A DNA stretch of 64,000 nt, from NCBI GenBank assembly GCA_963854835.1, contig OY978526.1, positions 28,509,073-28,573,072 of the forward strand, written 5' to 3'. Every line of letters starts with the position of its first letter. Positions within the stretch are counted from its first letter, which is position 1. The position numbers were made by a program, and so were the translations under genes. Positions 1 to 64,000 of the stretch are shown here, one piece after another. Source of the DNA: Megamerina dolium. Taxonomy: Eukaryota; Arthropoda; Insecta; Diptera; Megamerinidae. The notes below the pieces were generated by a model. That model saw nothing but the letters and a program-made list of their open reading frames with translations, was not told the DNA's origin and did no database searches.

Positions 1-1279
1 CTCACCATGAATAGTGTGATCGTGGTATTTGAAAAAGTCACGCCTCAACCATTATTTCACAAGCTAGCTCATCACGAATCATTGTTGATAAATCTCTGAA
101 TGCCGCAAGCAAAAGAAGGAATAATATCAAGAAGTAATATCAGCACAAGTGCAACGAACGTTAGAATGACACAATTTATCGCGATGACAACGTATTGATA
201 TGCAAAAGTGTGTGATTACACAAATACACATGCATATATACATATAGTAGTAGCACACCTTTATTATACACACACACACACCTATACACAGATATGAACT
301 AAATGTCCTTGAGAAATAAAGTTGCTTTGAGGTAGTAGAGTGCGTGCGTATCGCATGAAAGGGAGCAATGATAACGACTCATTGTTGCTACTACATACTT
401 GATTGCCATACTCGTACACGTTTGCCACAATATGCGATTCAATTAAACGATAAAATGTATGTACAATGAGAAAGGATAATCGAAAAATGACTAAGAGGAG
501 AGAAGAAGATATTTGCGAATACTATGTATGTGTCATATAGTCAGATGTAAAGATTGAGATATTAACAGAGAGTTAAGCAAAATTTGGTGTAACATGATTA
601 AACTTTAATAACAACAATGATAATATTGTAATAACATCGATCAAATAAACATTTTCTCAAAATAATATTATTGGTCAGCAGTGCTTCTTCAGTGCCTACA
701 AAACAACAACAATAATATCGTAATAAAAAAAATAAGAATATACGAAATTTCGATTCACTTACACACTTGAGTGAATAAATCAAAATTAAAGCTACTCATT
801 CGAACACAGCAGAGTGAAAGTGAATGAAAAATGCGAACAACATGAAAGAACAGGAAAAATGAATTGGAAATCGCAATAAAATTAAATACAATACAATACC
901 ATATGATACGATACGATTGTATTTATGATATGAATGTCTTGCCGACCTAAATAAATAAATAACCCAAAACATGAAGAATACTTTTGTATTCGGTAGAGTC
1001 AAAAGAAAGCATAAGTAAAATATAACCTCAAATGTGAATAGAGTGAAGAGACAACAACAACAACAATAACAATAATATCTACAGATATAGCAATAAGGAA
1101 AAATTCTGTTTTCTTTCTTTCGAAAGCATAGAACGAAAGCAAAATATAATGACCATGCAAAGAAGGCGGAAGGAGATCCCAAAAAATAACAGGCTATGCA
1201 TGAAAGAGTTACGATTTCACGCGTTAAATAAAATAAAAAAAAATGTGTGCAAAAGCCAACAATAATACACACACATAAA
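1..1279. other. A/T-rich flank, no gene recognised
   Basis: Low-complexity A/T-rich sequence with short CA runs near 270-282 and CAA/TAA runs near 1051-1073. The 158-codon minus-strand open frame in 796-1272 is rich in Phe, Tyr, Cys and Ile, as expected when A/T-rich repeats are translated, and shows no recognisable domain. I see no promoter, splice or RNA structure that I can defend. Confidence 0.5.
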
Positions 1280-2686
1280 AAAAAATCTCCTTACAGTCGG
1301 CTGGGGCCGACCAAACTATACCCTGCATATGTAGATTTATATATAAAAAGTTTACTCGAATATCCAACTTTTCTTTTATTTCCACTTTTCGAGAAACAAT
1401 TTTTGCATATACTACTAATTTACACCCGAAATATGGTTGACTTTGACGAAGTAAAAGGATTTTAAGATAATTCCGAGGCTTAGTATGGGAGCTATATAAA
1501 AAGTGGGCGTGGCTTACCGCTTTCTAGTAAATCCAATTAATTTTTCCACACCTTAAATTTGGTGTCCTACGTTGAATAGTTTCTAAGTTATGGTGGTTAA
1601 CATTTTTGTTTAATTTCCTCAACTTTGTATGGGAGCCCCAATAAGAAGTGGGCGTGGTACACTGATTTTTTGCCAGATTATTTCCGACTACCATATTAAC
1701 CTAAGTGTTAATTATGATTGTTCTAGACAGAAGAATGCAGAAGTTACAGCTGTTTCAATTTAAAATTTGTATGGGGGCTACGATAAACAGTTGGCGTGGT
1801 GCGCCCATTTCCTGTGAGTTTAATTGCTTGTACAATACTAATCCATACCTTAAATCTCGTTGTCCTAGGCTAAATGGTTTGTAAGCTATGGAGCTTACAA
1901 TTTTAGTTTAATTCCCTCGACTTTGTATGGGAGACCCATGAAGGAGTAGGCCTGGCACACTGATTTTCTGCCAGATTATTTCCGAATACGATATTAATTT
2001 AAGTGTCAATTATAGTTATTCTAGACACAAGATTGCCGAAGTTACAGCTGTTTCAATTTAAAAGAAGTACATACACTTTGTATGAGAGCTACGCTAAAAA
2101 GTAGGCGTGGCTCAACCACTTTTGGCGAGGTTATATAGTAGTATAATATAAGTCTATGTGCCAAATATTGTTGTCCCAAGTGGTATATTATGTGAGTTAT
2201 AGCAAGTTAAAGATTTTGAAAATTTCGAGGTTAGTCGCTTTGAATGCTTGGTGTGGGCGTGGTTATTGACCGATCATGCCCAATATCAATCCCCTCCGTA
2301 CCCTTGGATCATAGGTTACTTGTGCCAAATTTCATCGAAATAGCTCAATATTTACTCAAGTTATCGTGCGAACCAGCCAGGTGACAGACAGACGGACGGA
2401 CGGACGGACGGACGGACGGACGGACGGACGGACGGACGGACGGACATCGTTAAATCGAAAATTTAATCGACGCTGATCACGAATATATATCTATGTCTAT
2501 ATCTCCGGAGATTCCATCACGGACGGACGGACGGACGGACGGACGGACATCGTTAAATCGAAAATTTAATCGACGCTGATCACGAATATATATCTATGTT
2601 TATATCTCCGGAGATTCCTTCAAGTGGACACAAACATCTGACCGAAATGAATATACCATGCATATTGCATTATGCAGGGTATAAAA
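1280..2686. mobile_element. mini-me/DINE-1-like element, copy 1
   Basis: This non-coding interspersed element is repeated at 27158-28786. Its left end carries the hairpin GTCGGC-TGGG-GCCGAC just inside CTCCTTACA, followed by TATACCCTGCAT. The right end is ATGCAGGGTATA, an inverted match to that inner motif. The body holds degenerate internal units of about 150 bp marked by TTTGTATGGGAG and GGGCGTGG. Near the right end a (GGAC)n tract (GTCC on the other strand) adjoins an ATATATATCTATGTCTATAT segment. A tetranucleotide tract next to a TA-rich proto-microsatellite, with a terminal hairpin, is the described layout of dipteran mini-me/DINE-1 (Helentron-associated) elements. It lacks coding capacity. 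Family assignment is from architecture, not from a database match. Confidence 0.65.
2391..2616. repeat. duplicated (GGAC)n microsatellite block
   Basis: A (GGAC)n tract spans about 2391-2445. A 66-bp non-repetitive segment (2446-2511) follows, then a second tract of seven GGAC units (2521-2548), then a near-identical copy of the segment (about 2549-2616). The second mini-me copy at 27-28.8 kb has only one tract and one segment, so this duplication is private to copy 1. Confidence 0.85.
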
Positions 2687-3349
2687 ATTCCATTCCACTT
2701 TGAAGTACGATCGACTATGAACTTCGGTCTTTCTAAGGTGGAGGAAATATTAGTTTGGATTGGGGAAAAAGTCATGAACCTTATTTTTTTGCTATACAAG
2801 CTACTATTGTAAAAAAATTTCACCGAAATGAGTAAAATATGAGGCGGAGCAAGGCCCATGCAATAGTCAACAATTTTTAGTTTTGTTTAATATGGATGCC
2901 AATGCGACGTTTGATAATTACTTCCATATGACCTATAGGAATAAAATCCACAAGCTGTATAGAGTTTAGAGGGAAAAATTTATATTAAAGCAAAAGCTAT
3001 GTTAATTATTTAGCTAGAGCTTCTATATGAGCATCGAAATTGTGAGTACTTTCTCAGAAAATAATCAACTTCCGCATAAAGGTGCTATAGAAGCAATTCA
3101 ATAGTAAAGGATTTTATTTTCATGTAATTAATTTTCATTGAAAAACAAATGCTTTCAAACATATAGTGTAGATTGGATAGAGCAGCAGTGGTAGAACATA
3201 GTTTTTAGTTTTGATTAGTATGGATTCCAATGCAAAGTTTGATAATTACTGCAATCAACTAAAATTAATATTAAAATATATTATTATATTATTGAATAAT
3301 TGAAATTATAATTGAATTGTTGTATGTAGCTTCCTTCTCCCCCACATCT
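2687..3349. other. gene-free stretch with a diverged ~50-bp direct repeat
   Basis: No coding sequence recognised. The sequence around 2873-2931 (TTTTTAGTTTTG then TATGGATGCCAATG then TTTGATAATTAC) recurs in diverged form at 3202-3250, 329 bp away. This suggests an old tandem duplication or two ends of an unrecognised element. Confidence 0.5.
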
Positions 3350-4534
3350 CTGACGCATGGGAAAAAATGCCTGCGTCGTAGACAAAAGGCATCATTGTGA
3401 AGTAGCCTAAGAAGGGTGACTTGCGCGACTATGGTAAATGGCGAGGAATAACCCTACTCAACACCATCTACAAAATAATAGCCATGATCATTTAATCCAG
3501 ACTTCAATGTGTCGAGCATGCCCTAAGAGACGAACAAGTTCAACGATCAAGTCAACACTCTTCGTATCATAGTAGAACAATCAGTGAAATGGAGCTCTCC
3601 CCTATACATGCTGTTCGTCGACTTTAAGAAGGTTTTCAACACAATCAAACGAGACGCAATCTAGCTGGCATTAAGCACAAAAAGAATCCCCGCCAAGTTA
3701 ATTCGCCTCATCAGGGCCCATTGTGAAAATTTCGAACTGGCTGTACTTCATAACGGTAACATCAGCAACCTATTCTCCACCAATGCGGACGTAAGGCAAG
3801 GTTGCCCTCTTCGCCATCATTGTGGACGACGTTATGAGCCAAGTTACATTACACAAGAGAGGCATCGCATGGAGTTTTAGCAGGCACCTGGAGAATTTAG
3901 ACTTCGCTTTCAGAGTTAATCACAAAAACGCAAGCCATATAATGTTCCACGGATGCCCGGTGGAATTTGTTGAAAGCTTCTGTTACCTCGGCTGCATTAT
4001 TACGGCAGACGGCGTAGCTAATGAAGATGTCAACTGCAGGTTAAACAAAGCAAGGGCGGCGTTCGGGCGACTACGTGCAGTGTGGGTGAAATTCGCGAAT
4101 CTCCAGGCGCACAAAACTGCGGATATTCAGCTCATGGATGAAGTCAGTATTGGTGTACGGAAGTGAAACATGGCTGATCTCTAACACCATCACACAAAAG
4201 CTACAAACTTTCGTCAACAGATGCTTCCGCATCATCTGTAGAATATTCTGTCCGAACACCATCAGCAACGACGCGCTGTCGAGACTAACGAATAAAGAAG
4301 CCGTCCTGTGGCAAATAAAAAATAGAAAGTGGCGATGGATGGGTCACACGCTAAGAAAACCTTCAGATAGCATTACAAGAATGGAGGTCGCAGTCGGCCA
4401 AAAATACTTGGAGTAAGTCGATATTGCACGAGCTAGCTGATGTCATCACAATATGGGGCGGCGCAAAAATAACAGCACTGAACTGTGTACGACGGAAGAG
4501 TCTTGTTGAGGCCCTATGCTCTCGAGAGGAGTGA
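3350..4534 (+). pseudogene. Non-LTR retrotransposon ORF2 relic (RTE-like), active site deleted
   Basis: Conceptual translation in shifting frames gives a reverse transcriptase in order: KKGDLRDYGKWRGITLLNT (finger region, from about 3408), FVDFKKVFNTI near 3610-3645 (palm motif A), then DVRQGCPLR near 3789-3815. The next block, from about 3822, runs LENLDFA directly into FRVNHKNASHIMF, so the F/YADD catalytic motif that should follow LDFA is missing. After it come the ESFCYLGCIIT block, LVYGSETW (4147-4170), a WRWMGHTLRK block (about 4330-4365) and a C-terminal LVEALCSREE ending at the TGA at 4532-4534. Several frameshifts and stops (for example TAG at 3663) make it non-functional. The order and the GHTLRK/LCSREE tail fit RTE-type elements. 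Clade is inferred by eye. Confidence 0.75.
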
Positions 4535-5989
4535 ACAAGGAGAAAAACTTGAGAGGGATAAACGTTTCTCAGTGAAAGTTACTTCCAAAAGTTCTCCACA
4601 AAGCACAAATTGTTACTCGGGATGATGCAAGGCAATAAGCAATATAATATAAAACAATATTGTTGTACGTTTATGGTTTCATTGGTGCCGATATTTTTTC
4701 TCTAACCAAATATGTATTTCTTTTATTTCACAACCGCTCTCTTTGCATTATTCCACAACGAAATGCTGCATACTTTTAGACAATTTATAAACCAATTTTG
4801 CCATAAAATATTTGTTGAAACAATATAGCAGAGCTTTCCATTTTTCTTTTTTTTTTTATATCTATGTTATATACATTTGAGTATGCGTATACAAATATGT
4901 ATATATCGTCTATATATTTAGTATATTATTTACTTGCTTAAGATGGACAGTATTGATGATGCTACCGCTAGTAAATCCTAGTGGCAATATGTTGCCTATC
5001 TTAAATCTTGATCATGTTTTAGAGTATCCTTTTACATTTTATTTGACTTTTCAAACAAACGAAACAAACAAACATGCTCTCTCTTCTTCTTCTAACAATT
5101 TCTTACGCTAACATTCGCTCATTTTATACAAACGGCATATCTTTCGTATTACTGTTGTTTTTGTAGTTGTTGTTGTTGGGGGCCCTTTACAAATTTTTTT
5201 TTTTTGTTAACACAAGATTCTTATCGCTTGCCTGCTTACACATAGTACGCTTATTTACTTATTTTGTTTTGGGGCCATCCATGTCCTTTGGATTATTGTC
5301 GACTTATTGTGTTGTTGTTGTTGCTGTTTAGCTTATTTATTCGCATTACTTGAGCGTTTTGGGGCGATTTTATTGTTGTCTCCTTACCTTCATATACTCG
5401 CATACGTAGTTCCTTATACTTATTATCATTCTTTTGTTAGCTTGTTTGTTTTATTTTAATACTACTTGTACTAGTAGTAGTATTTGTTGTTGTTGTTGCT
5501 ATGGTTGCTATCGCTGCTTTCTTTTGCTGACTACCCGCTTTATTTGGTTTAATTCATTAATTTTTCGAAGGCCAAGTGTTAAGATCATATCCTTGAGAAG
5601 ATTTAACACAGACGATATCACCAAAATGAGAAAGGCTAATTTCGGTTGAATCAGTCGTTTGGAAATGGAAGTTGTTATTTTTACACATTGTAGTTGTATT
5701 TTATTGAATAAATTAACGTAAAAAGTAATTTGCAGTTTATTTATTTTGTGGTAATTGAAATGAAGAAGAAAAAGAAGAAGGAGAAAAAAACGAGAAAGTA
5801 AAATGAAATACACAAAAGGGTGATTTAAAAATAAAGCGCTTAGATGACGTCAATGGAATGAGTTGGGTTGAGGTTGAAAATGGAATGAGTGGAATAAGAA
5901 AATAATAGCATTTTCATACTAACAGGTTTTAATTGGTTATTGAGAAGACAACTAATTAAAGTGGATTTTTTTTCGATTTTATATATCTA
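4535..5989. other. gene-free A/T-rich stretch
   Basis: T-rich sequence with (TTG)n runs near 5165-5178, 5310-5325 and 5480-5500. Nothing recognisable as coding or structural RNA. The short open frames here consist of Cys/Phe/Leu from microsatellite translation. Confidence 0.5.
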
Positions 5990-6960
5990 AATATTGAGTG
6001 TGCAAAAAAATGACTGCCCACTGAAAATTTTCAAAAACATACTCGGATGTTATAGCTTCATATGTTCGAGCCACTGTGCAGTCGACAATACGATTTTCTA
6101 TGAGAGTGATTTTCACCCGATTCCGTCCATTTTCGAATTCGAACATTCATAAGTAAATGTATCGTATAAACTGAATTTCAGCTTTATACCATTGTATTTT
6201 CGTGCTCAAAGTATGGAACCATACAAATGGAAACATAATTTTCTATGGGAGATAAGCATAGTTTTAGTCCCACCCCTCCCATTTTTGAATATAACTATTA
6301 ATTGGTAATTATAATCATGTGTACTGAATACAAGCTTATTTACCTTATAACTTCGTGCATAAAGTGTGAATAAACTCATGCGGAAACATACTTTTATATA
6401 GAAGGTGGGCGTAGTTTTCATTCGATCAAGCCCCACTTTTTAATATATTTATTTTGTCATCAAATGTATATTATATGATCAAGTTTTAATTCGATTGCTT
6501 CATATTTTAGAGCGAAAAGTGTAAAAACATTAACTAATTAACATACTTTTCTATGGGAGGTAGGCGTGGATTTTATTCATTCACACCAATTTTTTATTAT
6601 ATTAATTCTTAGAGAAGTCAAACTTCATATGCAAATTTTTAAGCCGATAGCTTCATATTTCCACGCGCAAAGTGTGAAGAGACAAATTCAACAACATACT
6701 TTTGTATGAGAGGTAAGCTTGATTTTTATCCGATTTCAACTATTTACGAAATAGCTTGTTCGTTGCTGAAAATAATCTTATACAGCAAATTACAGCTTAA
6801 TCGCTTTATAATTATGGCAGTTATTATGCAATCAGGCAGATAGACTAAGAGACCGATGTGGCTAAATCGACTCAGACCACAATTCTGTCTTCTTCGCCTA
6901 TGGATATTACAAACGTAAGTTTAATATTGATTATACCCTTGACACTTTGAGTCTAAATAT
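5990..6960 (+). repeat. ~150-bp dispersed tandem repeat array, plus orientation
   Basis: Four to five diverged units. The anchor resembling TCGTGCNCAAAGTGTGAA occurs near 6198, 6351, 6508 and 6659, giving spacings of about 151-157 bp. Each anchor is followed about 30-40 bp later by ACATACTTTTNTATGGGAG and then GTAGGCGTGG or a variant, then a CCGATT-like box and a CATTTTCGAA-like box. The array ends at 6841-6950 in GATGTGGCTAAATCGACTCA. That tail resembles the segment that follows GACGGAC tracts in drosophilid mini-me-like repeats. No coding capacity. Confidence 0.65.
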
Positions 6961-9239
6961 AAAAATTGAAACTGGATGAAATCTTTGCATATTTCTAGAC
7001 AAATAGTAATCAGTTAAAGGAGTGGTTAAATTGGGCACAAACAAAAGATATTAGGGTAATTTTCTGTTGGGGCAATGAAGAAAATGATTAAATTATATAA
7101 AATTCGGAAATCTTGGACCCAAGCATAGGAACCACACCCTCTAATATGTCAATATACCGGACACAGGTTCATTGTACCTTTGAATTCAAGTAAAATGTGA
7201 CCATAATATAAGGGAAACAAGTTTATAGACATGTTTACAAACATTTTTCGATATAATGCATTGAAAATAATTCGATTTTTTCGATGCAAAAATAATTTTG
7301 GAATTATTGCAAAAAATTTGCAACATTAATTCTTTGGACATTATTGAAGAACACCTCTCGTAGTGGGACCGGGGTTGAAAACGTAAAAGAAGCTGACGTA
7401 TATGAATAAAAGGGGTATGCTTATAGTAAAGCATTGCTGTAAGTTGACCGAAGTATTAAATATTGATTTGATTAAATTTTGATGTAAATTCACTTGCAAG
7501 GCTCTTGTCTGAATATTTGATGCTGTTTAAAATATGAGATTACCTAAAATATCAATAGAGTTTTGTTTATACAGCAACAAAGAAAAAATGTGAGAACAAA
7601 CATGCTCTATTGATATAAAAAAAAAAAAAGAACCTATTCAAATTTACGATACATAAAAATGCATATTATAGAAACTCATTAGTTTGGCTTGTTGCTGCTC
7701 TTTTACCTTTACTTTATATGAAGCGTATGCACACACACACCCATACAATATATTGTATGTAGGAACGTACAAATATATGCACTTGAAGCATAGATCTATG
7801 TGTAGATTTGTGTACATTTTGGTTGAAATTATTTCATAAAATTGCACAATACACATTCAGCACCCTGCATCGAATTCATTTATTCATTTTTTGTTTGTTT
7901 TGTTGCTCCAAAAATATTCCTTTGTGCATGTGTGCATGTGTGTGTGTGTGTGTGTGTGTGTGTGGTGTATTGCCTTTTTCTAAATTGCATAAATTTATTA
8001 TGGCCTTTTTTCCTACCAAATATACATATATATAAATGCTTATATGGCTTGGTCCATGCTCACAAGTTACATAAGCGTGTCCTGCAATAACAGCATTATA
8101 TTCAAATGCTTTACCTCTATCAATATACATAATATACATACAGAATATGTATATTTTGTATGACCATGTATGTAATCGTATGTTGAATGCATTTAGGAAG
8201 GAAATGTTGAAATTTGCACAAATACAAATACAATTACAAACAAATATATGCTTGTATTGTATATAGTATATACTGTAATACAAATTTATATGCTCATATG
8301 AATGCATGCATGCACACAAATAGGTAGCAAAAGGAGTTGCCGACACACAAATACAATGATATTATTCTCGATATTTTTTGTTGTATGCCTTGCACACATA
8401 AGAGTCCTTACAATACAACAGGCCAAGACCAAGTCAGCGAAACAGGCAAACAACAAGGCAGGTGGTGTACATTACAAAATGGTGCCTTGAGTATTAGAGA
8501 TATATATATGCACATACTAATATGTTGTATAAGGTGATCTACCATTGAGTTGTTGCTCCTCTGTGGTTAGTGGTCATTCTTCATTGTTGTTATTATTGTA
8601 GTTATTGTTGTTGTTGTTGCTGTTCTTGTTATTGTGCCTGTTGCCCCAAGTGTGTATAAGTTGAAAATCAGTATGATGACGTTGCCGAAAAGTAAAATTG
8701 ACCATAAAAGTAATTTTCGTATTGCAATTGCTTGTCATGCCGAGATGGTAAAGAGGTTAAGAATGATATTTTAAAGCAAATAGAGAAATAAGAAGAAGAA
8801 AAAAAAATGTAATAAAATCTGAAAAGAGCTATATGGGAAATTTTATTTGTTTACCAATGTGCAATATTTAAGTGTTAGACAGAGGTCTGATGTGATGCAA
8901 AAAAAAAAGAGGTTCACAGAGCCTACTAAGTAGTTATATGTGAGTAAATGATTGCTACTGTTAATGGTATGTTTGTTGTTGTTTGTTATTCTCAATAATA
9001 CAAGTATGTGGACATTTGCACAACCATTGCGATTGCAAATGAATGTGTTCAACGAAGCGTATGAGTTACATTATTCTTACCTTTATTCATATGTATTTAT
9101 TCATACCTATATAAAGTGTATACAATTCTAATTGTATTCTACACTTAAAGAGCATTCTAAGTTTTTGCTTTTGTTTTTTTTTTTTTTTGAACCTAAAAGG
9201 TGAGCTGATAGATATGAAAAAGATTGTCTATTAATGGTC
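6961..9239. other. gene-free stretch with (TG)n microsatellite
   Basis: A/T-rich. A (TG)n tract lies at about 7937-7964, preceded by imperfect TGTGCATG repeats, and a (TTG)n run lies near 8600-8620. The 156-codon minus-strand frame at 7876-8346 has a His-Thr stretch from the TG tract and is not credible as a gene. A short tRNA-like phrase near 8738 lacks a matching B box. Confidence 0.5.
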
Positions 9240-10170
9240 GGAATTAGTATGTTTATTGAATTTCTGAAGCTATCGAGCTAAAAATTGGTATATAAAATTA
9301 TTTTTACCAACGAATAGATGAGTTCGAGAATGATCGAAATCGAATAAAAATCACACCTACCTCCCATACAAAAGCATGTTGTTGAATGTGTATTTTCACA
9401 AATTTAAATTAGCGCGATCTCACAGAAACTACGACTACGACTCATACAAAAGTATGCTGCTAAATGTATGTTTTTTGACACTTTGCACGAGAAAATATTA
9501 AGTTCTGAAATTTAAACTCGATAAATAGTAGTATGTTTACTAATTTAGAGATATTTTCGAATACTGACATAATCGGATAAAATCTACACCTACCTGCCAT
9601 ACAAAAGTATGTCTTCAAATGTATATTTCTATACGTTATGCAGGAAAAAATAAAGGTATCGAGGTGAAACTTGGTAAATACCATTACATCTACTAACTAA
9701 TAGATATGTTTAAAAATGGTTGTAATCGGATAAAATCTACTCCTACCTCCCATACAAAAGTATGTCTTCAAATATATATACTTCTACATGCTGTGCACGA
9801 AAATATAAAATTATCAAGCTAAAACTCGGTATATACGATTATATCTAATAACTTATAGGTATATTCTTAATTGGATAAAAATCACACATATCTCCCATAC
9901 AAATTTATGCTTCCGCCTGTATATTTTCACACTTTCAGTATGAAAGTGTAAAGCTAAGAAGCTGAAACTAGATAGACATTATTCAATTTGCTAATGAATG
10001 GATGTGCATGAAAATGGGCTCAATCGAATAAAATTCACACTTATCTGTCATACAAAATTATATTCTCGGACTTCTTTGCTCAAGGACCGCAGCTCAGCTT
10101 ATACCATTATATTTTAAAAATGGAAAATTTAAGAGAAAAGCCACGCCTACATCAACCATTTCTCTGACTA
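9240..10170 (-). repeat. ~150-bp dispersed tandem repeat array, minus orientation
   Basis: Same family as 5990-6960 but reversed. CCCATACAAAAGTATG-like boxes recur near 9360, 9437, 9597, 9748 and 9893, mostly about 150 bp apart. Each is preceded by ATCGGATAAAATCTAC-like sequence and followed by a CACTTTGCACGAGAAAATA-like box. Units are diverged by eye at roughly a quarter of positions. No open frame is maintained between units, which points to a non-coding satellite-like repeat or the body of a non-autonomous element. Confidence 0.65.
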
Positions 10171-13100
10171 GCTCTAAGGTATATCTGTCTATATGTCATG
10201 GTCTAGAGTATCGAAGCTTCGATATTCGATATTCGAAGTTAAGTTGTCCAAAAATTGGTTATAGATTTACTTCAAAAGCAATTTTGGTTATGTTTTGAAT
10301 CAAAATTAGTTATTTTTTTTTTATTGATTGTATCTATTTATGTACTAATTTATTTATACATTACGTACTATACTATACATTGAACCAATATTTGGGGCAA
10401 CATAATAAAAGTCGTTGAAATTTATTTGAATTTCTTTACAATGATGACTTTTATTTTCTTACAGGAAAAGAAAATGCTTTAATGCTTTCTTTATATGTAG
10501 AAATTACATACACATATACCTACTATGTATTCAAAATCATGTTAACATGCGTTAGAATAGCCATTCAGCATATGTTGTAAGCGCGTAACATAATATCCTC
10601 ACATGATATATAGTCCATAATAATGTACATACATGCAAGTACATACTACAACCCACACTTAAGTAGACTAGTTGGCATATACATATGTAGGTAACATATT
10701 CTATATATAATAGCTATATAATGTATAGAAAAACCTTGCCTTTATGTTGCATATATAATAAAGTCTATAAGTCAACGCCGCCATTACCGCCATTGCTAGT
10801 CATGAATAACAAATCAATTTGAGCAAATTTAAAATTTTGCAACACTTTCACACAGCCGACACTTTTCAGCACCAACACTTTTGATGATTAAAGATTTCCT
10901 TTTTGTGCAACATTATTAAGGTAGGCAGGTATTTGCTTGCTTGCTTGTACCATATACATATGTACATACCTTTCAGTCGGGTTATTTGAATGGTCTGGCT
11001 GTCTTGTAAGATTTTACCGACATATAGTCGAAGTCGAAGAAGTCGTTTACAAATACCTAAAGGTATTCAGTCGAGTCTAATAAAGAACGTCAAGATGGAA
11101 AGTTGTGAAGAAGAGAGAGAAAAATTAGTGCTTGCTTGCTTGTTGAAATCATTTATTTTTCACACGCTTTCGTGAGTCAGCTTATTCATATGCGAAGTGG
11201 GAGCATTTTATTCATGCACATTTTTTAGCTACATTCAATTTGATTGGTATTTTTATTTGGTAAGAGCTTGGGAGGTTGTAAAATCACCTACTTGGTTGAA
11301 TTAATACGCAGAAAATATTTTCAGATACTAATATGAACTCAAGTTCGAATAGAAAATACTAAAAATCGACTAAATATTATCCATACCGGGATCTATAATA
11401 TTTTTCCAAGCTCATAGCTACTAACTTCACATTATTTTTACAATTTGAAATAGACATCATTAAATCTTCCTATTATTTCAATGCTTACTAATTTGGTCAT
11501 ATTGTTCCAAAAGTGTATTTTGACTGAGTTTAGAAATTATTTTTTTGTGCAAAAAGAATGATGATGATGCACTAAATATGACTAAATATGCATAGTACTA
11601 TATATACGTGTATATAGTACAACAAAAGGAATATGGTGAGCGCTCATTCAGGTTCGATGGTTACCTACTCCTTTTGCATTTGCCTTAGGCTTGTATTTTG
11701 GTTGGTTGGTGAAGACTTTTTCGTATGGGAATAATTGGAGAGAATTTAAATTTTCTTGTTTTTTTTCTTACAACATGAGTTTTTTTCTTTATTTTTTTTT
11801 TTTTTTTGCTGATGCTCAAGAACAACAGCAATAAGAGTAAAATTGTCTGGTAATAAATTTTCCACTTTATAGGTAGTAGGTAGTATAGCTAACAAAAAGG
11901 ATACACTTTACGTACATATATTATATTTGTATGTGTTCTACATATGTATATGAGTGAGTGTACCATATACATCATGAGTCTACACATGAGCGCTGTTTGT
12001 ACTAAGTATGCACAAACGCAAGCTGAAGTGTGTGTATGTGTGTGTGTGTGTTGGTGTGTGTTCAAACGGAAGTTAAGTATACTAAACTGTACACTCTGTG
12101 CTTGCAACTTGTAATGTCGACGATTACATGAACGCCTGAGATTTTTATCGTCAAATAACAAGAACAACAGAATAAGAGTATTAAAAGCAACAACAACAAC
12201 AACAACAAGAGCGCTGTAACAATAACAATAATAAGAATAATAATATCAACAACAACAACAACATATTTATACAATTTATTTTTTTTTTTTGTAGTTAATG
12301 ATCATGTTGATGACGATGATGATGAGTGACTATATGAGTGAGCGACCTATGAAGGCGTAATAGTGTGAAGTATGTAAGTATGTTGTTGTTGTTGTTGTTG
12401 TTGTTGTTTTGCACTTTCGCAATACCAATGAATGTTTACAACCAACAGTATAGATATGAGTATACCATATATATATGGCTCTCTGTTGAGTGTGGAAATT
12501 TTAATGAATTCATGTTGCTAGAAAAATGCATGGGAAACAACACTATGGCATATTAGGTAGAGAAAAAAATAAAATAAATATATATGCACATATATAGTAG
12601 AAACTCAAAGAAAATGTTAAATAAAGTTGTTGTATTTTTATTTACTTCATTTTCTTTTTTATATGGCATAAGGTGTTGCAAAAGTATGTTAAAGAATGTA
12701 TACATACTTGTATATACATATGTATATACACATTTATCTAGAGATGCAATGAATGTAGTAATATAGGTACATTACATATAATATTAAAGTAAGTATATTT
12801 GATATATGCACGACGTTGTTGTTGTTTATAATGGTAGTTTCATATAGGCATTTTTACGTTTTAACATACACTCATATCATAAATAAATACAAATGTATAT
12901 GAATCCATTTACAATACATTACTTATATTTACTTTTTTTAATCTCTCACCCAAGCTATGTATATGATTGAATTCGAAAGGGATATTACATTTTTTTTCTT
13001 TTTTCAATTTTTCTACTCATGAATTGTGTAAGCGTTCCCAAGTATGTCGGTAACTATAATTGAAGTTCTTCTTTTAATTATATGCTTAACTTAAGCTTCA

Positions 13101-13512
13101 AGTAGTCTCTGGGAAAAATTATGTTTGTGAAAAATATAATTTACTTAGTGAGTGTGAGTATGTATTACACTTTAATTAATATGTTTACAGATGCATATAA
13201 TTTTAGGGGAAAGTGAAAGCCAAAATAAATTATTTATGCTATCAGGTAATGTTGCTATTTGTATGTAGAATTTTCATAAGAAATTGAATGTATTCCATTT
13301 ATTCGCTTGAAACATTTAAGCTTGTTCTTCCCATCTATGAACAATCATACAAAACCGTTGACCTTATTTCACTCCTTCGCCAATAAACAGCTATACAGAC
13401 ATCATAAAACGATAACAGATGTACGAAATGTTTTACATCTGTTTTCTTCGTTACCTTTTCGTTCAGCTTGTATTCATTTTGCATCCATTTTGCATCAAAA
13501 TAATGAAATTGG
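10171..13512. other. gene-free A/T-rich stretch with microsatellites
   Basis: No gene recognised. Contains a 16-bp palindrome TATCGAAGCTTCGATA near 10208, a GT-rich tract near 12027-12060, CAA tracts near 12189-12208 and 12249-12262, and a (TTG)n tract at about 12381-12408. Short frames such as 10990-11175 show no known domain. Confidence 0.5.
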
Positions 13513-13650
13513 TGAATATACCTATAAAATAAAATAAATAAATATGTGGCACTTAAAGTCCCAAAGGACTCATTGGCCGAGCTTCTCTTCCATTACTGTT
13601 GTGCGTCTTAAATTTGGACAGTATTAGAAGGGACCTTGAATATACCTATA
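13513..13650 (-). mobile_element. 5'-truncated SINE with 14-bp target duplication
   Basis: A fragment of the tRNA-derived SINE family (see 31185-31556) lies in reverse orientation between two copies of TGAATATACCTATA, at 13513-13526 and 13637-13650. The tail side is an AAATA-type simple repeat (13527-13541). The SINE body runs from ATGTGGCACTTAAAG to a truncation point in the TTCTAATACTGTCC block. Only the 3' ~95 bp of the family is present. The exact duplication, A-rich tail and 5' truncation together show insertion by target-primed reverse transcription. Confidence 0.85.
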
Positions 13651-14104
13651 CGATGGTATAAAAACCATTAACGCGAAGGTAAAAGTTTAATTTAATATCG
13701 AATTTAATATTTAAAAAAATTAATACATACATAAAATTTATATTTAAAGAAATTTAAAAGTTTTTTTTCTAAATGAAAATCTATGTCAAATATGCAAATA
13801 TAAACAAAAATGATATTTGCTTAGTTGAAGCAGTCGAAGCGGAAAATTCAAATTTTGCATTTGATCTTACAAATCAAGTTGAAAGAAAAAGTTAGCCCGT
13901 TTGTAGATAGGTAACATTGCTGAGGGAAGTTGAAATTATTGTAGTATACTGGCCATCTGTCAAAGGGCAACATACCTTAGGCCCTCTATGGGAATCCTTC
14001 ACCATTTATGATGGTCGTGTGATATTCATTTAAATAAAGAAACTCTGATCAGTATTGCTTTTGATTTTTTTGTTTTGTTTACCCTCGTATTTTTTTATCT
14101 ATAA
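13651..14104. other. gene-free A/T-rich stretch
   Basis: A/T-rich sequence between two SINE fragments. Nothing recognised. Confidence 0.4.
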
Positions 14105-14210
14105 AAACTGATGCCACAAGGGTTCTGCCATTCGGAACCGGTTAAAATAAGTAGGTTCCTTCTAATACTGTCCAATATATAACACTCACAACAATACTAA
14201 AAGAGAAAGC
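14105..14210 (+). mobile_element. SINE fragment, plus orientation
   Basis: Matches the 3' half of the family in sense orientation: AAGGGTTCTGCCATTCGGAA, then AAAATAAGTAGG, then CTAATACTGTCC, then a decayed end. The tRNA-like head is absent. It lies about 470 bp from the antisense fragment at 13527-13636. No target duplication is visible around it, so it is probably an older, separate insertion. Confidence 0.7.
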
Positions 14211-14307
14211 ATATATTTATTTATATTTTTTTAAATACAAGGTCTAGTAAGTCTAGTATTTTTGCTTAAATTGAAGGTTTTATTTAGCATAGTTAGAATA
14301 ATCCAAT

Positions 14308-14837
14308 TTAGGTTAAATTTGCACTGTTTTGTTCGATAGCTTGTTGTCATTTTGAAGGTAATTTCATAATGCCGCTCTCATGGAAACCCTCATCCCTATT
14401 GGAAAAAAATTCAAGCTTCTCTTGATTCGAATTTTTCACCAGCAAAATCATTCGCCGTTTACAGGAACGGATAGTAAACACTTGGTGCCAGGTCCGGACT
14501 ATAAGGTGGATGCATAAGAACCTTCCAACTAAGCTACCGGAGCTTCTGGTCAGTCACTATCAATGTGTGTGGCCTGGCGTTGCCGTGATGGAACAGTGCT
14601 TACATGATGTTCAGACTCGACGATTTCCATTATTTAATCGATATTTTCGACAATTAGCCTTCCAGAGCGTGGTGCATTTTCGACATCAAAATTATCGGAA
14701 CGGAATCGCCGAAACCAAAATTGCACGTGATTGGCTGTTACAGTATCAGGACCCTAAACACTATTCACATTTTGAGCCGTCTGGCTTGCGTTTTCGTCTT
14801 TATCGAAGAAAAACTGTAAAATATGGCGTCCATCCAT
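14308..14837 (-). pseudogene. Internally deleted mariner transposase
   Basis: Read on the minus strand from the ATG at 14835-14837. An N-terminal helix-turn-helix segment (QFFFDKDENASQTAQNV, FWFRRFRSDNFDVENAPRSG, then IMEIVESEHHVS) jumps almost directly to the C-terminal catalytic segment (HHGNARPHTLIVT, then MHPPYSPDLAPS). The rest follows as FAGEKFESREA, GIMKLPSK and a final NSANLT with stop near 14308. About 100-130 residues, including the first catalytic Asp, are missing. The second Asp of the HDNARPH motif is Gly, and the Asp of the APSD motif is Val. Several in-frame stops exist. The element looks like a deletion derivative that could only have moved in trans. Terminal repeats are not resolved. 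Confidence 0.75.
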
Positions 14838-15258
14838 GACGCGTGCTCAAACAATACTGAGTCAAGCAATTACAAAACTGCCTGAAAAGTTTATCTAGTA
14901 CGAAATCCTATCTTTCTAACGCCATTTAGCGTAACCCGATCACACTTATACAACGCGAAATACATATTACTAAAGCCATCTATTGGAAAAATAATGGATA
15001 TATTTCTAATATTTTATCCATATAAACTTCAACTGAGAAAAGAATTGAAGTCTGTTTACCATGAACTTCGTAGGAAATATGCCAGTTAGATGTTGGACTA
15101 ATAATCCAAGGGTGGTTATTTTCCAGTAATAATTTTTTAGCAAATAGGACCATTTCCTCTTTGATGTGAACCCCAGTTTGGTTGCGCTTTATTGTAGACA
15201 GACACTCCAATATTAATTGAAAATTACTTTAAAGGATCGCGTCACGTACACAATTTAG
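14838..15258. other. gene-free stretch upstream of mariner relic
   Basis: The right-hand 100 bp may contain the 5' untranslated part of the mariner relic (minus strand). The remainder shows nothing recognisable. Confidence 0.4.
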
Positions 15259-15653
15259 TCTTGGTCATTTACTTACTTACTTACTTACTTATGTGGCCAT
15301 AACAACTGAATATCGATTTAGGCCGAAAATAACATGCTTCGCCAGCCATCTCTGTTCTTCGCTTGCTGGCGCCAGTTAGAAATTCCAAGCGCCGTCAGGT
15401 TCTCTAGTACTTGGTCTTTCCACCGGAGGTTAGGTCTTCCTCTTCTGCGTCGTCCTCCAGCGGGTTCCGAATATGACACCTTCTTAGCTGGAGCGTGTTC
15501 TTCCATTCGCTCGACATAACCTATCCAGCGCAGCCGATGGATTTTGATGCGCTTTACTATGTCAATATCATCATACAGCTCGTACAGCTCATGGTTGTAC
15601 CTTATTTGGTACTCGCCACCAACGCAAATAGGTCCAAAGATCTTGGTCATTTA
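15259..15653 (-). mobile_element. 5'-truncated LINE with 13-bp target duplication and (TAAG)n tail
   Basis: Flanked by TCTTGGTCATTTA at 15259-15271 and 15641-15653. On the minus strand the insert encodes the C-terminal end of a non-LTR ORF2, in order: KIFGPICVGGEYQIRYNHE, LYELYDDIDIVKRIKI, LRWIGYVERMEEHAPAKKV, a GRRRRGRP basic stretch, and LENLTALGISNWRQQAKNR. A short 3' region ends in (TAAG)n (15272-15291 as CTTA on plus). The open frame of 110 residues is intact but far too short to act. Related fragments lie at 22280-23047, 59440-59620, 61246-61490 and 62170-62490, so this is one LINE family with many truncated copies. Confidence 0.85.
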
Positions 15654-15912
15654 AATTATGTTATTCGAACATCAAAAACTTATTACTTTTTCATAATGTC
15701 AAATCTGATACAACGTTGATGGATCGTTTAAAGTCACTGCAGTCTCTATAGAAAGCCTCTTATCTGCCGTACTCACTGTTATAGTTTAATTGAGTTATTC
15801 CACTTCCCTTTATATATTTTGAAAATTAGAGCGGTCGTTTTGGGTGAGTAATACTAACTAATCTAAGTAATACTTTACTGGAAATTGTCGTTTTGCGAGC
15901 ACGGAATTAAAC

Positions 15913-17222
15913 TAAAGGGTTATCCATTTCGCGGTTTCAAAAGTATAGGGCTAGAATTCGACATCTGTCAAACTGAGTTGTTAAAACAATTTCTTTCTTT
16001 TTCAGTTCAAAATCTGACATTTGCGAAAATGGATCGCTTAACTATCGCACAGCTCATTAAAATTGTAAAAACCGACTACAAAAATGGTGATTCTGCCACA
16101 GCCACATATCGTGCTTTAAGAGGAGATTATGGTTTACATAATCGTCCAACTACGCAAGCAATTGGGAAAATTGTGAAGAAATATGAAGAGACTGGATCGG
16201 TTACAGATATTGTAAGGCCTGTGCATCATCGTTTCGCTCGTACCACCGAAAATATCGCTGCTGTAAGTGAAAGTGTTGCCGAAGACCCGAATGTGTCGAT
16301 TCCTCGTCGTTCTCAGGAATTAGGACTGTCTTACGACACATTATGGTGTATTTTGCATTTGGATCTACACCTACATCCATATAAAATCCAGCTCACACAA
16401 CAACTGAAGCCAGCTGACCATTCACAACGTCGTAGATACGTCGAATGGGTGCTTGAACAACAGGTGGTGGACGGCGATTTTTCGAACAAAATTTTCTTCA
16501 GCGACGAAGCACATTTCTCACTCGGTGGGTATGTTAACAAACAAAATTGTCGTATTTGGGGTTCTGAGAATCCTCAAGTAATTGAAGAGAGGCCACTACA
16601 TCCACAAAAAGTCACTGCTTGGTGCGCTCTTTGGTCCGGAGGTGTCATTGGACCTTACTTCTTCGAAAACGACGATGGAACGACTGTCACCGTCAATTCG
16701 GAGCGTTATGGTCATATGATAACCGACTTTTTTTTGCCTGCTATTGAAGAATACGACTTAGAGAATATGTGGTTTCAACAAGACGGTGCCACATGCCACA
16801 CAACTCGAGCGAATATGGCTTTATTGCAAGAGAAATTTTCTGGCCGCGTAATTTCTCATCGTGGCGATATCAAGTGGCCACCAAGATCATGCGATTTGAC
16901 ACCGCTTGACTTTTTTTTTGTGGGGCTACGCGAAAGACCGTGTTTATGCAGATAAACCTTTAACTCTTGAGCACCTAAAAACCAACATTCGTCACGTTAT
17001 GGCTGAGATACCGCCCAATATGTGTCAAAAAGTGGTCGAAAATTACCTCAAAAGAATCGATGCTTGCAACAATTCACGTGGTGGTCATTTATATGATGTA
17101 GTATTTCACACATAATGTCAACGTTTAAACTTTATAATAAAAAAGAAATATCATGATAAAAAATATTTTCTATGTGTTTTATTTACATTTACTTTTGAAA
17201 CCGCAAAATGGATAACCCTTTA
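15913..17222 (+). mobile_element. rosa-type (DD41D) Tc1/mariner transposon, structurally complete
   Basis: The element spans 15915-17220 (1306 bp) between TA dinucleotides at 15913-15914 and 17221-17222. Its ~32-bp terminal inverted repeats begin AAGGGTTATCCATTT and differ at one position (C versus T). It contains a single transposase gene. Size, TA duplication and inverted repeats are all as expected for an intact member of the superfamily. The catalytic spacing places it with the DD41D 'rosa' group first found in Ceratitis rosa. The near-identity of the two repeats suggests recent insertion. Confidence 0.93.
16029..17115 (+). pseudogene. rosa-type DD41D transposase, one frameshift
   Basis: Cut-and-paste DNA transposase. 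The start chosen is the ATG at 16029 (MDRLTIAQLIKIV), which matches the family start; the upstream open frame is read-through from the left terminal repeat. N-terminal helix-turn-helix region covers roughly residues 1-110. Catalytic residues visible: FFSDEAHF (first Asp), WFQQDGATCH (second Asp) and LTPLDFF (third Asp), with 41 residues between the second and third. At 16911-16919 a run of nine T interrupts the frame. With eight, DFFLWGYAKDRVYADKP would continue into the frame ending RGGHLYDVVFHT at the TAA at 17113-17115, giving about 361 residues. The single homopolymer slip may be real or an assembly error. All three catalytic Asp codons are intact. Confidence 0.9.
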
Positions 17223-18400
17223 CTTTACAAAAGATGCAAAAAATGTATAGTATATTTAACTTTAATTTAACTTTATTCTATGTATTAATAAATAAGCCTT
17301 ATGATTTTTTCGACATTTCGATATATTTATTGAACAATATTTTAATACCATTCTAATACATAAGTAATGTTCTCCAATGTAGACTTTATACGCCATAGCA
17401 AGTAAGCTTCGAGCTTTGCATAAATACGATTTAATAAATTTGAATAAAACCATCATAGGTAAATTTGGCGAGAGAAAAAGGAAAGAGAATTTTAATTAGA
17501 GCATAATTTTAGTAGAACATATAATACACAAACATCCTCAAATACACACACACACACATACATTCATACATGTACTTAAATACTTAATCGAAAAAAACAG
17601 TAACCTAAAAATATTCAAAAATATAGACATACATACCATATACATTTGAATGGCTGGCTAGCTAGCTATGTAGATGGTTGGATGGTCTGCCTGGCTCACC
17701 GATATTTATTATTAAACCATAGTTGTTGTTGTGATTCTAGCATACTACTGTATGTACCGTAGAACAATGTCAAACTCATTAGTGTAAACATAAGAGTTGT
17801 ACTCTAGTGCAGAAATGTACAACAACAACAACAATAAAAAGAACAACAACCAGAGCAATAGTCTTGGAAATAAAATGAGTGAAAACAACAAATACAAGTA
17901 TACAAATAAAAAGTAAAAATAAAAATAAAAAACAACGAAAATAAAAATGTGCAAAATAGAAACGCTTTGAGCATTTTCGCGTAATGGTTTAATGAGGTTT
18001 GCTGTTTTGTTTTTATATTACCTATGTATTTACCTACATTTCTCTCTCTCCATACATACATACATACATACATACATACATTTCATTGTAAAGAAGTTGA
18101 TAATAATTGGTACAAACGCTTACGTACGTATGAATGCTCGTATATGCACACAAATGATCGCCTAGTGGGGAAAATAGGTACAGTGATTGTTTTTTTTTTT
18201 GTAATACAAAAAAAAAAAAAAAAATTACTATGTATACACTGACTACGTACACTGACTAGGTACTTCTGCATACCATCTATCGTAAGCAAGCAAGGAAGCA
18301 CCCGTTTACATACTAGGCTGACAATTAGAATTGCATTAATCCCAAATAAGCTACTTTTCAGCTGTTTTTAAGGGTTGGTTTCGAATGTTTTCTTTGCTGA
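17223..18400. other. gene-free stretch with (CATA)n microsatellite
   Basis: A/T-rich. A tract of CATA units lies at about 18051-18081, and a poly-A/T pair near 18189-18225. The overlapping frames here are translations of these tracts. Confidence 0.5.
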
Positions 18401-18715
18401 TTTTGAAGGGAAACCATCTTAGGGGATGGCAATAGGAGGTATGTACATTTAGGAAAAATATTTGAAAGTAAAAATGAGCCATGACTGTTGATATGTTTGA
18501 CCACTAAAGGTGCACTCAGTTTTTATAAAAATACCCATTTCGTGTAGAGGTGAGTTTGGACAAAATATTGAAGATGTAAAAATAATGGGAGTTATCCCTA
18601 CATGTCATCTCTCTTGAAGTGATCCTTTGACAATTAAACTGATTTTAGGCAATTTTCATGTATTTTAGGTTCTTTTTGTAGGAAAGATTCCATAAGGCGT
18701 AGAAAATGAGGCTAT
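18401..18715. repeat. Old dispersed repeat with 'AGGGGAT/AGGTATG' units
   Basis: Loose repeats of the form 'AGGGG-T-GGAGAT-GGAA--AAGTATGTT-GAGAAAAATATT'. The clearest here is at 18420-18470. Similar units occur at 38075-38530 and 56925-57150. Highly diverged and non-coding. The family is only recognisable by comparing the three places. Confidence 0.35.
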
Positions 18716-19845
18716 ATAATAGGCCATTCAATAAGTCCCTAGAAAAAGTATGAAAAAAAAACAACAAAACTCGATTTTATTATTCAACATAGTTGCTTTC
18801 CTGGCTACCAGTCCGGAGCCGAATGGGACTGAAACTGGTAGTAGCTTCGGCTACGAGGTCTTACCAAAAGACTTTAAATTTGGTACCACGGGTGATCAGG
18901 TTGGATTCCCTCCAACCTGATCGTTGGGAACGGCCCTTCGGGGAGGTTTTCGTGGTGGCTAAGGTAACCCAAAGATACGCGGGTAGAGTATTCCACGTCA
19001 CACGGCGTGGGTACTCGATGTGGAGTTGCATTGCAACCAGGGTGCTGACCCCTTAGATCAGAAGAGGTTTTAGATGAGCCTCGATCCAAACGAAGGAGGG
19101 TAGTACGTCCATTCAACGTGCCCCAATTGGTACCGTAGGATACTGGAGGTTGGTTTCTGATTTTCCACTCCTATGGGGCGCCTATCAACGCTTCAAATTG
19201 ATACACACGCTTTGGGCGTCGTGAGATAAGGCCATGACTGGCAGGTGCTCACGGTAAACACAGCGTCATTTCAACATAGTTGCTTTCGAGGGCGACACCA
19301 CGAGTATAGCATTATCATCTTAAATTTTTATCAGACTTAAATTTTTTTCCAGAAAGCATTTTCTTGAGATCTGAAAACAAGAAAAAGTCGCTGGGGGCTA
19401 AATCTGGAGCATACGGTGGATGGGGAAGCAATTTGAAGTCCAATTCATTCAATTTTACTGTCGTTTTCATCGATTTGTGACACGCTGCATTGTCTTGGTG
19501 GCAACACCGTTTTATCTTGCAAATGTGGCGTTTTTTGCGATTGAAGCCTTCAAGCGGTCCAAAAGTTCACAATAATAGTCGCTGTTGATGGTGGTTCCTT
19601 TTTGGATATAATCGATGAATATTATTTCGTTCGCATCCCTAAATAGAGACGCCATCAGCTTACCGGCTGACTGTTGCGTCTTTGCTCCGCACAGCTGAGT
19701 GTCTATTGGATTGTGGTGTGTAATGGTGAAGCCATGTTTCATCCATGTTCACATATCGACGATCGAATTTGGTTTTATTGCGATTTAACAGTGCTAAACA
19801 CTGAGCTCACGCAGCACCTGCTTTGCACAGAGCTGAGAGGATGAT
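18716..19845 (-). pseudogene. 5'-truncated mariner, split by a structured insertion
   Basis: On the minus strand the remnant begins inside the transposase (CLALLNRNKTKFDRRYVN, then MDETWLHHYTPQSN, near 19740-19800). It continues through FIDYIQKGTTINSDYYCELL, then HQDNAACHKSMKTT (second Asp present) and PHPPYAPDLAPSDFFLF (third Asp present), to a C-terminus reading ALESNYVE with its stop at the insertion site. The left end (18722 on) carries the presumed terminal repeat, GGCCATTCAATAAGTCCCT. The N-terminal DNA-binding domain and 5' terminal repeat are missing. Frameshifts occur near 19500 and 19640. The fit is to the mariner (DD34D) group. Confidence 0.8.
18801..19270. mobile_element. 470-bp GC-rich hairpin-rich insertion of unknown family
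   Basis: Inserted at the very end of the mariner transposase frame and bounded by TCAACATAGTTGCTTTC at 18784-18800 and 19271-19287, an exact 17-bp duplication. Base composition is clearly more GC-rich than anything nearby. The first ~140 nt on the plus strand form a run of hairpins. ACCAGTCC (18807) pairs with the GGACT/ACTGGT segments at 18826-18839. GTAGC-TTCG-GCTAC lies at 18841-18854 and GTCTT/AAGAC at 18858-18872. A 12-bp perfect stem lies at 18894-18905/18911-18922, and CCC-TTCG-GGG at 18934-18943. Two of these loops are C(UUCG)G tetraloops, typical of stable RNA. No tail, protein frame or known RNA was recognised. The 17-bp duplication suggests retroposition of a structured RNA or a short LINE/SINE. 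Confidence 0.7.
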
Positions 19846-22279
19846 CAAATTAATTGGAAGTGCACTGGGAGTAAATGTAATAAAAATATGAATTTTGTAG
19901 GAAAACTGCCTTAAGAGGTTATGACTGGTTTCAACCTTTAAAAATCACTATTAAGGGATTGGATGCACATATGAAAATATTTTTTCAAGGAATTATTAAA
20001 AACCAGAATAATCTCACTGGTCAAGTCGCGCCTGTTTTTCTCTAACTTAACAAAAATATTGAAGATTTGTTGGAAATGAAATCCAGATGTCTCACGTATG
20101 CAAAATTTAATTATGTATGAATGCATTAGGTAAGCATTAGGTAATTTTTTCTCCTGGGTACTTGTGTATAATAGAGTCTATGTACACATAATAATACTAA
20201 GCAGTGTTTGTTTTTGTTGTAGAAATCATAGTTGTGCGGTAGTATAAATATACGAATACACACACATAAACGCATCAAGTTATAAACCACAAAAGGGAAA
20301 CCATCACAATTATCATCATCCTCATCATCATCATCGTAATCATTATTACCATTAGGAGTCAACAATAATAATAGCAGCAGCAACAACAACAAACACAACA
20401 ACAACAACAAACACAACAACAATATGAGCAACAAGCAGGTGAAGGTTAACGGCAACCAAGCAGTAGTATGTTTCATTAATATAATTACAAATATACTACT
20501 ACTACTATTACGACTACATAATACTACTGCTGCTGCTGTTGGAGTTGTTGCAGCTGACCAGGATGCGAATATCATAAAAATAATAACAATAATATTCTCT
20601 TGTTGCTTTGACTTCTACTGTTGCTAAATGTTGACACCTCATTTGTTTGGTTGCTTTTAATTTCTCTATGTTGTATGTATATGAATGTTGTTTTTTTATT
20701 TTATGCTGTTGTACTACTTCAGCAGTTTTGTTTTGGTTGCCTCGTCGTTGACCTTTTAAATGTCTGCTTCTATGTGGATGAGTGTAGATTTTCATTTGTA
20801 TAAAAAAAAAGATGAGATAAAGTAAAGCAAAAACAATTAAGGAAATCAGTTGAATTATGCATATACCATTGTTGTTGTTGTTGTTGTTTTTGTTGTTGTT
20901 GTTGTTTATTATTATAATTACTTAAGCCATAACAGTCATCATTGGGGAATGAAATTGTGTTGGTTTACATCCACATGTATGTGAGATGTAAATACAAAAT
21001 GGCAACAACAGTCCACCACTGTAGTAACAACAACAACAATCACTGCATTGATGCTTTGCGCTTCCGCGTTACTTGGTTTAATATCCTTTTTATGGGACGA
21101 TTGTTATTGTTGTTGATACTACACCAATGTGTTTTTTTGTAGTAACCTCTACATCTTTTGGGTACTGCTAATGGTAATAATCATGAGGTATTCTTGATTT
21201 TAATGTGTGCTATGATTATGATGATGCTGGTGCTGACGCTTTGCAACAAGTCGCTGCAATAAATGTCTGATGCTAAAGGATAACACTTCTTTGTATACAT
21301 GCATTTGTCCTATTAACGATTTAATCTGAAGCCTATATTCTCTGTGTTTCTCTTTACCTTATTATTTTTTTCTATATTTATCATTGCTCTTTCTGCTTTG
21401 CCTGTTGCATCGTAAAAGTTCCTAACCCTTTGCCATTGCTGTTGTACATAGTAAGTTCCGTTGAAACGTCATAATTTTTATCAAACAGTTATTTTTTTTG
21501 CTTTCTTTCATACATTTACCTTACAGCTGTTTGCCGTTAGTGTAATGTTGACTACTTAGTCATGTTGGTTGGTTGGTTGGTTGGTTGGTTGATTGGTTGG
21601 TTGGTTGAGACTGAGTATTGTTGGTTTGCAGCTACAGTTGTTATTACGCTATATTTGATGTCTGCATTGTGTTTCATAATTCATTTCATTTTTCACATTT
21701 CACAAAATGTCACAACTGACACACAAGCTAACAAACAAACAAACAATCAGGCGTATTAACACATACAATACATACAAATGCACACGCATACGCACCTATA
21801 TGTGTTGAGCAATAAATTATCAAGCAGACAAGCAACGCCGTCATTGTTCACAAAATGTTACATACGTTAATACGCTTATATATTTAGTACAATTGTAGAT
21901 AAGTGACATTCTGCCAGACAGCAAGCGCATGCACCATTTAAAGTACGAAATTTGAAAATTTACTATTAAACTTTAATGTGAAATGCAATGTAACGACACC
22001 CTTCTCTTCTAGCTTCAATAATTAAGGTATTTAATTTTTTTTTTATATTCAATTTGTGTTAATGAATTTTACCAAGTGATATTATTAAGGTGGTTTAAAT
22101 TGTGTGCAGCAAAATTTTGATGAACATTTGAATTATTTCTTAGTATTTCTTGCAGAAAATATCGAAGAGGGAAAATTGATGAGGATCGATCATACATTTC
22201 AACCCCGTAGAAGTAATTCTTGGGCAATTATTGACGATTTTCAAATGTTCTTTTGATCATTTTGTATGGGAGATCTCTT
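19846..22279. other. gene-free stretch with triplet and TTGG microsatellites
   Basis: No gene recognised. Contains an ATC-rich run near 20310-20335, CAA tracts near 20380-20425, (TTG)n at about 20871-20905 and (TTGG)n at 21564-21607. The 149-codon minus-strand frame at 20126-20575 is a microsatellite translation with Leu and Asp homopolymers. Confidence 0.5.
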
Positions 22280-23047
22280 AACTCCATCTGCCGGTAGCAA
22301 TGGACTTCCTGTTGAATTGCTTAAGGCCAGCGGCGATGAGCTGATAGAGTGCATGTATCAACTCATCTGCAAAATATGGCTAGCAGAATGTATGATTGGA
22401 ATTTCAGTGTCCTTTGTCCTGAACTGAAGAAAGGTGACCCGACGATCTGCACCAACTACTGGGGAATCAGTCCTCTTACCATCTCATATAAGATTCTGTC
22501 GAGCGTACTGTGTGAAAGACTAAAGCCAACAAATTGATAGGACCTTATCAGTGCGTCTTTAGACCTGGCAAGTCCACCATCGACCAGATCTTCACACTGC
22601 GCCAAATCCTGGAAAAAACTCACGAAAAGCAAATCGACACCCATCATCTCTTCGTCAAGACGCTCATCACACCCGTGCTGCTCTATGGCGCAGAAGCGTG
22701 GGTTGTGTCGCAAACTGATGCAGGCACGCTTGGGGAGTTCAAGAAAAAAATTCTTTTGCGTCGGTGACGAATTGTACGAGCGCTACGCTGACATTGACAT
22801 AGTCCACCGCATCACTATTTAACGTCTGCGATGGCTAGGCCATGTTGTGCGTATAGATGAAGAAGCTCCGGCGAAAAAGGTGTTTGAAACGGAATCCGCT
22901 GGACGACGACGAAGAGAAAGGCCATACCTTCGATAAAAAGGCCAGGTCGTGGAAAACCTGTCTGCACTTGGTGTAACTGATTGGAGAAGGCGCACACAAA
23001 GTAGAAATGCCTGGAGAGAGCTGCTGCGGTCGACCGTAACTCGATAA
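22280..23047 (+). pseudogene. Non-LTR retrotransposon ORF2 relic with large internal deletion
   Basis: Reads in order: AGSNGLPVELLKASGDELIE, MYQLICKIW, LKKGDPTICTNYWGISPLT, YKILSSVLCERLKP, GPYQCVFRPGKSTIDQIFTL and QIDTHHLFV. From that last block, which normally leads into the first catalytic Asp, it jumps to KTLITPVLLYGAEAWVV, deleting the palm and the F/YADD motif. The C-terminal part follows: ERYADIDIVHRITI, LRWLGHVVRIDEEAPAKKV, GRRRRERP and LSALGVTDWRRRTQSRN, ending at the TAA at 23045-23047. One stop after LKP (22535) and one or more frameshifts. It is the same or a sister family to the truncated LINE at 15272-15640. Confidence 0.82.
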
Positions 23048-23059
23048 CGGGTTGTAATT

Positions 23060-23790
23060 GTTATATATGATAATGATGAGTTTTCATTCTATTACATTCA
23101 TTTTCGAACTATCACGTTTGTCGATAAAAGTAATTATAAATATATATAAAGTTTCAAATCTATTTTCGAAAACGCACTTTTATATGAGAGGTCTGAGTAA
23201 TTTTCTATTTATTTCATCCATTTTCGAAAAAAATAGTATGTCTGTTTAAAAAAATGATCACTTAATCTGAGTTTTAGCTCAATATGTCTATATTATCGTG
23301 CAAAAAATCAACAAATCGATATTCGAAAATGCTCTTTCATATGAGAGATAAATGTAATTTTCATTATATTACATTTATTTTTACAGGATCATATTTATTG
23401 GTTTTAAAAATCTATGATACTATGATTTTCAGCTCGTTATGTCCATGTTTTCATTTGAAAAATCTGAAAAAACAATGTTCAAAAAACCAGTTTTGTCTGG
23501 GAGGTAAGATTAATTTTTATTTTATTACATCCGTTTTCGAAATAAAACATTTGTCGGTAAAAATAATTTTCTTGTACTAAATTTCAGCTTGATATCTTTG
23601 TGTCTGCGTTCGATATATCTGAAAACATATGTTTGTTCAATAAAGATTACTTTTCATTCTATTACATCCGTTTTCGAAATAACATATTTGTTGGTCAAAA
23701 TAATTTTATGTATCGAATTTAAGCTTAGTTGTGTCTTTTTATTTGGAAGAGATTATAGGGCGCATTTCTTTATTTTAACTATATAAAGAA
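23060..23790 (+). repeat. ~150-bp dispersed tandem repeat array, third locus
   Basis: Boxes reading ATTACATCCGTTTTCGAAAT or variants recur near 23090, 23215, 23365 (degraded), 23523 and 23665. They alternate with GAATTTCAGCTT-like boxes and ACTTTTNTATGAGAGGT-like boxes. Order and spacing match the arrays at 5990-6960 and 53920-54560. Adjacent to, but distinct from, the LINE relic that ends at 23047. Confidence 0.6.
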
Positions 23791-26700
23791 AAATTATTAT
23801 GACATGTATGGCCCCACTTAATGCTCAATAGTAAACCTTTTAGTCTATTTAGGAATTACGGTTGCCATATGTAAAAATTAAATTTGATCAATTTTTTTTT
23901 TAATTTGAACCGCTCTAATGTAGATAGATGTATTTATGTAAGCAAATACATATGGCATGTGTTTCACACAAAATATGTTGATATATAGAAACACTCATGA
24001 TATGCTATTTTCCTGCAATATCCAATAGTCAGCTTATGTAGACTTAGAAAATGTAATTTTTTTTTGTGCCTATATAATATTATTACCATTGTTGATGTTG
24101 TTGTTGACTATATTGATATTATTTACACATTTACAAATAGCATTGTTTTGTTGTTCTTATTGTATGAATATGAGTGACAATGCAATGATGCAACTTGAAA
24201 TGTCACATAGCAGAAGCAGCAGCCAACTAGTTTGCATTATAGCAACAATACTTCATGTAATAGTTGAAAAATATGAAAGCGTGTATACGCTGTTGGATCT
24301 ATACCGTCTGTGTACGTCTTCCTGTGACTGTTGCTGTTCGTGTTTGTGTCTGTAAACATATATAAACATATGTTGTAAACATTGTTGCAATGCATTGTTG
24401 CTGACATCATATTTGCATTTTGTTTAGTTTATTTGACATACATCTTTCGTTGATCTTTTACATCATCATTTTGGCAATACATTTAACAAGCTAATGTAAA
24501 CAAGGATGTATAGGTGATCAAGAAGTCATGTTTATTGATGTAATAACAATATGGAATTTTTTGAGTCATTTATTGGTTTTTATTTTGGTTGACATTTATG
24601 GGTTAGCAATTTTTTTTTGCATTTCCCGATGCTCTATTCCAACAATGAATTCATGAAAATTATTGTAATAAAATTCCAAGTAATGTTCATTAAAAATATA
24701 TAGAAAATCATTAGTGGAAAACTATTGAAATTGAAACTGTATGTATGCAAATTGAATTTATGCATATTACGGAATTTTTACGATTACAACAGTACGCATG
24801 CCAATGGTTGGTTTTATTTGAGCCAAAGCTCAAGTAGTAGTTTTGTGGTGTTTGTTTTCATTAGCATACTGTTTTACTTAGTAGATATTTTTTGATCATT
24901 TTCAATGATAATGATGAAAATGCTACTTTATACTCATTTACATTTACATTTACATTTACATATATATAATATATATTCGAATTATGGAATATGCATTTTT
25001 ATTTCCGTTAAAATGTTCAACACATACCACGCACACACACACACATACATACAAAACATTCGCTAGTTTCAATTGCAATATTTAAAGGTAGAAATCGTAA
25101 AATTTTATACACGCACATAACCGCACACACAAACACAGACAGGCGCAAATTTATGCGTACGTGACATTCAGTCTAAATAGAATTTTACACACTCATTTAT
25201 GTGGTCGCTATGCTACACATATATTTGTTGTTTGTTTTGTTCATATTAGGCATGCTAATATGTATGTGTGTGTGTGTGTGGTGTACTCACATTGCGTTAA
25301 AATGCATTAATAGAAATATTTGCATAATTTATGCAACATTCAACGACAACTACGACTATATCATGTTTTTCGCATTCATCTTCCTTCCTGTGTGGTATGT
25401 ATGTTTGTGACTGTGACAACTGATGTAATTGTATTAGTTTACGTATGTAAATATTATTGCATAGCTATGGCTACACATTCAGATGTACGAGTATGCATGG
25501 TTTGAGTTGGTTAGTGCAAAATTATTTTATTTTTATTGAAAGTGTTATTGCTCATGCATAATGTTTTTTGTGTTTTTCTTTAATTAATAAATAAATTTAC
25601 GTATACAATTTCTCAGGTAGCCCTTAAAATGTATTCTCATATCATGAATCATATTTGTGTTTCAATTTTAGTTGAAATTGTGCTTCAACGACAACATCAA
25701 TGTGGATTTTAAATGCTTTAGTATACACTATTCTTCTGTTCTTGAAGTCTCCAGTTTAAATCTGGGCTCATCTAAGCAGAACAATCTTTCGACAGTTGGA
25801 ATTGGCTACTGTAATGCTATCCATAGTACTCTATATAAAGTAAATACCAAATTTGAAGCAAATTTTGACCATGTTTGTTCAAACCCACTGCTTCCATATG
25901 TAATGCTAGCAATATTTCCATTGTTTAGTCTTCTTAGGAATGGCTAAACACCTTCTCTGGAGTTAGGAGCCGGAGATATTGGCGGCTACATTACGAACCA
26001 TCATCTCTTAGTTTTTTCGGTATGTATTCTCCTTCCTATTATCTTTCGAAAATATAATTTGCATGGGCTGATCCATTTTTGCCAGCTTCTAACTTTAAAA
26101 TATGAATAGAATATGATTCCTGTAACCCCATGATATAAATAAAATAGATACTCTTTTAAGCTTTTAATTTAATATCGACATTTTGTAACATGCTAAATTT
26201 TTATTACTAATATAATAAAAAAAAAATAAAATAAAAAAAAAATTAATAAAAAATGTCATGTCACGGTTGGGGTTCGAACTCACACATTCGATTTAAAACC
26301 AAATTAATAAGACAAGAAAAGACCGCATGACTTTTCTATTTAAGTATTCAGAAAGTAGTAGCAAATAACACAGACCATAACGATTCTCGTTCGGTTAAGT
26401 ATAAAACCAGCAGATAAAAGTTATGCCGGCCGAACAACTTCCCTCTCAGAATACGATCGAACAGGGGCCATAGCAACATGTGCTTGTCATGTTAGGATTG
26501 CTGTTTCGAAGAATTTTTCTTCCTAGCATTTGGATGTACCTTTAGGCTACAGCTTAAATATATTTAAGAAAACCGACTCGTAGAATGATTTTGCACCAAT
26601 GTGTATTCTTTTTGAAGCAGAACCAGTTACGATGTCCGTCATGAAAGGTTTTGCCTTACAGTGAAACTACTACTAATTGTAAACAATTTTCTTTTGCATC
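23791..26700. other. gene-free A/T-rich stretch
   Basis: Contains a (TTTACA)n tract at 24936-24960, a CA run near 25032-25043 and a GT run near 25262-25280. The 91-codon plus frame at 25672-25947 shows no known domain and no signal or membrane segment I would defend. No recognised gene. Confidence 0.45.
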
Positions 26701-27014
26701 AATAATTAATAATAAAAAAAAGAAATATGTGGCACTTAAAGCTCCAAAGGGCTTTTTGGTCGAGCTTCTCTTCCATTACAGGTGTGCGTGTTAAATCGTG
26801 GTTCAATCATCGGCTGAAGCATAACAAATTTAATATCAAAAACATTTTTCTTTCGAACGGTACCCACCTGTCGGCAAGGAATTGACAATTCTTCCGGCAG
26901 TAACAATTTTCCATGGAGAAGCTTCTAAAAGAACTTTGTGATGTCGCAAGAGTTCTGCCATTCGGAACCGGCTAAAATTAGTAGGTCCCTCTAATATTGT
27001 ACAATAATTAATAA
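26701..27014 (-). mobile_element. SINE with twin-priming 5' inversion
   Basis: Bounded by AATAATTAATAA at 26701-26712 and 27003-27014. Next to the left duplication is an A-rich tail, then 70 bp of the 3' end of the SINE in reverse orientation (ATGTGGCACTTAAAG to GTGTTAAAT, ending about 26796). From 26797 the orientation flips. CGTGGTTCAATC (box B of the tRNA head) runs forward through TTCGAACGGTACCCACC, GTAACAATTTTCCATGG and TGCCATTCGGAACCGG to CTCTAATATTGTAC. In the full-length copy at 31.2 kb the two break ends are directly adjacent, so the two segments together rebuild one SINE with its 5' part inverted. A flanking duplication plus this join is the signature of twin priming known for L1. 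Confidence 0.88.
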
Positions 27015-27157
27015 AATCAATGGAAATATTAATAGTGACATTAGTTAACACGTATCGGTAGGTAAATCGATCTATTTCATACAAAAGCCATAAGAGCGAT
27101 AAGTCAAAACGGTTTGGTAGGTAACGTAACGTTGGAATCTGTAGAAATTAGAATTTG

Positions 27158-28786
27158 AAAAAATCTCCTTACAGTCGGCTGGGGCCGACCAAATTATACC
27201 CTGCATATGTAGAGGTATATATAAAAAGTTTGCTCGTATATCCATCCTTTTCTTCCACTACTTTGTATAGGACCTACATTAAGAAGCAGGCGTACCTCAC
27301 CAATTTTGGAGGATCAATTTCTGCCTATAATACTAAACTACATAGGTTGCAATGGGTTGACCTAGGCGTATTAATTAGTAAGTTATGGGTGTTTTAATGT
27401 TTAAGATAAATCCGAGTGAGCGTGGTACGCCCATTTTCTGTGAGCCTAGTTGCTCGTACAATACTAATCCATACCTTAAAACTCGGTGTCCTACGCTAAA
27501 TGGTTTGTAAGTTATGGAGCTTAAAAGTTTTAGTTTAATTCCCTTGACTTTGTATGGGAGACTCATGAAGGAGTGGGCGTTTCACACTGATTTTCTGCCA
27601 GATTTTTGCCGACTATGATATTAATTTAAGTGTCAATTATGGTTATTCTAGACAGAAGATTGCCGAAGTTACAGCTGTTTCAATTTAAAATTTGTATGGG
27701 GGCTACAATAAACAGTGGGCATGGTGCGCCCATTTTCTGTGAGCCTAGTTGCTCGTACAATACTAATCCATACCTTAAATCTCGCTGTCCTACGCTAAAT
27801 GGTTTGTAAGTTATGGAGCTTAAAATTTTAGTTTAATTCCCTTGACTTTGTATGGGAGACTCATGAAGGAGTGGGCGTGGCACACTGATTTTCTGCCAGA
27901 TTTTTGCCGACTATGATATTAATCTAAGTGTCAATTATGGTTATTTTAGGCAAAAGATTGCCGAAGTTACAGCTGTTTCAATTTAAAATTTGTATGGGGG
28001 CTACAATAAACAGTGGGCGTGGTGCGCCCATTTTCTGTGAGCCTAGTTGCTCGTACAATATTAATCCACACCTTAAATTTCGTTATTCTACGCTGAATAG
28101 TTTGCAAGTTATAACCGGTAACATTTTTTTAATTTCCGCATCTTTGTATGGGAGACCCAAAAAGGAGTGGGCGTGGCTCACTGATTTTCTGCCATATTAT
28201 TTCCGACTACCATGTTAATTTAAGTGTCAATTATGGTTATTCTGGACAGAAGATTGTAGAAGTTACAGCTGTTTCAATTTAAAAGAAGTACAGACACTTT
28301 GTATGAGAGCTACGCTAAAAAGTAGGCGTGGCTTAACCACTTTTGGCGAGGTTATATAGTAGTATAATATAACTCTATGTGCCAAATATTGTTGTCCCAA
28401 GTGGTATATTATGTGAGTTATAGCAAGTTAAAAATTTTGAAAATTCCGAGGTTAGTCGCTTTGAATGCTTGGTGTGGGCGTGGCTATTGACCGATCATAC
28501 CCAATATCAATCCCCTCCGTACCCTTGGATCATAGGTTACTTGTGCCAAATTTCGTCGAAATAGCTCAATATTTATTCAAGTTATCGTGCGAACAAGCCA
28601 GGTGACAGACAGACGGACGGACGGACGGACGGACGGACGGACGGACATCGTTAAATCGAAAATTTAAGCGACGCTGATCACAAATATATATCTATGTCTA
28701 TATCTCCGGAGATTCCTTCAAGTGGACACAAACATCTGACCGAAATGAATATAACATGCATATTGCATTATGCAGGGTATAAAAAA
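27158..28786. mobile_element. mini-me/DINE-1-like element, copy 2
   Basis: Second copy of the element at 1280-2686. It has the same left hairpin (GTCGGC-TGGG-GCCGAC), the same TATACCCTGCAT...ATGCAGGGTATA pairing and the same (GGAC)n (28612-28646) followed by the TA-rich segment. The body is longer because the internal unit with TTTGTATGGGAGACTCATGA and AATTTGTATGGGGGCTACAA is repeated more times (about 27545-27720, 27840-28030, 28140 on). The 78-97-codon frames inside are by-products of this repetition. No coding function seen. Confidence 0.7.
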
Positions 28787-31184
28787 GAGAGTCATACTCT
28801 TTTCTCTTAATCATATTTATATTTTATATTATACTTACCTACTGTTGTTAATCACACGATAACACTACGGTATACCATTCGTTCCAAATACTCTAATGTC
28901 GATATTATTATTGTCAATTTGACAGTAAATGTGTCCCATCCTCTTCATGTCAGTCAGTCTTTCTAATCGGTCTGTCTAATCGCATGATAACTGTCGTAAT
29001 TATAGGAAGGATTGAGCTGAAAACGGACAAATATGTAAGTAATAAGATTTGGTTTTTATTCGATACAACAATCATTCTTTGTCCCTAATAATATTAATTA
29101 AGCGCATTATCAATAAAGACTGATAGAGGACAAAAAAAAAAAAGAAGAAGAAGATAAAAAGCATCTAATTGAAAATACGACAGGGATTTATTTTTGTTTG
29201 TTTTTTATTTATTTCTTTCAACGCTTTCATAAAATTAAATTTCTAACATTTATTAAAATAATATTACAATAAATATGTGTGAATATATGTATGTATATGA
29301 GAGAACAGCTCATGGGGAAAAATGAGCATATGAAATATGTTATTTAATTAAATTTTTTTAATATTTTTTCTCATACATTGTACATATAATTAAATACTCA
29401 AATATTCTTTAGAAGATTCATTTAATTTTGCACAATTTTTTCCGCTGTCGCTTAGCAAAAAAAAAAACATGGTTAAACAATTTTACAGTTGGCGTTGCTG
29501 TTGGTACTTTATAGTATAAAGTAATGTAGACGCATATTTTTTCTACTATAAAAATACAAAAAGAAAGGGTAGAAAAAAAAATATAGTTAATCTACAAGGA
29601 GCAAAGTGTATGCTTGCATAGTTTTAGGTTGCTTCATGTATGTATGCCTTAAAAATCACTCACATATATATGTAAATACGTTGTCTCGAACTCATACTTA
29701 TCTTTGAAATAAAAACATAACTCAAATTAATGCGTTTTCTGCCCCCCTATAACATCGGCCCTTTGAAAATGTTAACAATGATATAAATGCGCCAAAAAAT
29801 ATGCAACCAAAAACTGCAAAGAAAAAAAATTATTTTTATAGAAATTATTTACAATTAATTAACACTAATGAAAAAAATTTCTCTTCATCTCGAAACACAA
29901 AAGCAAATATACGCTCATTTACAAATGTAGACAACGAACGACAAGACATTAGTGTGTTAGTGTGAGTAGTTATGATGAGAATTTTAATATTAATTTTACA
30001 TATTCATGTTCGCGTTAATATTGTTTTTATCTGCTTTGCTCTCTGCTAACCCTTTGCATAATTTCTTTTAGCTGAAGTTTGTGTATGTATGTGTAAGTTG
30101 TGATTTTTTTTTTCAACAATCATTTTTTTTATTCACACAAACTCATCATATTCCAACGCATCCTTTTATATGGTATTCTCCTTTTTCCCCTGATACTTTA
30201 ATTTATCTTATTCATCAACATCTTCATCATCATCCGTATGGGATGTAGTACTATATATGATCATAAAGAATTGGTCGAGTTTTTATGTGCTTAACACTCA
30301 TGCCCCCTAAGTGGCGCTCTTTAAAGCTTTGATCTGCTAGCGTAAGCATACATTCTATATGTATGATTTCAGATTTATAACTCTTTTCAGTAATTTATAT
30401 ATTTTCTATGAATTTTAAAATAGATTTAATATAGTTTGAAATTTATCAGCATCAGTAAAGTGTGTATGATAGTATGAAAATAAGTTATTAGCCAAACAGG
30501 TATCTCTTGATTATATGAATAGCAGTTTTTAGGGACTAAATATTTAATGAAATAAATCAGCATATACTGATTGCCATAGAGCACTGTTACATTACAATGC
30601 ACGCGTTCTGGCACATCGGATTGGCAGTTTCAAATTGAAGCCATGATCAATGTAGTTTAGATAGACTCACAGCCACTTAACTTTGCGTGTGAGCTATCTC
30701 ACGCATTCCGTTGACCTTGGACTTAATTATTTTGCGGGATACTCGACAAAATTTTGTCAACAATTGCCACGAAGAAAACAGTGTTTGCAATTTTAAATGA
30801 AAATTTATTTAAAAAGGACCTTATTTTAGCTGCCTTCTAAATTCATATTATCATGAGGCTGTACTGTACGGGCAAATTCCTCAGGGGGTCAAACACACGT
30901 AGTATATAAATATGTAATGAAAAATGGAAATCATAAAAATTAATAATTAAAATACTGTAACAACTTTACGAACATTTTTAAAGTTAATCCTTTAAAAAAA
31001 ATCGTAATTCATTACATTGCTGATGATGGTTATGATTTTCCTATTGTTGTTTTAAAATGCTAGCACTATGAAGGTATTAATATAAGTATATAATTGATGG
31101 TAGTATTGTTGTTGTTGTTGTTGTTGATGGTGTTGCATTTACTTTTGCTTTTATTATAATATAACCTAGCTTACCTAAGATATT
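28787..31184. other. gene-free A/T-rich stretch
   Basis: No gene or RNA recognised. Short (TTG)n tract at 31107-31126. Long A or T runs are scattered throughout. Confidence 0.5.
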
Positions 31185-31556
31185 ATAAAAAAAAAAATAA
31201 TAGATATGTGGCACTTAAAGCGCCGAAGGGTTCTTTGGCTGAGCTTCTCTTCCATTACTGTTGTGCGTGTTAAATTTTGGACAGTATTAGAAGTAGGTCC
31301 TACTTATTTTAGCTGGTTCCGAATGGCAGAACCCTTGTGACATCACTTTTTCTGAGCTTTGTCACAGAGTTCTTTTAGAAGCTTTTCCATGGCAAATTGT
31401 TACTGCCGGAAGAATTGCCAATTGCTTGCCGACAGGTGGGTACCATTCGAAAGAAAAATCTTATCGATATGAAATTTGTTATGCATCAGCCGGGGATTGA
31501 ACCACAACCTACAGATCAGAAGTCCAACACACTAACCACTGAGCTACCGCACCCAC
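31185..31556 (-). mobile_element. Full-length tRNA-derived SINE
   Basis: Read on the minus strand. The head is a tRNA-like sequence beginning GGGTGCGG, with an A box TAGCTCAGTGGTTAG (complement of 31532-31546) and a B box GGTTCAATCCC (complement of 31493-31503) about 30 nt later. This is the internal RNA polymerase III promoter layout. The body contains TACCCACCTGTCGGCAAGC, CAATTTGCCATGG, GATGTCACAAGGGTTCTGCC, CTAATACTGTCC and AGTGCCACATAT, then a simple A/T-rich tail (31185-31204). Total is about 350 bp. It is the reference copy for the fragments at 13.5, 14.1, 26.7 and 63.4 kb. It has no protein. Movement would depend on a partner LINE. Confidence 0.85.
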
Positions 31557-32999
31557 TACTCAAATATTATGCTGACTATAAAACTGTTTAATATACATTT
31601 TTTTTTCAAATTTATATTTTTTGTATTTAAGTGGTCTTTAGCAATAATATTTTAAAAATTAGACAACTTCAAAGAGAAATATTTTTATTCACAATGGGAA
31701 TAATATAATAGTAGAATAAATCATTACCATCCTGTTTTAAAAACACTTGCTGAGCTCTTCTCTCTGAATTTTATTATTGGTCTGCTCACCTTTTGCTCTT
31801 TACTCAAAGTTGGCCAAAGCGATATGTTAATGGTAGAATTTAAAGATTTTAAATAAGACTAAAGGTTAAGAGGAAAATAAGGGCAAGTTAATAGATTGCT
31901 AAGTAATGTTGCACTAACTTTTAAATAGCATTACATTAAATACATATATAAGTATGTATGCATGCATATCCTTGATATACTATTTCTTCCTTTTCTTTCC
32001 CTCTTTTCCTCTCTATCTCTATCCATACAATATTTCATAACTACAAGTATGTAGTTAACAACTTTTTCTATAGCACAATACATAAATATAAAGTTATTAG
32101 TATTGTTACTATTATTATTTTGGTATTGGTGCAAATTGTTAGCAGTAATAGTAGTTAAGAAAAAAAAAAACACAAACCACATAAAAAATAAACAGGAAGT
32201 AAAAGGAGAAGTATAGACAAATAAGGGTATCGACTACTATTATTAATGTTGTTGTTGTTGTTGTTTGCTGCTATTATTATATCATACTCTCTCTATAACT
32301 TTCATTTAATGTTGTGGCCGGCAATTGTGTTTTATATGATCATCGTAGTTGCAGGCTTGTTTTGTTTGTTTGTTTTACTTGAACTTCAGCATTCTGTATT
32401 ACTTTCATGATTGCCTGCTGTTGCTCTACCTGCTATGCTTGTTGTTGCTATTATAGATTATTACTAACAATTGTTTGAAACAACAAGTACTTATGGACTT
32501 GGTCATATAAGAGTACAAGTACAAGTATGTGCTACCAGGTAGGTTTAAGTAGTTTACTTGGTTATGATACATTAATAACTAACTGCCATCAGTTACTTTA
32601 ATGTTTTATTTTTAATGAATTGTTTTACACTTGAGCTTTCATGATTCAACTCACAATGCTGGCAGTACTTTATATGTGTGATGTGTCCATTAACTTTTGA
32701 AAAGTTTCGCTTGCCACATAATCAAAATCATATGAAGTTAGTAATGAAAATTTGCTAATATTTTCATTTTTTATATGGAAGCTACAATAAATACATTTTT
32801 CGCCTTAAAATATTGGTCCACATGTTAAATTTGGCTGTTCTAGGCAGAAGCCAAAAATTATGACGATTTTAAATTTTACAAAATTCGACGATTTTGTATC
32901 GCAACTTCGAAAAATAGTCCACGTGACTTGATTATTTCTTGTGCAATCATTTTTTATTGCAATATTAATCTTTGTGTTCATCTACATAGGACAACCATC
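31557..32999. other. gene-free A/T-rich stretch
   Basis: No gene recognised. Poly-A near 32160-32172 and short (TTG)n near 32248-32262. Segments at 32740-32830 and 32880-32930 resemble the 'TATGGAAGCTAC' boxes of the mini-me-like body but are too diverged to call. Confidence 0.4.
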
Positions 33000-33533
33000 T
33001 TATAGCCTAGACAGACGGCAGCCTAATTCCGGATTACCGGCGCACTTAATCCGAATAAAATAATAACCTGACAGACGGCAGTATTGCGGATTAACTAAAC
33101 AGCTGATTGCTGTTTTATTAGGTCTGTCCACTTACATTACTATCACTATCAATTTTTGTCATCTATCACTCTCGATATGAGAAAATCTACAAGAAGTACG
33201 TGAACTGAAAACTATCAGAAACTTGTAAATTGACATTCACCGTTCGTAATTGACAGATGGATTTAAATGTTCGCCAACATTTTTCATGTTGAAAACTGTT
33301 AACAATTGTTGAAAGTTTTTTGTTAGCGAACACACCTAATATTTTGTAAAATGGATGGAGAAAAATTCACAATAGACAATTTTCAGCAGTGTTGCCATCG
33401 CAAATTGCCCTAATTCTCTTTTATTTTGAGAATTAACTCATAGAGTTTATGCGGATTAGCTGCAGTTAATGCCCGAGTTAATTCGAGTTAACTCGATAAT
33501 CCGGAATTAGGCTGCCGTCTGTCTAGGCTATTA
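33000..33533. mobile_element. 528-bp PIF/Harbinger-like MITE
   Basis: The element at 33003-33530 is bounded by the trinucleotide TTA on both sides (33000-33002 and 33531-33533). Its long terminal inverted repeats start TAGCCTAGACAGACGGCAGC and continue perfectly through CCTAATTCCGGATTA (about 35 bp). A partial copy of the terminal motif, GACAGACGGCAG followed by GCGGATTA, sits just inside the left end (about 33070-33095). No transposase frame. A TTA/TAA target and TIRs of this length are typical of PIF/Harbinger non-autonomous elements. The perfect TIRs argue for fairly recent insertion. Confidence 0.87.
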
Positions 33534-33844
33534 GATGGAAGAATAAAGTGTTTTCTAATGAGTTGAAATTAAAATAATTCCGTGTTCGGAAGATTATGCC
33601 AATTTTTAACTTCATCTCCACTCTTGGACCACAGAAAGCTAATGACCAAATTCCATCGAAATATCTCAACATTTTTTGAAGTTATTGTGTTGATATTCAT
33701 TTCAACCACATTCTTTGTCTCAAGTAAAAGTTTGTACTTCCATAAGGCTAAAATGCAAGTACTAACTTCTATAAGGCTTCCGTAACGATACCTCAAGGCA
33801 GTTTGAATCAATTGTTATAAAGAGGTTTTCAATTGGTTTTTAGC
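33534..33844. other. gene-free stretch
   Basis: Two antiparallel short frames (33569-33811 and 33582-33785) with no known domain. The phrases 'TTGGACCACAGAAAGCTAATGACC' and 'CATCGAAATATCTCAACATT' resemble the 'CCAAATTTCATCGAAATAGC' phrase of the mini-me family. This suggests a decayed piece of it. Confidence 0.35.
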
Positions 33845-34520
33845 GGAAAAAAAGTGCACAAGTTGTAACGTGTGCCTTTTGTTACCAGCTAAGATATTAT
33901 TTAGTCAGCCAGGGTCAAACACGAGAGCAGCATAAAACTCTTGTTGTAGGAGGAGGACCGCATTCCACACGATTGCCTATCGGAAATTAATTAACCGACA
34001 CTAGAAGAGTGTTCGGCTCGTTATCAATGGAACTACTACTACTTTGTTTTATTTTCCTTTCTTTCTTTACAATTTCAATACAAATTCTATTTCTTCTTTT
34101 TATGCCTAACTAGAATACCTAACCTTACTGATACAATGAAGATTTTTAGGATTGACCAGTGCCACCTGGTCGCACCTAATGAATCAGTCGTCTGGCAGAT
34201 CCACCTCAGCAGAAGTCTCCAAGCGACTGATAGTTGTGTAGGGTAGCCTGATGCAGGGGTATCTTCAATCCAGTATCCTGACCTCACACCTAGAAGAGGG
34301 AGACCTTTTAGCAATATATAAAGGAACAACCAACGGGGTGGCGGATGGCTGCTCCTGGTATATACGGTTGGTCAAAATGACCCCGGGCAGAGCTGATGGC
34401 TCGCAGGCGGCTGCTATAAGCGAGCGATCGAAGACAGACAGCCTCGCTTAAGGCAAGAACTACTTATAGTCGTCTAGCGATTAATTGCCAACTCGACTAT
34501 AAGAGCACTCTTTCGGATAG
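33845..34520. other. GC-richer segment of unknown origin
   Basis: Composition is visibly richer in G+C than the surroundings from about 34150 to 34450. It contains an inverted repeat CTTATAGTCG (34463-34472) / CGACTATAAG (34494-34503). Open frames of 66 and 80 codons on opposite strands have no known domain. It may be part of an unrecognised retroelement untranslated region. I cannot assign ends. Confidence 0.35.
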
Positions 34521-36351
34521 CAAGCTATTCGAACTGGCGGATTTCAAAAATTTCGCAATATCGTTTCAACTAGTATGTCGGGTTACGACTTACTCGACCA
34601 AGCGTTTAGTAGGGTTTATTACCCTCTTTTCCTCATGCCTTACGTTGGTATGTCATATACCTTTAGTACATCTCCATATATAAAGCATTTAAGAATTATG
34701 TAGTGTAAAATTCCTATTATGCTATATTTTACGTTCAGTGAAAAATTATTTGATTGTTTCTTCTTTCTCTGTCGTCATAGTGATTAACTACACGAGTATG
34801 TGTATATGTGTATATGTCTACTGATATTACTGTATGACGACAATAAGGAGAAGAAGAAGATTCAAATGAAATTTTCTATGATACACATATTTGCTATTGT
34901 TTATTTATTGTTGGTACGTTGAATATTTAAATGATTTATGGAATGTTCGTTGGTAGGTATGTAAAAGGTTTTAACAGGTTTAGTTTTGACAGGTTACAAA
35001 GTTTCATAGCAGTTTGAGAGGAAGAACTTTATTAAGCAGCTCCTGAGTTGCTGGATTGAAGTTATTTCATGAAGACTCATCTATATGGATTCTGATTGGT
35101 CTTTAGAAAAAAATCTAAAAGCTTTATAGCAGGTTACTTATACAATTGAGAGCATCGCTCTTATTTTGTAGCCTCTATAAGCCATTTTTATCTATGCAAA
35201 AATATCGTCGAGCAGCTTAATAATTTCTCAGCAAAAATTGCTTCAACAAAGCCTTTACGAAGGAGAAAGAGAAGTGGAAATAACTTCTGTAGACACTTAT
35301 CGAAGTATGTTATTTGGAGATAAAAGTGGCGGTTATCCTTAAGGGCTATTAGTATCTATGTACATATTAATTGGTTAATTAATTTTAACTAATTTGAAAA
35401 CTATTGTGTTTATATGGGAGATCAGTGCAACATTTCATATCAACTATCGACTATAGTGGTTTCTTTTCCAAAATAATCATAATCTCATTGCTGATATTAA
35501 ACTATATTTAAATTTAACTTATAAGCTTATTAAAATTATACTTATATGCACTACCTACGGAAAAAGAAACTAATAATAAGAGAAAGAGGCCTACAATAAC
35601 AAATAATAAAAAAAGACGCCTCCATTACTGCATTATATTACACTTAAACTTTGCAGTCAATAAAAGTAGACATTTCATTGTTATTCTTTATACTTCTTTC
35701 TTTTCATTTTTTTTTTCTCATAAAAATAAATTTTACTATGAAATCTGTATATGCAAATATTATTAAAATGTAGGAAAGGAGGCGTACCTACTACATATAA
35801 AAAGTTCACGTGTCAAAAGTATTAATGTTGAATGCTCGTAGGGTATCAGCATAGACAAAGGCACTACTCACTCATTTCTTTTCGCTTTATATACGACATA
35901 ATAAAAATTATAAAAATATAACGAATGATAATAGACTGTAAGAAATTGCTATTAAAAATGATGGTAGAGAAGCAAGTCGATGTGTTTGTGTGTGTGTGTG
36001 TGAGAAAGTTTTCTGAAAGCAACAAATTTTGGATATTAAATAAGCTTATAGTGTAAACATAAAAAGAAATAAAATATAGTGGTAAATGAATTAAACAACA
36101 AACAACATCAACAACAATGACAATAAATATATCACAAATTAGCCAACTACCATGCTGAGCAGCAGCGAGGAGAATCGTTATTAAGGATCAAAGTAGTAAT
36201 AAATTCTAACTATATCTAGTGTGAGTAAATGAGCCATATTAGCGAATAAGTGGAAATATGTATGACATATACTTATCTATTGCCAATGTCACTATTAAGG
36301 TGTGCTATCAGTGATGTAATGATATAAATGGAGTAGTGTTCGTTCTCGTTA
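34521..36351. other. gene-free A/T-rich stretch
   Basis: Nothing recognised apart from a (GT)n run near 35987-36003 and scattered A/T runs. Confidence 0.5.
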
Positions 36352-36545
36352 GGTTGTCGGAAAAGTCATGATGAGTCTGGTAATAGATAATGTCACAAGA
36401 AATTTCTACACTCCTAGTATCATTGCAATCCGTTCAAGTGCTATAAAGTTTGACAGATATCAGGTCAAACCATATTAACCAGAAGTACTTTTTTGTTCGA
36501 GTTGTTTGGCTTTTATATCAAGTGGAAAATTGGTATCCAAATTAT
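36352..36545 (+). mobile_element. Possible mariner 5' end fragment
   Basis: TTAGGTTGTCGGAAAAGTCA at the left resembles the terminal repeat of mariner-type elements. The later phrase CGAGTTGTTTGGCTTTTATA followed by CAAGTGGAAAA resembles the untranslated leader just before a transposase start. No transposase follows. Assignment is by recall of the family style only. Confidence 0.3.
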
Positions 36546-36890
36546 ATTATTCTACCTATATTACAAGCACAAAGCGAATAATGCATTGCAGTTCTTTAAA
36601 AAATGCCGTACAGTTTGTGAACACGAGCTCCGATAAACGGGTCACCGCCAGAGAAGGGTCCTTGCTCAGAAACGTCGATTGAGATTGATGGCGGCGAAAT
36701 AAACTTGCCATATTCCCACAGTTGTCCATTACTCGCTAATTCTATATAGACTATTGGTTTGATCCGGTCAGTCCATATTAGAAAAATTTCCATTACGCCC
36801 CCAGAAGCGTAAAATGTAATATTATATATATTAGGGATTAGCCGAATCAGATAACTTCTATGAGTCCCTTTTCGTCCCTCAAATCGTGTG
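36546..36890. other. short gene-free stretch
   Basis: A 65-codon minus-strand frame at 36596-36793 shows no known domain. It may be 3' untranslated sequence of the retrotransposon on the minus strand. Confidence 0.3.
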
Positions 36891-38021
36891 TTAATTATTT
36901 GTTTGGTTGCAGTATTCTACTATTTTCGTGCTCATAATAACATCACGCGTGATTTCAAGCATGTCTTTGTGGGATATGTTCCACATTTCGAGTTCATCAA
37001 TAAATTGGCGACCCAGCGTGGACATCCTCCTTCGTGCCAATACAGGACACTGGCACACTATGTTCGCCGCTGTCGCTGCCACTTCCATGCATAATCTGCA
37101 AATGTCAGCATCCTCTTCTTCAACAAGACCTATCTTGTTGAGGTGGTACCTGAAATTGCCATGTTCAGTTATTAATGCAATCAACCAGCTTAGAGTTAAC
37201 CGTTTTAGACTGAGAGCCCTCCCCGATTCACAAGTGGATAAGTTCTTCCATCTCGTGAGATGGAGTTTCTTTATCCACTCTTCGACCTTTGCCTTCACCG
37301 TCCCTTTGCTAAGAGCAACTACTGGTTCCGGTCCATACAACTCAGCTTCAGATCCATGTCTAGCCAAGGCGTCTGCAGCTTCATTTTTTCCTATACCAAT
37401 GTGTCCCTTCACCCACATGAGAGTAAGCGCATTACTATGAGTACACCCGTTAAGTTCCAGAACACATTCGAGCGCCAACTTAAAAGATACCTTAGGTTGT
37501 TGCAGCCACCAGAGCACCGCCTGGTTACCTTGCACCTTTCCACCCAGTAGATGGTCTAGCGCATGCATTAAACCAAGCATTTCTGCTGGATAGACCGATA
37601 CATATCTTCCCAGATTCAGAGTGCATGCCAGTCCCAACTCTTTAGAGAAGATTCCATCACCCGCCCTGCCATCCATTAAGGTGCCATCAGTGAAAATACT
37701 GATGTCATTTTCCTCACATACATCATGTGTGAGGCCGTCTTCAATGACTGTTCTGTGTGATTTTCCAGTCATCGTTAGACTACCCATTCCTTCCATTGGC
37801 ATTTGTGCCTCCTTTACACTGCTATATAACAGTGACAGGATGCTTCTGCGCCCTATGTCCGTGCCGAATCCGTACCAATTATTGGCTGTCTTCAGACGTA
37901 ATGCTGTTAATGCCGCCGATTTCATAATATGCAAATACAACTGCAGCAGCCCCAGAAATACTTCCAATGCTTCTACTAGGGTCATCCGGATAGCGTAAAA
38001 TGCATGACTGATCTTCATCAA
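36891..38021 (-). pseudogene. Non-LTR retrotransposon RNase H and C-terminal zinc-knuckle region, 5' truncated
   Basis: An open frame of 376 codons (ATG at 38018; one codon earlier is TTG). It represents the part of ORF2 after the reverse transcriptase, as in LOA/I/R1-type LINEs that carry an RNase H domain. Visible motifs: IFTDGTLMDGRAG (Asp 112), YPAEMLGLMHALDHLLGG (Glu 147), WVKGHIGIGKNEAADALARHG (His 207, Asn 213, Asp 217), and a C-terminal Cys cluster with C308, C311, C323 and C325 ending in CPVLARRR. The third catalytic acid is missing. The usual LWVDSQAAL stretch is reduced to LWWLQQPKV, consistent with an in-frame loss of about eight codons. The reverse transcriptase itself is absent because the copy is truncated near residue 1. 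Despite this, the frame has no stop. Confidence 0.8.
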
Positions 38022-38600
38022 TTATTTATTCAAAAGTTTTTTTTTGAACGTACATTTATTCCCTATTTTTACCCTTTTTAGGGGATCCCCTAAGAAATTC
38101 ATCTGTCAATTTTATTTTAAAAAAAATCTATTTTGTAGCGGAGCTACCTTAAGGGGTGGAGATTGGAAGTAAATATATTTGGGAAAAATATTTGTTCAAA
38201 TGCTGTAATAGTGATTCCTGGACAATTTTGGAGATATTTATCGATTTTTATGTGGTTTTAAGTTGATTTTATAGGGGAGACCTCCTAAAGAGTAAAGATA
38301 GGAAATAAGTATTTCCAGAAAAAGTGCTGAGTAGCAAAAAACTAATCGAAGGTGGTAATACTATTTTACCTCTCTATGGGTAATGTGGGATTGGTGGGAG
38401 CAAAATTTGTTTAAAAAGCGTCGAATTTATAAATCAGACCCTCTAAGGGGTAGAGATATTACATCCTATGTCCAGCAAAAATAGCGAGGAGGATAAATTA
38501 ATGTGACCAGTCATACATTTTAACCCTCTAGGGGCGAAGTTGGATAATGTACTTTAATTAATATTTCAACTTTCATCATTTTATTAAGTTATGGACGAAG
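38022..38600. repeat. Old dispersed repeat with 'AGGGGT-GAGAT' units
   Basis: Diverged units near 38075, 38140, 38270, 38385 (partial), 38440 and 38530. Each contains a 'CTCTAAGGGGTAGAGAT'-like core, and most are followed by 'GGAAATAAGTATTTCCAGAAAAA'-like sequence. Related to 18401-18715 and 56925-57150. Non-coding. Confidence 0.45.
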
Positions 38601-41340
38601 TGCGACTTGATCGAATCAAACCTAATACTTTTAGCAATATTTATTATATCTGTTGGACAAGATATTCTTTCCGTGTGGATGTGTATATAATATTTAATTG
38701 TTTATACCATTTTCTCCATGCAACTCAATATAAACCATTATCCACTTTCTAATGCTCATGGCAAAAGAAAAATTAATGTATAAAAGTTGAAAAAAAAAAT
38801 ATTTTGAAATACCTTAAAGCATAACCTCAATCGATTGAATCCATTAACCCGAAATGAACTCAGAAAATCCACCAACTTGATTACAACAAAAACATGCTGA
38901 AAGTATGTAACAAATAAATGAGTTATTTATGTACACAGTACACAAGCATCTATATAAAAAAGTTTTATAGTCAGACTTATGATAGTTGTATATGTGTGTG
39001 TGTGTGTGAGTGTATATGCCTTAGCTCATTATTACGCGGCATGCAATTCAAGCAATACATAATAATGGAAGTGATGTATTAAAAAATTATATGTACCCCC
39101 CGCCCGTTAGACCTTCTCAATCATTGTGAAACCAACAATTCGTTCTAATCATATTGAATCTAAAATGTAAGTACTTCTTAGTTTATTCCATCGCCAACAT
39201 AAGTAAATCATCACAAATCCACACAAACACATACACACATACAACACAACCATTATCAGCACCACGTACTCATATATATTATCCTGGTATATACATAGTT
39301 GTAAGTAGATTGTTAAGAAATCGATACTTCATTAAGATATCCTGTTTTGCTTAGGCGCTTCCTGTATTTGTTTCCTTGATTACTTTAGTCGCCGACGGTG
39401 ATATCTTGGCTCCCAGCATACACGTTCATTATACATATACAATACGTATATGTGTGTATACCTACACATACTATATCAGTGAGACGCCATCAACACCACT
39501 ACTACATGCATATATACTAGCTGCATATATACGTCAAATGATATTGAACACGTAGGATGCGTGTACTTAGTCGTATGTATAATATCACATTTCGATATTG
39601 GCATTCATATCTTATTGGTGAAATCATGTTGAAATAGCAAAAACAACAACAACAACAATGATATCAAGGACTAGGACTAGGACAATGACTTGTTTCTAAC
39701 CTAAAGTTATATATTTATGCCGCAGGAAAGGATACAACAACAATTCGTTTACAATAAATAACTTTATACGTTTCATACTGTCATTCAGGTTTGATGACGA
39801 CGATGATGACGTTGAAGATAGATAAATAAATATTGTTGTTACATATAGATAGATCTAAATCAGCCAACTAAATTCTGTTCTCGTTCATGCAATAAATATA
39901 TTGGCTTAGCGTTCTTACACGAATCAAATATCAAATTGTTAGACTAACAAATAGTTTAGTTGTTGTCGATACGTGAAGTATGTACAATAGAGAACTTGCT
40001 ATGGATGAATAAAAATTGAACCAGGCAAGCAGACAGACAGGCAAACAGCACAGATAATCAGTCAAACAGGCCAGTTAGAATGACCTGGAATCACTTCAAA
40101 TCACCGTAACCATAAACACACACACACACGTCACAACATACGAGTATGTGGCAAACAGTCAATGTAATGACAAGAAAGTGTGAGAGAGAGAGAGAGAGAC
40201 AGCAGAATAGCCAGAAAAATTAATACACTTAAACGTTATACAGACTTGTCAGACTTGGATAGACAAACAACATATAGCCGAAAAAAATAAAATAAAATAG
40301 ACAATACAATAAAAGCAAATATTATATGCTACCACGTACAGGATATGAATGTTGTTAACACATTTCAATTGTGTTTTGGCCACAACATGAATGCCATGCA
40401 CACTAACATACATCAACATACCTACATATAAATACATTCATATAGTACATCTATGTAATTGTATTTACGTGTATATATATATAGGTTAAATGGTAGCATT
40501 TAAGTGCTAACAACAACATAATCATAGCGCGTTAGCTAGAGAGAGAGAATAAAAAACAAGAAAATATAAAATTACCACAGCTCCATGCTATTTACTATTA
40601 TTACTCCAGCAAACCACTGTATATATAACTAATGTCTAGTGTAAACGATAACGACTAATTTCATAGTATTCATGTGTATATATGTCTCACAGTCACACAT
40701 CCATACACAGACATACACTTCATGTATGCATGCAGCTTGAAATGAAGTAGCTTAAATGTTGCATTTATATGTGTTTGTGTTTATATGTGAGCCTGGGTAT
40801 TAAATCAGTCCATCATTTTAGAATGTGAGTTTATGTGAGACGAATTCACTGTCTGTGTAATGTTGAAGGTATAAATGGTTAAGCAATGACACTCGCTGCT
40901 TAGCTAGTAGTTAACTAAGCAATGAGAATATAGTATTGTTAACCAATGGCACTTGAGGATTAACTTGCAGGTAATTAAACCATTAGATTAAAGTATTGTG
41001 AGTTAACCGTTTGTCATTAGTTAACCAATTGGTTAAACATTCATTAATCAGTAAGCAAGAAATGGAGAAATATTGAGAGGTTTTTTTTCAAAAATATTTC
41101 ATTAATCAATGCAGGACTTTTTGGATATTTTCCTAAGTAGATGTGAATAGATTTTTTGAGAGAACTTTTTTATTTTTCAAATTACAAATTCAAAAAACTA
41201 AAATCAAAGAAAACAATATTTTGAAAATGTATAATATTTTTGAACAAATCTAATGTGTCTACATAAAATACACATGTACATATATATATAGAACTAAGAA
41301 ATATTCGGCGGTATTTCTAATTATTATATGTACATAATTA
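38601..41340. other. gene-free A/T-rich stretch
   Basis: No gene recognised. (TG)n near 38993-39008, CAA tract near 39641-39657, CA run near 40117-40128 and a (GA)n tract at 40181-40199. Between 40860 and 41050 a CAATGACACTC/TTAACCAATGG phrase recurs three or four times. Confidence 0.45.
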
Positions 41341-41590
41341 TATAGGGTTGTTCAGAAAGTAAGGTTGTTGGAAATGATAGAAATATATACGAGTATTCTA
41401 CCCGTATTTTATAGGTCGCCGAATGAAATCTATTACATAGGAGCAAAAACAAAATTTTTTACAAACACGTATTGCTGTCAAGATACGCTATTTAAACATA
41501 ATGTGCATCGAGTATTAAGTTGATTGTGATAAAATTTAATTCATAACTCCGTTTGGAAAAATTAATGTACTTTTTGAACAACCCAATATA
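41341..41590. mobile_element. ~245-bp mariner-type MITE
   Basis: Left end GGGTTGTTCAGAAAGTA near 41345 pairs with right end TACTTTTTGAACAACCC ending near 41584 (one mismatch over the first 17 bp). Both ends abut TA-rich sequence, as expected for TA target duplication. No open frame. The exact boundary is ambiguous because the flanks are TATATA. Confidence 0.65.
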
Positions 41591-42579
41591 TTTCTACTCA
41601 TACGAGTAATCAACTAAATCGAATACATTGTAATATTAAGTTTCTAAGGTTTTAATTAATATTTCGTGTTAGATTCGATACGATTAATATCGTTTATATT
41701 CGAATCATATACATGTAAACATTTCTATTTATATGAATTACATTCGGCTACAATCGATAGTGTTAATTTGTATTTTACCCTTTAAGCTACGTATCGTCGA
41801 TTTTAGAAATGTTGAACGTTCTTACATAAATTTAAAAATTCTTTAAGTGGAATTTATTTTTTCAACCACTTTAAATCGAATATTTGAAGCTGTTTAATTT
41901 TGCAGATTGTAGTATCACTTTAAGTGTGACTACATCTATATGTGGTATTTAGAGAAATTTCTTTAGATAAGCGAATTTTTTTACATATTTTTTGCTTTCA
42001 CTTTTGAAAGACCTCAATAAATGGTAATTATTTTTATAAAATAACTATATGTTTTTTTGTTTCTTAAATTAGATAATTTCAATAAATTAATTCGGGGATT
42101 TCGAAGGCAGTTTTCGTATTTAAACAATTTTTCTAGTACAAAACTACCAGTTGGATTCTAAAAGGCAACAAAACAAAACAGATCCAACAAACTGTCAAAT
42201 ATTGCTAACAATATTTTCAATAGATCCAGTAGTTTACGTGTAATGTGCCAAAATATAAAAAACTTAAATTTCACTTTGACATGGGAAATGTATTAAAAGC
42301 TCTCAAAAATATATATGTCCTAAGGAGAAATATAACTTTATATTTGACACGTCTCTATTTTCTTACGTTATATAATTCTTCTGCCAAGAGAATAAGCTAT
42401 TTTTGAAGAAAATCCATGGATAAATGTCCAAGTTCTGAGCTCTTATATGAGAGCACCAAAATTTTAAAATGTCTAAATTTTTTATAGAAAATCCACAGAT
42501 TTCCAGGAATTAGCTCTAGGAGGGTCAAATGTATGACCAACCACCATAGCAACATTTTTTTGGAACATACTTACATTCT
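41591..42579. other. gene-free A/T-rich stretch
   Basis: Nothing recognised. Confidence 0.45.
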
Positions 42580-42800
42580 ATATCCATCCTGTGTGGATGC
42601 TGTAACGCAGTGGTTAGTGTGTTGGCCTTCTGAGCCGTAAGTCGTGGCCTTAGACTCCGAGCTGTGGCTGAGGCATCCATTTTAATATTGAAATTAATTT
42701 TTTTTTTCGAAAAGTACTCTCCTACTAACAAGCAATTGTGCCTTAGCTCGATTCTGTAATGGTTCTGCCATTTGGAACCGACTATAGGGATCGCCAAAAT
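42580..42800 (+). mobile_element. Diverged SINE, plus orientation
   Basis: An A-box-like GTAACGCAGTGGTTAGTGTG (from 42602) is followed by GTTGGCCTTCTGAGCCGTAA and a decayed B box. Then comes a shared body end, ATGGTTCTGCCATTTGGAAC (about 42759-42778). It has the same head and GTTCTGCCATTCGGAACCG landmark as the SINE at 31.2 kb, but the middle is shorter and different. It is an older or separate subfamily. Confidence 0.6.
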
Positions 42801-43059
42801 CCTCAAGAAACCTAAAATGCAGCATTTCGCACAATCACTAATGACACAGGAAGATGAGCTTTCGCACGAATAGACAAAATTGCTGCATGTGAAATAGCAT
42901 AACGAGCTGCTATCCAAAGAATTCTGGTTGGCCTGCCGTATGGACACTCACTGCACTACCACGACATTTCAGAAACGACCTGGCACACAACCTGACCACA
43001 ACTCGACCAGTGTCGCTATTAAATGCTTGCATGCTGAAGTGGTAACTGCTGCGACTCGT

Positions 43060-43450
43060 ACATATAAGCTAAATATAGTACTTGACGGAAGATCCCCCCA
43101 CTTGTAGCTAAAGTAGAAGAGACACTGTTTAAGAAAACAAGGTGCCCCTGGCACAACTCAGGTCGGGATACTGCAAGTAACTTAAGTTTTTTCTTGCTAA
43201 AATTAATGACAATGTGCTGGATGAATGCTCCGATTGCGGTCAATTCTCGCATGATACGATACACCTGTTAAACTGACCCTTGCAACCTACTAATCTTGCA
43301 ACCTATTACAACTTTGGGGGAATCCTATAGAGGTTGCTTTATTTCTTGAAATGGAACTTGCGAAAAACCCGAAGTAGACTTAAAAATGTATGCTTTAATG
43401 AGGACTTAAATTGAAGTTGCTACAACAACAACACCAACAACAACAACAAA
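43060..43450 (+). pseudogene. Jockey-like LINE C-terminal relic with CAA tail
   Basis: In shifting frames: KVEETLFKKTRCPW, then a block corresponding to LAQLRSGYC (near 43150-43175), then NLSFFLAKINDNVLDECSDC, GQFSHDTIHLLN, a stop, and PLQPTNLATYY. The CxxC...HDTxHL pattern is the C-terminal zinc knuckle typical of Jockey-group ORF2. The 3' side passes into TTGCTACAACAACAACACCA, the CAA-rich tail common to such LINEs. Heavily broken by stops and frameshifts. Confidence 0.7.
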
Positions 43451-45819
43451 ATTGAACGCTGCCTGGTTACAATAATGTTGAAAAAATTGCTGTTTCGATT
43501 ATATTGCAAAATTGTTTCGACTTTAATGACAAGTAGACATCAATGGGCTCAAAAAAGAGCTTCAAGAAATGTTTGAGTGAGCTTAGCAACTAAAATCTGA
43601 CTTATGCGCAAAAAATTGTAGTGGTCAGCACACTTTTTATATAACTCTTTCTGCAGGATAAAAACGGGTCGGTAAAAGTCAACTTTAAGGCCATTTTTGG
43701 TTTTCATTTCTATTGTTTTCTTCTCTATGGGGCTTTTTAGTCAACATTAAGGCCATTTTTAGTTTTCATTTCTATCGTTTTCTTCTCTATAGCTGTTTTT
43801 AGTAGAATATCAGCTAAATATTTAGCGTAGTATTTAGCTGGTAATATAAGTGATACACATTCAGCATTTAGTGACAGTTTGTACATAGTTACAATCCTGC
43901 ATATCTGTCACGGAGTATGAGTATTACTTAGATAGAAAATCGATGTGTGAAAATGAATGCATAAAAGTAAAAGGATATTTGTGAATTTTATAGCTTCATC
44001 TCAACCAATTTGCTATACAATATACGAGTTTAGGTCACCTTCTCTGCCATAATGACAAATATTTACTTGGATATGTTTACTAAAACAACAACAATAAATT
44101 ACATGGGAACAAATCACAAATTAGGTTGAAATGAAAATCAAATAAACCAACGAAGCAATGACATCAGGGGAGAATCAAGTCAAATAAGACATTACTGCAT
44201 GAACCTGCAATAAATCTTAATGACTTTTTGCAGCAGCAACAGCAGCAGTAGCAATAGTAAGGAGTGGAAAGTATGGCATCAATGAGATCGACCTTGCCAA
44301 AGAGTAACTAATCAGGCTCTCAACCGTAATAAAGGTTACAAAAACCTTACACATAAATATATGTTACAATATAGGTACCTATAGCTACGTACATACAATA
44401 TAATGTTTATGTAAATTCAAAAAATTAAAATAAAATGAGAAAGGATATGATATATGAGGACACATTAAAGCATGTATGTAGTATAGTATAGAGTGTATGA
44501 ATAATTTTGCTTGAGTGTATAAGTGCAAATTAAAAATTCAAATGTATAGAAAATGTTCAAATATGTTTTCTTCCTTTTTGCATTTTATTTTATTCTTTAT
44601 AATATATATTTTGTATGTATATATATATATAAGTAGAAATCTCCCAAAAGTATTGAAAATACTTGAAATGAAATGAGAAAATGAGGGAAAAAAAATAGAT
44701 TGTATAAAATCACTTTATAAACAACACCTTTGTTGCCTGCAAATACAACATATGTATCCATAAAAATTTGTGTCGGTTCAGTTATACCACCACCACCACC
44801 ATACTGTGTGTCTGTATGGAAATGTGCTATCATGAAGCAAATTGAGAATGCAAACAAGAAAAATGGCATACATTGAAGTGAAATATTCAATAAGAGTACA
44901 TTTCGCATATAAATGTATATCATTTACAGTATAATCTCAAATAAGCATATACGCATATATATATACGAGTACATTTAAATAGTATGTAGTAGGTATGTAG
45001 CAGGTACCTACTTACAGTCGTAAGTATCATGGAATGAGTCAATAGGGAGACATAATTTATCATAAATCAGCGAAAGGATATGTAAAATGAATGCAGAAAA
45101 TCCTATATTCGTATATACAATACATATTTACAAATAGATGTGTGGAAATGAATGTTTTGGGAGTTATTGTGTGCGCCTGAGTGAAAGTAAAGTAGAGTAA
45201 ATGAAGGAATAAAGAGAAGAAATATGCCAAAAAATGTATATGTAGCATATTTGTGTAGCATGTATGCTGGTAAATGTGCAAATATATAATATAAAAATAA
45301 GCATAATCAATGTTAAATCAACCTCCTAATCGCACTGAGTAGAAGAACAACAGAGTAGAAGATTGTTGGGTATCAAGTCAACAAATAATAAAATGTTCAT
45401 ACAATATATCTGAGATGATAACATAAATTAGTATTAGAGCAATTTTAAATTGAAATGAAATGAATTGAAATGAGCCTTTTAGAAGCTAATTTCTTCTAAC
45501 ACTCAAGCAAGTGATGCCAACTTGTCCATATTAATTTATTTATCAATTCAATAAATATTGAATATTTTTTGTTCGTTTTTTACATTTACTTGTTGCATAT
45601 AAAATAAAACGAACTTGAAGAGAATGTGTCTAAATACATCTACAAAGAGTCCTCAAGGAAAAGTTTTAGTCGTATAATGTATACTTAGAAATGATAAATA
45701 TGATGAAGTGGCAGTATCACAAGCACAATTTGAAAAGTAGTATTCTATTCTGTAGGTCATATTTTTAATTTCAATAATTCATCATTTACTTAAGCCTTTA
45801 TTTCGCCATTATTGACAGA
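43451..45819. other. gene-free A/T-rich stretch
   Basis: Contains a short local duplication (GGCCATTTTTGGTTTTCATT near 43690 and its close copy near 43752), an ACC run near 44788-44800 and scattered TA repeats. No gene recognised. Confidence 0.45.
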
Positions 45820-47105
45820 TACGAGGGCGGTCCCAGAACTACCCGACCTGACATATAGATGGTGGCAGTAGTTTGAAAAAAATTACTTTAGTGAAAATTG
45901 GCAACCTTATAAAACACATGCTTTAAGTTTCAAGGGGCCACGTTGTTTAGTACTGTTTTTGGAGCCATCGAAAGTGAATTTGTAAACATGGAAAAAACTG
46001 GTCACCGTTATGTAATTCAATACTTTCATATGAAAGGTCTCAGTACAACGAATATTAAAGCTGAACTAGATTCTACTCTGGGAGAGTCTGTTTCTTCGTT
46101 TACGATCATAAAATATTGGGTGGCAGAGTTTAAACGAGTTCGTATGAGCTGCCAAGACGAACACCGTAGTGGTTGACCAATTGAGGTAGCCACGCCAGAA
46201 ACGATTAAGAAAATCCACAAAATGGTATGGGATGATCACCGGCTAAAGGTGCGTGAGCTAGGTGAAATGACAGGCATTTCAAAAAGTGCTATACATCGTA
46301 TATTGACCGAAAATTTGGAGATCAAAAAGCTGTATGCAAAATGAGTGCTGCGTTTGCTCACAATAGAACAAAAAAAAAACGTGGTGAAGATGTTTCTATA
46401 GAGTGTTTGGCGATGTTTCACAGTAATAAAGCCGAGTTTTTGCATCGTTTCGTAACCATGGATGAGACATGGGTTCACCACTTCACAACTGAGACATAGG
46501 AGCAGCCAAAACAGTGGACTGAAAGGGGAGAATCGTGTAAAAAGAAGTCGAAGACAGTTACATCTGCAGGCAAGGTTATGGCGTCTGTTTTTCGGGATAC
46601 ACGTGGGACAATTTTTATTATTTATCTTCAAAAAGGAAAACCAATCAACGGAGAGTATTATGCTAATTTTTTGCAGCGTTTAAGTTATGAAATTAAAGAA
46701 AAAAGACAGCATTTGGCGAAAAAGAAAGTGTTGTTTCATCAAGTGATGCACCAGTGCACACATCCGCTATTGCGTTGTCCGAAATCAATAAGTTTAAGTT
46801 CGAATTGCTTCAGCACGCACATTATTCGCCAGATTTAGCTCCTTCGGATTATTTTCTATTGCCAAATTTGAAAAAATGGCTTGGTGGTAGAAGACTTGCA
46901 AGCAATGAAGAGGTGGAGTCTGCGGTAGATGGCTATTTTAATGAGCTAGACAGTTCATGCTATAAACAGGGTATCGTAGCTATTTAATATCACTGGGAAA
47001 AGTGTATAAAGCTAAAAGGAGATTATGTTGAGAAATTAAGAAAAAATTTCCCAAATTTGTTGTGTTTTCTTTGTTAGGTTGCGTAGTTCTGGCACCGCCA
47101 TCGTA
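45820..47105 (+). mobile_element. Complete but inactive mariner (DD34D)
   Basis: Element 45822-47103 (1282 bp) between TA at 45820-45821 and 47104-47105. ~30-bp terminal inverted repeats start CGAGGGCGGTCCCAGAACTA on the left and CGATGGCGGTGCCAGAACTA on the right (complement). The transposase starts at MEKTGHRYVIQYFHMKG near 45988. Its helix-turn-helix and the MDETWVHHF block (first Asp, near 46460) are readable. The first in-frame stop is TGA at 46174-46176. A one-base deletion at the HQDNAP position (near 46740) destroys the second catalytic Asp. The YSPDLAPSDYFLL block (third Asp) survives near 46825-46862. Confidence 0.88.
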
Positions 47106-47469
47106 ATCATTTCAAATGTTATCTCTGTTTATGGCTAGAGCCATTTGAAAATTCCAATATGAACAGATTTTACAAAACTTGAGTGTATCAGCCAGCAGAT
47201 TTGATATTACTCCGAATAAAATACAAACTTGACTTATTGCGCTTGCCTTTGTCAATATCAACCTGCAGATCAGACAAATCCAAATTGTCTCTAATTCGGC
47301 ACTCGTCATCAATGACAAATAAGTCCAAAAATTCCACAAGGGCTTCGTAGCATACTCTCATCAGAGACAGACGAAGATAAAACAATTGTTTACAGTAATC
47401 TCAAACTAAACGATGCGTTGGTCAAATTGAATAGTACTTGAGTCAAAGAAACACAACCTTTGGACTGAA
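47106..47469. other. short gene-free stretch
   Basis: Overlapping minus-strand frames at 47112-47339 and 47188-47385 show no recognised domain. Nothing else seen. Confidence 0.35.
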
Positions 47470-48040
47470 GGTGGGCGTAACTTTCATTTAAAAGCGCCAA
47501 CTTTCAAACAGTTGTTCTTCAGCTCTTTAGTTTTATAGGTTCGCGTGCAAAGTACTGTCGAAAACAGATTTTTGTTTGTTTGTGTGATTTTCATCAGATC
47601 CTGTCCATTTTTAAATTTGTTCAATCGTTAGCTAATGTAATTCGAGTTTTACTTACTTTAGTTTTGATTACTTTATATTTTCGCGCTCAAAGCGTGAAAA
47701 AATACCTTAGGACGTATATGTTTGTATGGGAGCTAGGTGCGGTTTTCATCTGATTCAGCCTAATTTCAAATATATCCAATAATTAGTAAATATAATTGTA
47801 TGTTTCGAATTTCAGCTTGATAACTTTATATTTTTAAGCGCAAATTGTAAAAACATCCATTTAACAATATACTTTTGTTTGAGAGGTAGTCCTGGTATTC
47901 ATGGAATTACATCCTTTTTTTTTATCATATCTATTTTGTTATCAGGAAAATTACAACTGCATTTAAATATCAAATTTCTCTCTGAGAGCTTTATATTTTT
48001 GTCATGAAATGTAAAAATAAGTGGTTTTACCAAATTTATC
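47470..48040 (+). repeat. ~150-bp dispersed tandem repeat array, fourth locus
   Basis: Units with GAAGGTGGGCGTAACTTTCAT (47467), GTTCGCGTGCAAAGTACTGTC, TTTTCATCAGATCCTGTCC, TCGCGCTCAAAGCGTGAAA (47681) and TTTGTATGGGAGCTAGG (47722), followed by two more decayed units. Same order of boxes as at 5990-6960. Confidence 0.6.
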
Positions 48041-49959
48041 ATACAGCCTCCCTAAAACATATGACAAATGAACTTTTCAGCTTAAATAAAACTTTACTCA
48101 TATCATGCAACATATGCAACTGATGCATAACAATATGAATAGACTTACATATATTTATCTACTACTATTGTTGTTGTTGTTGTTGTTGTTGTGGTTGTTC
48201 TTGGTGATATACACAATACAATACAAAAGTGACTAACTTTATTGTATACATTTTGTTGTTGTAATTACAATCTGTAAAAGATCCAGTTCACATGTGTGTT
48301 CACATGTATTATGTGTGTGCTTATAAGTGGATTTTTTTTTGCGAAAATTGTTTCGTTTTGGTTTAAAATTTGTTTAATTTCATTTTCTCTTCTAAAAGTA
48401 AAACTAAAATCTGTTGAAAGCTGTTACTTTTGTTATTGCAATTGCTTGTACTATGTATTATTGTTGTTATTCAACGTGTTGCTTTAGTATGTCTTCGTGC
48501 TGTAATTATTGTTGTTGGTGGCGGTGTTGTTGTTTGATGTTGCCATAAAGTTTAAACTAAATGAGCGCAAGCATCACCAACGAGCCATCGAAGCAACCGA
48601 ACAAAATTTTGCCAGTTTGCTGTATTACCGATGGTTAGAGTTGTTAGTGCTTTTAATAAGGTTACATGAAAGTTGAAAATTTAATTTTTTTTTTGCTAAG
48701 AAGCAAAGAAAAAAAAACTCAACTTTTATTCTTCCTGGTGTATAGCTTATACGCATTTGAAGAGATGAAAGCCCTAAATTGTTTGCACTCGACGGCACTC
48801 ATGGAAGTGCCTCTTTTACTTGGGAAATGAGAGTTGTTGTTGTTGTTGTTGTTGTTGTTTGAGCCACTTGGTTGCAACAAGTAAGTACTCACTTACACAC
48901 TCACGCATTCATCATGTATGTGCCACACTTGTATTACATTCAACATCCGCAAATAGTTTTTGCCAACAATCCGGAAAAACTTTTGTCCATTTTTTATGCA
49001 CAAAAAAAAAAAATAATAATAATAAAATCTACACACATGCTTACACTTCCACACACACACATACACACACACACCCATACACCCATGAAAATAAATTAAT
49101 TAATTACGAACGGAATCCTTTTGATGTTGCCATATTATACGTTGCAGCAACATTCTTTCTGTCTACTTTTTACTCTTGAATTTCTTTTACGTTAGTGTGC
49201 AGCATTGCATTCCAATTGCTTTGCCTCTTCATGTTTGCTCATTTTTTTTGTTTTTTATTTAGCTTACACTTTGTACATATCGTTCGTGATTTAATACACG
49301 CTTGTTAAGCATAATGCACAACATAGATATGAGCTCAAATTAGTGTATTTGCACTTTGGTGCATTTGCGATGCTTCAAACTCATTTTGAGAATTTCCATT
49401 ATAAGCAAGTGCATATTTATATATGGGTGTGTAGTTAGTGGCGGGTTGATAAGTCATTGACAAGGGCATGAAATGTCGCTGATATCAGCGAAACTACGTT
49501 CTATCATATAAGCCTTATGACAGCCATTGATTTGTATGTATTTCAAAATAACTCACAGTCTAAAATGTTGGGCATGAGAAAGCTATCGACAAGATGAGTG
49601 GTGACTTTGATGTTTCCCCACGATAGTGCACCGGCTAACTTTTCTGTAATCGCAACAGCAAAACAGAGGTCTACATTGGAGAGGTTAAAACAAGTTGGAA
49701 CGAAGCGTATCGAGCAAAAAGTATATTATTTTGTGTTTTCTACATATACGAGTATCTCTAACCTACCAGATACCTGTAACAGGTATTGTTAAAAATAAAA
49801 ATATATTTTATAAGGACGACATAAGAGATCATATCACATACTCGAGATATCTAATAAAAGTCCAGTTGAGGGTGTTTTTCAAGATTTTATAAAAAGCCGA
49901 AGTTGGCAGAAGATTTTCACATTTTTATGAAAAACAAATATTGGATCTATAACTTAATT
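48041..49959. other. gene-free stretch with TTG microsatellites
   Basis: (TTG)n tracts at about 48168-48192 and 48834-48860, a CA tract near 49053-49073. The 119-codon frame at 48820-49179 begins with a poly-Cys run from the TTG tract and is not credible. Confidence 0.5.
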
Positions 49960-51185
49960 CGTGCGGTTTGCTAAGAGATGGCGTAACTTGATTATTATTC
50001 CATCGTTTTTTCAATATTCCGAACATGCGTTGGAAAGCTACTGTCATTGTGCGTCTTTCACAGTAAGTGTCATTCATTTGAAGTGTAAACAACACACATT
50101 TTTTTTCACTCAAATATGTCGAACTTTGTGCCTGAAAAAGTGTTTTTGTGGGGAGTTCTTCTTCATTACTTTAATATGAAGAAAACTCGTGCCGAAAGTC
50201 ATCGTATTTTGGTGAAAGTTTATGGTGAATATGCTCTAGCTGAGCGAACGTGCCAAATGTAGTTTGCATGATTTAAAAGTGTTAATTTTGGCTTGAAAGA
50301 CGAAGAACGTCCTGGGCAGCCAAAAGAGTGAAGATGAAGAACTGGAAGCATTCCTCGATGAAGATTGTTGCCAAACACAAGGAGAACTTTGCAGAATCTT
50401 TAGGAGTCTTTCAAGCAGCCATTTCAAAACGTTTAAAAGCAGCCGGATACATTCAAAAGCAAGGAAATTGGGTGCCACATGAACTGAAGCCGAGAGACGT
50501 TGAAAGGCGATTTTGCATGTCCGATATGCTGCTGGAATGCCAAAAAAAGAAATCATATTTGCATCGAATTGTTACTGGTGATAAAAAATGGATCCATTAT
50601 GACAACCCCCAGCGCAAAAAATCATATGTGAAACCCGGTCCACCAGCCATATCAACAGCAAAGCCGAATATCCATGGCTCGAAGGTAATGCTCTGTATTT
50701 GGTGTGATCAGAAGGGTGTGCTATATTATGAGCTGCTAAAATCGAGTCAAACCATCAATGGAGAACGCTACCGAACACAATTAATCCATGTGAAGAGAGC
50801 AATAGCCGAAAAACGCCCGACCAGACATGACTCCATAATTTTCCATCATGACAACGCTCGGCCTCATGTTGCAACAGCGGTCAAAAACTATTTGGAAAAC
50901 AGCGGCTGGGAAGTTTTGGCTCACCCGCCTCATAGCCCAGACCTTGCCCTCATCTTGCAGAACGCCCTCACTGGAATAAGGTTCACACCAGAACAGTGTA
51001 TTAAAAATTGGCTTGATTCATTCTTTGCCACCAAGCCGGCGCAGTTCTTTTGGGATGGAATCCACAAATTGCCAGAAAGATGGGAAAAAGTCATAGCTTC
51101 AGATGGGTAATACTTTTAATAATACTATTTCACATGTGTTTCTTAAATAAACGTACAAATATCAATCAATCAATAGAAGATCCTA
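49960..51185 (+). pseudogene. Mos1-like (mauritiana-type) mariner, third catalytic Asp deleted
   Basis: Leader and start ATG at 50116-50118 (MSNFVPEKVFLWGVLLHYF, then NMKKTRAESHRILVKVYGE). An in-frame TAG replaces the Trp codon after TCQM (50260-50262), and a TGA follows three codons later. After a frameshift near 50330 a long open stretch carries SKRLKAAGYIQKQGNWVPHE, LHRIVTGDKKWIHYDNPQR (first Asp present, the usual Glu after it is Lys), IWCDQKGVLYYELLK, FHHDNARPHVATAV (second Asp) and HPPHSPDLA. Here the usual LAPSDYHLF is missing: LA runs directly into LILQNALTG, so about seven residues and the third Asp are lost. It then ends HKLPERWEKVIASDG at the TAA at 51108-51110. Terminal repeats were not located. 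Confidence 0.82.
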
Positions 51186-53919
51186 ACATTCCTAGATGAT
51201 CTTTGATTGTAGTATTTTTTACGTGGTAATTGTGGACAATACACCCTTTTGAGCAGATTCTGAGCCGGGCTTATTTTAAAATCATATTTTATGAGTCACA
51301 AAACTCCTTTAGGAATTTTTTATGGCAAACTTTTGCTGTCGGAAAAATTATGAATTACTTATTAACACGTAGCCTACACTCAAATTTTTGTCTTTTTGAA
51401 ATTTTTACTGTTGAATCAAGCATTAACCTAACTATGAATTTTGATTAAATATTTTACGAATATTATTGACAATGGATTATTAGCTCTAGAAAAAACCAAC
51501 TGCTAATTCAAATCAGATACAATTTTCTACGAAGATTCACGATTGGCCTATGAACTAAGATGATGACGATGAGCAGATCAGTTGTGGTTGAATTTTAGCA
51601 GGTTGACGATCTCAATTGTTATGCTTAGATTGAAATTCAGAAACTGTCAAAATGATAATTTTTAGAACTAAGTATTTGGAAAGATGGATCTATTGCCTAA
51701 AGAAATTTATGATTGTACGAAGCAAAAAAAAAAAAAAAAAATTAATTAAAAATATAAAACGAACATAATTTTGTTTTTTTTTTTGTTAATAAATTTAGTG
51801 AACTTTTGTTAGGTTCTTCCTTCATACATGATTAATATATAAGATTAATTTGCTGAAATTAAATTTATTGGCTTTTGAAAAGTGGAAACACAACAAACAC
51901 AAGAAGACGAGCAACAACCGCAAAGATGAAAAAAATAAAATAAAATAAAAATCAGTAAATAAAATTAAAAATTGTTCTTTCCATTGTTGTTGTTGCTGTT
52001 GTTGTTGTTGTAAGTGCTTTCTTCGTCGATGTTTTTTTCTTATTGTTCTCTTCTATTAAACATACAAGACTTTCGTCATCATCTTGTCAGCTCATTGTCA
52101 GCTGCAAGACATTGTTGTTATGTGCATTTGTATGTTCCTGTTCGTGAATATGTGTACATATGTATGGTATGTGCGTTTATTTATAATGCAATATTCTTAA
52201 GTGAAATTAAATTGAACAGAACACATTCAAGTGTGCACATTGCACACATGCATGTTAGTTACATTGAGTGTATGTGAGTGTAGCTACAATATATTTATAT
52301 ATCTATACTTTCATACTTAACTGTATATATACCATCACCATCGCCATCATCACATTATAACATTGCATCATGGGACATTCCACACTTTTGTTGAAACTTT
52401 CATACGCACATCCACCTTATAATCACATATGTGTACGACACTGACATTCATATATGAATGCTTTTTTTTCGCAACATGTTGATATCGTATGTTGCTATTT
52501 ATATGTATACAAATACTTTGATTATTACTATGATAATATTATGTCCAGGAAAATGTTATGCTCCAAATTTAAATACTATCTCAATTTACTAACCAAAAAA
52601 TTGACTGAAGGAAAATGTTTTCTTTTATTATCGTTTTCGAAGGTTTCAAAAGATTTAAAAATTGTTATAACAAGTAATGCTGAACTATAGAAAATATATG
52701 CATCATTATATTAAAAAAATATATATGCTTTTGCGTATGCAGGTACAAACATCCAACACAGTACACAATGCATACCTTCTCCTTTGTGAAATTTGGTGAA
52801 ATATCATTATGATTTCGCTTTTATGCGTTTATGTATTCGCATGTATATGTATGTGTGAGTGTATGCGTATGAACAATTATGGATGCCTTAGGAGTGCAAG
52901 GAGGGCAGGTGTAAAGCCATTGCAGTTTGGTGTTAATTAAAAGCCATAACGTGTATAGTAAAAATGTTTTTCTTGGTGAGATACTCGAATTAAAAGTGTT
53001 CCTTTTAGTTTCGCAGTAATAGACTACTTTTGAATGAATTGTATTCAGATTTATTATTTATATCCAAAAAGAGTATTGTCAAAAGGATTTACAAGAATGA
53101 ACAAGTACCTGTACACTAATCTATTTTCATGAATACAAAAGACTTTTTACTCAAGAGATTCGATACTTTAAGTGATATTAAATTATTAAAAAAATTATCT
53201 TATGAATTTCGAGTACCCTCTAGTTTGTATTTGAATGTTTGTATGAGTGAGTTAATTTTCGCTTTGTTTAAAATGCACGTTAACAATGTATATAAAAGGT
53301 ATTGTGAACAATTTGGCTTAAGTTCATTAGAATCTTTTGTTGCGCAAAAGATTGAGAGCAATTTTTTAATAAGTTTTTAATATAAACTAATTTAGCTTGA
53401 TATTATGTTTGCCATGATTTCATCTTTCATTTTCCATAAGGATGTGTTTGCGAGTGGCTACCTTCTTGTCTGCATTTTCTCGGCCAATATTATTAATACA
53501 CACAGGCACACTCATTTTGTTGAGTTTTGGTATGTGTATGTATAGCGTTCGTCTTTGATTGAGTTTTTAATTTTAAATAAAACACTACATACTGTCTATA
53601 ATTTTTTTTTGGGTGCGGGTAATTGTCTTAATTAGTTTGTGTTAAAGGAAAATTAAAAAAAAAATCCAATATATAGGGGCGAAAAAAATCTCAACAATAT
53701 TATCAACTAAATAGCAAAACAGTTCGTGAGCATATAAATTTTATTGACAGCATCCTCATCATTACCATCATTATCAGCAAGAATCAAATATTTGATTTGG
53801 TTAGAAAGTTCGTTCGGTTTTTTTTTTGTTTTTTCAAAGAGATCACGTATTCTAATTTCTACATAGATATTAACACACAAGCTTAAAACGACTAGCAATT
53901 ATAATTAATATATCAAATT
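51186..53919. other. gene-free A/T-rich stretch
   Basis: (TTG)n near 51984-52010, A runs near 51726-51740. The 83-codon frame at 53129-53380 has a balanced composition but no recognised domain or promoter. I do not call it a gene. Confidence 0.4.
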
Positions 53920-54560
53920 TCAACGTCATAGCTTCATATATTCGTATTCAGAGTGTGAAAAATACATACGGAAACATATTTTTATGTGGGAGGCGGGCTT
54001 GAATCATTTTCGATTGTGCTCATTTTCAAAATAATCCATTCATTGGTAAATATGGTCGTATATATTGAGTTTGAGCTCAATGCCTTTATCATTTCGCACG
54101 TAAACTGTGAAAACATATATACGGAAGCACACTTTTGTATGGGCGGTAGGCGTAATTTTCATCCGATTTCAACAATTCTCAAAGCACTACATTAATTAGC
54201 AAATATAATCATATGTACGAAGTTTTAGTTTCATAGTTTTGTATTCTCGTGCGTAAAGTGTAAAAAAAGACATATGAAGTCAAATTTTTGTATGAAAGCT
54301 AGGTGTGGTTTTCATCCGATTGAGTCAATTATCGAATTGGTTCATTTATTGAAAAATAAAATAGTATATACAAGGTTTCAGCGTCGTAGCTTGACATTTT
54401 CGAACATTGAGTTAGAAAACATACACACAGAAACATATTTTTGTATGGGAGGTAGACTTGGTATTCATGAGATTTCACCCATTTACAAACTCATCCATCT
54501 ATCTGATATATTTTTAAAATTTCAATTTGTCTTTGCCTTTGAATTTGTATGAAGAATAAA
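53920..54560 (+). repeat. ~150-bp dispersed tandem repeat array, fifth locus
   Basis: Four units. CATAGCTTCATATATTCGTA near 53929 and later counterparts near 54090, 54230 and 54390 are followed by an AAAGTGTNAAAA box and ACGGAAACATATTTTT or ACACTTTTGTATGGG. GTAGGCGTAATTTTCATCCG or variants follow. Spacing is about 150 bp. Open frames of 69 and 92 codons arise because each unit happens to be open in one phase. No protein function is implied. Confidence 0.65.
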
Positions 54561-55749
54561 AAACTGAACGAACTTTCTCACCAACTCAATATTTGTCGTT
54601 AGCCTTCATTCACTAAAAACTGTGTCAAGAAGTGTTTGACAAGTATCAAATTGTTGTTTGCGTTTATGAGAAATATATATATACATTTATCTTCTACCCC
54701 AAATCATTGTTAATGAGGGAGGAACTGATACAATAACACCTCCGCCATCATCTCAACGCTATGCATTATTAAAGCTTATAAAATAGTAATTTTAAGCTAA
54801 TTGTCGAACAAAAGCAAGTGCTTTTAATACGCCCATGATGAAAATGGTGACAAAGACAATGACGACGGTGACGACAATGACAGGACTTCCGTTTCCGTTG
54901 TGAAATAATGGAATGACACGAACAAAAGTTAAAGCGCTTCATTGCGACACACCAAAAGGTAGTGACGATAAATAGAGGGACAGAAAGAAAGAAGATTACT
55001 AGAACAAATCATAGCGTATAAGAAACATGCTTTGATTATTTAGTTAATTGAATTTTCGTTGTGGATTTTTGCCATTGTTGTTATTACGGTTGTCATCGTG
55101 ATCTCGCTCATTTCGTATTGTACGCTTGATTGAGTAAAAATTGAAAATCCATAATCCATATATATTTAAGAATATGTAGAAGAGCGAGAGAGAAGAAGTG
55201 TTACACTAAATGATGTTGTTTTATATGCATTGATTTACCTTCTTCTTCTTCTTCTTCTTCACCTTTTGCCGCCTTCCCTTTAACTTATACAGTACTCGTA
55301 ATTATTGGGTTCAAATAGAAATAGAAGAATAGAATAGAAAAAAAAAAGCAAAAATTCCATTCAATAGCTAGCTATGTATATCATACATTGATATGAAATT
55401 CATTAATTATGCGACTCAGATGCCATAGCTTAAAGCATTAAAAGGACAAAATGCTTAATAAATTTGATGAAATTTATACAATATAATTTACAAAAAATAA
55501 ATACCAACATAAATATAATAAATTAATTGATCATTTATATAGAATATTTATGTGGAAATTTTAATTAATCATACATAATGCCACCATTACAACGATATAT
55601 TGTATTTAGTAAGCCAAAGAATTGAAAAGGGTAATAGAATTGTATGATTACATTTGCGTACTAAATGGATTATGAAATTCTGAACATATTTTGAATTTTT
55701 TTTTTGTATATTTACTCATTCTATTTGTATTAGTGCTTATTCTTGTATT
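54561..55749. other. gene-free A/T-rich stretch
   Basis: CTT/TTC tract at about 55240-55260. Nothing else recognised. Confidence 0.5.
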
Positions 55750-55909
55750 TATATATACAGTGGCGTTGCCAGGATTTTAGCAAGAAGGGGGAGAGGGGTG
55801 CTTGGTTGAGGTTTGTCAAGGAAAATATGTTTTTTAATGAATGATTTTTAAATATCTAATATGTTATTATTTTTCTTTTTTAACAAGTCCATCGGCCACT
55901 GTATATACA
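55750..55909. mobile_element. 144-bp hAT-like MITE
   Basis: Element 55758-55901 begins CAGTGGCGTTGCCAGGATTT and ends GGCCACTG, with CAGTGGC/GCCACTG as terminal inverted repeat. Flanks TATATATA (55750-55757) and TATATACA (55902-55909) are eight bases with one mismatch, the duplication length of hAT transposons. The CAGTGGCG terminus is a common hAT-type end. Non-coding. Confidence 0.7.
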
Positions 55910-56635
55910 ATACATAGTTATTTAACTATTTATTGCTTTAAAAAAAAATAAGAAGGCCGTGCAAACAACATAAACATTTCAATACGTATTTGGGTTCGCT
56001 AAATGTGAAATTTAATCGTAGGCTGTTTTGACTTTGTCAGTTCATATTACGTTCCTAAGCTCAAACAATTTATGGACTCTGAAATATCCATTGAAATAAC
56101 CAGAATTGCCTCTAAAAGGGTAAAATGTATGTATGTCATCTATTCTCCCCAACATTATTCCCTATATCCCGTTAACTTTAAAAACGAAGTCTTTCACGCT
56201 CTGGTAGTAGCTCTGGTAGTGCCGTAAAGCTTATTAATTTTTACTAATCAGTATTTTTTCTGAACATAATTGCTTCGTAACTTTTCTTCTCTGCTTATGA
56301 AGACTCCCCTATAAAATGAGCTTGAAAGCAGCTGAAAGTCGACAAATGATAAGTCGATAAATGCCAATAATTCATCATTTGAGCGAACGAAAAAAAATGG
56401 ATGACTGACTCTCATCAGTTCTTTTGTTTCAATATTTTCCTCCTAAATATATATAACCTCTATCTCAACACATTCAGATGGATTTCCTACAAAATTAGTA
56501 TTTTTGAAATTTTATAAAAGGAAGGTAATTGTTAAATTCGTTCGGTAGAAATAATGGCCAGCAAAAACGAATGGAATCTAATGGGATCTAAAAACCGTTT
56601 CCTTGGGAGACATGAATTGTTGATTTTCTAATGTT
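55910..56635. other. gene-free A/T-rich stretch
   Basis: Nothing recognised apart from a short 'CTCTAAAAGGGTAAAATGTATG' phrase near 56112 that echoes the AGGGGT repeat family. Confidence 0.4.
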
Positions 56636-56912
56636 TACAAGGGCGGTCCCAGAACTACCCGACCTAACAAAGAAAACACAACAAATTTGAGAAAATTTTT
56701 CTTTATTTCTCAACATAATCTCCTTTTAGCTCTATGTACTTTTCCCAGCGATATTCTATAGCTTCGATACCCTGTTTATAGTATGAACTATTTATCTCAT
56801 TAAAATAGCCATCTACTGCAGACTTCACCTCTTCATTGTTTGCAAATCTTCTACCACTAAGCCATTTTTTCAAATTTGGAAATAGAAAATAATCCGAAGG
56901 AGGTAAATTTCT
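56636..56912 (-). mobile_element. Mariner 3' fragment, same family as 45.8 kb
   Basis: Starts at the TA at 56636-56637 with terminal repeat CAAGGGCGGTCCCAGAACTA, closer to the consensus than the right end of the 45.8-kb copy. The minus strand encodes the transposase C-terminus: PSDYF, then KKWLSGRRFANNEEVKSAV, then ending with KGDYVEK. It is broken off near 56912, at the DLAPSD motif. Everything upstream of the third catalytic Asp is absent. Confidence 0.82.
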
Positions 56913-57200
56913 GCATTTCGTAGGGGATTACCTATAATTGGTGAATATAGGGAGCAAGTATGTTTTAGAAAAAATGTTGAGTGATAAAAACAAATGGAGG
57001 TTGGTCCAATATTTCATCAATATAAAGGCTCTGTGGGAGCAGTGCGATGGAATTTCATGAAAACGTCAGTTTTTTTCGGGAGCTCATCCAAGGGGGTAAA
57101 GATAGAGGATAAGTACGTTCGAGAAAAATTATGGAGAGACAAATTTATGGCGACTGGGGAAAATTTATAAATTCTTGTGGTTAAAAACTACGTCCATTAA
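56913..57200. repeat. Old dispersed repeat with 'AGGGG-T' units
   Basis: Units near 56925-56990 and 57085-57145 share 'TAGGGGATTACC' or 'AAGGGGGTAAAGATAGAGGAT' and 'AAGTACGTTCGAGAAAAATT' with 38.0-38.6 kb. The mariner fragment is broken exactly where this repeat begins, so one probably inserted into or recombined with the other. Confidence 0.4.
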
Positions 57201-59439
57201 TTGGTACAAAAAAATAGCCAAAATCGACAAAACAGCTTGAAGCTATGAATATCTTTAAATATTGTGCTTTTTGTCAATTTTTACGAAACAATTTCGAATT
57301 ATATTAAGCTAAAATATTATTACGTTTTAATTCTGTAAACATTTAATTCCTATATGAATCAATCATGCGGGATTTATTGACAACAATATTTACGCCAATA
57401 TTGCTTGTAATCCAAATTTTGAATAATTCCCGTTTTTGACATACACGCTTGCTTTAGGCGTCAGTTAAACGGCGCATAAACATAAGCTTAGAAACCAAAT
57501 TGACACAGGTTTTGAATATATTCGAACTTTATGTTATATATTTTGGATGATCGATTATATTGCTTTCACGTATGTTTACAATTAGTTATTACTGAACAAA
57601 CATTTTCGTGATAATATTCTTAAAAATTCCCACATCTTTGCAATTCAGAACTAGAAATTCTTTTCTCCATCTTACAAATTCTCTATACTGCTCTTAATAT
57701 TTTCCCCTTCATAATTATGATTGAGCATTGAATTATGATTTAATAAATATAAGAATTGAATTTAAGAAAAAATTCAATTAAACACAATTATGAAAGAGTC
57801 AAATGACTCACCCACAATAATTCTTTATTGTTGACATACAAATGATGCTGCATAATTAAAATACCACAGCAGCAGCTAATTATGCCAATATTTTATTATA
57901 TAAAAACCATACTACCACCGTATATCAGCATCATTAACAAAAAAAATTTATAGCTTGCCAACAAAATCAAAAAAAAGAAAGCAAAAATTTGGAACATTGA
58001 AGCCATAAATTTGTCGCAAAGCCAATAAAGTTAGTTAAAAAAAAAGCAATTTCTTTTACTTTGTTCTTATATATTTTCATTTCAATTCGATTCTTCTATA
58101 TTTTTTCATTTTTTTCCTTTATCCTATTGCAGCAATTTAACTGCAATTCATTTAAACAGCTGCCAAAAATGTAAAAGAAACAAGGAATTAGTGGGTAAGG
58201 AATGGCAACTTTCACAAATTCAGTTCAAGTTCGCGTTTCAATCAAAAAACCAGAAAATAAATAAAAATTAAAAAACGATATAATTTTTTTATAGAAATGA
58301 AGAAGAAGAAGAAGAAAAAATATACACATATAGATAAATGAATATTGTCATAATATTTCAAACAATGTGGCAGCTTTGCATGCCATATAGTCAGCTATAA
58401 TATATTTTATGCATACACACACACACGATCATAGTAACCATAGCAAGTATAGAATGGGAAACCATCATAATGTATAGTTTCGACTAAACGAATACGACAT
58501 GTGGTTGAGAAAACAAAAATGCAATTACTACTACAACAACAATACACATTCGAATGGATATAAAATTTAATTTCACTTTTTTCTCATTTCGTTGTCACGA
58601 ATTTGTGTGTTGTTGCCAATGCAACAACAGTATTCAGAAAAACAGCTGCAAGTGTTGCCAACTAGGCAACAACAACAAGACAATATGTACTCGATGTTGC
58701 TTTTGTTATAAAATTTTTGCGATATTTCTACTAGTCAGTATGTACACAGCTATATATTCGACTAAAATGATGAAAATATGATTTTCGTAAAGAAATTACG
58801 AAATTAAATGTGGAAACCCTACGTTGAAACTAATATGTATTTAGTAAGATATTGCCAACAGATATATGTGTAGTTATTAAAACATTTTGTACTGCAATTG
58901 ATTGCAGCATTATACTTATGAGCATAGTGGGATATACATATATAGTTTTCCTTATTGATTTGTAAGTCCGCATGTAGCTCAATATAATGTAAAGCTTTCC
59001 ACATTTCATCTCAATAAAATCTTCTATTTGCATTAATTTCTCTTCTTTTGTTGCATAATATTGTATTTTCTTGTTTCATTTGCTTTCAAAAAAATAACAT
59101 TTACTATCATATTTCATAGTTCTTACTCTTGCCATTCTATCGCATTTATCGTTTTACTTGAATGTACAGATATTATTTTTCTTACTGTCGGACAATTTAT
59201 GCAAAAAGCAGATGGTAAATTAAATGGAAAATTTGTATGCAGCAAATGTGTAATTTTGTTTGTATGATATATCTGTTGCAGAAATAAAATGTTGAAATGT
59301 GAATTAAAAATTTTCATAATTGGAAAATGCTGCTGCTTCAGAATGTAGTCGAGGTTTTAAGTTTTATAATGAGACACAGAACGAGTAAGGGAGCTCATGA
59401 GTTTATAAACAGACAGATACAGGCCGAAGCGCTTCGTCT
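57201..59439. other. gene-free A/T-rich stretch
   Basis: No gene recognised. The Cys-rich 75-codon frame at 58554-58781 is built from TTGCCAAC/CAACAA phrases and is probably chance. Confidence 0.45.
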
Positions 59440-59620
59440 TTCCACAGAAGGGTAGATCTGCCTCCTTTGCGTCGTCGACCAACGGATTCCGAATATTACA
59501 CCTTTTTAGCTGGAGCGTACTCTTCCATGAGGACATCATGTGGAACTCAGATTCTGATGATAGCAATGATTGCGATATTGATATTCCAAGCGCCGAACCA
59601 TGACCCTTGAAAAAAGCTCA
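59440..59620 (-). mobile_element. LINE ORF2 C-terminal fragment
   Basis: The minus strand reads as a decayed copy of the EEHAPAKKV / GRRRRGRP region of the family at 15272-15640. TCCATGAGG, TTTTTAGCTGGAGCGTACTC and TGCGTCGTCGACCAACGGAT on the plus strand correspond to that landmark order. Truncated at both sides. A CGATATTGATATTCCAAGCG phrase follows from another part of the element. Confidence 0.6.
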
Positions 59621-60529
59621 AGTTATTGCATATTTATGAACAAATAAAATAATGTAAAAAAGGTTGCATATTTCAAGGGGACATATTTCTGTTTTATTTT
59701 CTGTGGACTTTTATGTTCTTTGTACAAAGATTTTGTCTAAGAATACTCCCAGTAAAATTTTCTTACAAATAATTTTCTAGAATATTTTAACCCTCTAGCG
59801 ACCTCCCATATGCAATTTTATTCAAACTTTCCAAAAAAGGGGTCAAAAATACCCTTTTGTGACTCAAATAGTGGGTTAAAATGTTCTACAAAATTATTCC
59901 TATTCGTATTAAATTATTCGTAAAATTTTACTATATGTCTCTAATACATATATCTCTTCGATATGAGTTTTAACCTCTTTTTCCCTACTTATTCTAAAAG
60001 CAGTCAGGCAAAAAAGTTGCATATTTAAAATTTACATAAAAAAAAAAATTCGGCCTAACAATTCGACCTAAGTTGGAATCAATCCGCCCCCACATGTTAT
60101 ATGTATTTTTATATTTATCTAGGGTCTAGCGTCATGATTTTGCCATCGGATATTTAACGGCCTTAGCCGATTTAGCAATAGCACAACGTATTGCAATTTG
60201 ATTTGGATAAATAAGTTTCGCTTTCTTCAGATAAAATTTGCATTTGCGTGTATTTGTAAATTTTATTCAAGCAATTTCAATCAGCAGATACAATAGTTAA
60301 TAAATATTCATACACACCTGTTTAATATTTTAATTAGCATATAGCACACATATTAGCATAAATTTGCATTAATTGCCATATTCTAATGAACTGTGACAGT
60401 AACAAATAGGATATAACTAACATGGTGTGCTTAATGAAATTTGCTATAATTTTCCTGCAATTTAATTCATTTACGGTACATTATACATACACCATTAGGC
60501 GAATATTGTGCTAATACAGTTTACAAATC
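59621..60529. other. gene-free stretch upstream of the peptide cluster
   Basis: Two lines here carry the phrase AATATTTTAACCCTCTAG and its inexact inverted echo (59781-59890). Otherwise A/T-rich with nothing recognised. It may hold distal regulatory sequence for the peptide genes, but no motif can be defended. Confidence 0.4.
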
Positions 60530-60555
60530 CGCAGAAATATAAACATAAGATCATC

Positions 60556-60564
60556 TCTAAATAG
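60556..60564 (+). promoter_or_regulatory. Degenerate TATA box of peptide gene A
   Basis: TCTAAATAG stands at the place where genes B and C have TATAAATAG. It is 107 bp before the ATG. The surrounding context (TAGTGGGCGTTCAAA versus TAGTGAACATTCAAA) is otherwise shared. The change of the second base may weaken TBP binding. Confidence 0.5.
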
Positions 60565-60662
60565 TGGGCGTTCAAAAGTAATATAGCATAAAGTAAAAAT
60601 TATCACAGAAGAAAGCAAATATTATTCATTAAAATTTTAAGTAAAACAACAACAATACAAAA

Positions 60663-60773
60663 ATGAAACAATTCAATATATATTTTATTGCACTTGTAAT
60701 TGCAATGATTGGTACTGGTGCAATGTCGGCTCTTCCGCTTGATCCGCCTTTTTACGATTTGTTGAGTTACTGA
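60663..60773 (+). CDS. Short secreted peptide, paralog A
   Basis: 36-residue precursor of unknown function. Residues 1-23 (MKQFNIYFIALVIAMIGTGA then MSA) form a typical signal peptide: a basic residue near the start, a hydrophobic core IALVIAMIG and a small residue before the cut. Predicted mature peptide is LPLDPPFYDLLSY (13 residues, net acidic, no Cys, no basic cleavage sites). The ATG is the first after the promoter-like region and is preceded by AAAA. A poly(A) signal AATAAA lies at 60850-60855. It is the first of three tandem paralogs. The frame, signal peptide and LP junction are shared with B and C. The function is unknown: a reproductive-gland, immune or signalling peptide are all possible. 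No intron is needed. Confidence 0.72.
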   Translation: MKQFNIYFIALVIAMIGTGAMSALPLDPPFYDLLSY

Positions 60774-60849
60774 AATAGATTCAATACCTAGAAGTCAATG
60801 GGAAATAAAAACAAGAGTAACCGACTTATAGAATTTTTTTAAAATACGC

Positions 60850-60855
60850 AATAAA
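60850..60855 (+). terminator. Poly(A) signal of peptide gene A
   Basis: AATAAA 77 bp after the stop codon, in an A/T-rich context with a second AATAAA-like site ten bases on. Confidence 0.5.
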
Positions 60856-61019
60856 TAAGCAATAATAAAATTTGATAATTTGTTGAAAATTTTCGAAAAA
60901 AGGAACAAGACTTTCTTGATGCAATTCTTTTGTACTAGGGGATCTAGAATGATTGTCATTTATAAATTATTACTATAAATTCTTATTATAAATGCCTACA
61001 ATATAACAAAACTGAACAA

Positions 61020-61166
61020 TGTCCTAAGGATCAGAGTAGTCACATTCTATGAATCGTGAAATCCGTTGAATGCTAATCTGAGGTCGGACTTCCGCCATCA
61101 CTCTTACCGGGTTTTTTCACGTTCTTGAAAATTTATAGAATATGATTACTCTGGTCCGTCGGTCAA
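61020..61166. mobile_element. ~147-bp MITE within duplicated unit A
   Basis: Left CAGAGTAGTCACATTCTAT and right ATAGAATATGATTACTCTG are inverted copies (17 of 19 bases). They are extended by GTCC-type ends that are clearer in unit C (TGTCCGACGG...CCGTCGGACA at 63226-63359). Unit B has the left half from 62090 and is then interrupted by LINE sequence. It was therefore present before the duplication. Superfamily unknown. Confidence 0.6.
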
Positions 61167-61200
61167 TATATTTTTAGTTTGTAATTCCTTGTATTAAGCA

Positions 61201-61245
61201 CTGGTATACTCGGTCGTAAACTCGGTCGGGAATCAAGTATACCAG
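61201..61245. repeat. Inverted repeat next to LINE tail
   Basis: CTGGTATACT (61201-61210) and AGTATACCAG (61236-61245) form a perfect 10-bp inverted repeat around a 25-base spacer containing two CTCGGTCG-like repeats. It lies directly before the (TTAC)n tail of a LINE fragment. Confidence 0.6.
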
Positions 61246-61490
61246 TTACTTACTTACTTATGTGGCCATAACAACCGAATATCGATTTAGACCGAATACA
61301 ACATGCTTCCCCAGCCATCTCTGTTCTTCTCCACAAAGATTTTGTGTAGGAAATTTCTCTCGAAAACTCCGAGCATTGTACAGGTGAATTCTGATTATTT
61401 CCATCTCAGATGAGACGATGTTAAATATATCGCACTTGTTATTGTCGCAGTTCATTAGAATTATGTAGACGTGTATACAAATTAATTAAA
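61246..61490 (-). mobile_element. LINE 3' fragment, internally deleted, upstream of gene B
   Basis: TTACTTACTTACTTATGTGG (61246 on) is the same 3' tail as at 15272-15300. After about 80 bp, near CTCTGTTCTTC, the sequence jumps to an upstream ORF2 segment (CCACAAAGATTTTGTGTAGG to GTTAAATATATCGCACTTGT). That second segment recurs at 62400-62520 ahead of gene C. The fragment is antisense to the peptide genes. Confidence 0.7.
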
Positions 61491-61556
61491 TATTATTCTA
61501 ATTAAAATTACGTGAATAGAAACAACAAATATGTAGAAATGAATATGATCCACTAC

Positions 61557-61565
61557 TATAAATAG
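61557..61565 (+). promoter_or_regulatory. TATA box of peptide gene B
   Basis: TATAAATAG, 112 bp before the ATG. The 40 bases around it (ATGATCCACTACTATAAATA then GTGAACATTCAAACGAAATA) are almost identical before gene C. A plausible start site is the CATCAT near 61587, about 30 bp downstream. Confidence 0.7.
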
Positions 61566-61668
61566 TGAACATTCAAACGAAATACATCATAGAGTAAATG
61601 CTATCACATTCGAAAGCAATAATTATTAATTAAAAGTCAAGGTTGCATATTGTAAAAAAAAAACAAAA

Positions 61669-61785
61669 ATGAAATACATCAATAAATTTTGTATTGCACT
61701 TGCAATTGCAATAATTGGTACTGATGCAGTGTCGGCTCTTCCATTTGAACCGGATTTGTACGAATGGCTGAATTACCAATACTGA
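61669..61785 (+). CDS. Short secreted peptide, paralog B
   Basis: 38-residue precursor. Signal peptide MKYINKFCIALAIAIIGTDA followed by VSA, giving a classic V-S-A cleavage site after residue 23. Mature peptide LPFEPDLYEWLNYQY (15 residues; two Glu and one Asp, one Trp, three Tyr, no Cys or basic residue). It shares the LP start and PDLYEWL core with paralog C, and LP plus the acid/Tyr pattern with A. It has the best promoter of the three (TATAAATAG) and a poly(A) signal at 61896-61901. No described family recognised. Conserved signal peptide with a more variable mature part is a pattern seen in fast-evolving secreted peptides, but three sequences are too few to show selection. Confidence 0.75.
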   Translation: MKYINKFCIALAIAIIGTDAVSALPFEPDLYEWLNYQY

Positions 61786-61895
61786 AGTAGATTCAACATC
61801 TAGAAAACAATCGCGTATAAAACCAAGAATAACAGATTTATGTAATTTTTTTTTTAAATACGCAATACTTACTGTTAAACTCTTAGGATATGTTC

Positions 61896-61901
61896 AATAA
61901 A
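61896..61901 (+). terminator. Poly(A) signal of peptide gene B
   Basis: AATAAA in GGATATGTTCAATAAATA, 110 bp after the stop codon. The same phrase occurs after gene C. Confidence 0.6.
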
Positions 61902-62089
61902 TAAAAAAATATATTTGCAATTTTAAAGTATTTGATAATTTGTTGACTATTTTCGAAAAGAGGAATGAAGATTTCTTGATGGAACTCTTTGATTCTAGGA
62001 AAACTAGCATTATCGTCATTTATGATCAACATTACTATTATCGGCCATCTGTTAAATATGCAACACTACAATATAACAAAACTGTATGA

Positions 62090-62175
62090 TGTCCGAGGGA
62101 TCAGAGTAGTCACATGAAATCCGCTGAATCCGAATTCGAGGTCGGACTTCCTCCATCATCCTCACCACTTTTTTT
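62090..62175. mobile_element. Left part of the unit MITE, cut by LINE sequence
   Basis: TGTCCGAGGGATCAGAGTAG to CCTCACCACTTTTTTTC matches units A and C. The right half of the MITE is absent and LINE sequence begins at CTCCAGTACTTG. Confidence 0.55.
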
Positions 62176-62520
62176 CTCCAGTACTTGATCTTTGCACCGG
62201 AGGTTAGGTCTGCTTCTTCTGCGATGTCCATCAGTGGGTTCTGAAAATAACACCTTCTCAGCCGAGGCGTGCTCTTCCATTCACTCGACATGACCTAGCC
62301 AGCGCAGCTGCTGCATTTTAATGCGCTTTACTATGTCGGTGTCGGCATACAACTCATATAGCTCATGGTTGTACCTTATTCGATACTCGCCACCATTGAA
62401 AATGGATCCCAAGATCTTGTGTAGGACATTTCTTTCGAAAACTTTGAGCATTGCACAAGTCAATTTCGATAATTTCCGCCTCAGATGAGGCGATGTTAAA
62501 TATATCGCATATGTTATTGT
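62176..62520 (-). mobile_element. LINE ORF2 C-terminal fragment upstream of gene C
   Basis: Minus strand: FERNVLHKILGSIFNGGEYR, then IRYNHELYELYADTDIVKRI, KMQQLRWLGHVE, a stop in place of the next Arg, MEEHASAEKV, then RRRSRPNLR and KDQVLE. Same family as 15272-15640. It ends on the left at the MITE and on the right in the segment shared with 61330-61460. So the same insertion, with different internal deletions, precedes both B and C. Confidence 0.78.
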
Positions 62521-62522
62521 CG

Positions 62523-62628
62523 CAGTTCATTAGAATTATAAATATTGTACTAATTGTACTAATGCAGTTCATTAGAATTATAAATATTGTACTAATTGTA
62601 CTAATTGTACTAATTAAAATTGCATGCA
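62523..62628. repeat. Local duplication with TAATTGTAC units
   Basis: GCAGTTCATTAGAATTATAA followed by ATATTGTACTAATTGTACTA occurs twice in a row, ending in additional TAATTGTAC units. Unit B has one GCAGTTCATTAGAATTATG at the matching place, so this expansion is specific to unit C. Confidence 0.8.
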
Positions 62629-62668
62629 TAAAAACAACAAATACTCACAAATGAAAATGATCCACTAC

Positions 62669-62677
62669 TATAAATAG
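62669..62677 (+). promoter_or_regulatory. TATA box of peptide gene C
   Basis: TATAAATAG 115 bp before the ATG, in the same context as gene B. Confidence 0.65.
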
Positions 62678-62783
62678 TGAACGTTCAAACGAAATACATC
62701 ATAGGGGAAATGCTATAACATTTGAACGCAATAATTATTAATTAAAATTCAACGTAATATATTGTAAAAAACAAAAAACAAAA

Positions 62784-62900
62784 ATGAAATATTTCATTAA
62801 AGTTTGAATTTCACTTGTAATTGCTATGATTTGTACTAGTGCAGTGTCGGCTCTTCCGGATGAACCGGATTTGTACGAATGGCTGCATGCCCACCAATGA
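62784..62900 (+). pseudogene. Short secreted peptide, paralog C (stop at codon 8)
   Basis: Same 38-codon architecture as B, but codon 8 is TGA (62805-62807) where B has TGT and A has TTT. The stop lies inside the signal peptide. The frame beyond it is still open and would encode a signal core SLVIAMICTSAVSA and a mature part LPDEPDLYEWLHAHQ, ending at the TGA at 62898-62900. A TATA box and an AATAAA (63006-63011) are retained. Options are a recent single-base pseudogene, an allelic null, or a sequencing error. The preserved remainder suggests the loss is recent. Confidence 0.7.
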
Positions 62901-63005
62901 AGTAGATTCAACACCTAGAGAAAACAATCGAAAATAAAAACTAAAGTAACAGAATTTTTTTTTCAAATACGCAATTCTTACTATTAAACTCTTAAGGATA
63001 TGTCC

Positions 63006-63011
63006 AATAAA
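63006..63011 (+). terminator. Poly(A) signal of peptide paralog C
   Basis: AATAAA in GATATGTCCAATAAATA, 106 bp after the stop codon, matching gene B. Confidence 0.55.
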
Positions 63012-63225
63012 TATTTATGTCTATAAACAAAATCATTTGAAATTAGATATTTGGAATTTTCAAGTATTTGATAATTTGTTAACAATTTTCGAAAAAAGAA
63101 ACGAACATTTCTTGATGGAACTCTTTGGTACTAGGGAAACTTGCATGATCGCCATTTATAATCAACATTAATGTTATCGGCCATCTGTTAAATGCGCAAC
63201 CCTACAATATAACAAAACTGTATGA

Positions 63226-63359
63226 TGTCCGACGGTTCAGAGTAGTCACATGAAATCCGCTGAATCCGAATCTGAGGTCGGACTTCCGTCATTATCCTCA
63301 CCACTTTTTTTTCGGTTTTCCAACATTTATAGAATATGATTAGTTTTGACCGTCGGACA
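63226..63359. mobile_element. Unit MITE, copy C (both ends present)
   Basis: TGTCCGACGG at the left and CCGTCGGACA at the right are exact inverted repeats. Inside, CAGAGTAGTCACAT pairs less well with ATAGAATATGATTAG. 134 bp, non-coding. Confidence 0.65.
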
Positions 63360-63364
63360 ATATA

Positions 63365-63600
63365 TTTAGGTTAGGTTAGGTTAGGTTATATGGCTGCCCT
63401 CTCTCTGAGGGGCCAGAATTGCCCATTGTGGTACCACTGAGCTTCTCTTCCAATACTGTTGTGCGTGTTAAATTTGGACAGCATTAGTATGGACCTACTT
63501 ATATTAGCCGGTTCTGAACGGCAGAACCCTTGTGACATCACTTTAATTTAGTTTTGTCACAGAGCTCTTTTAAGAAGAATTTTTGGCAAATGACTTCCAT
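63365..63600 (-). mobile_element. SINE-related relic with (TAACC)n tail
   Basis: On the minus strand the SINE body landmarks (AGCTCTGTGACAAA, GATGTCACAAGGGTTCTGCC, TAACACGCACAACAGTATTG, GAAGAGAAGCTCAG) lead into GGTACCACAATGGGCAATTC and GGCCCCTCAGAGAGAGGGCA. It ends in (TAACC)n, seen on plus as GGTTAGGTTAGGTTAGGTTA at 63368-63387. The 3' end differs from the 31.2-kb copy, so it is another subfamily or a chimera. The head is truncated where maT-like sequence begins near 63600. Confidence 0.7.
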
Positions 63601-64000
63601 TTGCCTTTCAGCACGACTTGAGATGAAATGGCAACTCATCGATCGCGAGACGCACTTCATGAGTGGGGAAATTGTCTACTGCACGGACAAGAGCTTGCTT
63701 CAATGACTTAATATTTGGGTTTCGAGTAGAGCAAGTCATACCCTCTAATACGGACCACAACTTGTAATCCAACAGGTTGAAATCTGGACTACCAGCGGGC
63801 CAATCATCCGTTGATATGAAGTCCGGAATGTTGTTTTTTAGCCACAGTTGAGTTGTTTTTGTCTTGTGAGCTGGAGCAGAGGCCTCTTTGATCCTTAGGA
63901 TGAGTTGGGATGCTTTTCTGGATGACCAAGTATACTTACGATTGTGCATTTCCCTCGACAAAATTTTCTGTTTTCGCAGCGATTTCGATCGATTCTTGTC
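63600..64000 (-). pseudogene. maT-like (DD37D) transposase C-terminal relic
   Basis: Minus strand, running off the window. KYTWSSRKASQLI, then ASAPAHKTKTTQLWLKNNIP, DFISTDDWPAGSPDFNLLDY, KLWSVLEGMTC and ending DELPFHLKSC. The pattern SAPAH...WP-SPD-N-LDY-LWSVLE is that of the maT/DD37D group. The second catalytic Asp, normally just before SAPAH, is Ala here. The third Asp in LLDY is present. 117 codons remain open. The upstream part lies outside the window. Confidence 0.72.

Follow-up and report, generated by a model that had tools for sequence, protein, structure and literature searches.

A six-copy tandem cluster of very small genes with probable secreted products at a single locus of a fly genome

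Six related tiny-gene units, designated A to F, are located on one strand within 17.7 kb, and five of them are intact whereas unit C is broken. They very probably make up one tandem gene family with a single locus, whose very small members code for secreted products, a judgment that does not extend to the tissue in which these products are made. The predicted gene products are best read as linear effector peptides that are secreted and belong to a lineage-restricted family.

Layout and extent of the cluster

Units A, B, and C are arranged head-to-tail between positions 60530 and 63370 of the window, which is the whole stretch of 64,000 nucleotides analyzed, and their TATA regions, short ORFs, and AATAAA sites could be aligned (Table 1), as the first-pass annotation had described for promoter, ORF, and poly(A) signal. 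Sequence TCTAAATAGT of unit A is in register with TATAAATAGT of the other units, B and C included. The cluster extends beyond 63360; the sequence directly 3' of the window contains units D, E, and F, at 64262, 66481, and 78203 on the window scale, so that there are six units in total. These three were located via DNA similarity and had played no part in forming the original idea. The intact frames comprise 36 (A), 38 (B), 48 (D), 36 (E), and 42 (F) codons, and the distance from TATA to ATG is 105 to 145 nt across the units. An ORF of 36 to 38 codons had been attributed to each unit in the window, which holds for A (36 aa) and B (38 aa); C carries a TGA at codon 8, so that only two of these three units are intact. 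The earlier observation was largely right but too small in extent.

Table 1. Features of the cluster region in window coordinates
Feature	Position	Strand	Remarks
Core promoter region, unit A	60538..60565	+	TATAAA at 60538, TCTAAATAGT at 60556
ORF A	60663..60773	+	Intact, 36 codons; LPLDPPFYDLLSY after a signal-like leader
AATAAA signals, unit A	60850..60869	+	At 60850 and 60864
Retroelement remnant, A-B spacer	61246..61464	-	
TATAAATAGT, unit B	61557..61566	+	112 nt upstream of ATG
ORF B	61669..61785	+	Intact, 38 codons; LPFEPDLYEWLNYQY after the leader
AATAAA signals, unit B	61896..61905	+	At 61896 and 61900
Retroelement remnant, B-C spacer	62174..62540	-	Broken reverse-transcriptase-like 3' coding piece
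TATAAATAGT, unit C	62669..62678	+	115 nt upstream of ATG
Unit C, broken copy	62784..62900	+	38-codon frame, TGA at codon 8 (62805-62807)
AATAAA signal, unit C	63006..63011	+	

The remnant in the A-B spacer is composed of positions 61246-61329, with a 94% match to a copy at 15.3 kb, and positions 61336-61464, with an 88% match to 62411-62539. That in the B-C spacer showed 71% identity across 83 aa to a piece at 15321-15650; its coding piece, which is taken here to be derived from a reverse transcriptase, had no match in Pfam. A long-stem hairpin is located 3' of unit A. The whole window gave no Rfam match at the gathering threshold.

Locus specificity and constraint on the open frames

A total of 1055 ATG ORFs of 30 to 60 aa were present in 244 kb, and 47 of these were signal-like according to a crude rule. 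The combination of a signal-like start, TATAAA, AATAAA, and a fly-type start context was found in 5 of the 1055, and these were exactly A, B, D, E, and F. Within the window alone, TATAAA, AATAAA, and the start context occurred together in 2 of 268 such ORFs (A and B), with about one expected from the product of the single-feature rates as calculated by hand, and the evidence from the window is weaker than that from the 244-kb scan. The promoter pattern TMTAAATAGT-N5-TTCAAAMG appeared seven times in 500.5 Mb, once in each of the six units and once on another contig (C3) at a site with no comparable ORF, while the reversed pattern, used as control, appeared once. Whole-genome protein and DNA searches yielded, among the matches listed, family members only at the cluster, which indicates that the family is not a dispersed repeat. 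A third PDLYEWL-like site in the genome (contig C4) was rejected; it encodes PDFYEWF in a 30-residue stop-to-stop stretch without such a leader. Exact-pattern matches in the viral (1) and prokaryote (9) collections were likewise discarded, as their frames had no comparable leader when judged by eye.

The mean difference in the 15 pairwise comparisons was 0.196 between TATA and ATG, 0.180 in the signal part, 0.420 in the mature part, and 0.370 in the 3' flank. In these comparisons, promoter, leader, and signal are conserved and the mature part is as divergent as the 3' flank, so that it could be drifting. In the mature part of the three sister pairs, pN and pS were 0.49 and 0.20 (A-F), 0.22 and 0.12 (B-C), and 0.24 and 0.12 (D-E); both were equal in A-B, and pN was the lower value in B-F (0.31 vs 0.45). 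Each pair has only about eight synonymous sites, and these values, given without a significance test, do not allow a claim of positive selection.

Gaps within the frames of the sister pairs were multiples of three in four of four cases, compared to 5 of 17 in the flanks (one-sided probability about 0.02, calculated by hand). The more distant pair B-D has frame gaps of 6 and 4 nt, the latter not divisible by three and located in an unreliably aligned part. In a neutral simulation, at least five of six copies stayed open in 0.6 to 1.6% of the runs at the full rate of the 5' flank and in 4.6 to 10.6% at a rate of 0.6; another simulation gave 1%. Given that A and B were open, D, E, and F were all open in 11 to 20% of the runs at the full rate, making this a modest test, and in 20 to 35% at 0.6. 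No sign of purifying selection was found within A to C, where the identity of the ORFs did not exceed that of the flanks; 20 of 36 amino acids were identical between A and B and 24 of 38 between B and C, with 22.5 and 23.7 predicted under neutrality. The minus strand, too, carries two ORFs (of at least 20 codons) that are open in each of the units A to C, and the argument of ORF retention was therefore dropped as far as it rested on A to C. On the whole, the results favor coding constraint on the frames in several copies, with five of six open; the statistics are modest, and A to C show no constraint among themselves.

Evaluation of these numbers needs to consider that a tandemly duplicated noncoding segment may contain an ORF by chance. 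The missing purifying signal in the window copies, the broken copy C, and the two shared minus-strand ORFs, one of which has fewer amino acid than silent differences per site, would all agree with such an origin, which is nevertheless improbable because D, E, and F each have an intact frame and share the signal-peptide layout of the other intact copies, the gaps of the sister pairs are in-frame, the simulation points in the same direction, and the family resides at a single locus; the feature combination, moreover, selects exactly the five intact copies. This speaks for the secreted-peptide gene family proposed in the first-pass annotation and against the repeat with a chance ORF that had been named there as the other outcome. 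Alternatively, the unit might be a mobile element, or part of one, with noncoding copies that look alike. The retroelement remnants in both spacers and the hairpin after unit A would fit, whereas the promoter-leader-signal part was found in 500.5 Mb at this locus only, among the matches listed, so that this possibility is largely refuted and very improbable.

Predicted peptides and known systems

The crude rule assigned a signal-like start to A, B, D, E, and F. The predicted mature peptides are 13 to 27 residues long and free of Cys. The residues after the presumed cut are Leu-Pro in A, B, and C, while B and C share PDLYEWL, both in agreement with the earlier description. The additional description of the peptides as acidic and 13 to 15 residues long applies to A to C and fails for D, E, and F, with 27, 17, and 19 residues and net charges of +3, -1, and +2, respectively. 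X-Pro directly after the presumed cut is a feature of four of the six copies, A, B, F, and the broken C, and not of D and E, in which position 2 of the mature peptide is not Pro if cleavage occurs before LDYP. One dibasic pair was found across all six peptides, inside F, and inspection by eye revealed no C-terminal Gly as an amidation site. Hallmarks of neuropeptide or peptide-hormone precursors, namely dibasic cleavage sites or a Gly for amidation flanking the mature peptide, are absent.

The peptides could be assigned to no recognized family, as had been noted before. Pfam, which includes a model for the Bomanin/Daisho group, returned no family for A, B, D, E, and F at E values up to 5, which distinguishes the cluster peptides from Bomanin and Daisho; a 25-aa fragment of C matched DUF1462 alone (0.14, below the cut-off). 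No credible match was obtained in NCBIfam for A and B, among the PDB sequences for B and D, or in a large protein collection for D, F, and a form of B that included three leader codons. Six distinct PDB sequences matching D (coronavirus spike chains, best E value 0.03) were taken as chance. In the open-licence papers searched, the string PDLYEWL was not found, and among the matches listed on short secreted peptides of tephritids or other flies none names this family; passages of PMC7997189 yielded nothing relevant.

The ceratotoxins of the medfly, a tephritid, are also clustered short secreted peptides; they are longer, cationic, and helical. Conopeptide precursors carry a propeptide, whereas the leader in the cluster leads almost directly into a peptide of 13 to 27 residues, a difference that separates the cluster from the frog precursors as well. 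Conopeptides (see also PMC7900195) and frog skin antimicrobial peptides (PMC7106915, in part) are both described as products of multigene families with a conserved signal part and a hypervariable mature part, with an acidic propiece in the frog precursors. The likeness of the cluster to these systems is one of pattern and not of relationship.

Of the fly immune peptides, Ibin precursors are 41 to 42 aa long with a signal peptide, such genes are readily mis-annotated (IbinA and IbinB were at first thought to be noncoding), and X-Pro follows the signal cut in 102 of 144 Mibins, according to the relevant part of PMC12882233. The cluster shares with them the signal-like leader (by the crude rule), the short mature peptide, and, in all units except D and E, the X-Pro start; in contrast, KNHEEWXG and RPXTLPPN/QRPXXPN/DF, the motifs given there, are absent by eye from all six translations, and no strict kB-like site was found near the cluster genes. 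Short Bomanins and Daisho are very short secreted peptides reported from Drosophila only, encoded in the Bomanin 55C cluster and by an adjacent Daisho pair, respectively (PMC12894722 and PMC6989431, both in part). Short Bomanins are made up of a conserved domain of 16 residues (PMC12894722, in part), unlike the mature part in the cluster, which is not conserved, with a mean difference of 0.42 per site in 15 pairs.

Possible function and origin of the copies

In the proposed scheme, each unit would be transcribed from a TATA-type promoter of its own, which is altered in unit A, with a polyadenylation signal downstream. The transcript would carry a 5' leader of about 75 to 115 nt, as estimated from the TATA-to-ATG distances, and one uninterrupted frame of 36 to 48 codons, except in C. 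The product would enter the secretory pathway and be cut by signal peptidase after a small residue; in A, B, and F, the X-Pro start may then be removed by an enzyme of the dipeptidyl-peptidase type. The released peptide, linear, Cys-free, with aromatic residues and proline, and of up to 27 residues, would act extracellularly. The copies may have arisen by tandem duplication, exchange between copies, and rapid change of the mature part, which would fit effector peptides in a moving contest, be it in seminal fluid, gut or saliva, or defense.

Which contest this may be can be ranked by inference. Peptides of a reproductive gland, in seminal fluid or the female accessory gland, or of another gland take first place, at somewhat less than an even chance; reproductive peptides would change rapidly due to sexual conflict, in agreement with the fast divergence of the mature part, the small products with signal-like leaders, and the lack of an excess of kB sites, although any secretory tissue would fit. 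Microbe-induced hemolymph peptides similar to Bomanin, Daisho, Ibin, or Mibin, trimmed at X-Pro, are ranked second and are rather unlikely, and other functions, including signaling, make up the remainder. The size class, the signal with an X-Pro start in four of six copies, the tandem arrangement, and the apparent taxon restriction resemble Drosophila immune peptides, and defense peptides, such as those of frogs (PMC7106915, in part), likewise combine a conserved leader with a mature part that varies. On the other hand, the peptides contain no Cys and are not consistently cationic, Pfam gave no match, and the Ibin KNHEEWXG and Mibin RPXTLPP motifs were not seen by eye. In a scan for kB consensus forms, no strict site was present in the 1 kb preceding each of the six TATA boxes, and one loose site (D) was found in the same regions, compared to about 2.3 expected by chance. 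The absence of NF-kB-like sites is a mild argument against a role in the Toll/Imd response; support from regulatory sites (strict sites upstream of zero of six copies) was rejected, and the immune function is retained as a rival only.

ORFs of this kind are easily missed, as had been suspected: 36 to 48 codons are at or under common annotation cut-offs, and such families may thus be undercounted. In a medfly library of testis and accessory glands, no database counterpart was found for 1121 of 3344 assembled sequences, and coding sequences were extracted only if they comprised at least 40 aa (PMC3469604, in part), so that products of 36 to 38 aa would have escaped.

The secreted-peptide family may, as a tentative proposal that is somewhat more doubtful than not, represent an undescribed fly family combining a fixed promoter-leader-signal cassette with fast-changing, nearly propeptide-free mini-peptides of 13 to 27 residues, with variants generated in part by exchange within the signal sequence. 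If true, the family would parallel, in minimal form, the systems of conserved leader and hypervariable peptide in cone snails and frogs. The locus provides five concrete genes, each with exact coordinates, as well as a mosaic pair, as material for studies on the origin, diversification, and decay of tiny secreted peptides. The members of this pair, B and C, look mosaic, with a switch point within the signal sequence: informative sites up to codon 8 agree with D/E in 22 of 24 cases for B and 23 of 27 for C, and those from codon 21 on agree with A/F in 14 of 14 cases for B and 13 of 13 for C.

Extent of the cluster

Three units, A, B and C, were arranged head-to-tail between positions 60530 and 63370, as claimed by the first-pass annotation. 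It had also assigned a secreted-peptide ORF of 36 to 38 codons to each of them, which held for A and B, but the frame of C was interrupted by a TGA at the eighth codon. The cluster extends beyond the window, with units D, E and F on the same strand in the next 20 kb (stretches L014 and L015 of contig C2, directly after the window, which occupies C2:28509073-28573072). No copies other than A to F were found by nucleotide and translated searches in 244 kb, made up of the window with 60 kb of preceding and 120 kb of following sequence. The A-B and B-C spacers contained remnants of one retroelement family also present near 15.3, 22.8, and 59.4 kb. A longer open reverse-transcriptase-like piece, of 389 codons, was located between D and E.

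In the 500.5-Mb assembly (8 contigs), protein B yielded at least five matches (B, C, A, D, and F, with E missed), the promoter-to-signal DNA of D at least five (D, B, C, E, and A, with F missed), and protein D at least four (D, E, F, and B), all counts being lower bounds. The stop reported in the match of E to protein D was E's own stop codon, the alignment overrunning the end of the frame. Besides the six units, a short promoter pattern matched a single unrelated place. Since these searches and the pattern listed only cluster members, bar that one place, this is not a dispersed repeat, and the family was found, as far as searched, at one locus only.

Features of the cluster and its surroundings (window-scale positions, continued beyond either end of the window)
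Feature	Position	Strand	Remark
Unit A	start codon 60663	+	intact ORF, 36 codons
Unit B	start codon 61669	+	intact ORF, 38 codons
Unit C	start codon 62784	+	frame broken, TGA = codon 8
Unit D	L014:262-408; start codon 64262	+	48 aa
Unit E	L014:2481-2591; start codon 66481	+	36 aa
Unit F	L015:4203-4331; start codon 78203	+	42 aa
Minus-strand ORF, ≥31 codons	60867-60959, 61927-62019, 63063-63155	-	open in all three window units
Reverse-transcriptase-like 3' coding pieces	15321-15650, 22754-23035, 59415-59528, 62176-62424		one family
Mariner-type transposase frame	50286-51107		Pfam Transposase_1, E 6e-26
362-codon frame	15867-16952		DUF4817 helix-turn-helix domain; likely a transposase
376-codon frame	36894-38021	-	RNase H domain match; probably a retroelement piece
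314-codon open frame	-28120 to -27179	+	contig C2, ~28 kb before window start; non-mobile-element look by eye; candidate ordinary neighboring gene

Coding or noncoding units

Five lines point to coding: the feature combination, promoter spacing, in-frame gaps, a neutral simulation, and a common product layout. Of 1,055 ATG ORFs of 30 to 60 aa in the 244 kb, 47 were signal-like by a crude rule, and 5 of these 47 (A, B, D, E, and F) also possessed a TATAAA 60 to 200 nt upstream, an AATAAA at most 300 nt downstream, and the start context C/A-A-A-C/A. These feature rules were fixed when A and B had been seen but D, E, and F had yet to be found; the start context and the signal rule followed consensus forms. 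From TATA box to ATG, A measured 107 nt, B 112 nt, C 115 nt, D 114 nt, F 105 nt, and E 145 nt. The box of unit A was TCTAAATAGT; TATAAATAGT occurred 7 times on both strands of the 244 kb, 5 of these at units B to F. The five intact products all shared an early Lys, an uncharged hydrophobic run, a small-residue cut site, and then LP, LDYP, or YP.

Within the frame, the sister pairs A-F, B-C, and D-E had four gaps, of 12, 6, 6, and 3 nt, all divisible by three (the 3-nt gap coincides with E's stop codon), as against 5 of 17 gaps in the flanks. Two other pairs were examined: A-B had one 6-nt gap, and B-D had gaps of 6 and 4 nt, of which the 4-nt gap does not fit the pattern and falls where the alignment is unreliable. 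When substitutions only were simulated neutrally over 34 codons on the 5'-flank tree, at least five of six copies stayed open in 0.6 to 1.6% of the runs at full rate and in 4.6 to 10.6% at 0.6 of the rate (six settings each). Conditioned on A and B being open, D, E, and F were all open in 11 to 20% and 20 to 35%, respectively, and are therefore by themselves not a strong test of coding.

Against coding counts that ORF conservation in A to C was not above that of the flanks. Amino-acid identity was as neutral change predicts (A-B, 20/36 versus 22.5 expected; B-C, 24/38 versus 23.7), which also counts against it, as do two minus-strand ORFs open in all of A to C. In the one at 60867-60959 and its counterparts, amino-acid differences per site were below silent differences; it is probably a chance ORF. 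The case for coding stands on the six copies and the feature combination, not on A to C alone.

Divergence and possible role

Mean pairwise difference (15 pairs) was lowest in the signal part (0.180), followed by TATA-to-ATG (0.196), and was high in the upstream region (0.349), 3' flank (0.370), and mature part (0.420). At informative sites, where A equals F, D equals E, and both pairs differ, B resembled D/E at 22/24 through codon 8 and A/F at 14/14 from codon 21; C resembled D/E at 23/27 and then A/F at 13/13. Due to this switch, B and C look like mosaics, or alternatively D/E appear to have acquired a new 3' half; under either reading of the sequences, the join is inside the signal-coding part. 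A D/E lineage evolving faster in its 3' half could imitate the pattern, and YPPV is still common to E and F, so that no direction of exchange is claimed.

Judging from the anatomy of the products, signal peptidase would release a linear, Cys-free peptide of 13 to 27 residues. The mature peptides of the five intact copies contained 3 to 5 aromatic residues, with net charges of -3 to +3. Fly peptides with X-Pro following the signal cut are described in PMC12882233 as potential substrates of dipeptidyl-peptidase-IV-like enzymes. X-Pro followed the presumed cut in A, B, F, and the broken C, and not directly in D and E. Strict kB sites were absent within 1 kb upstream of all six copies and one loose site (D) was present versus about 2.3 expected, a shortage that weighs slightly against induction by Toll/Imd. 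The preferred, tentative reading is the secretion of a gland, perhaps a reproductive one.

No match was obtained in Pfam for A, B, D, E, or F, in NCBIfam for A or B, or in PDB for B, with D matching PDB at chance level only. About 5.8 billion predicted proteins contained no candidate for D, for F, or for B taken with three leader codons, which is weak evidence because few fly genes so short may be included. A to F are thus grouped with the short, lineage-restricted families of secreted peptides known from flies, not set apart as a new category.

Hairpins between the units

A long-stem hairpin (61028-61157) was situated 3' of the unit A polyadenylation signals and may represent a short inverted-repeat element or give rise to a hairpin RNA; the stretch 61028-61168 folded with -51.9 kcal/mol (z -5.9 versus shuffles). 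The truncated counterpart after unit B folded no better than shuffles (z +1.2), and a weaker form followed unit C (63228-63368, z -3.6).
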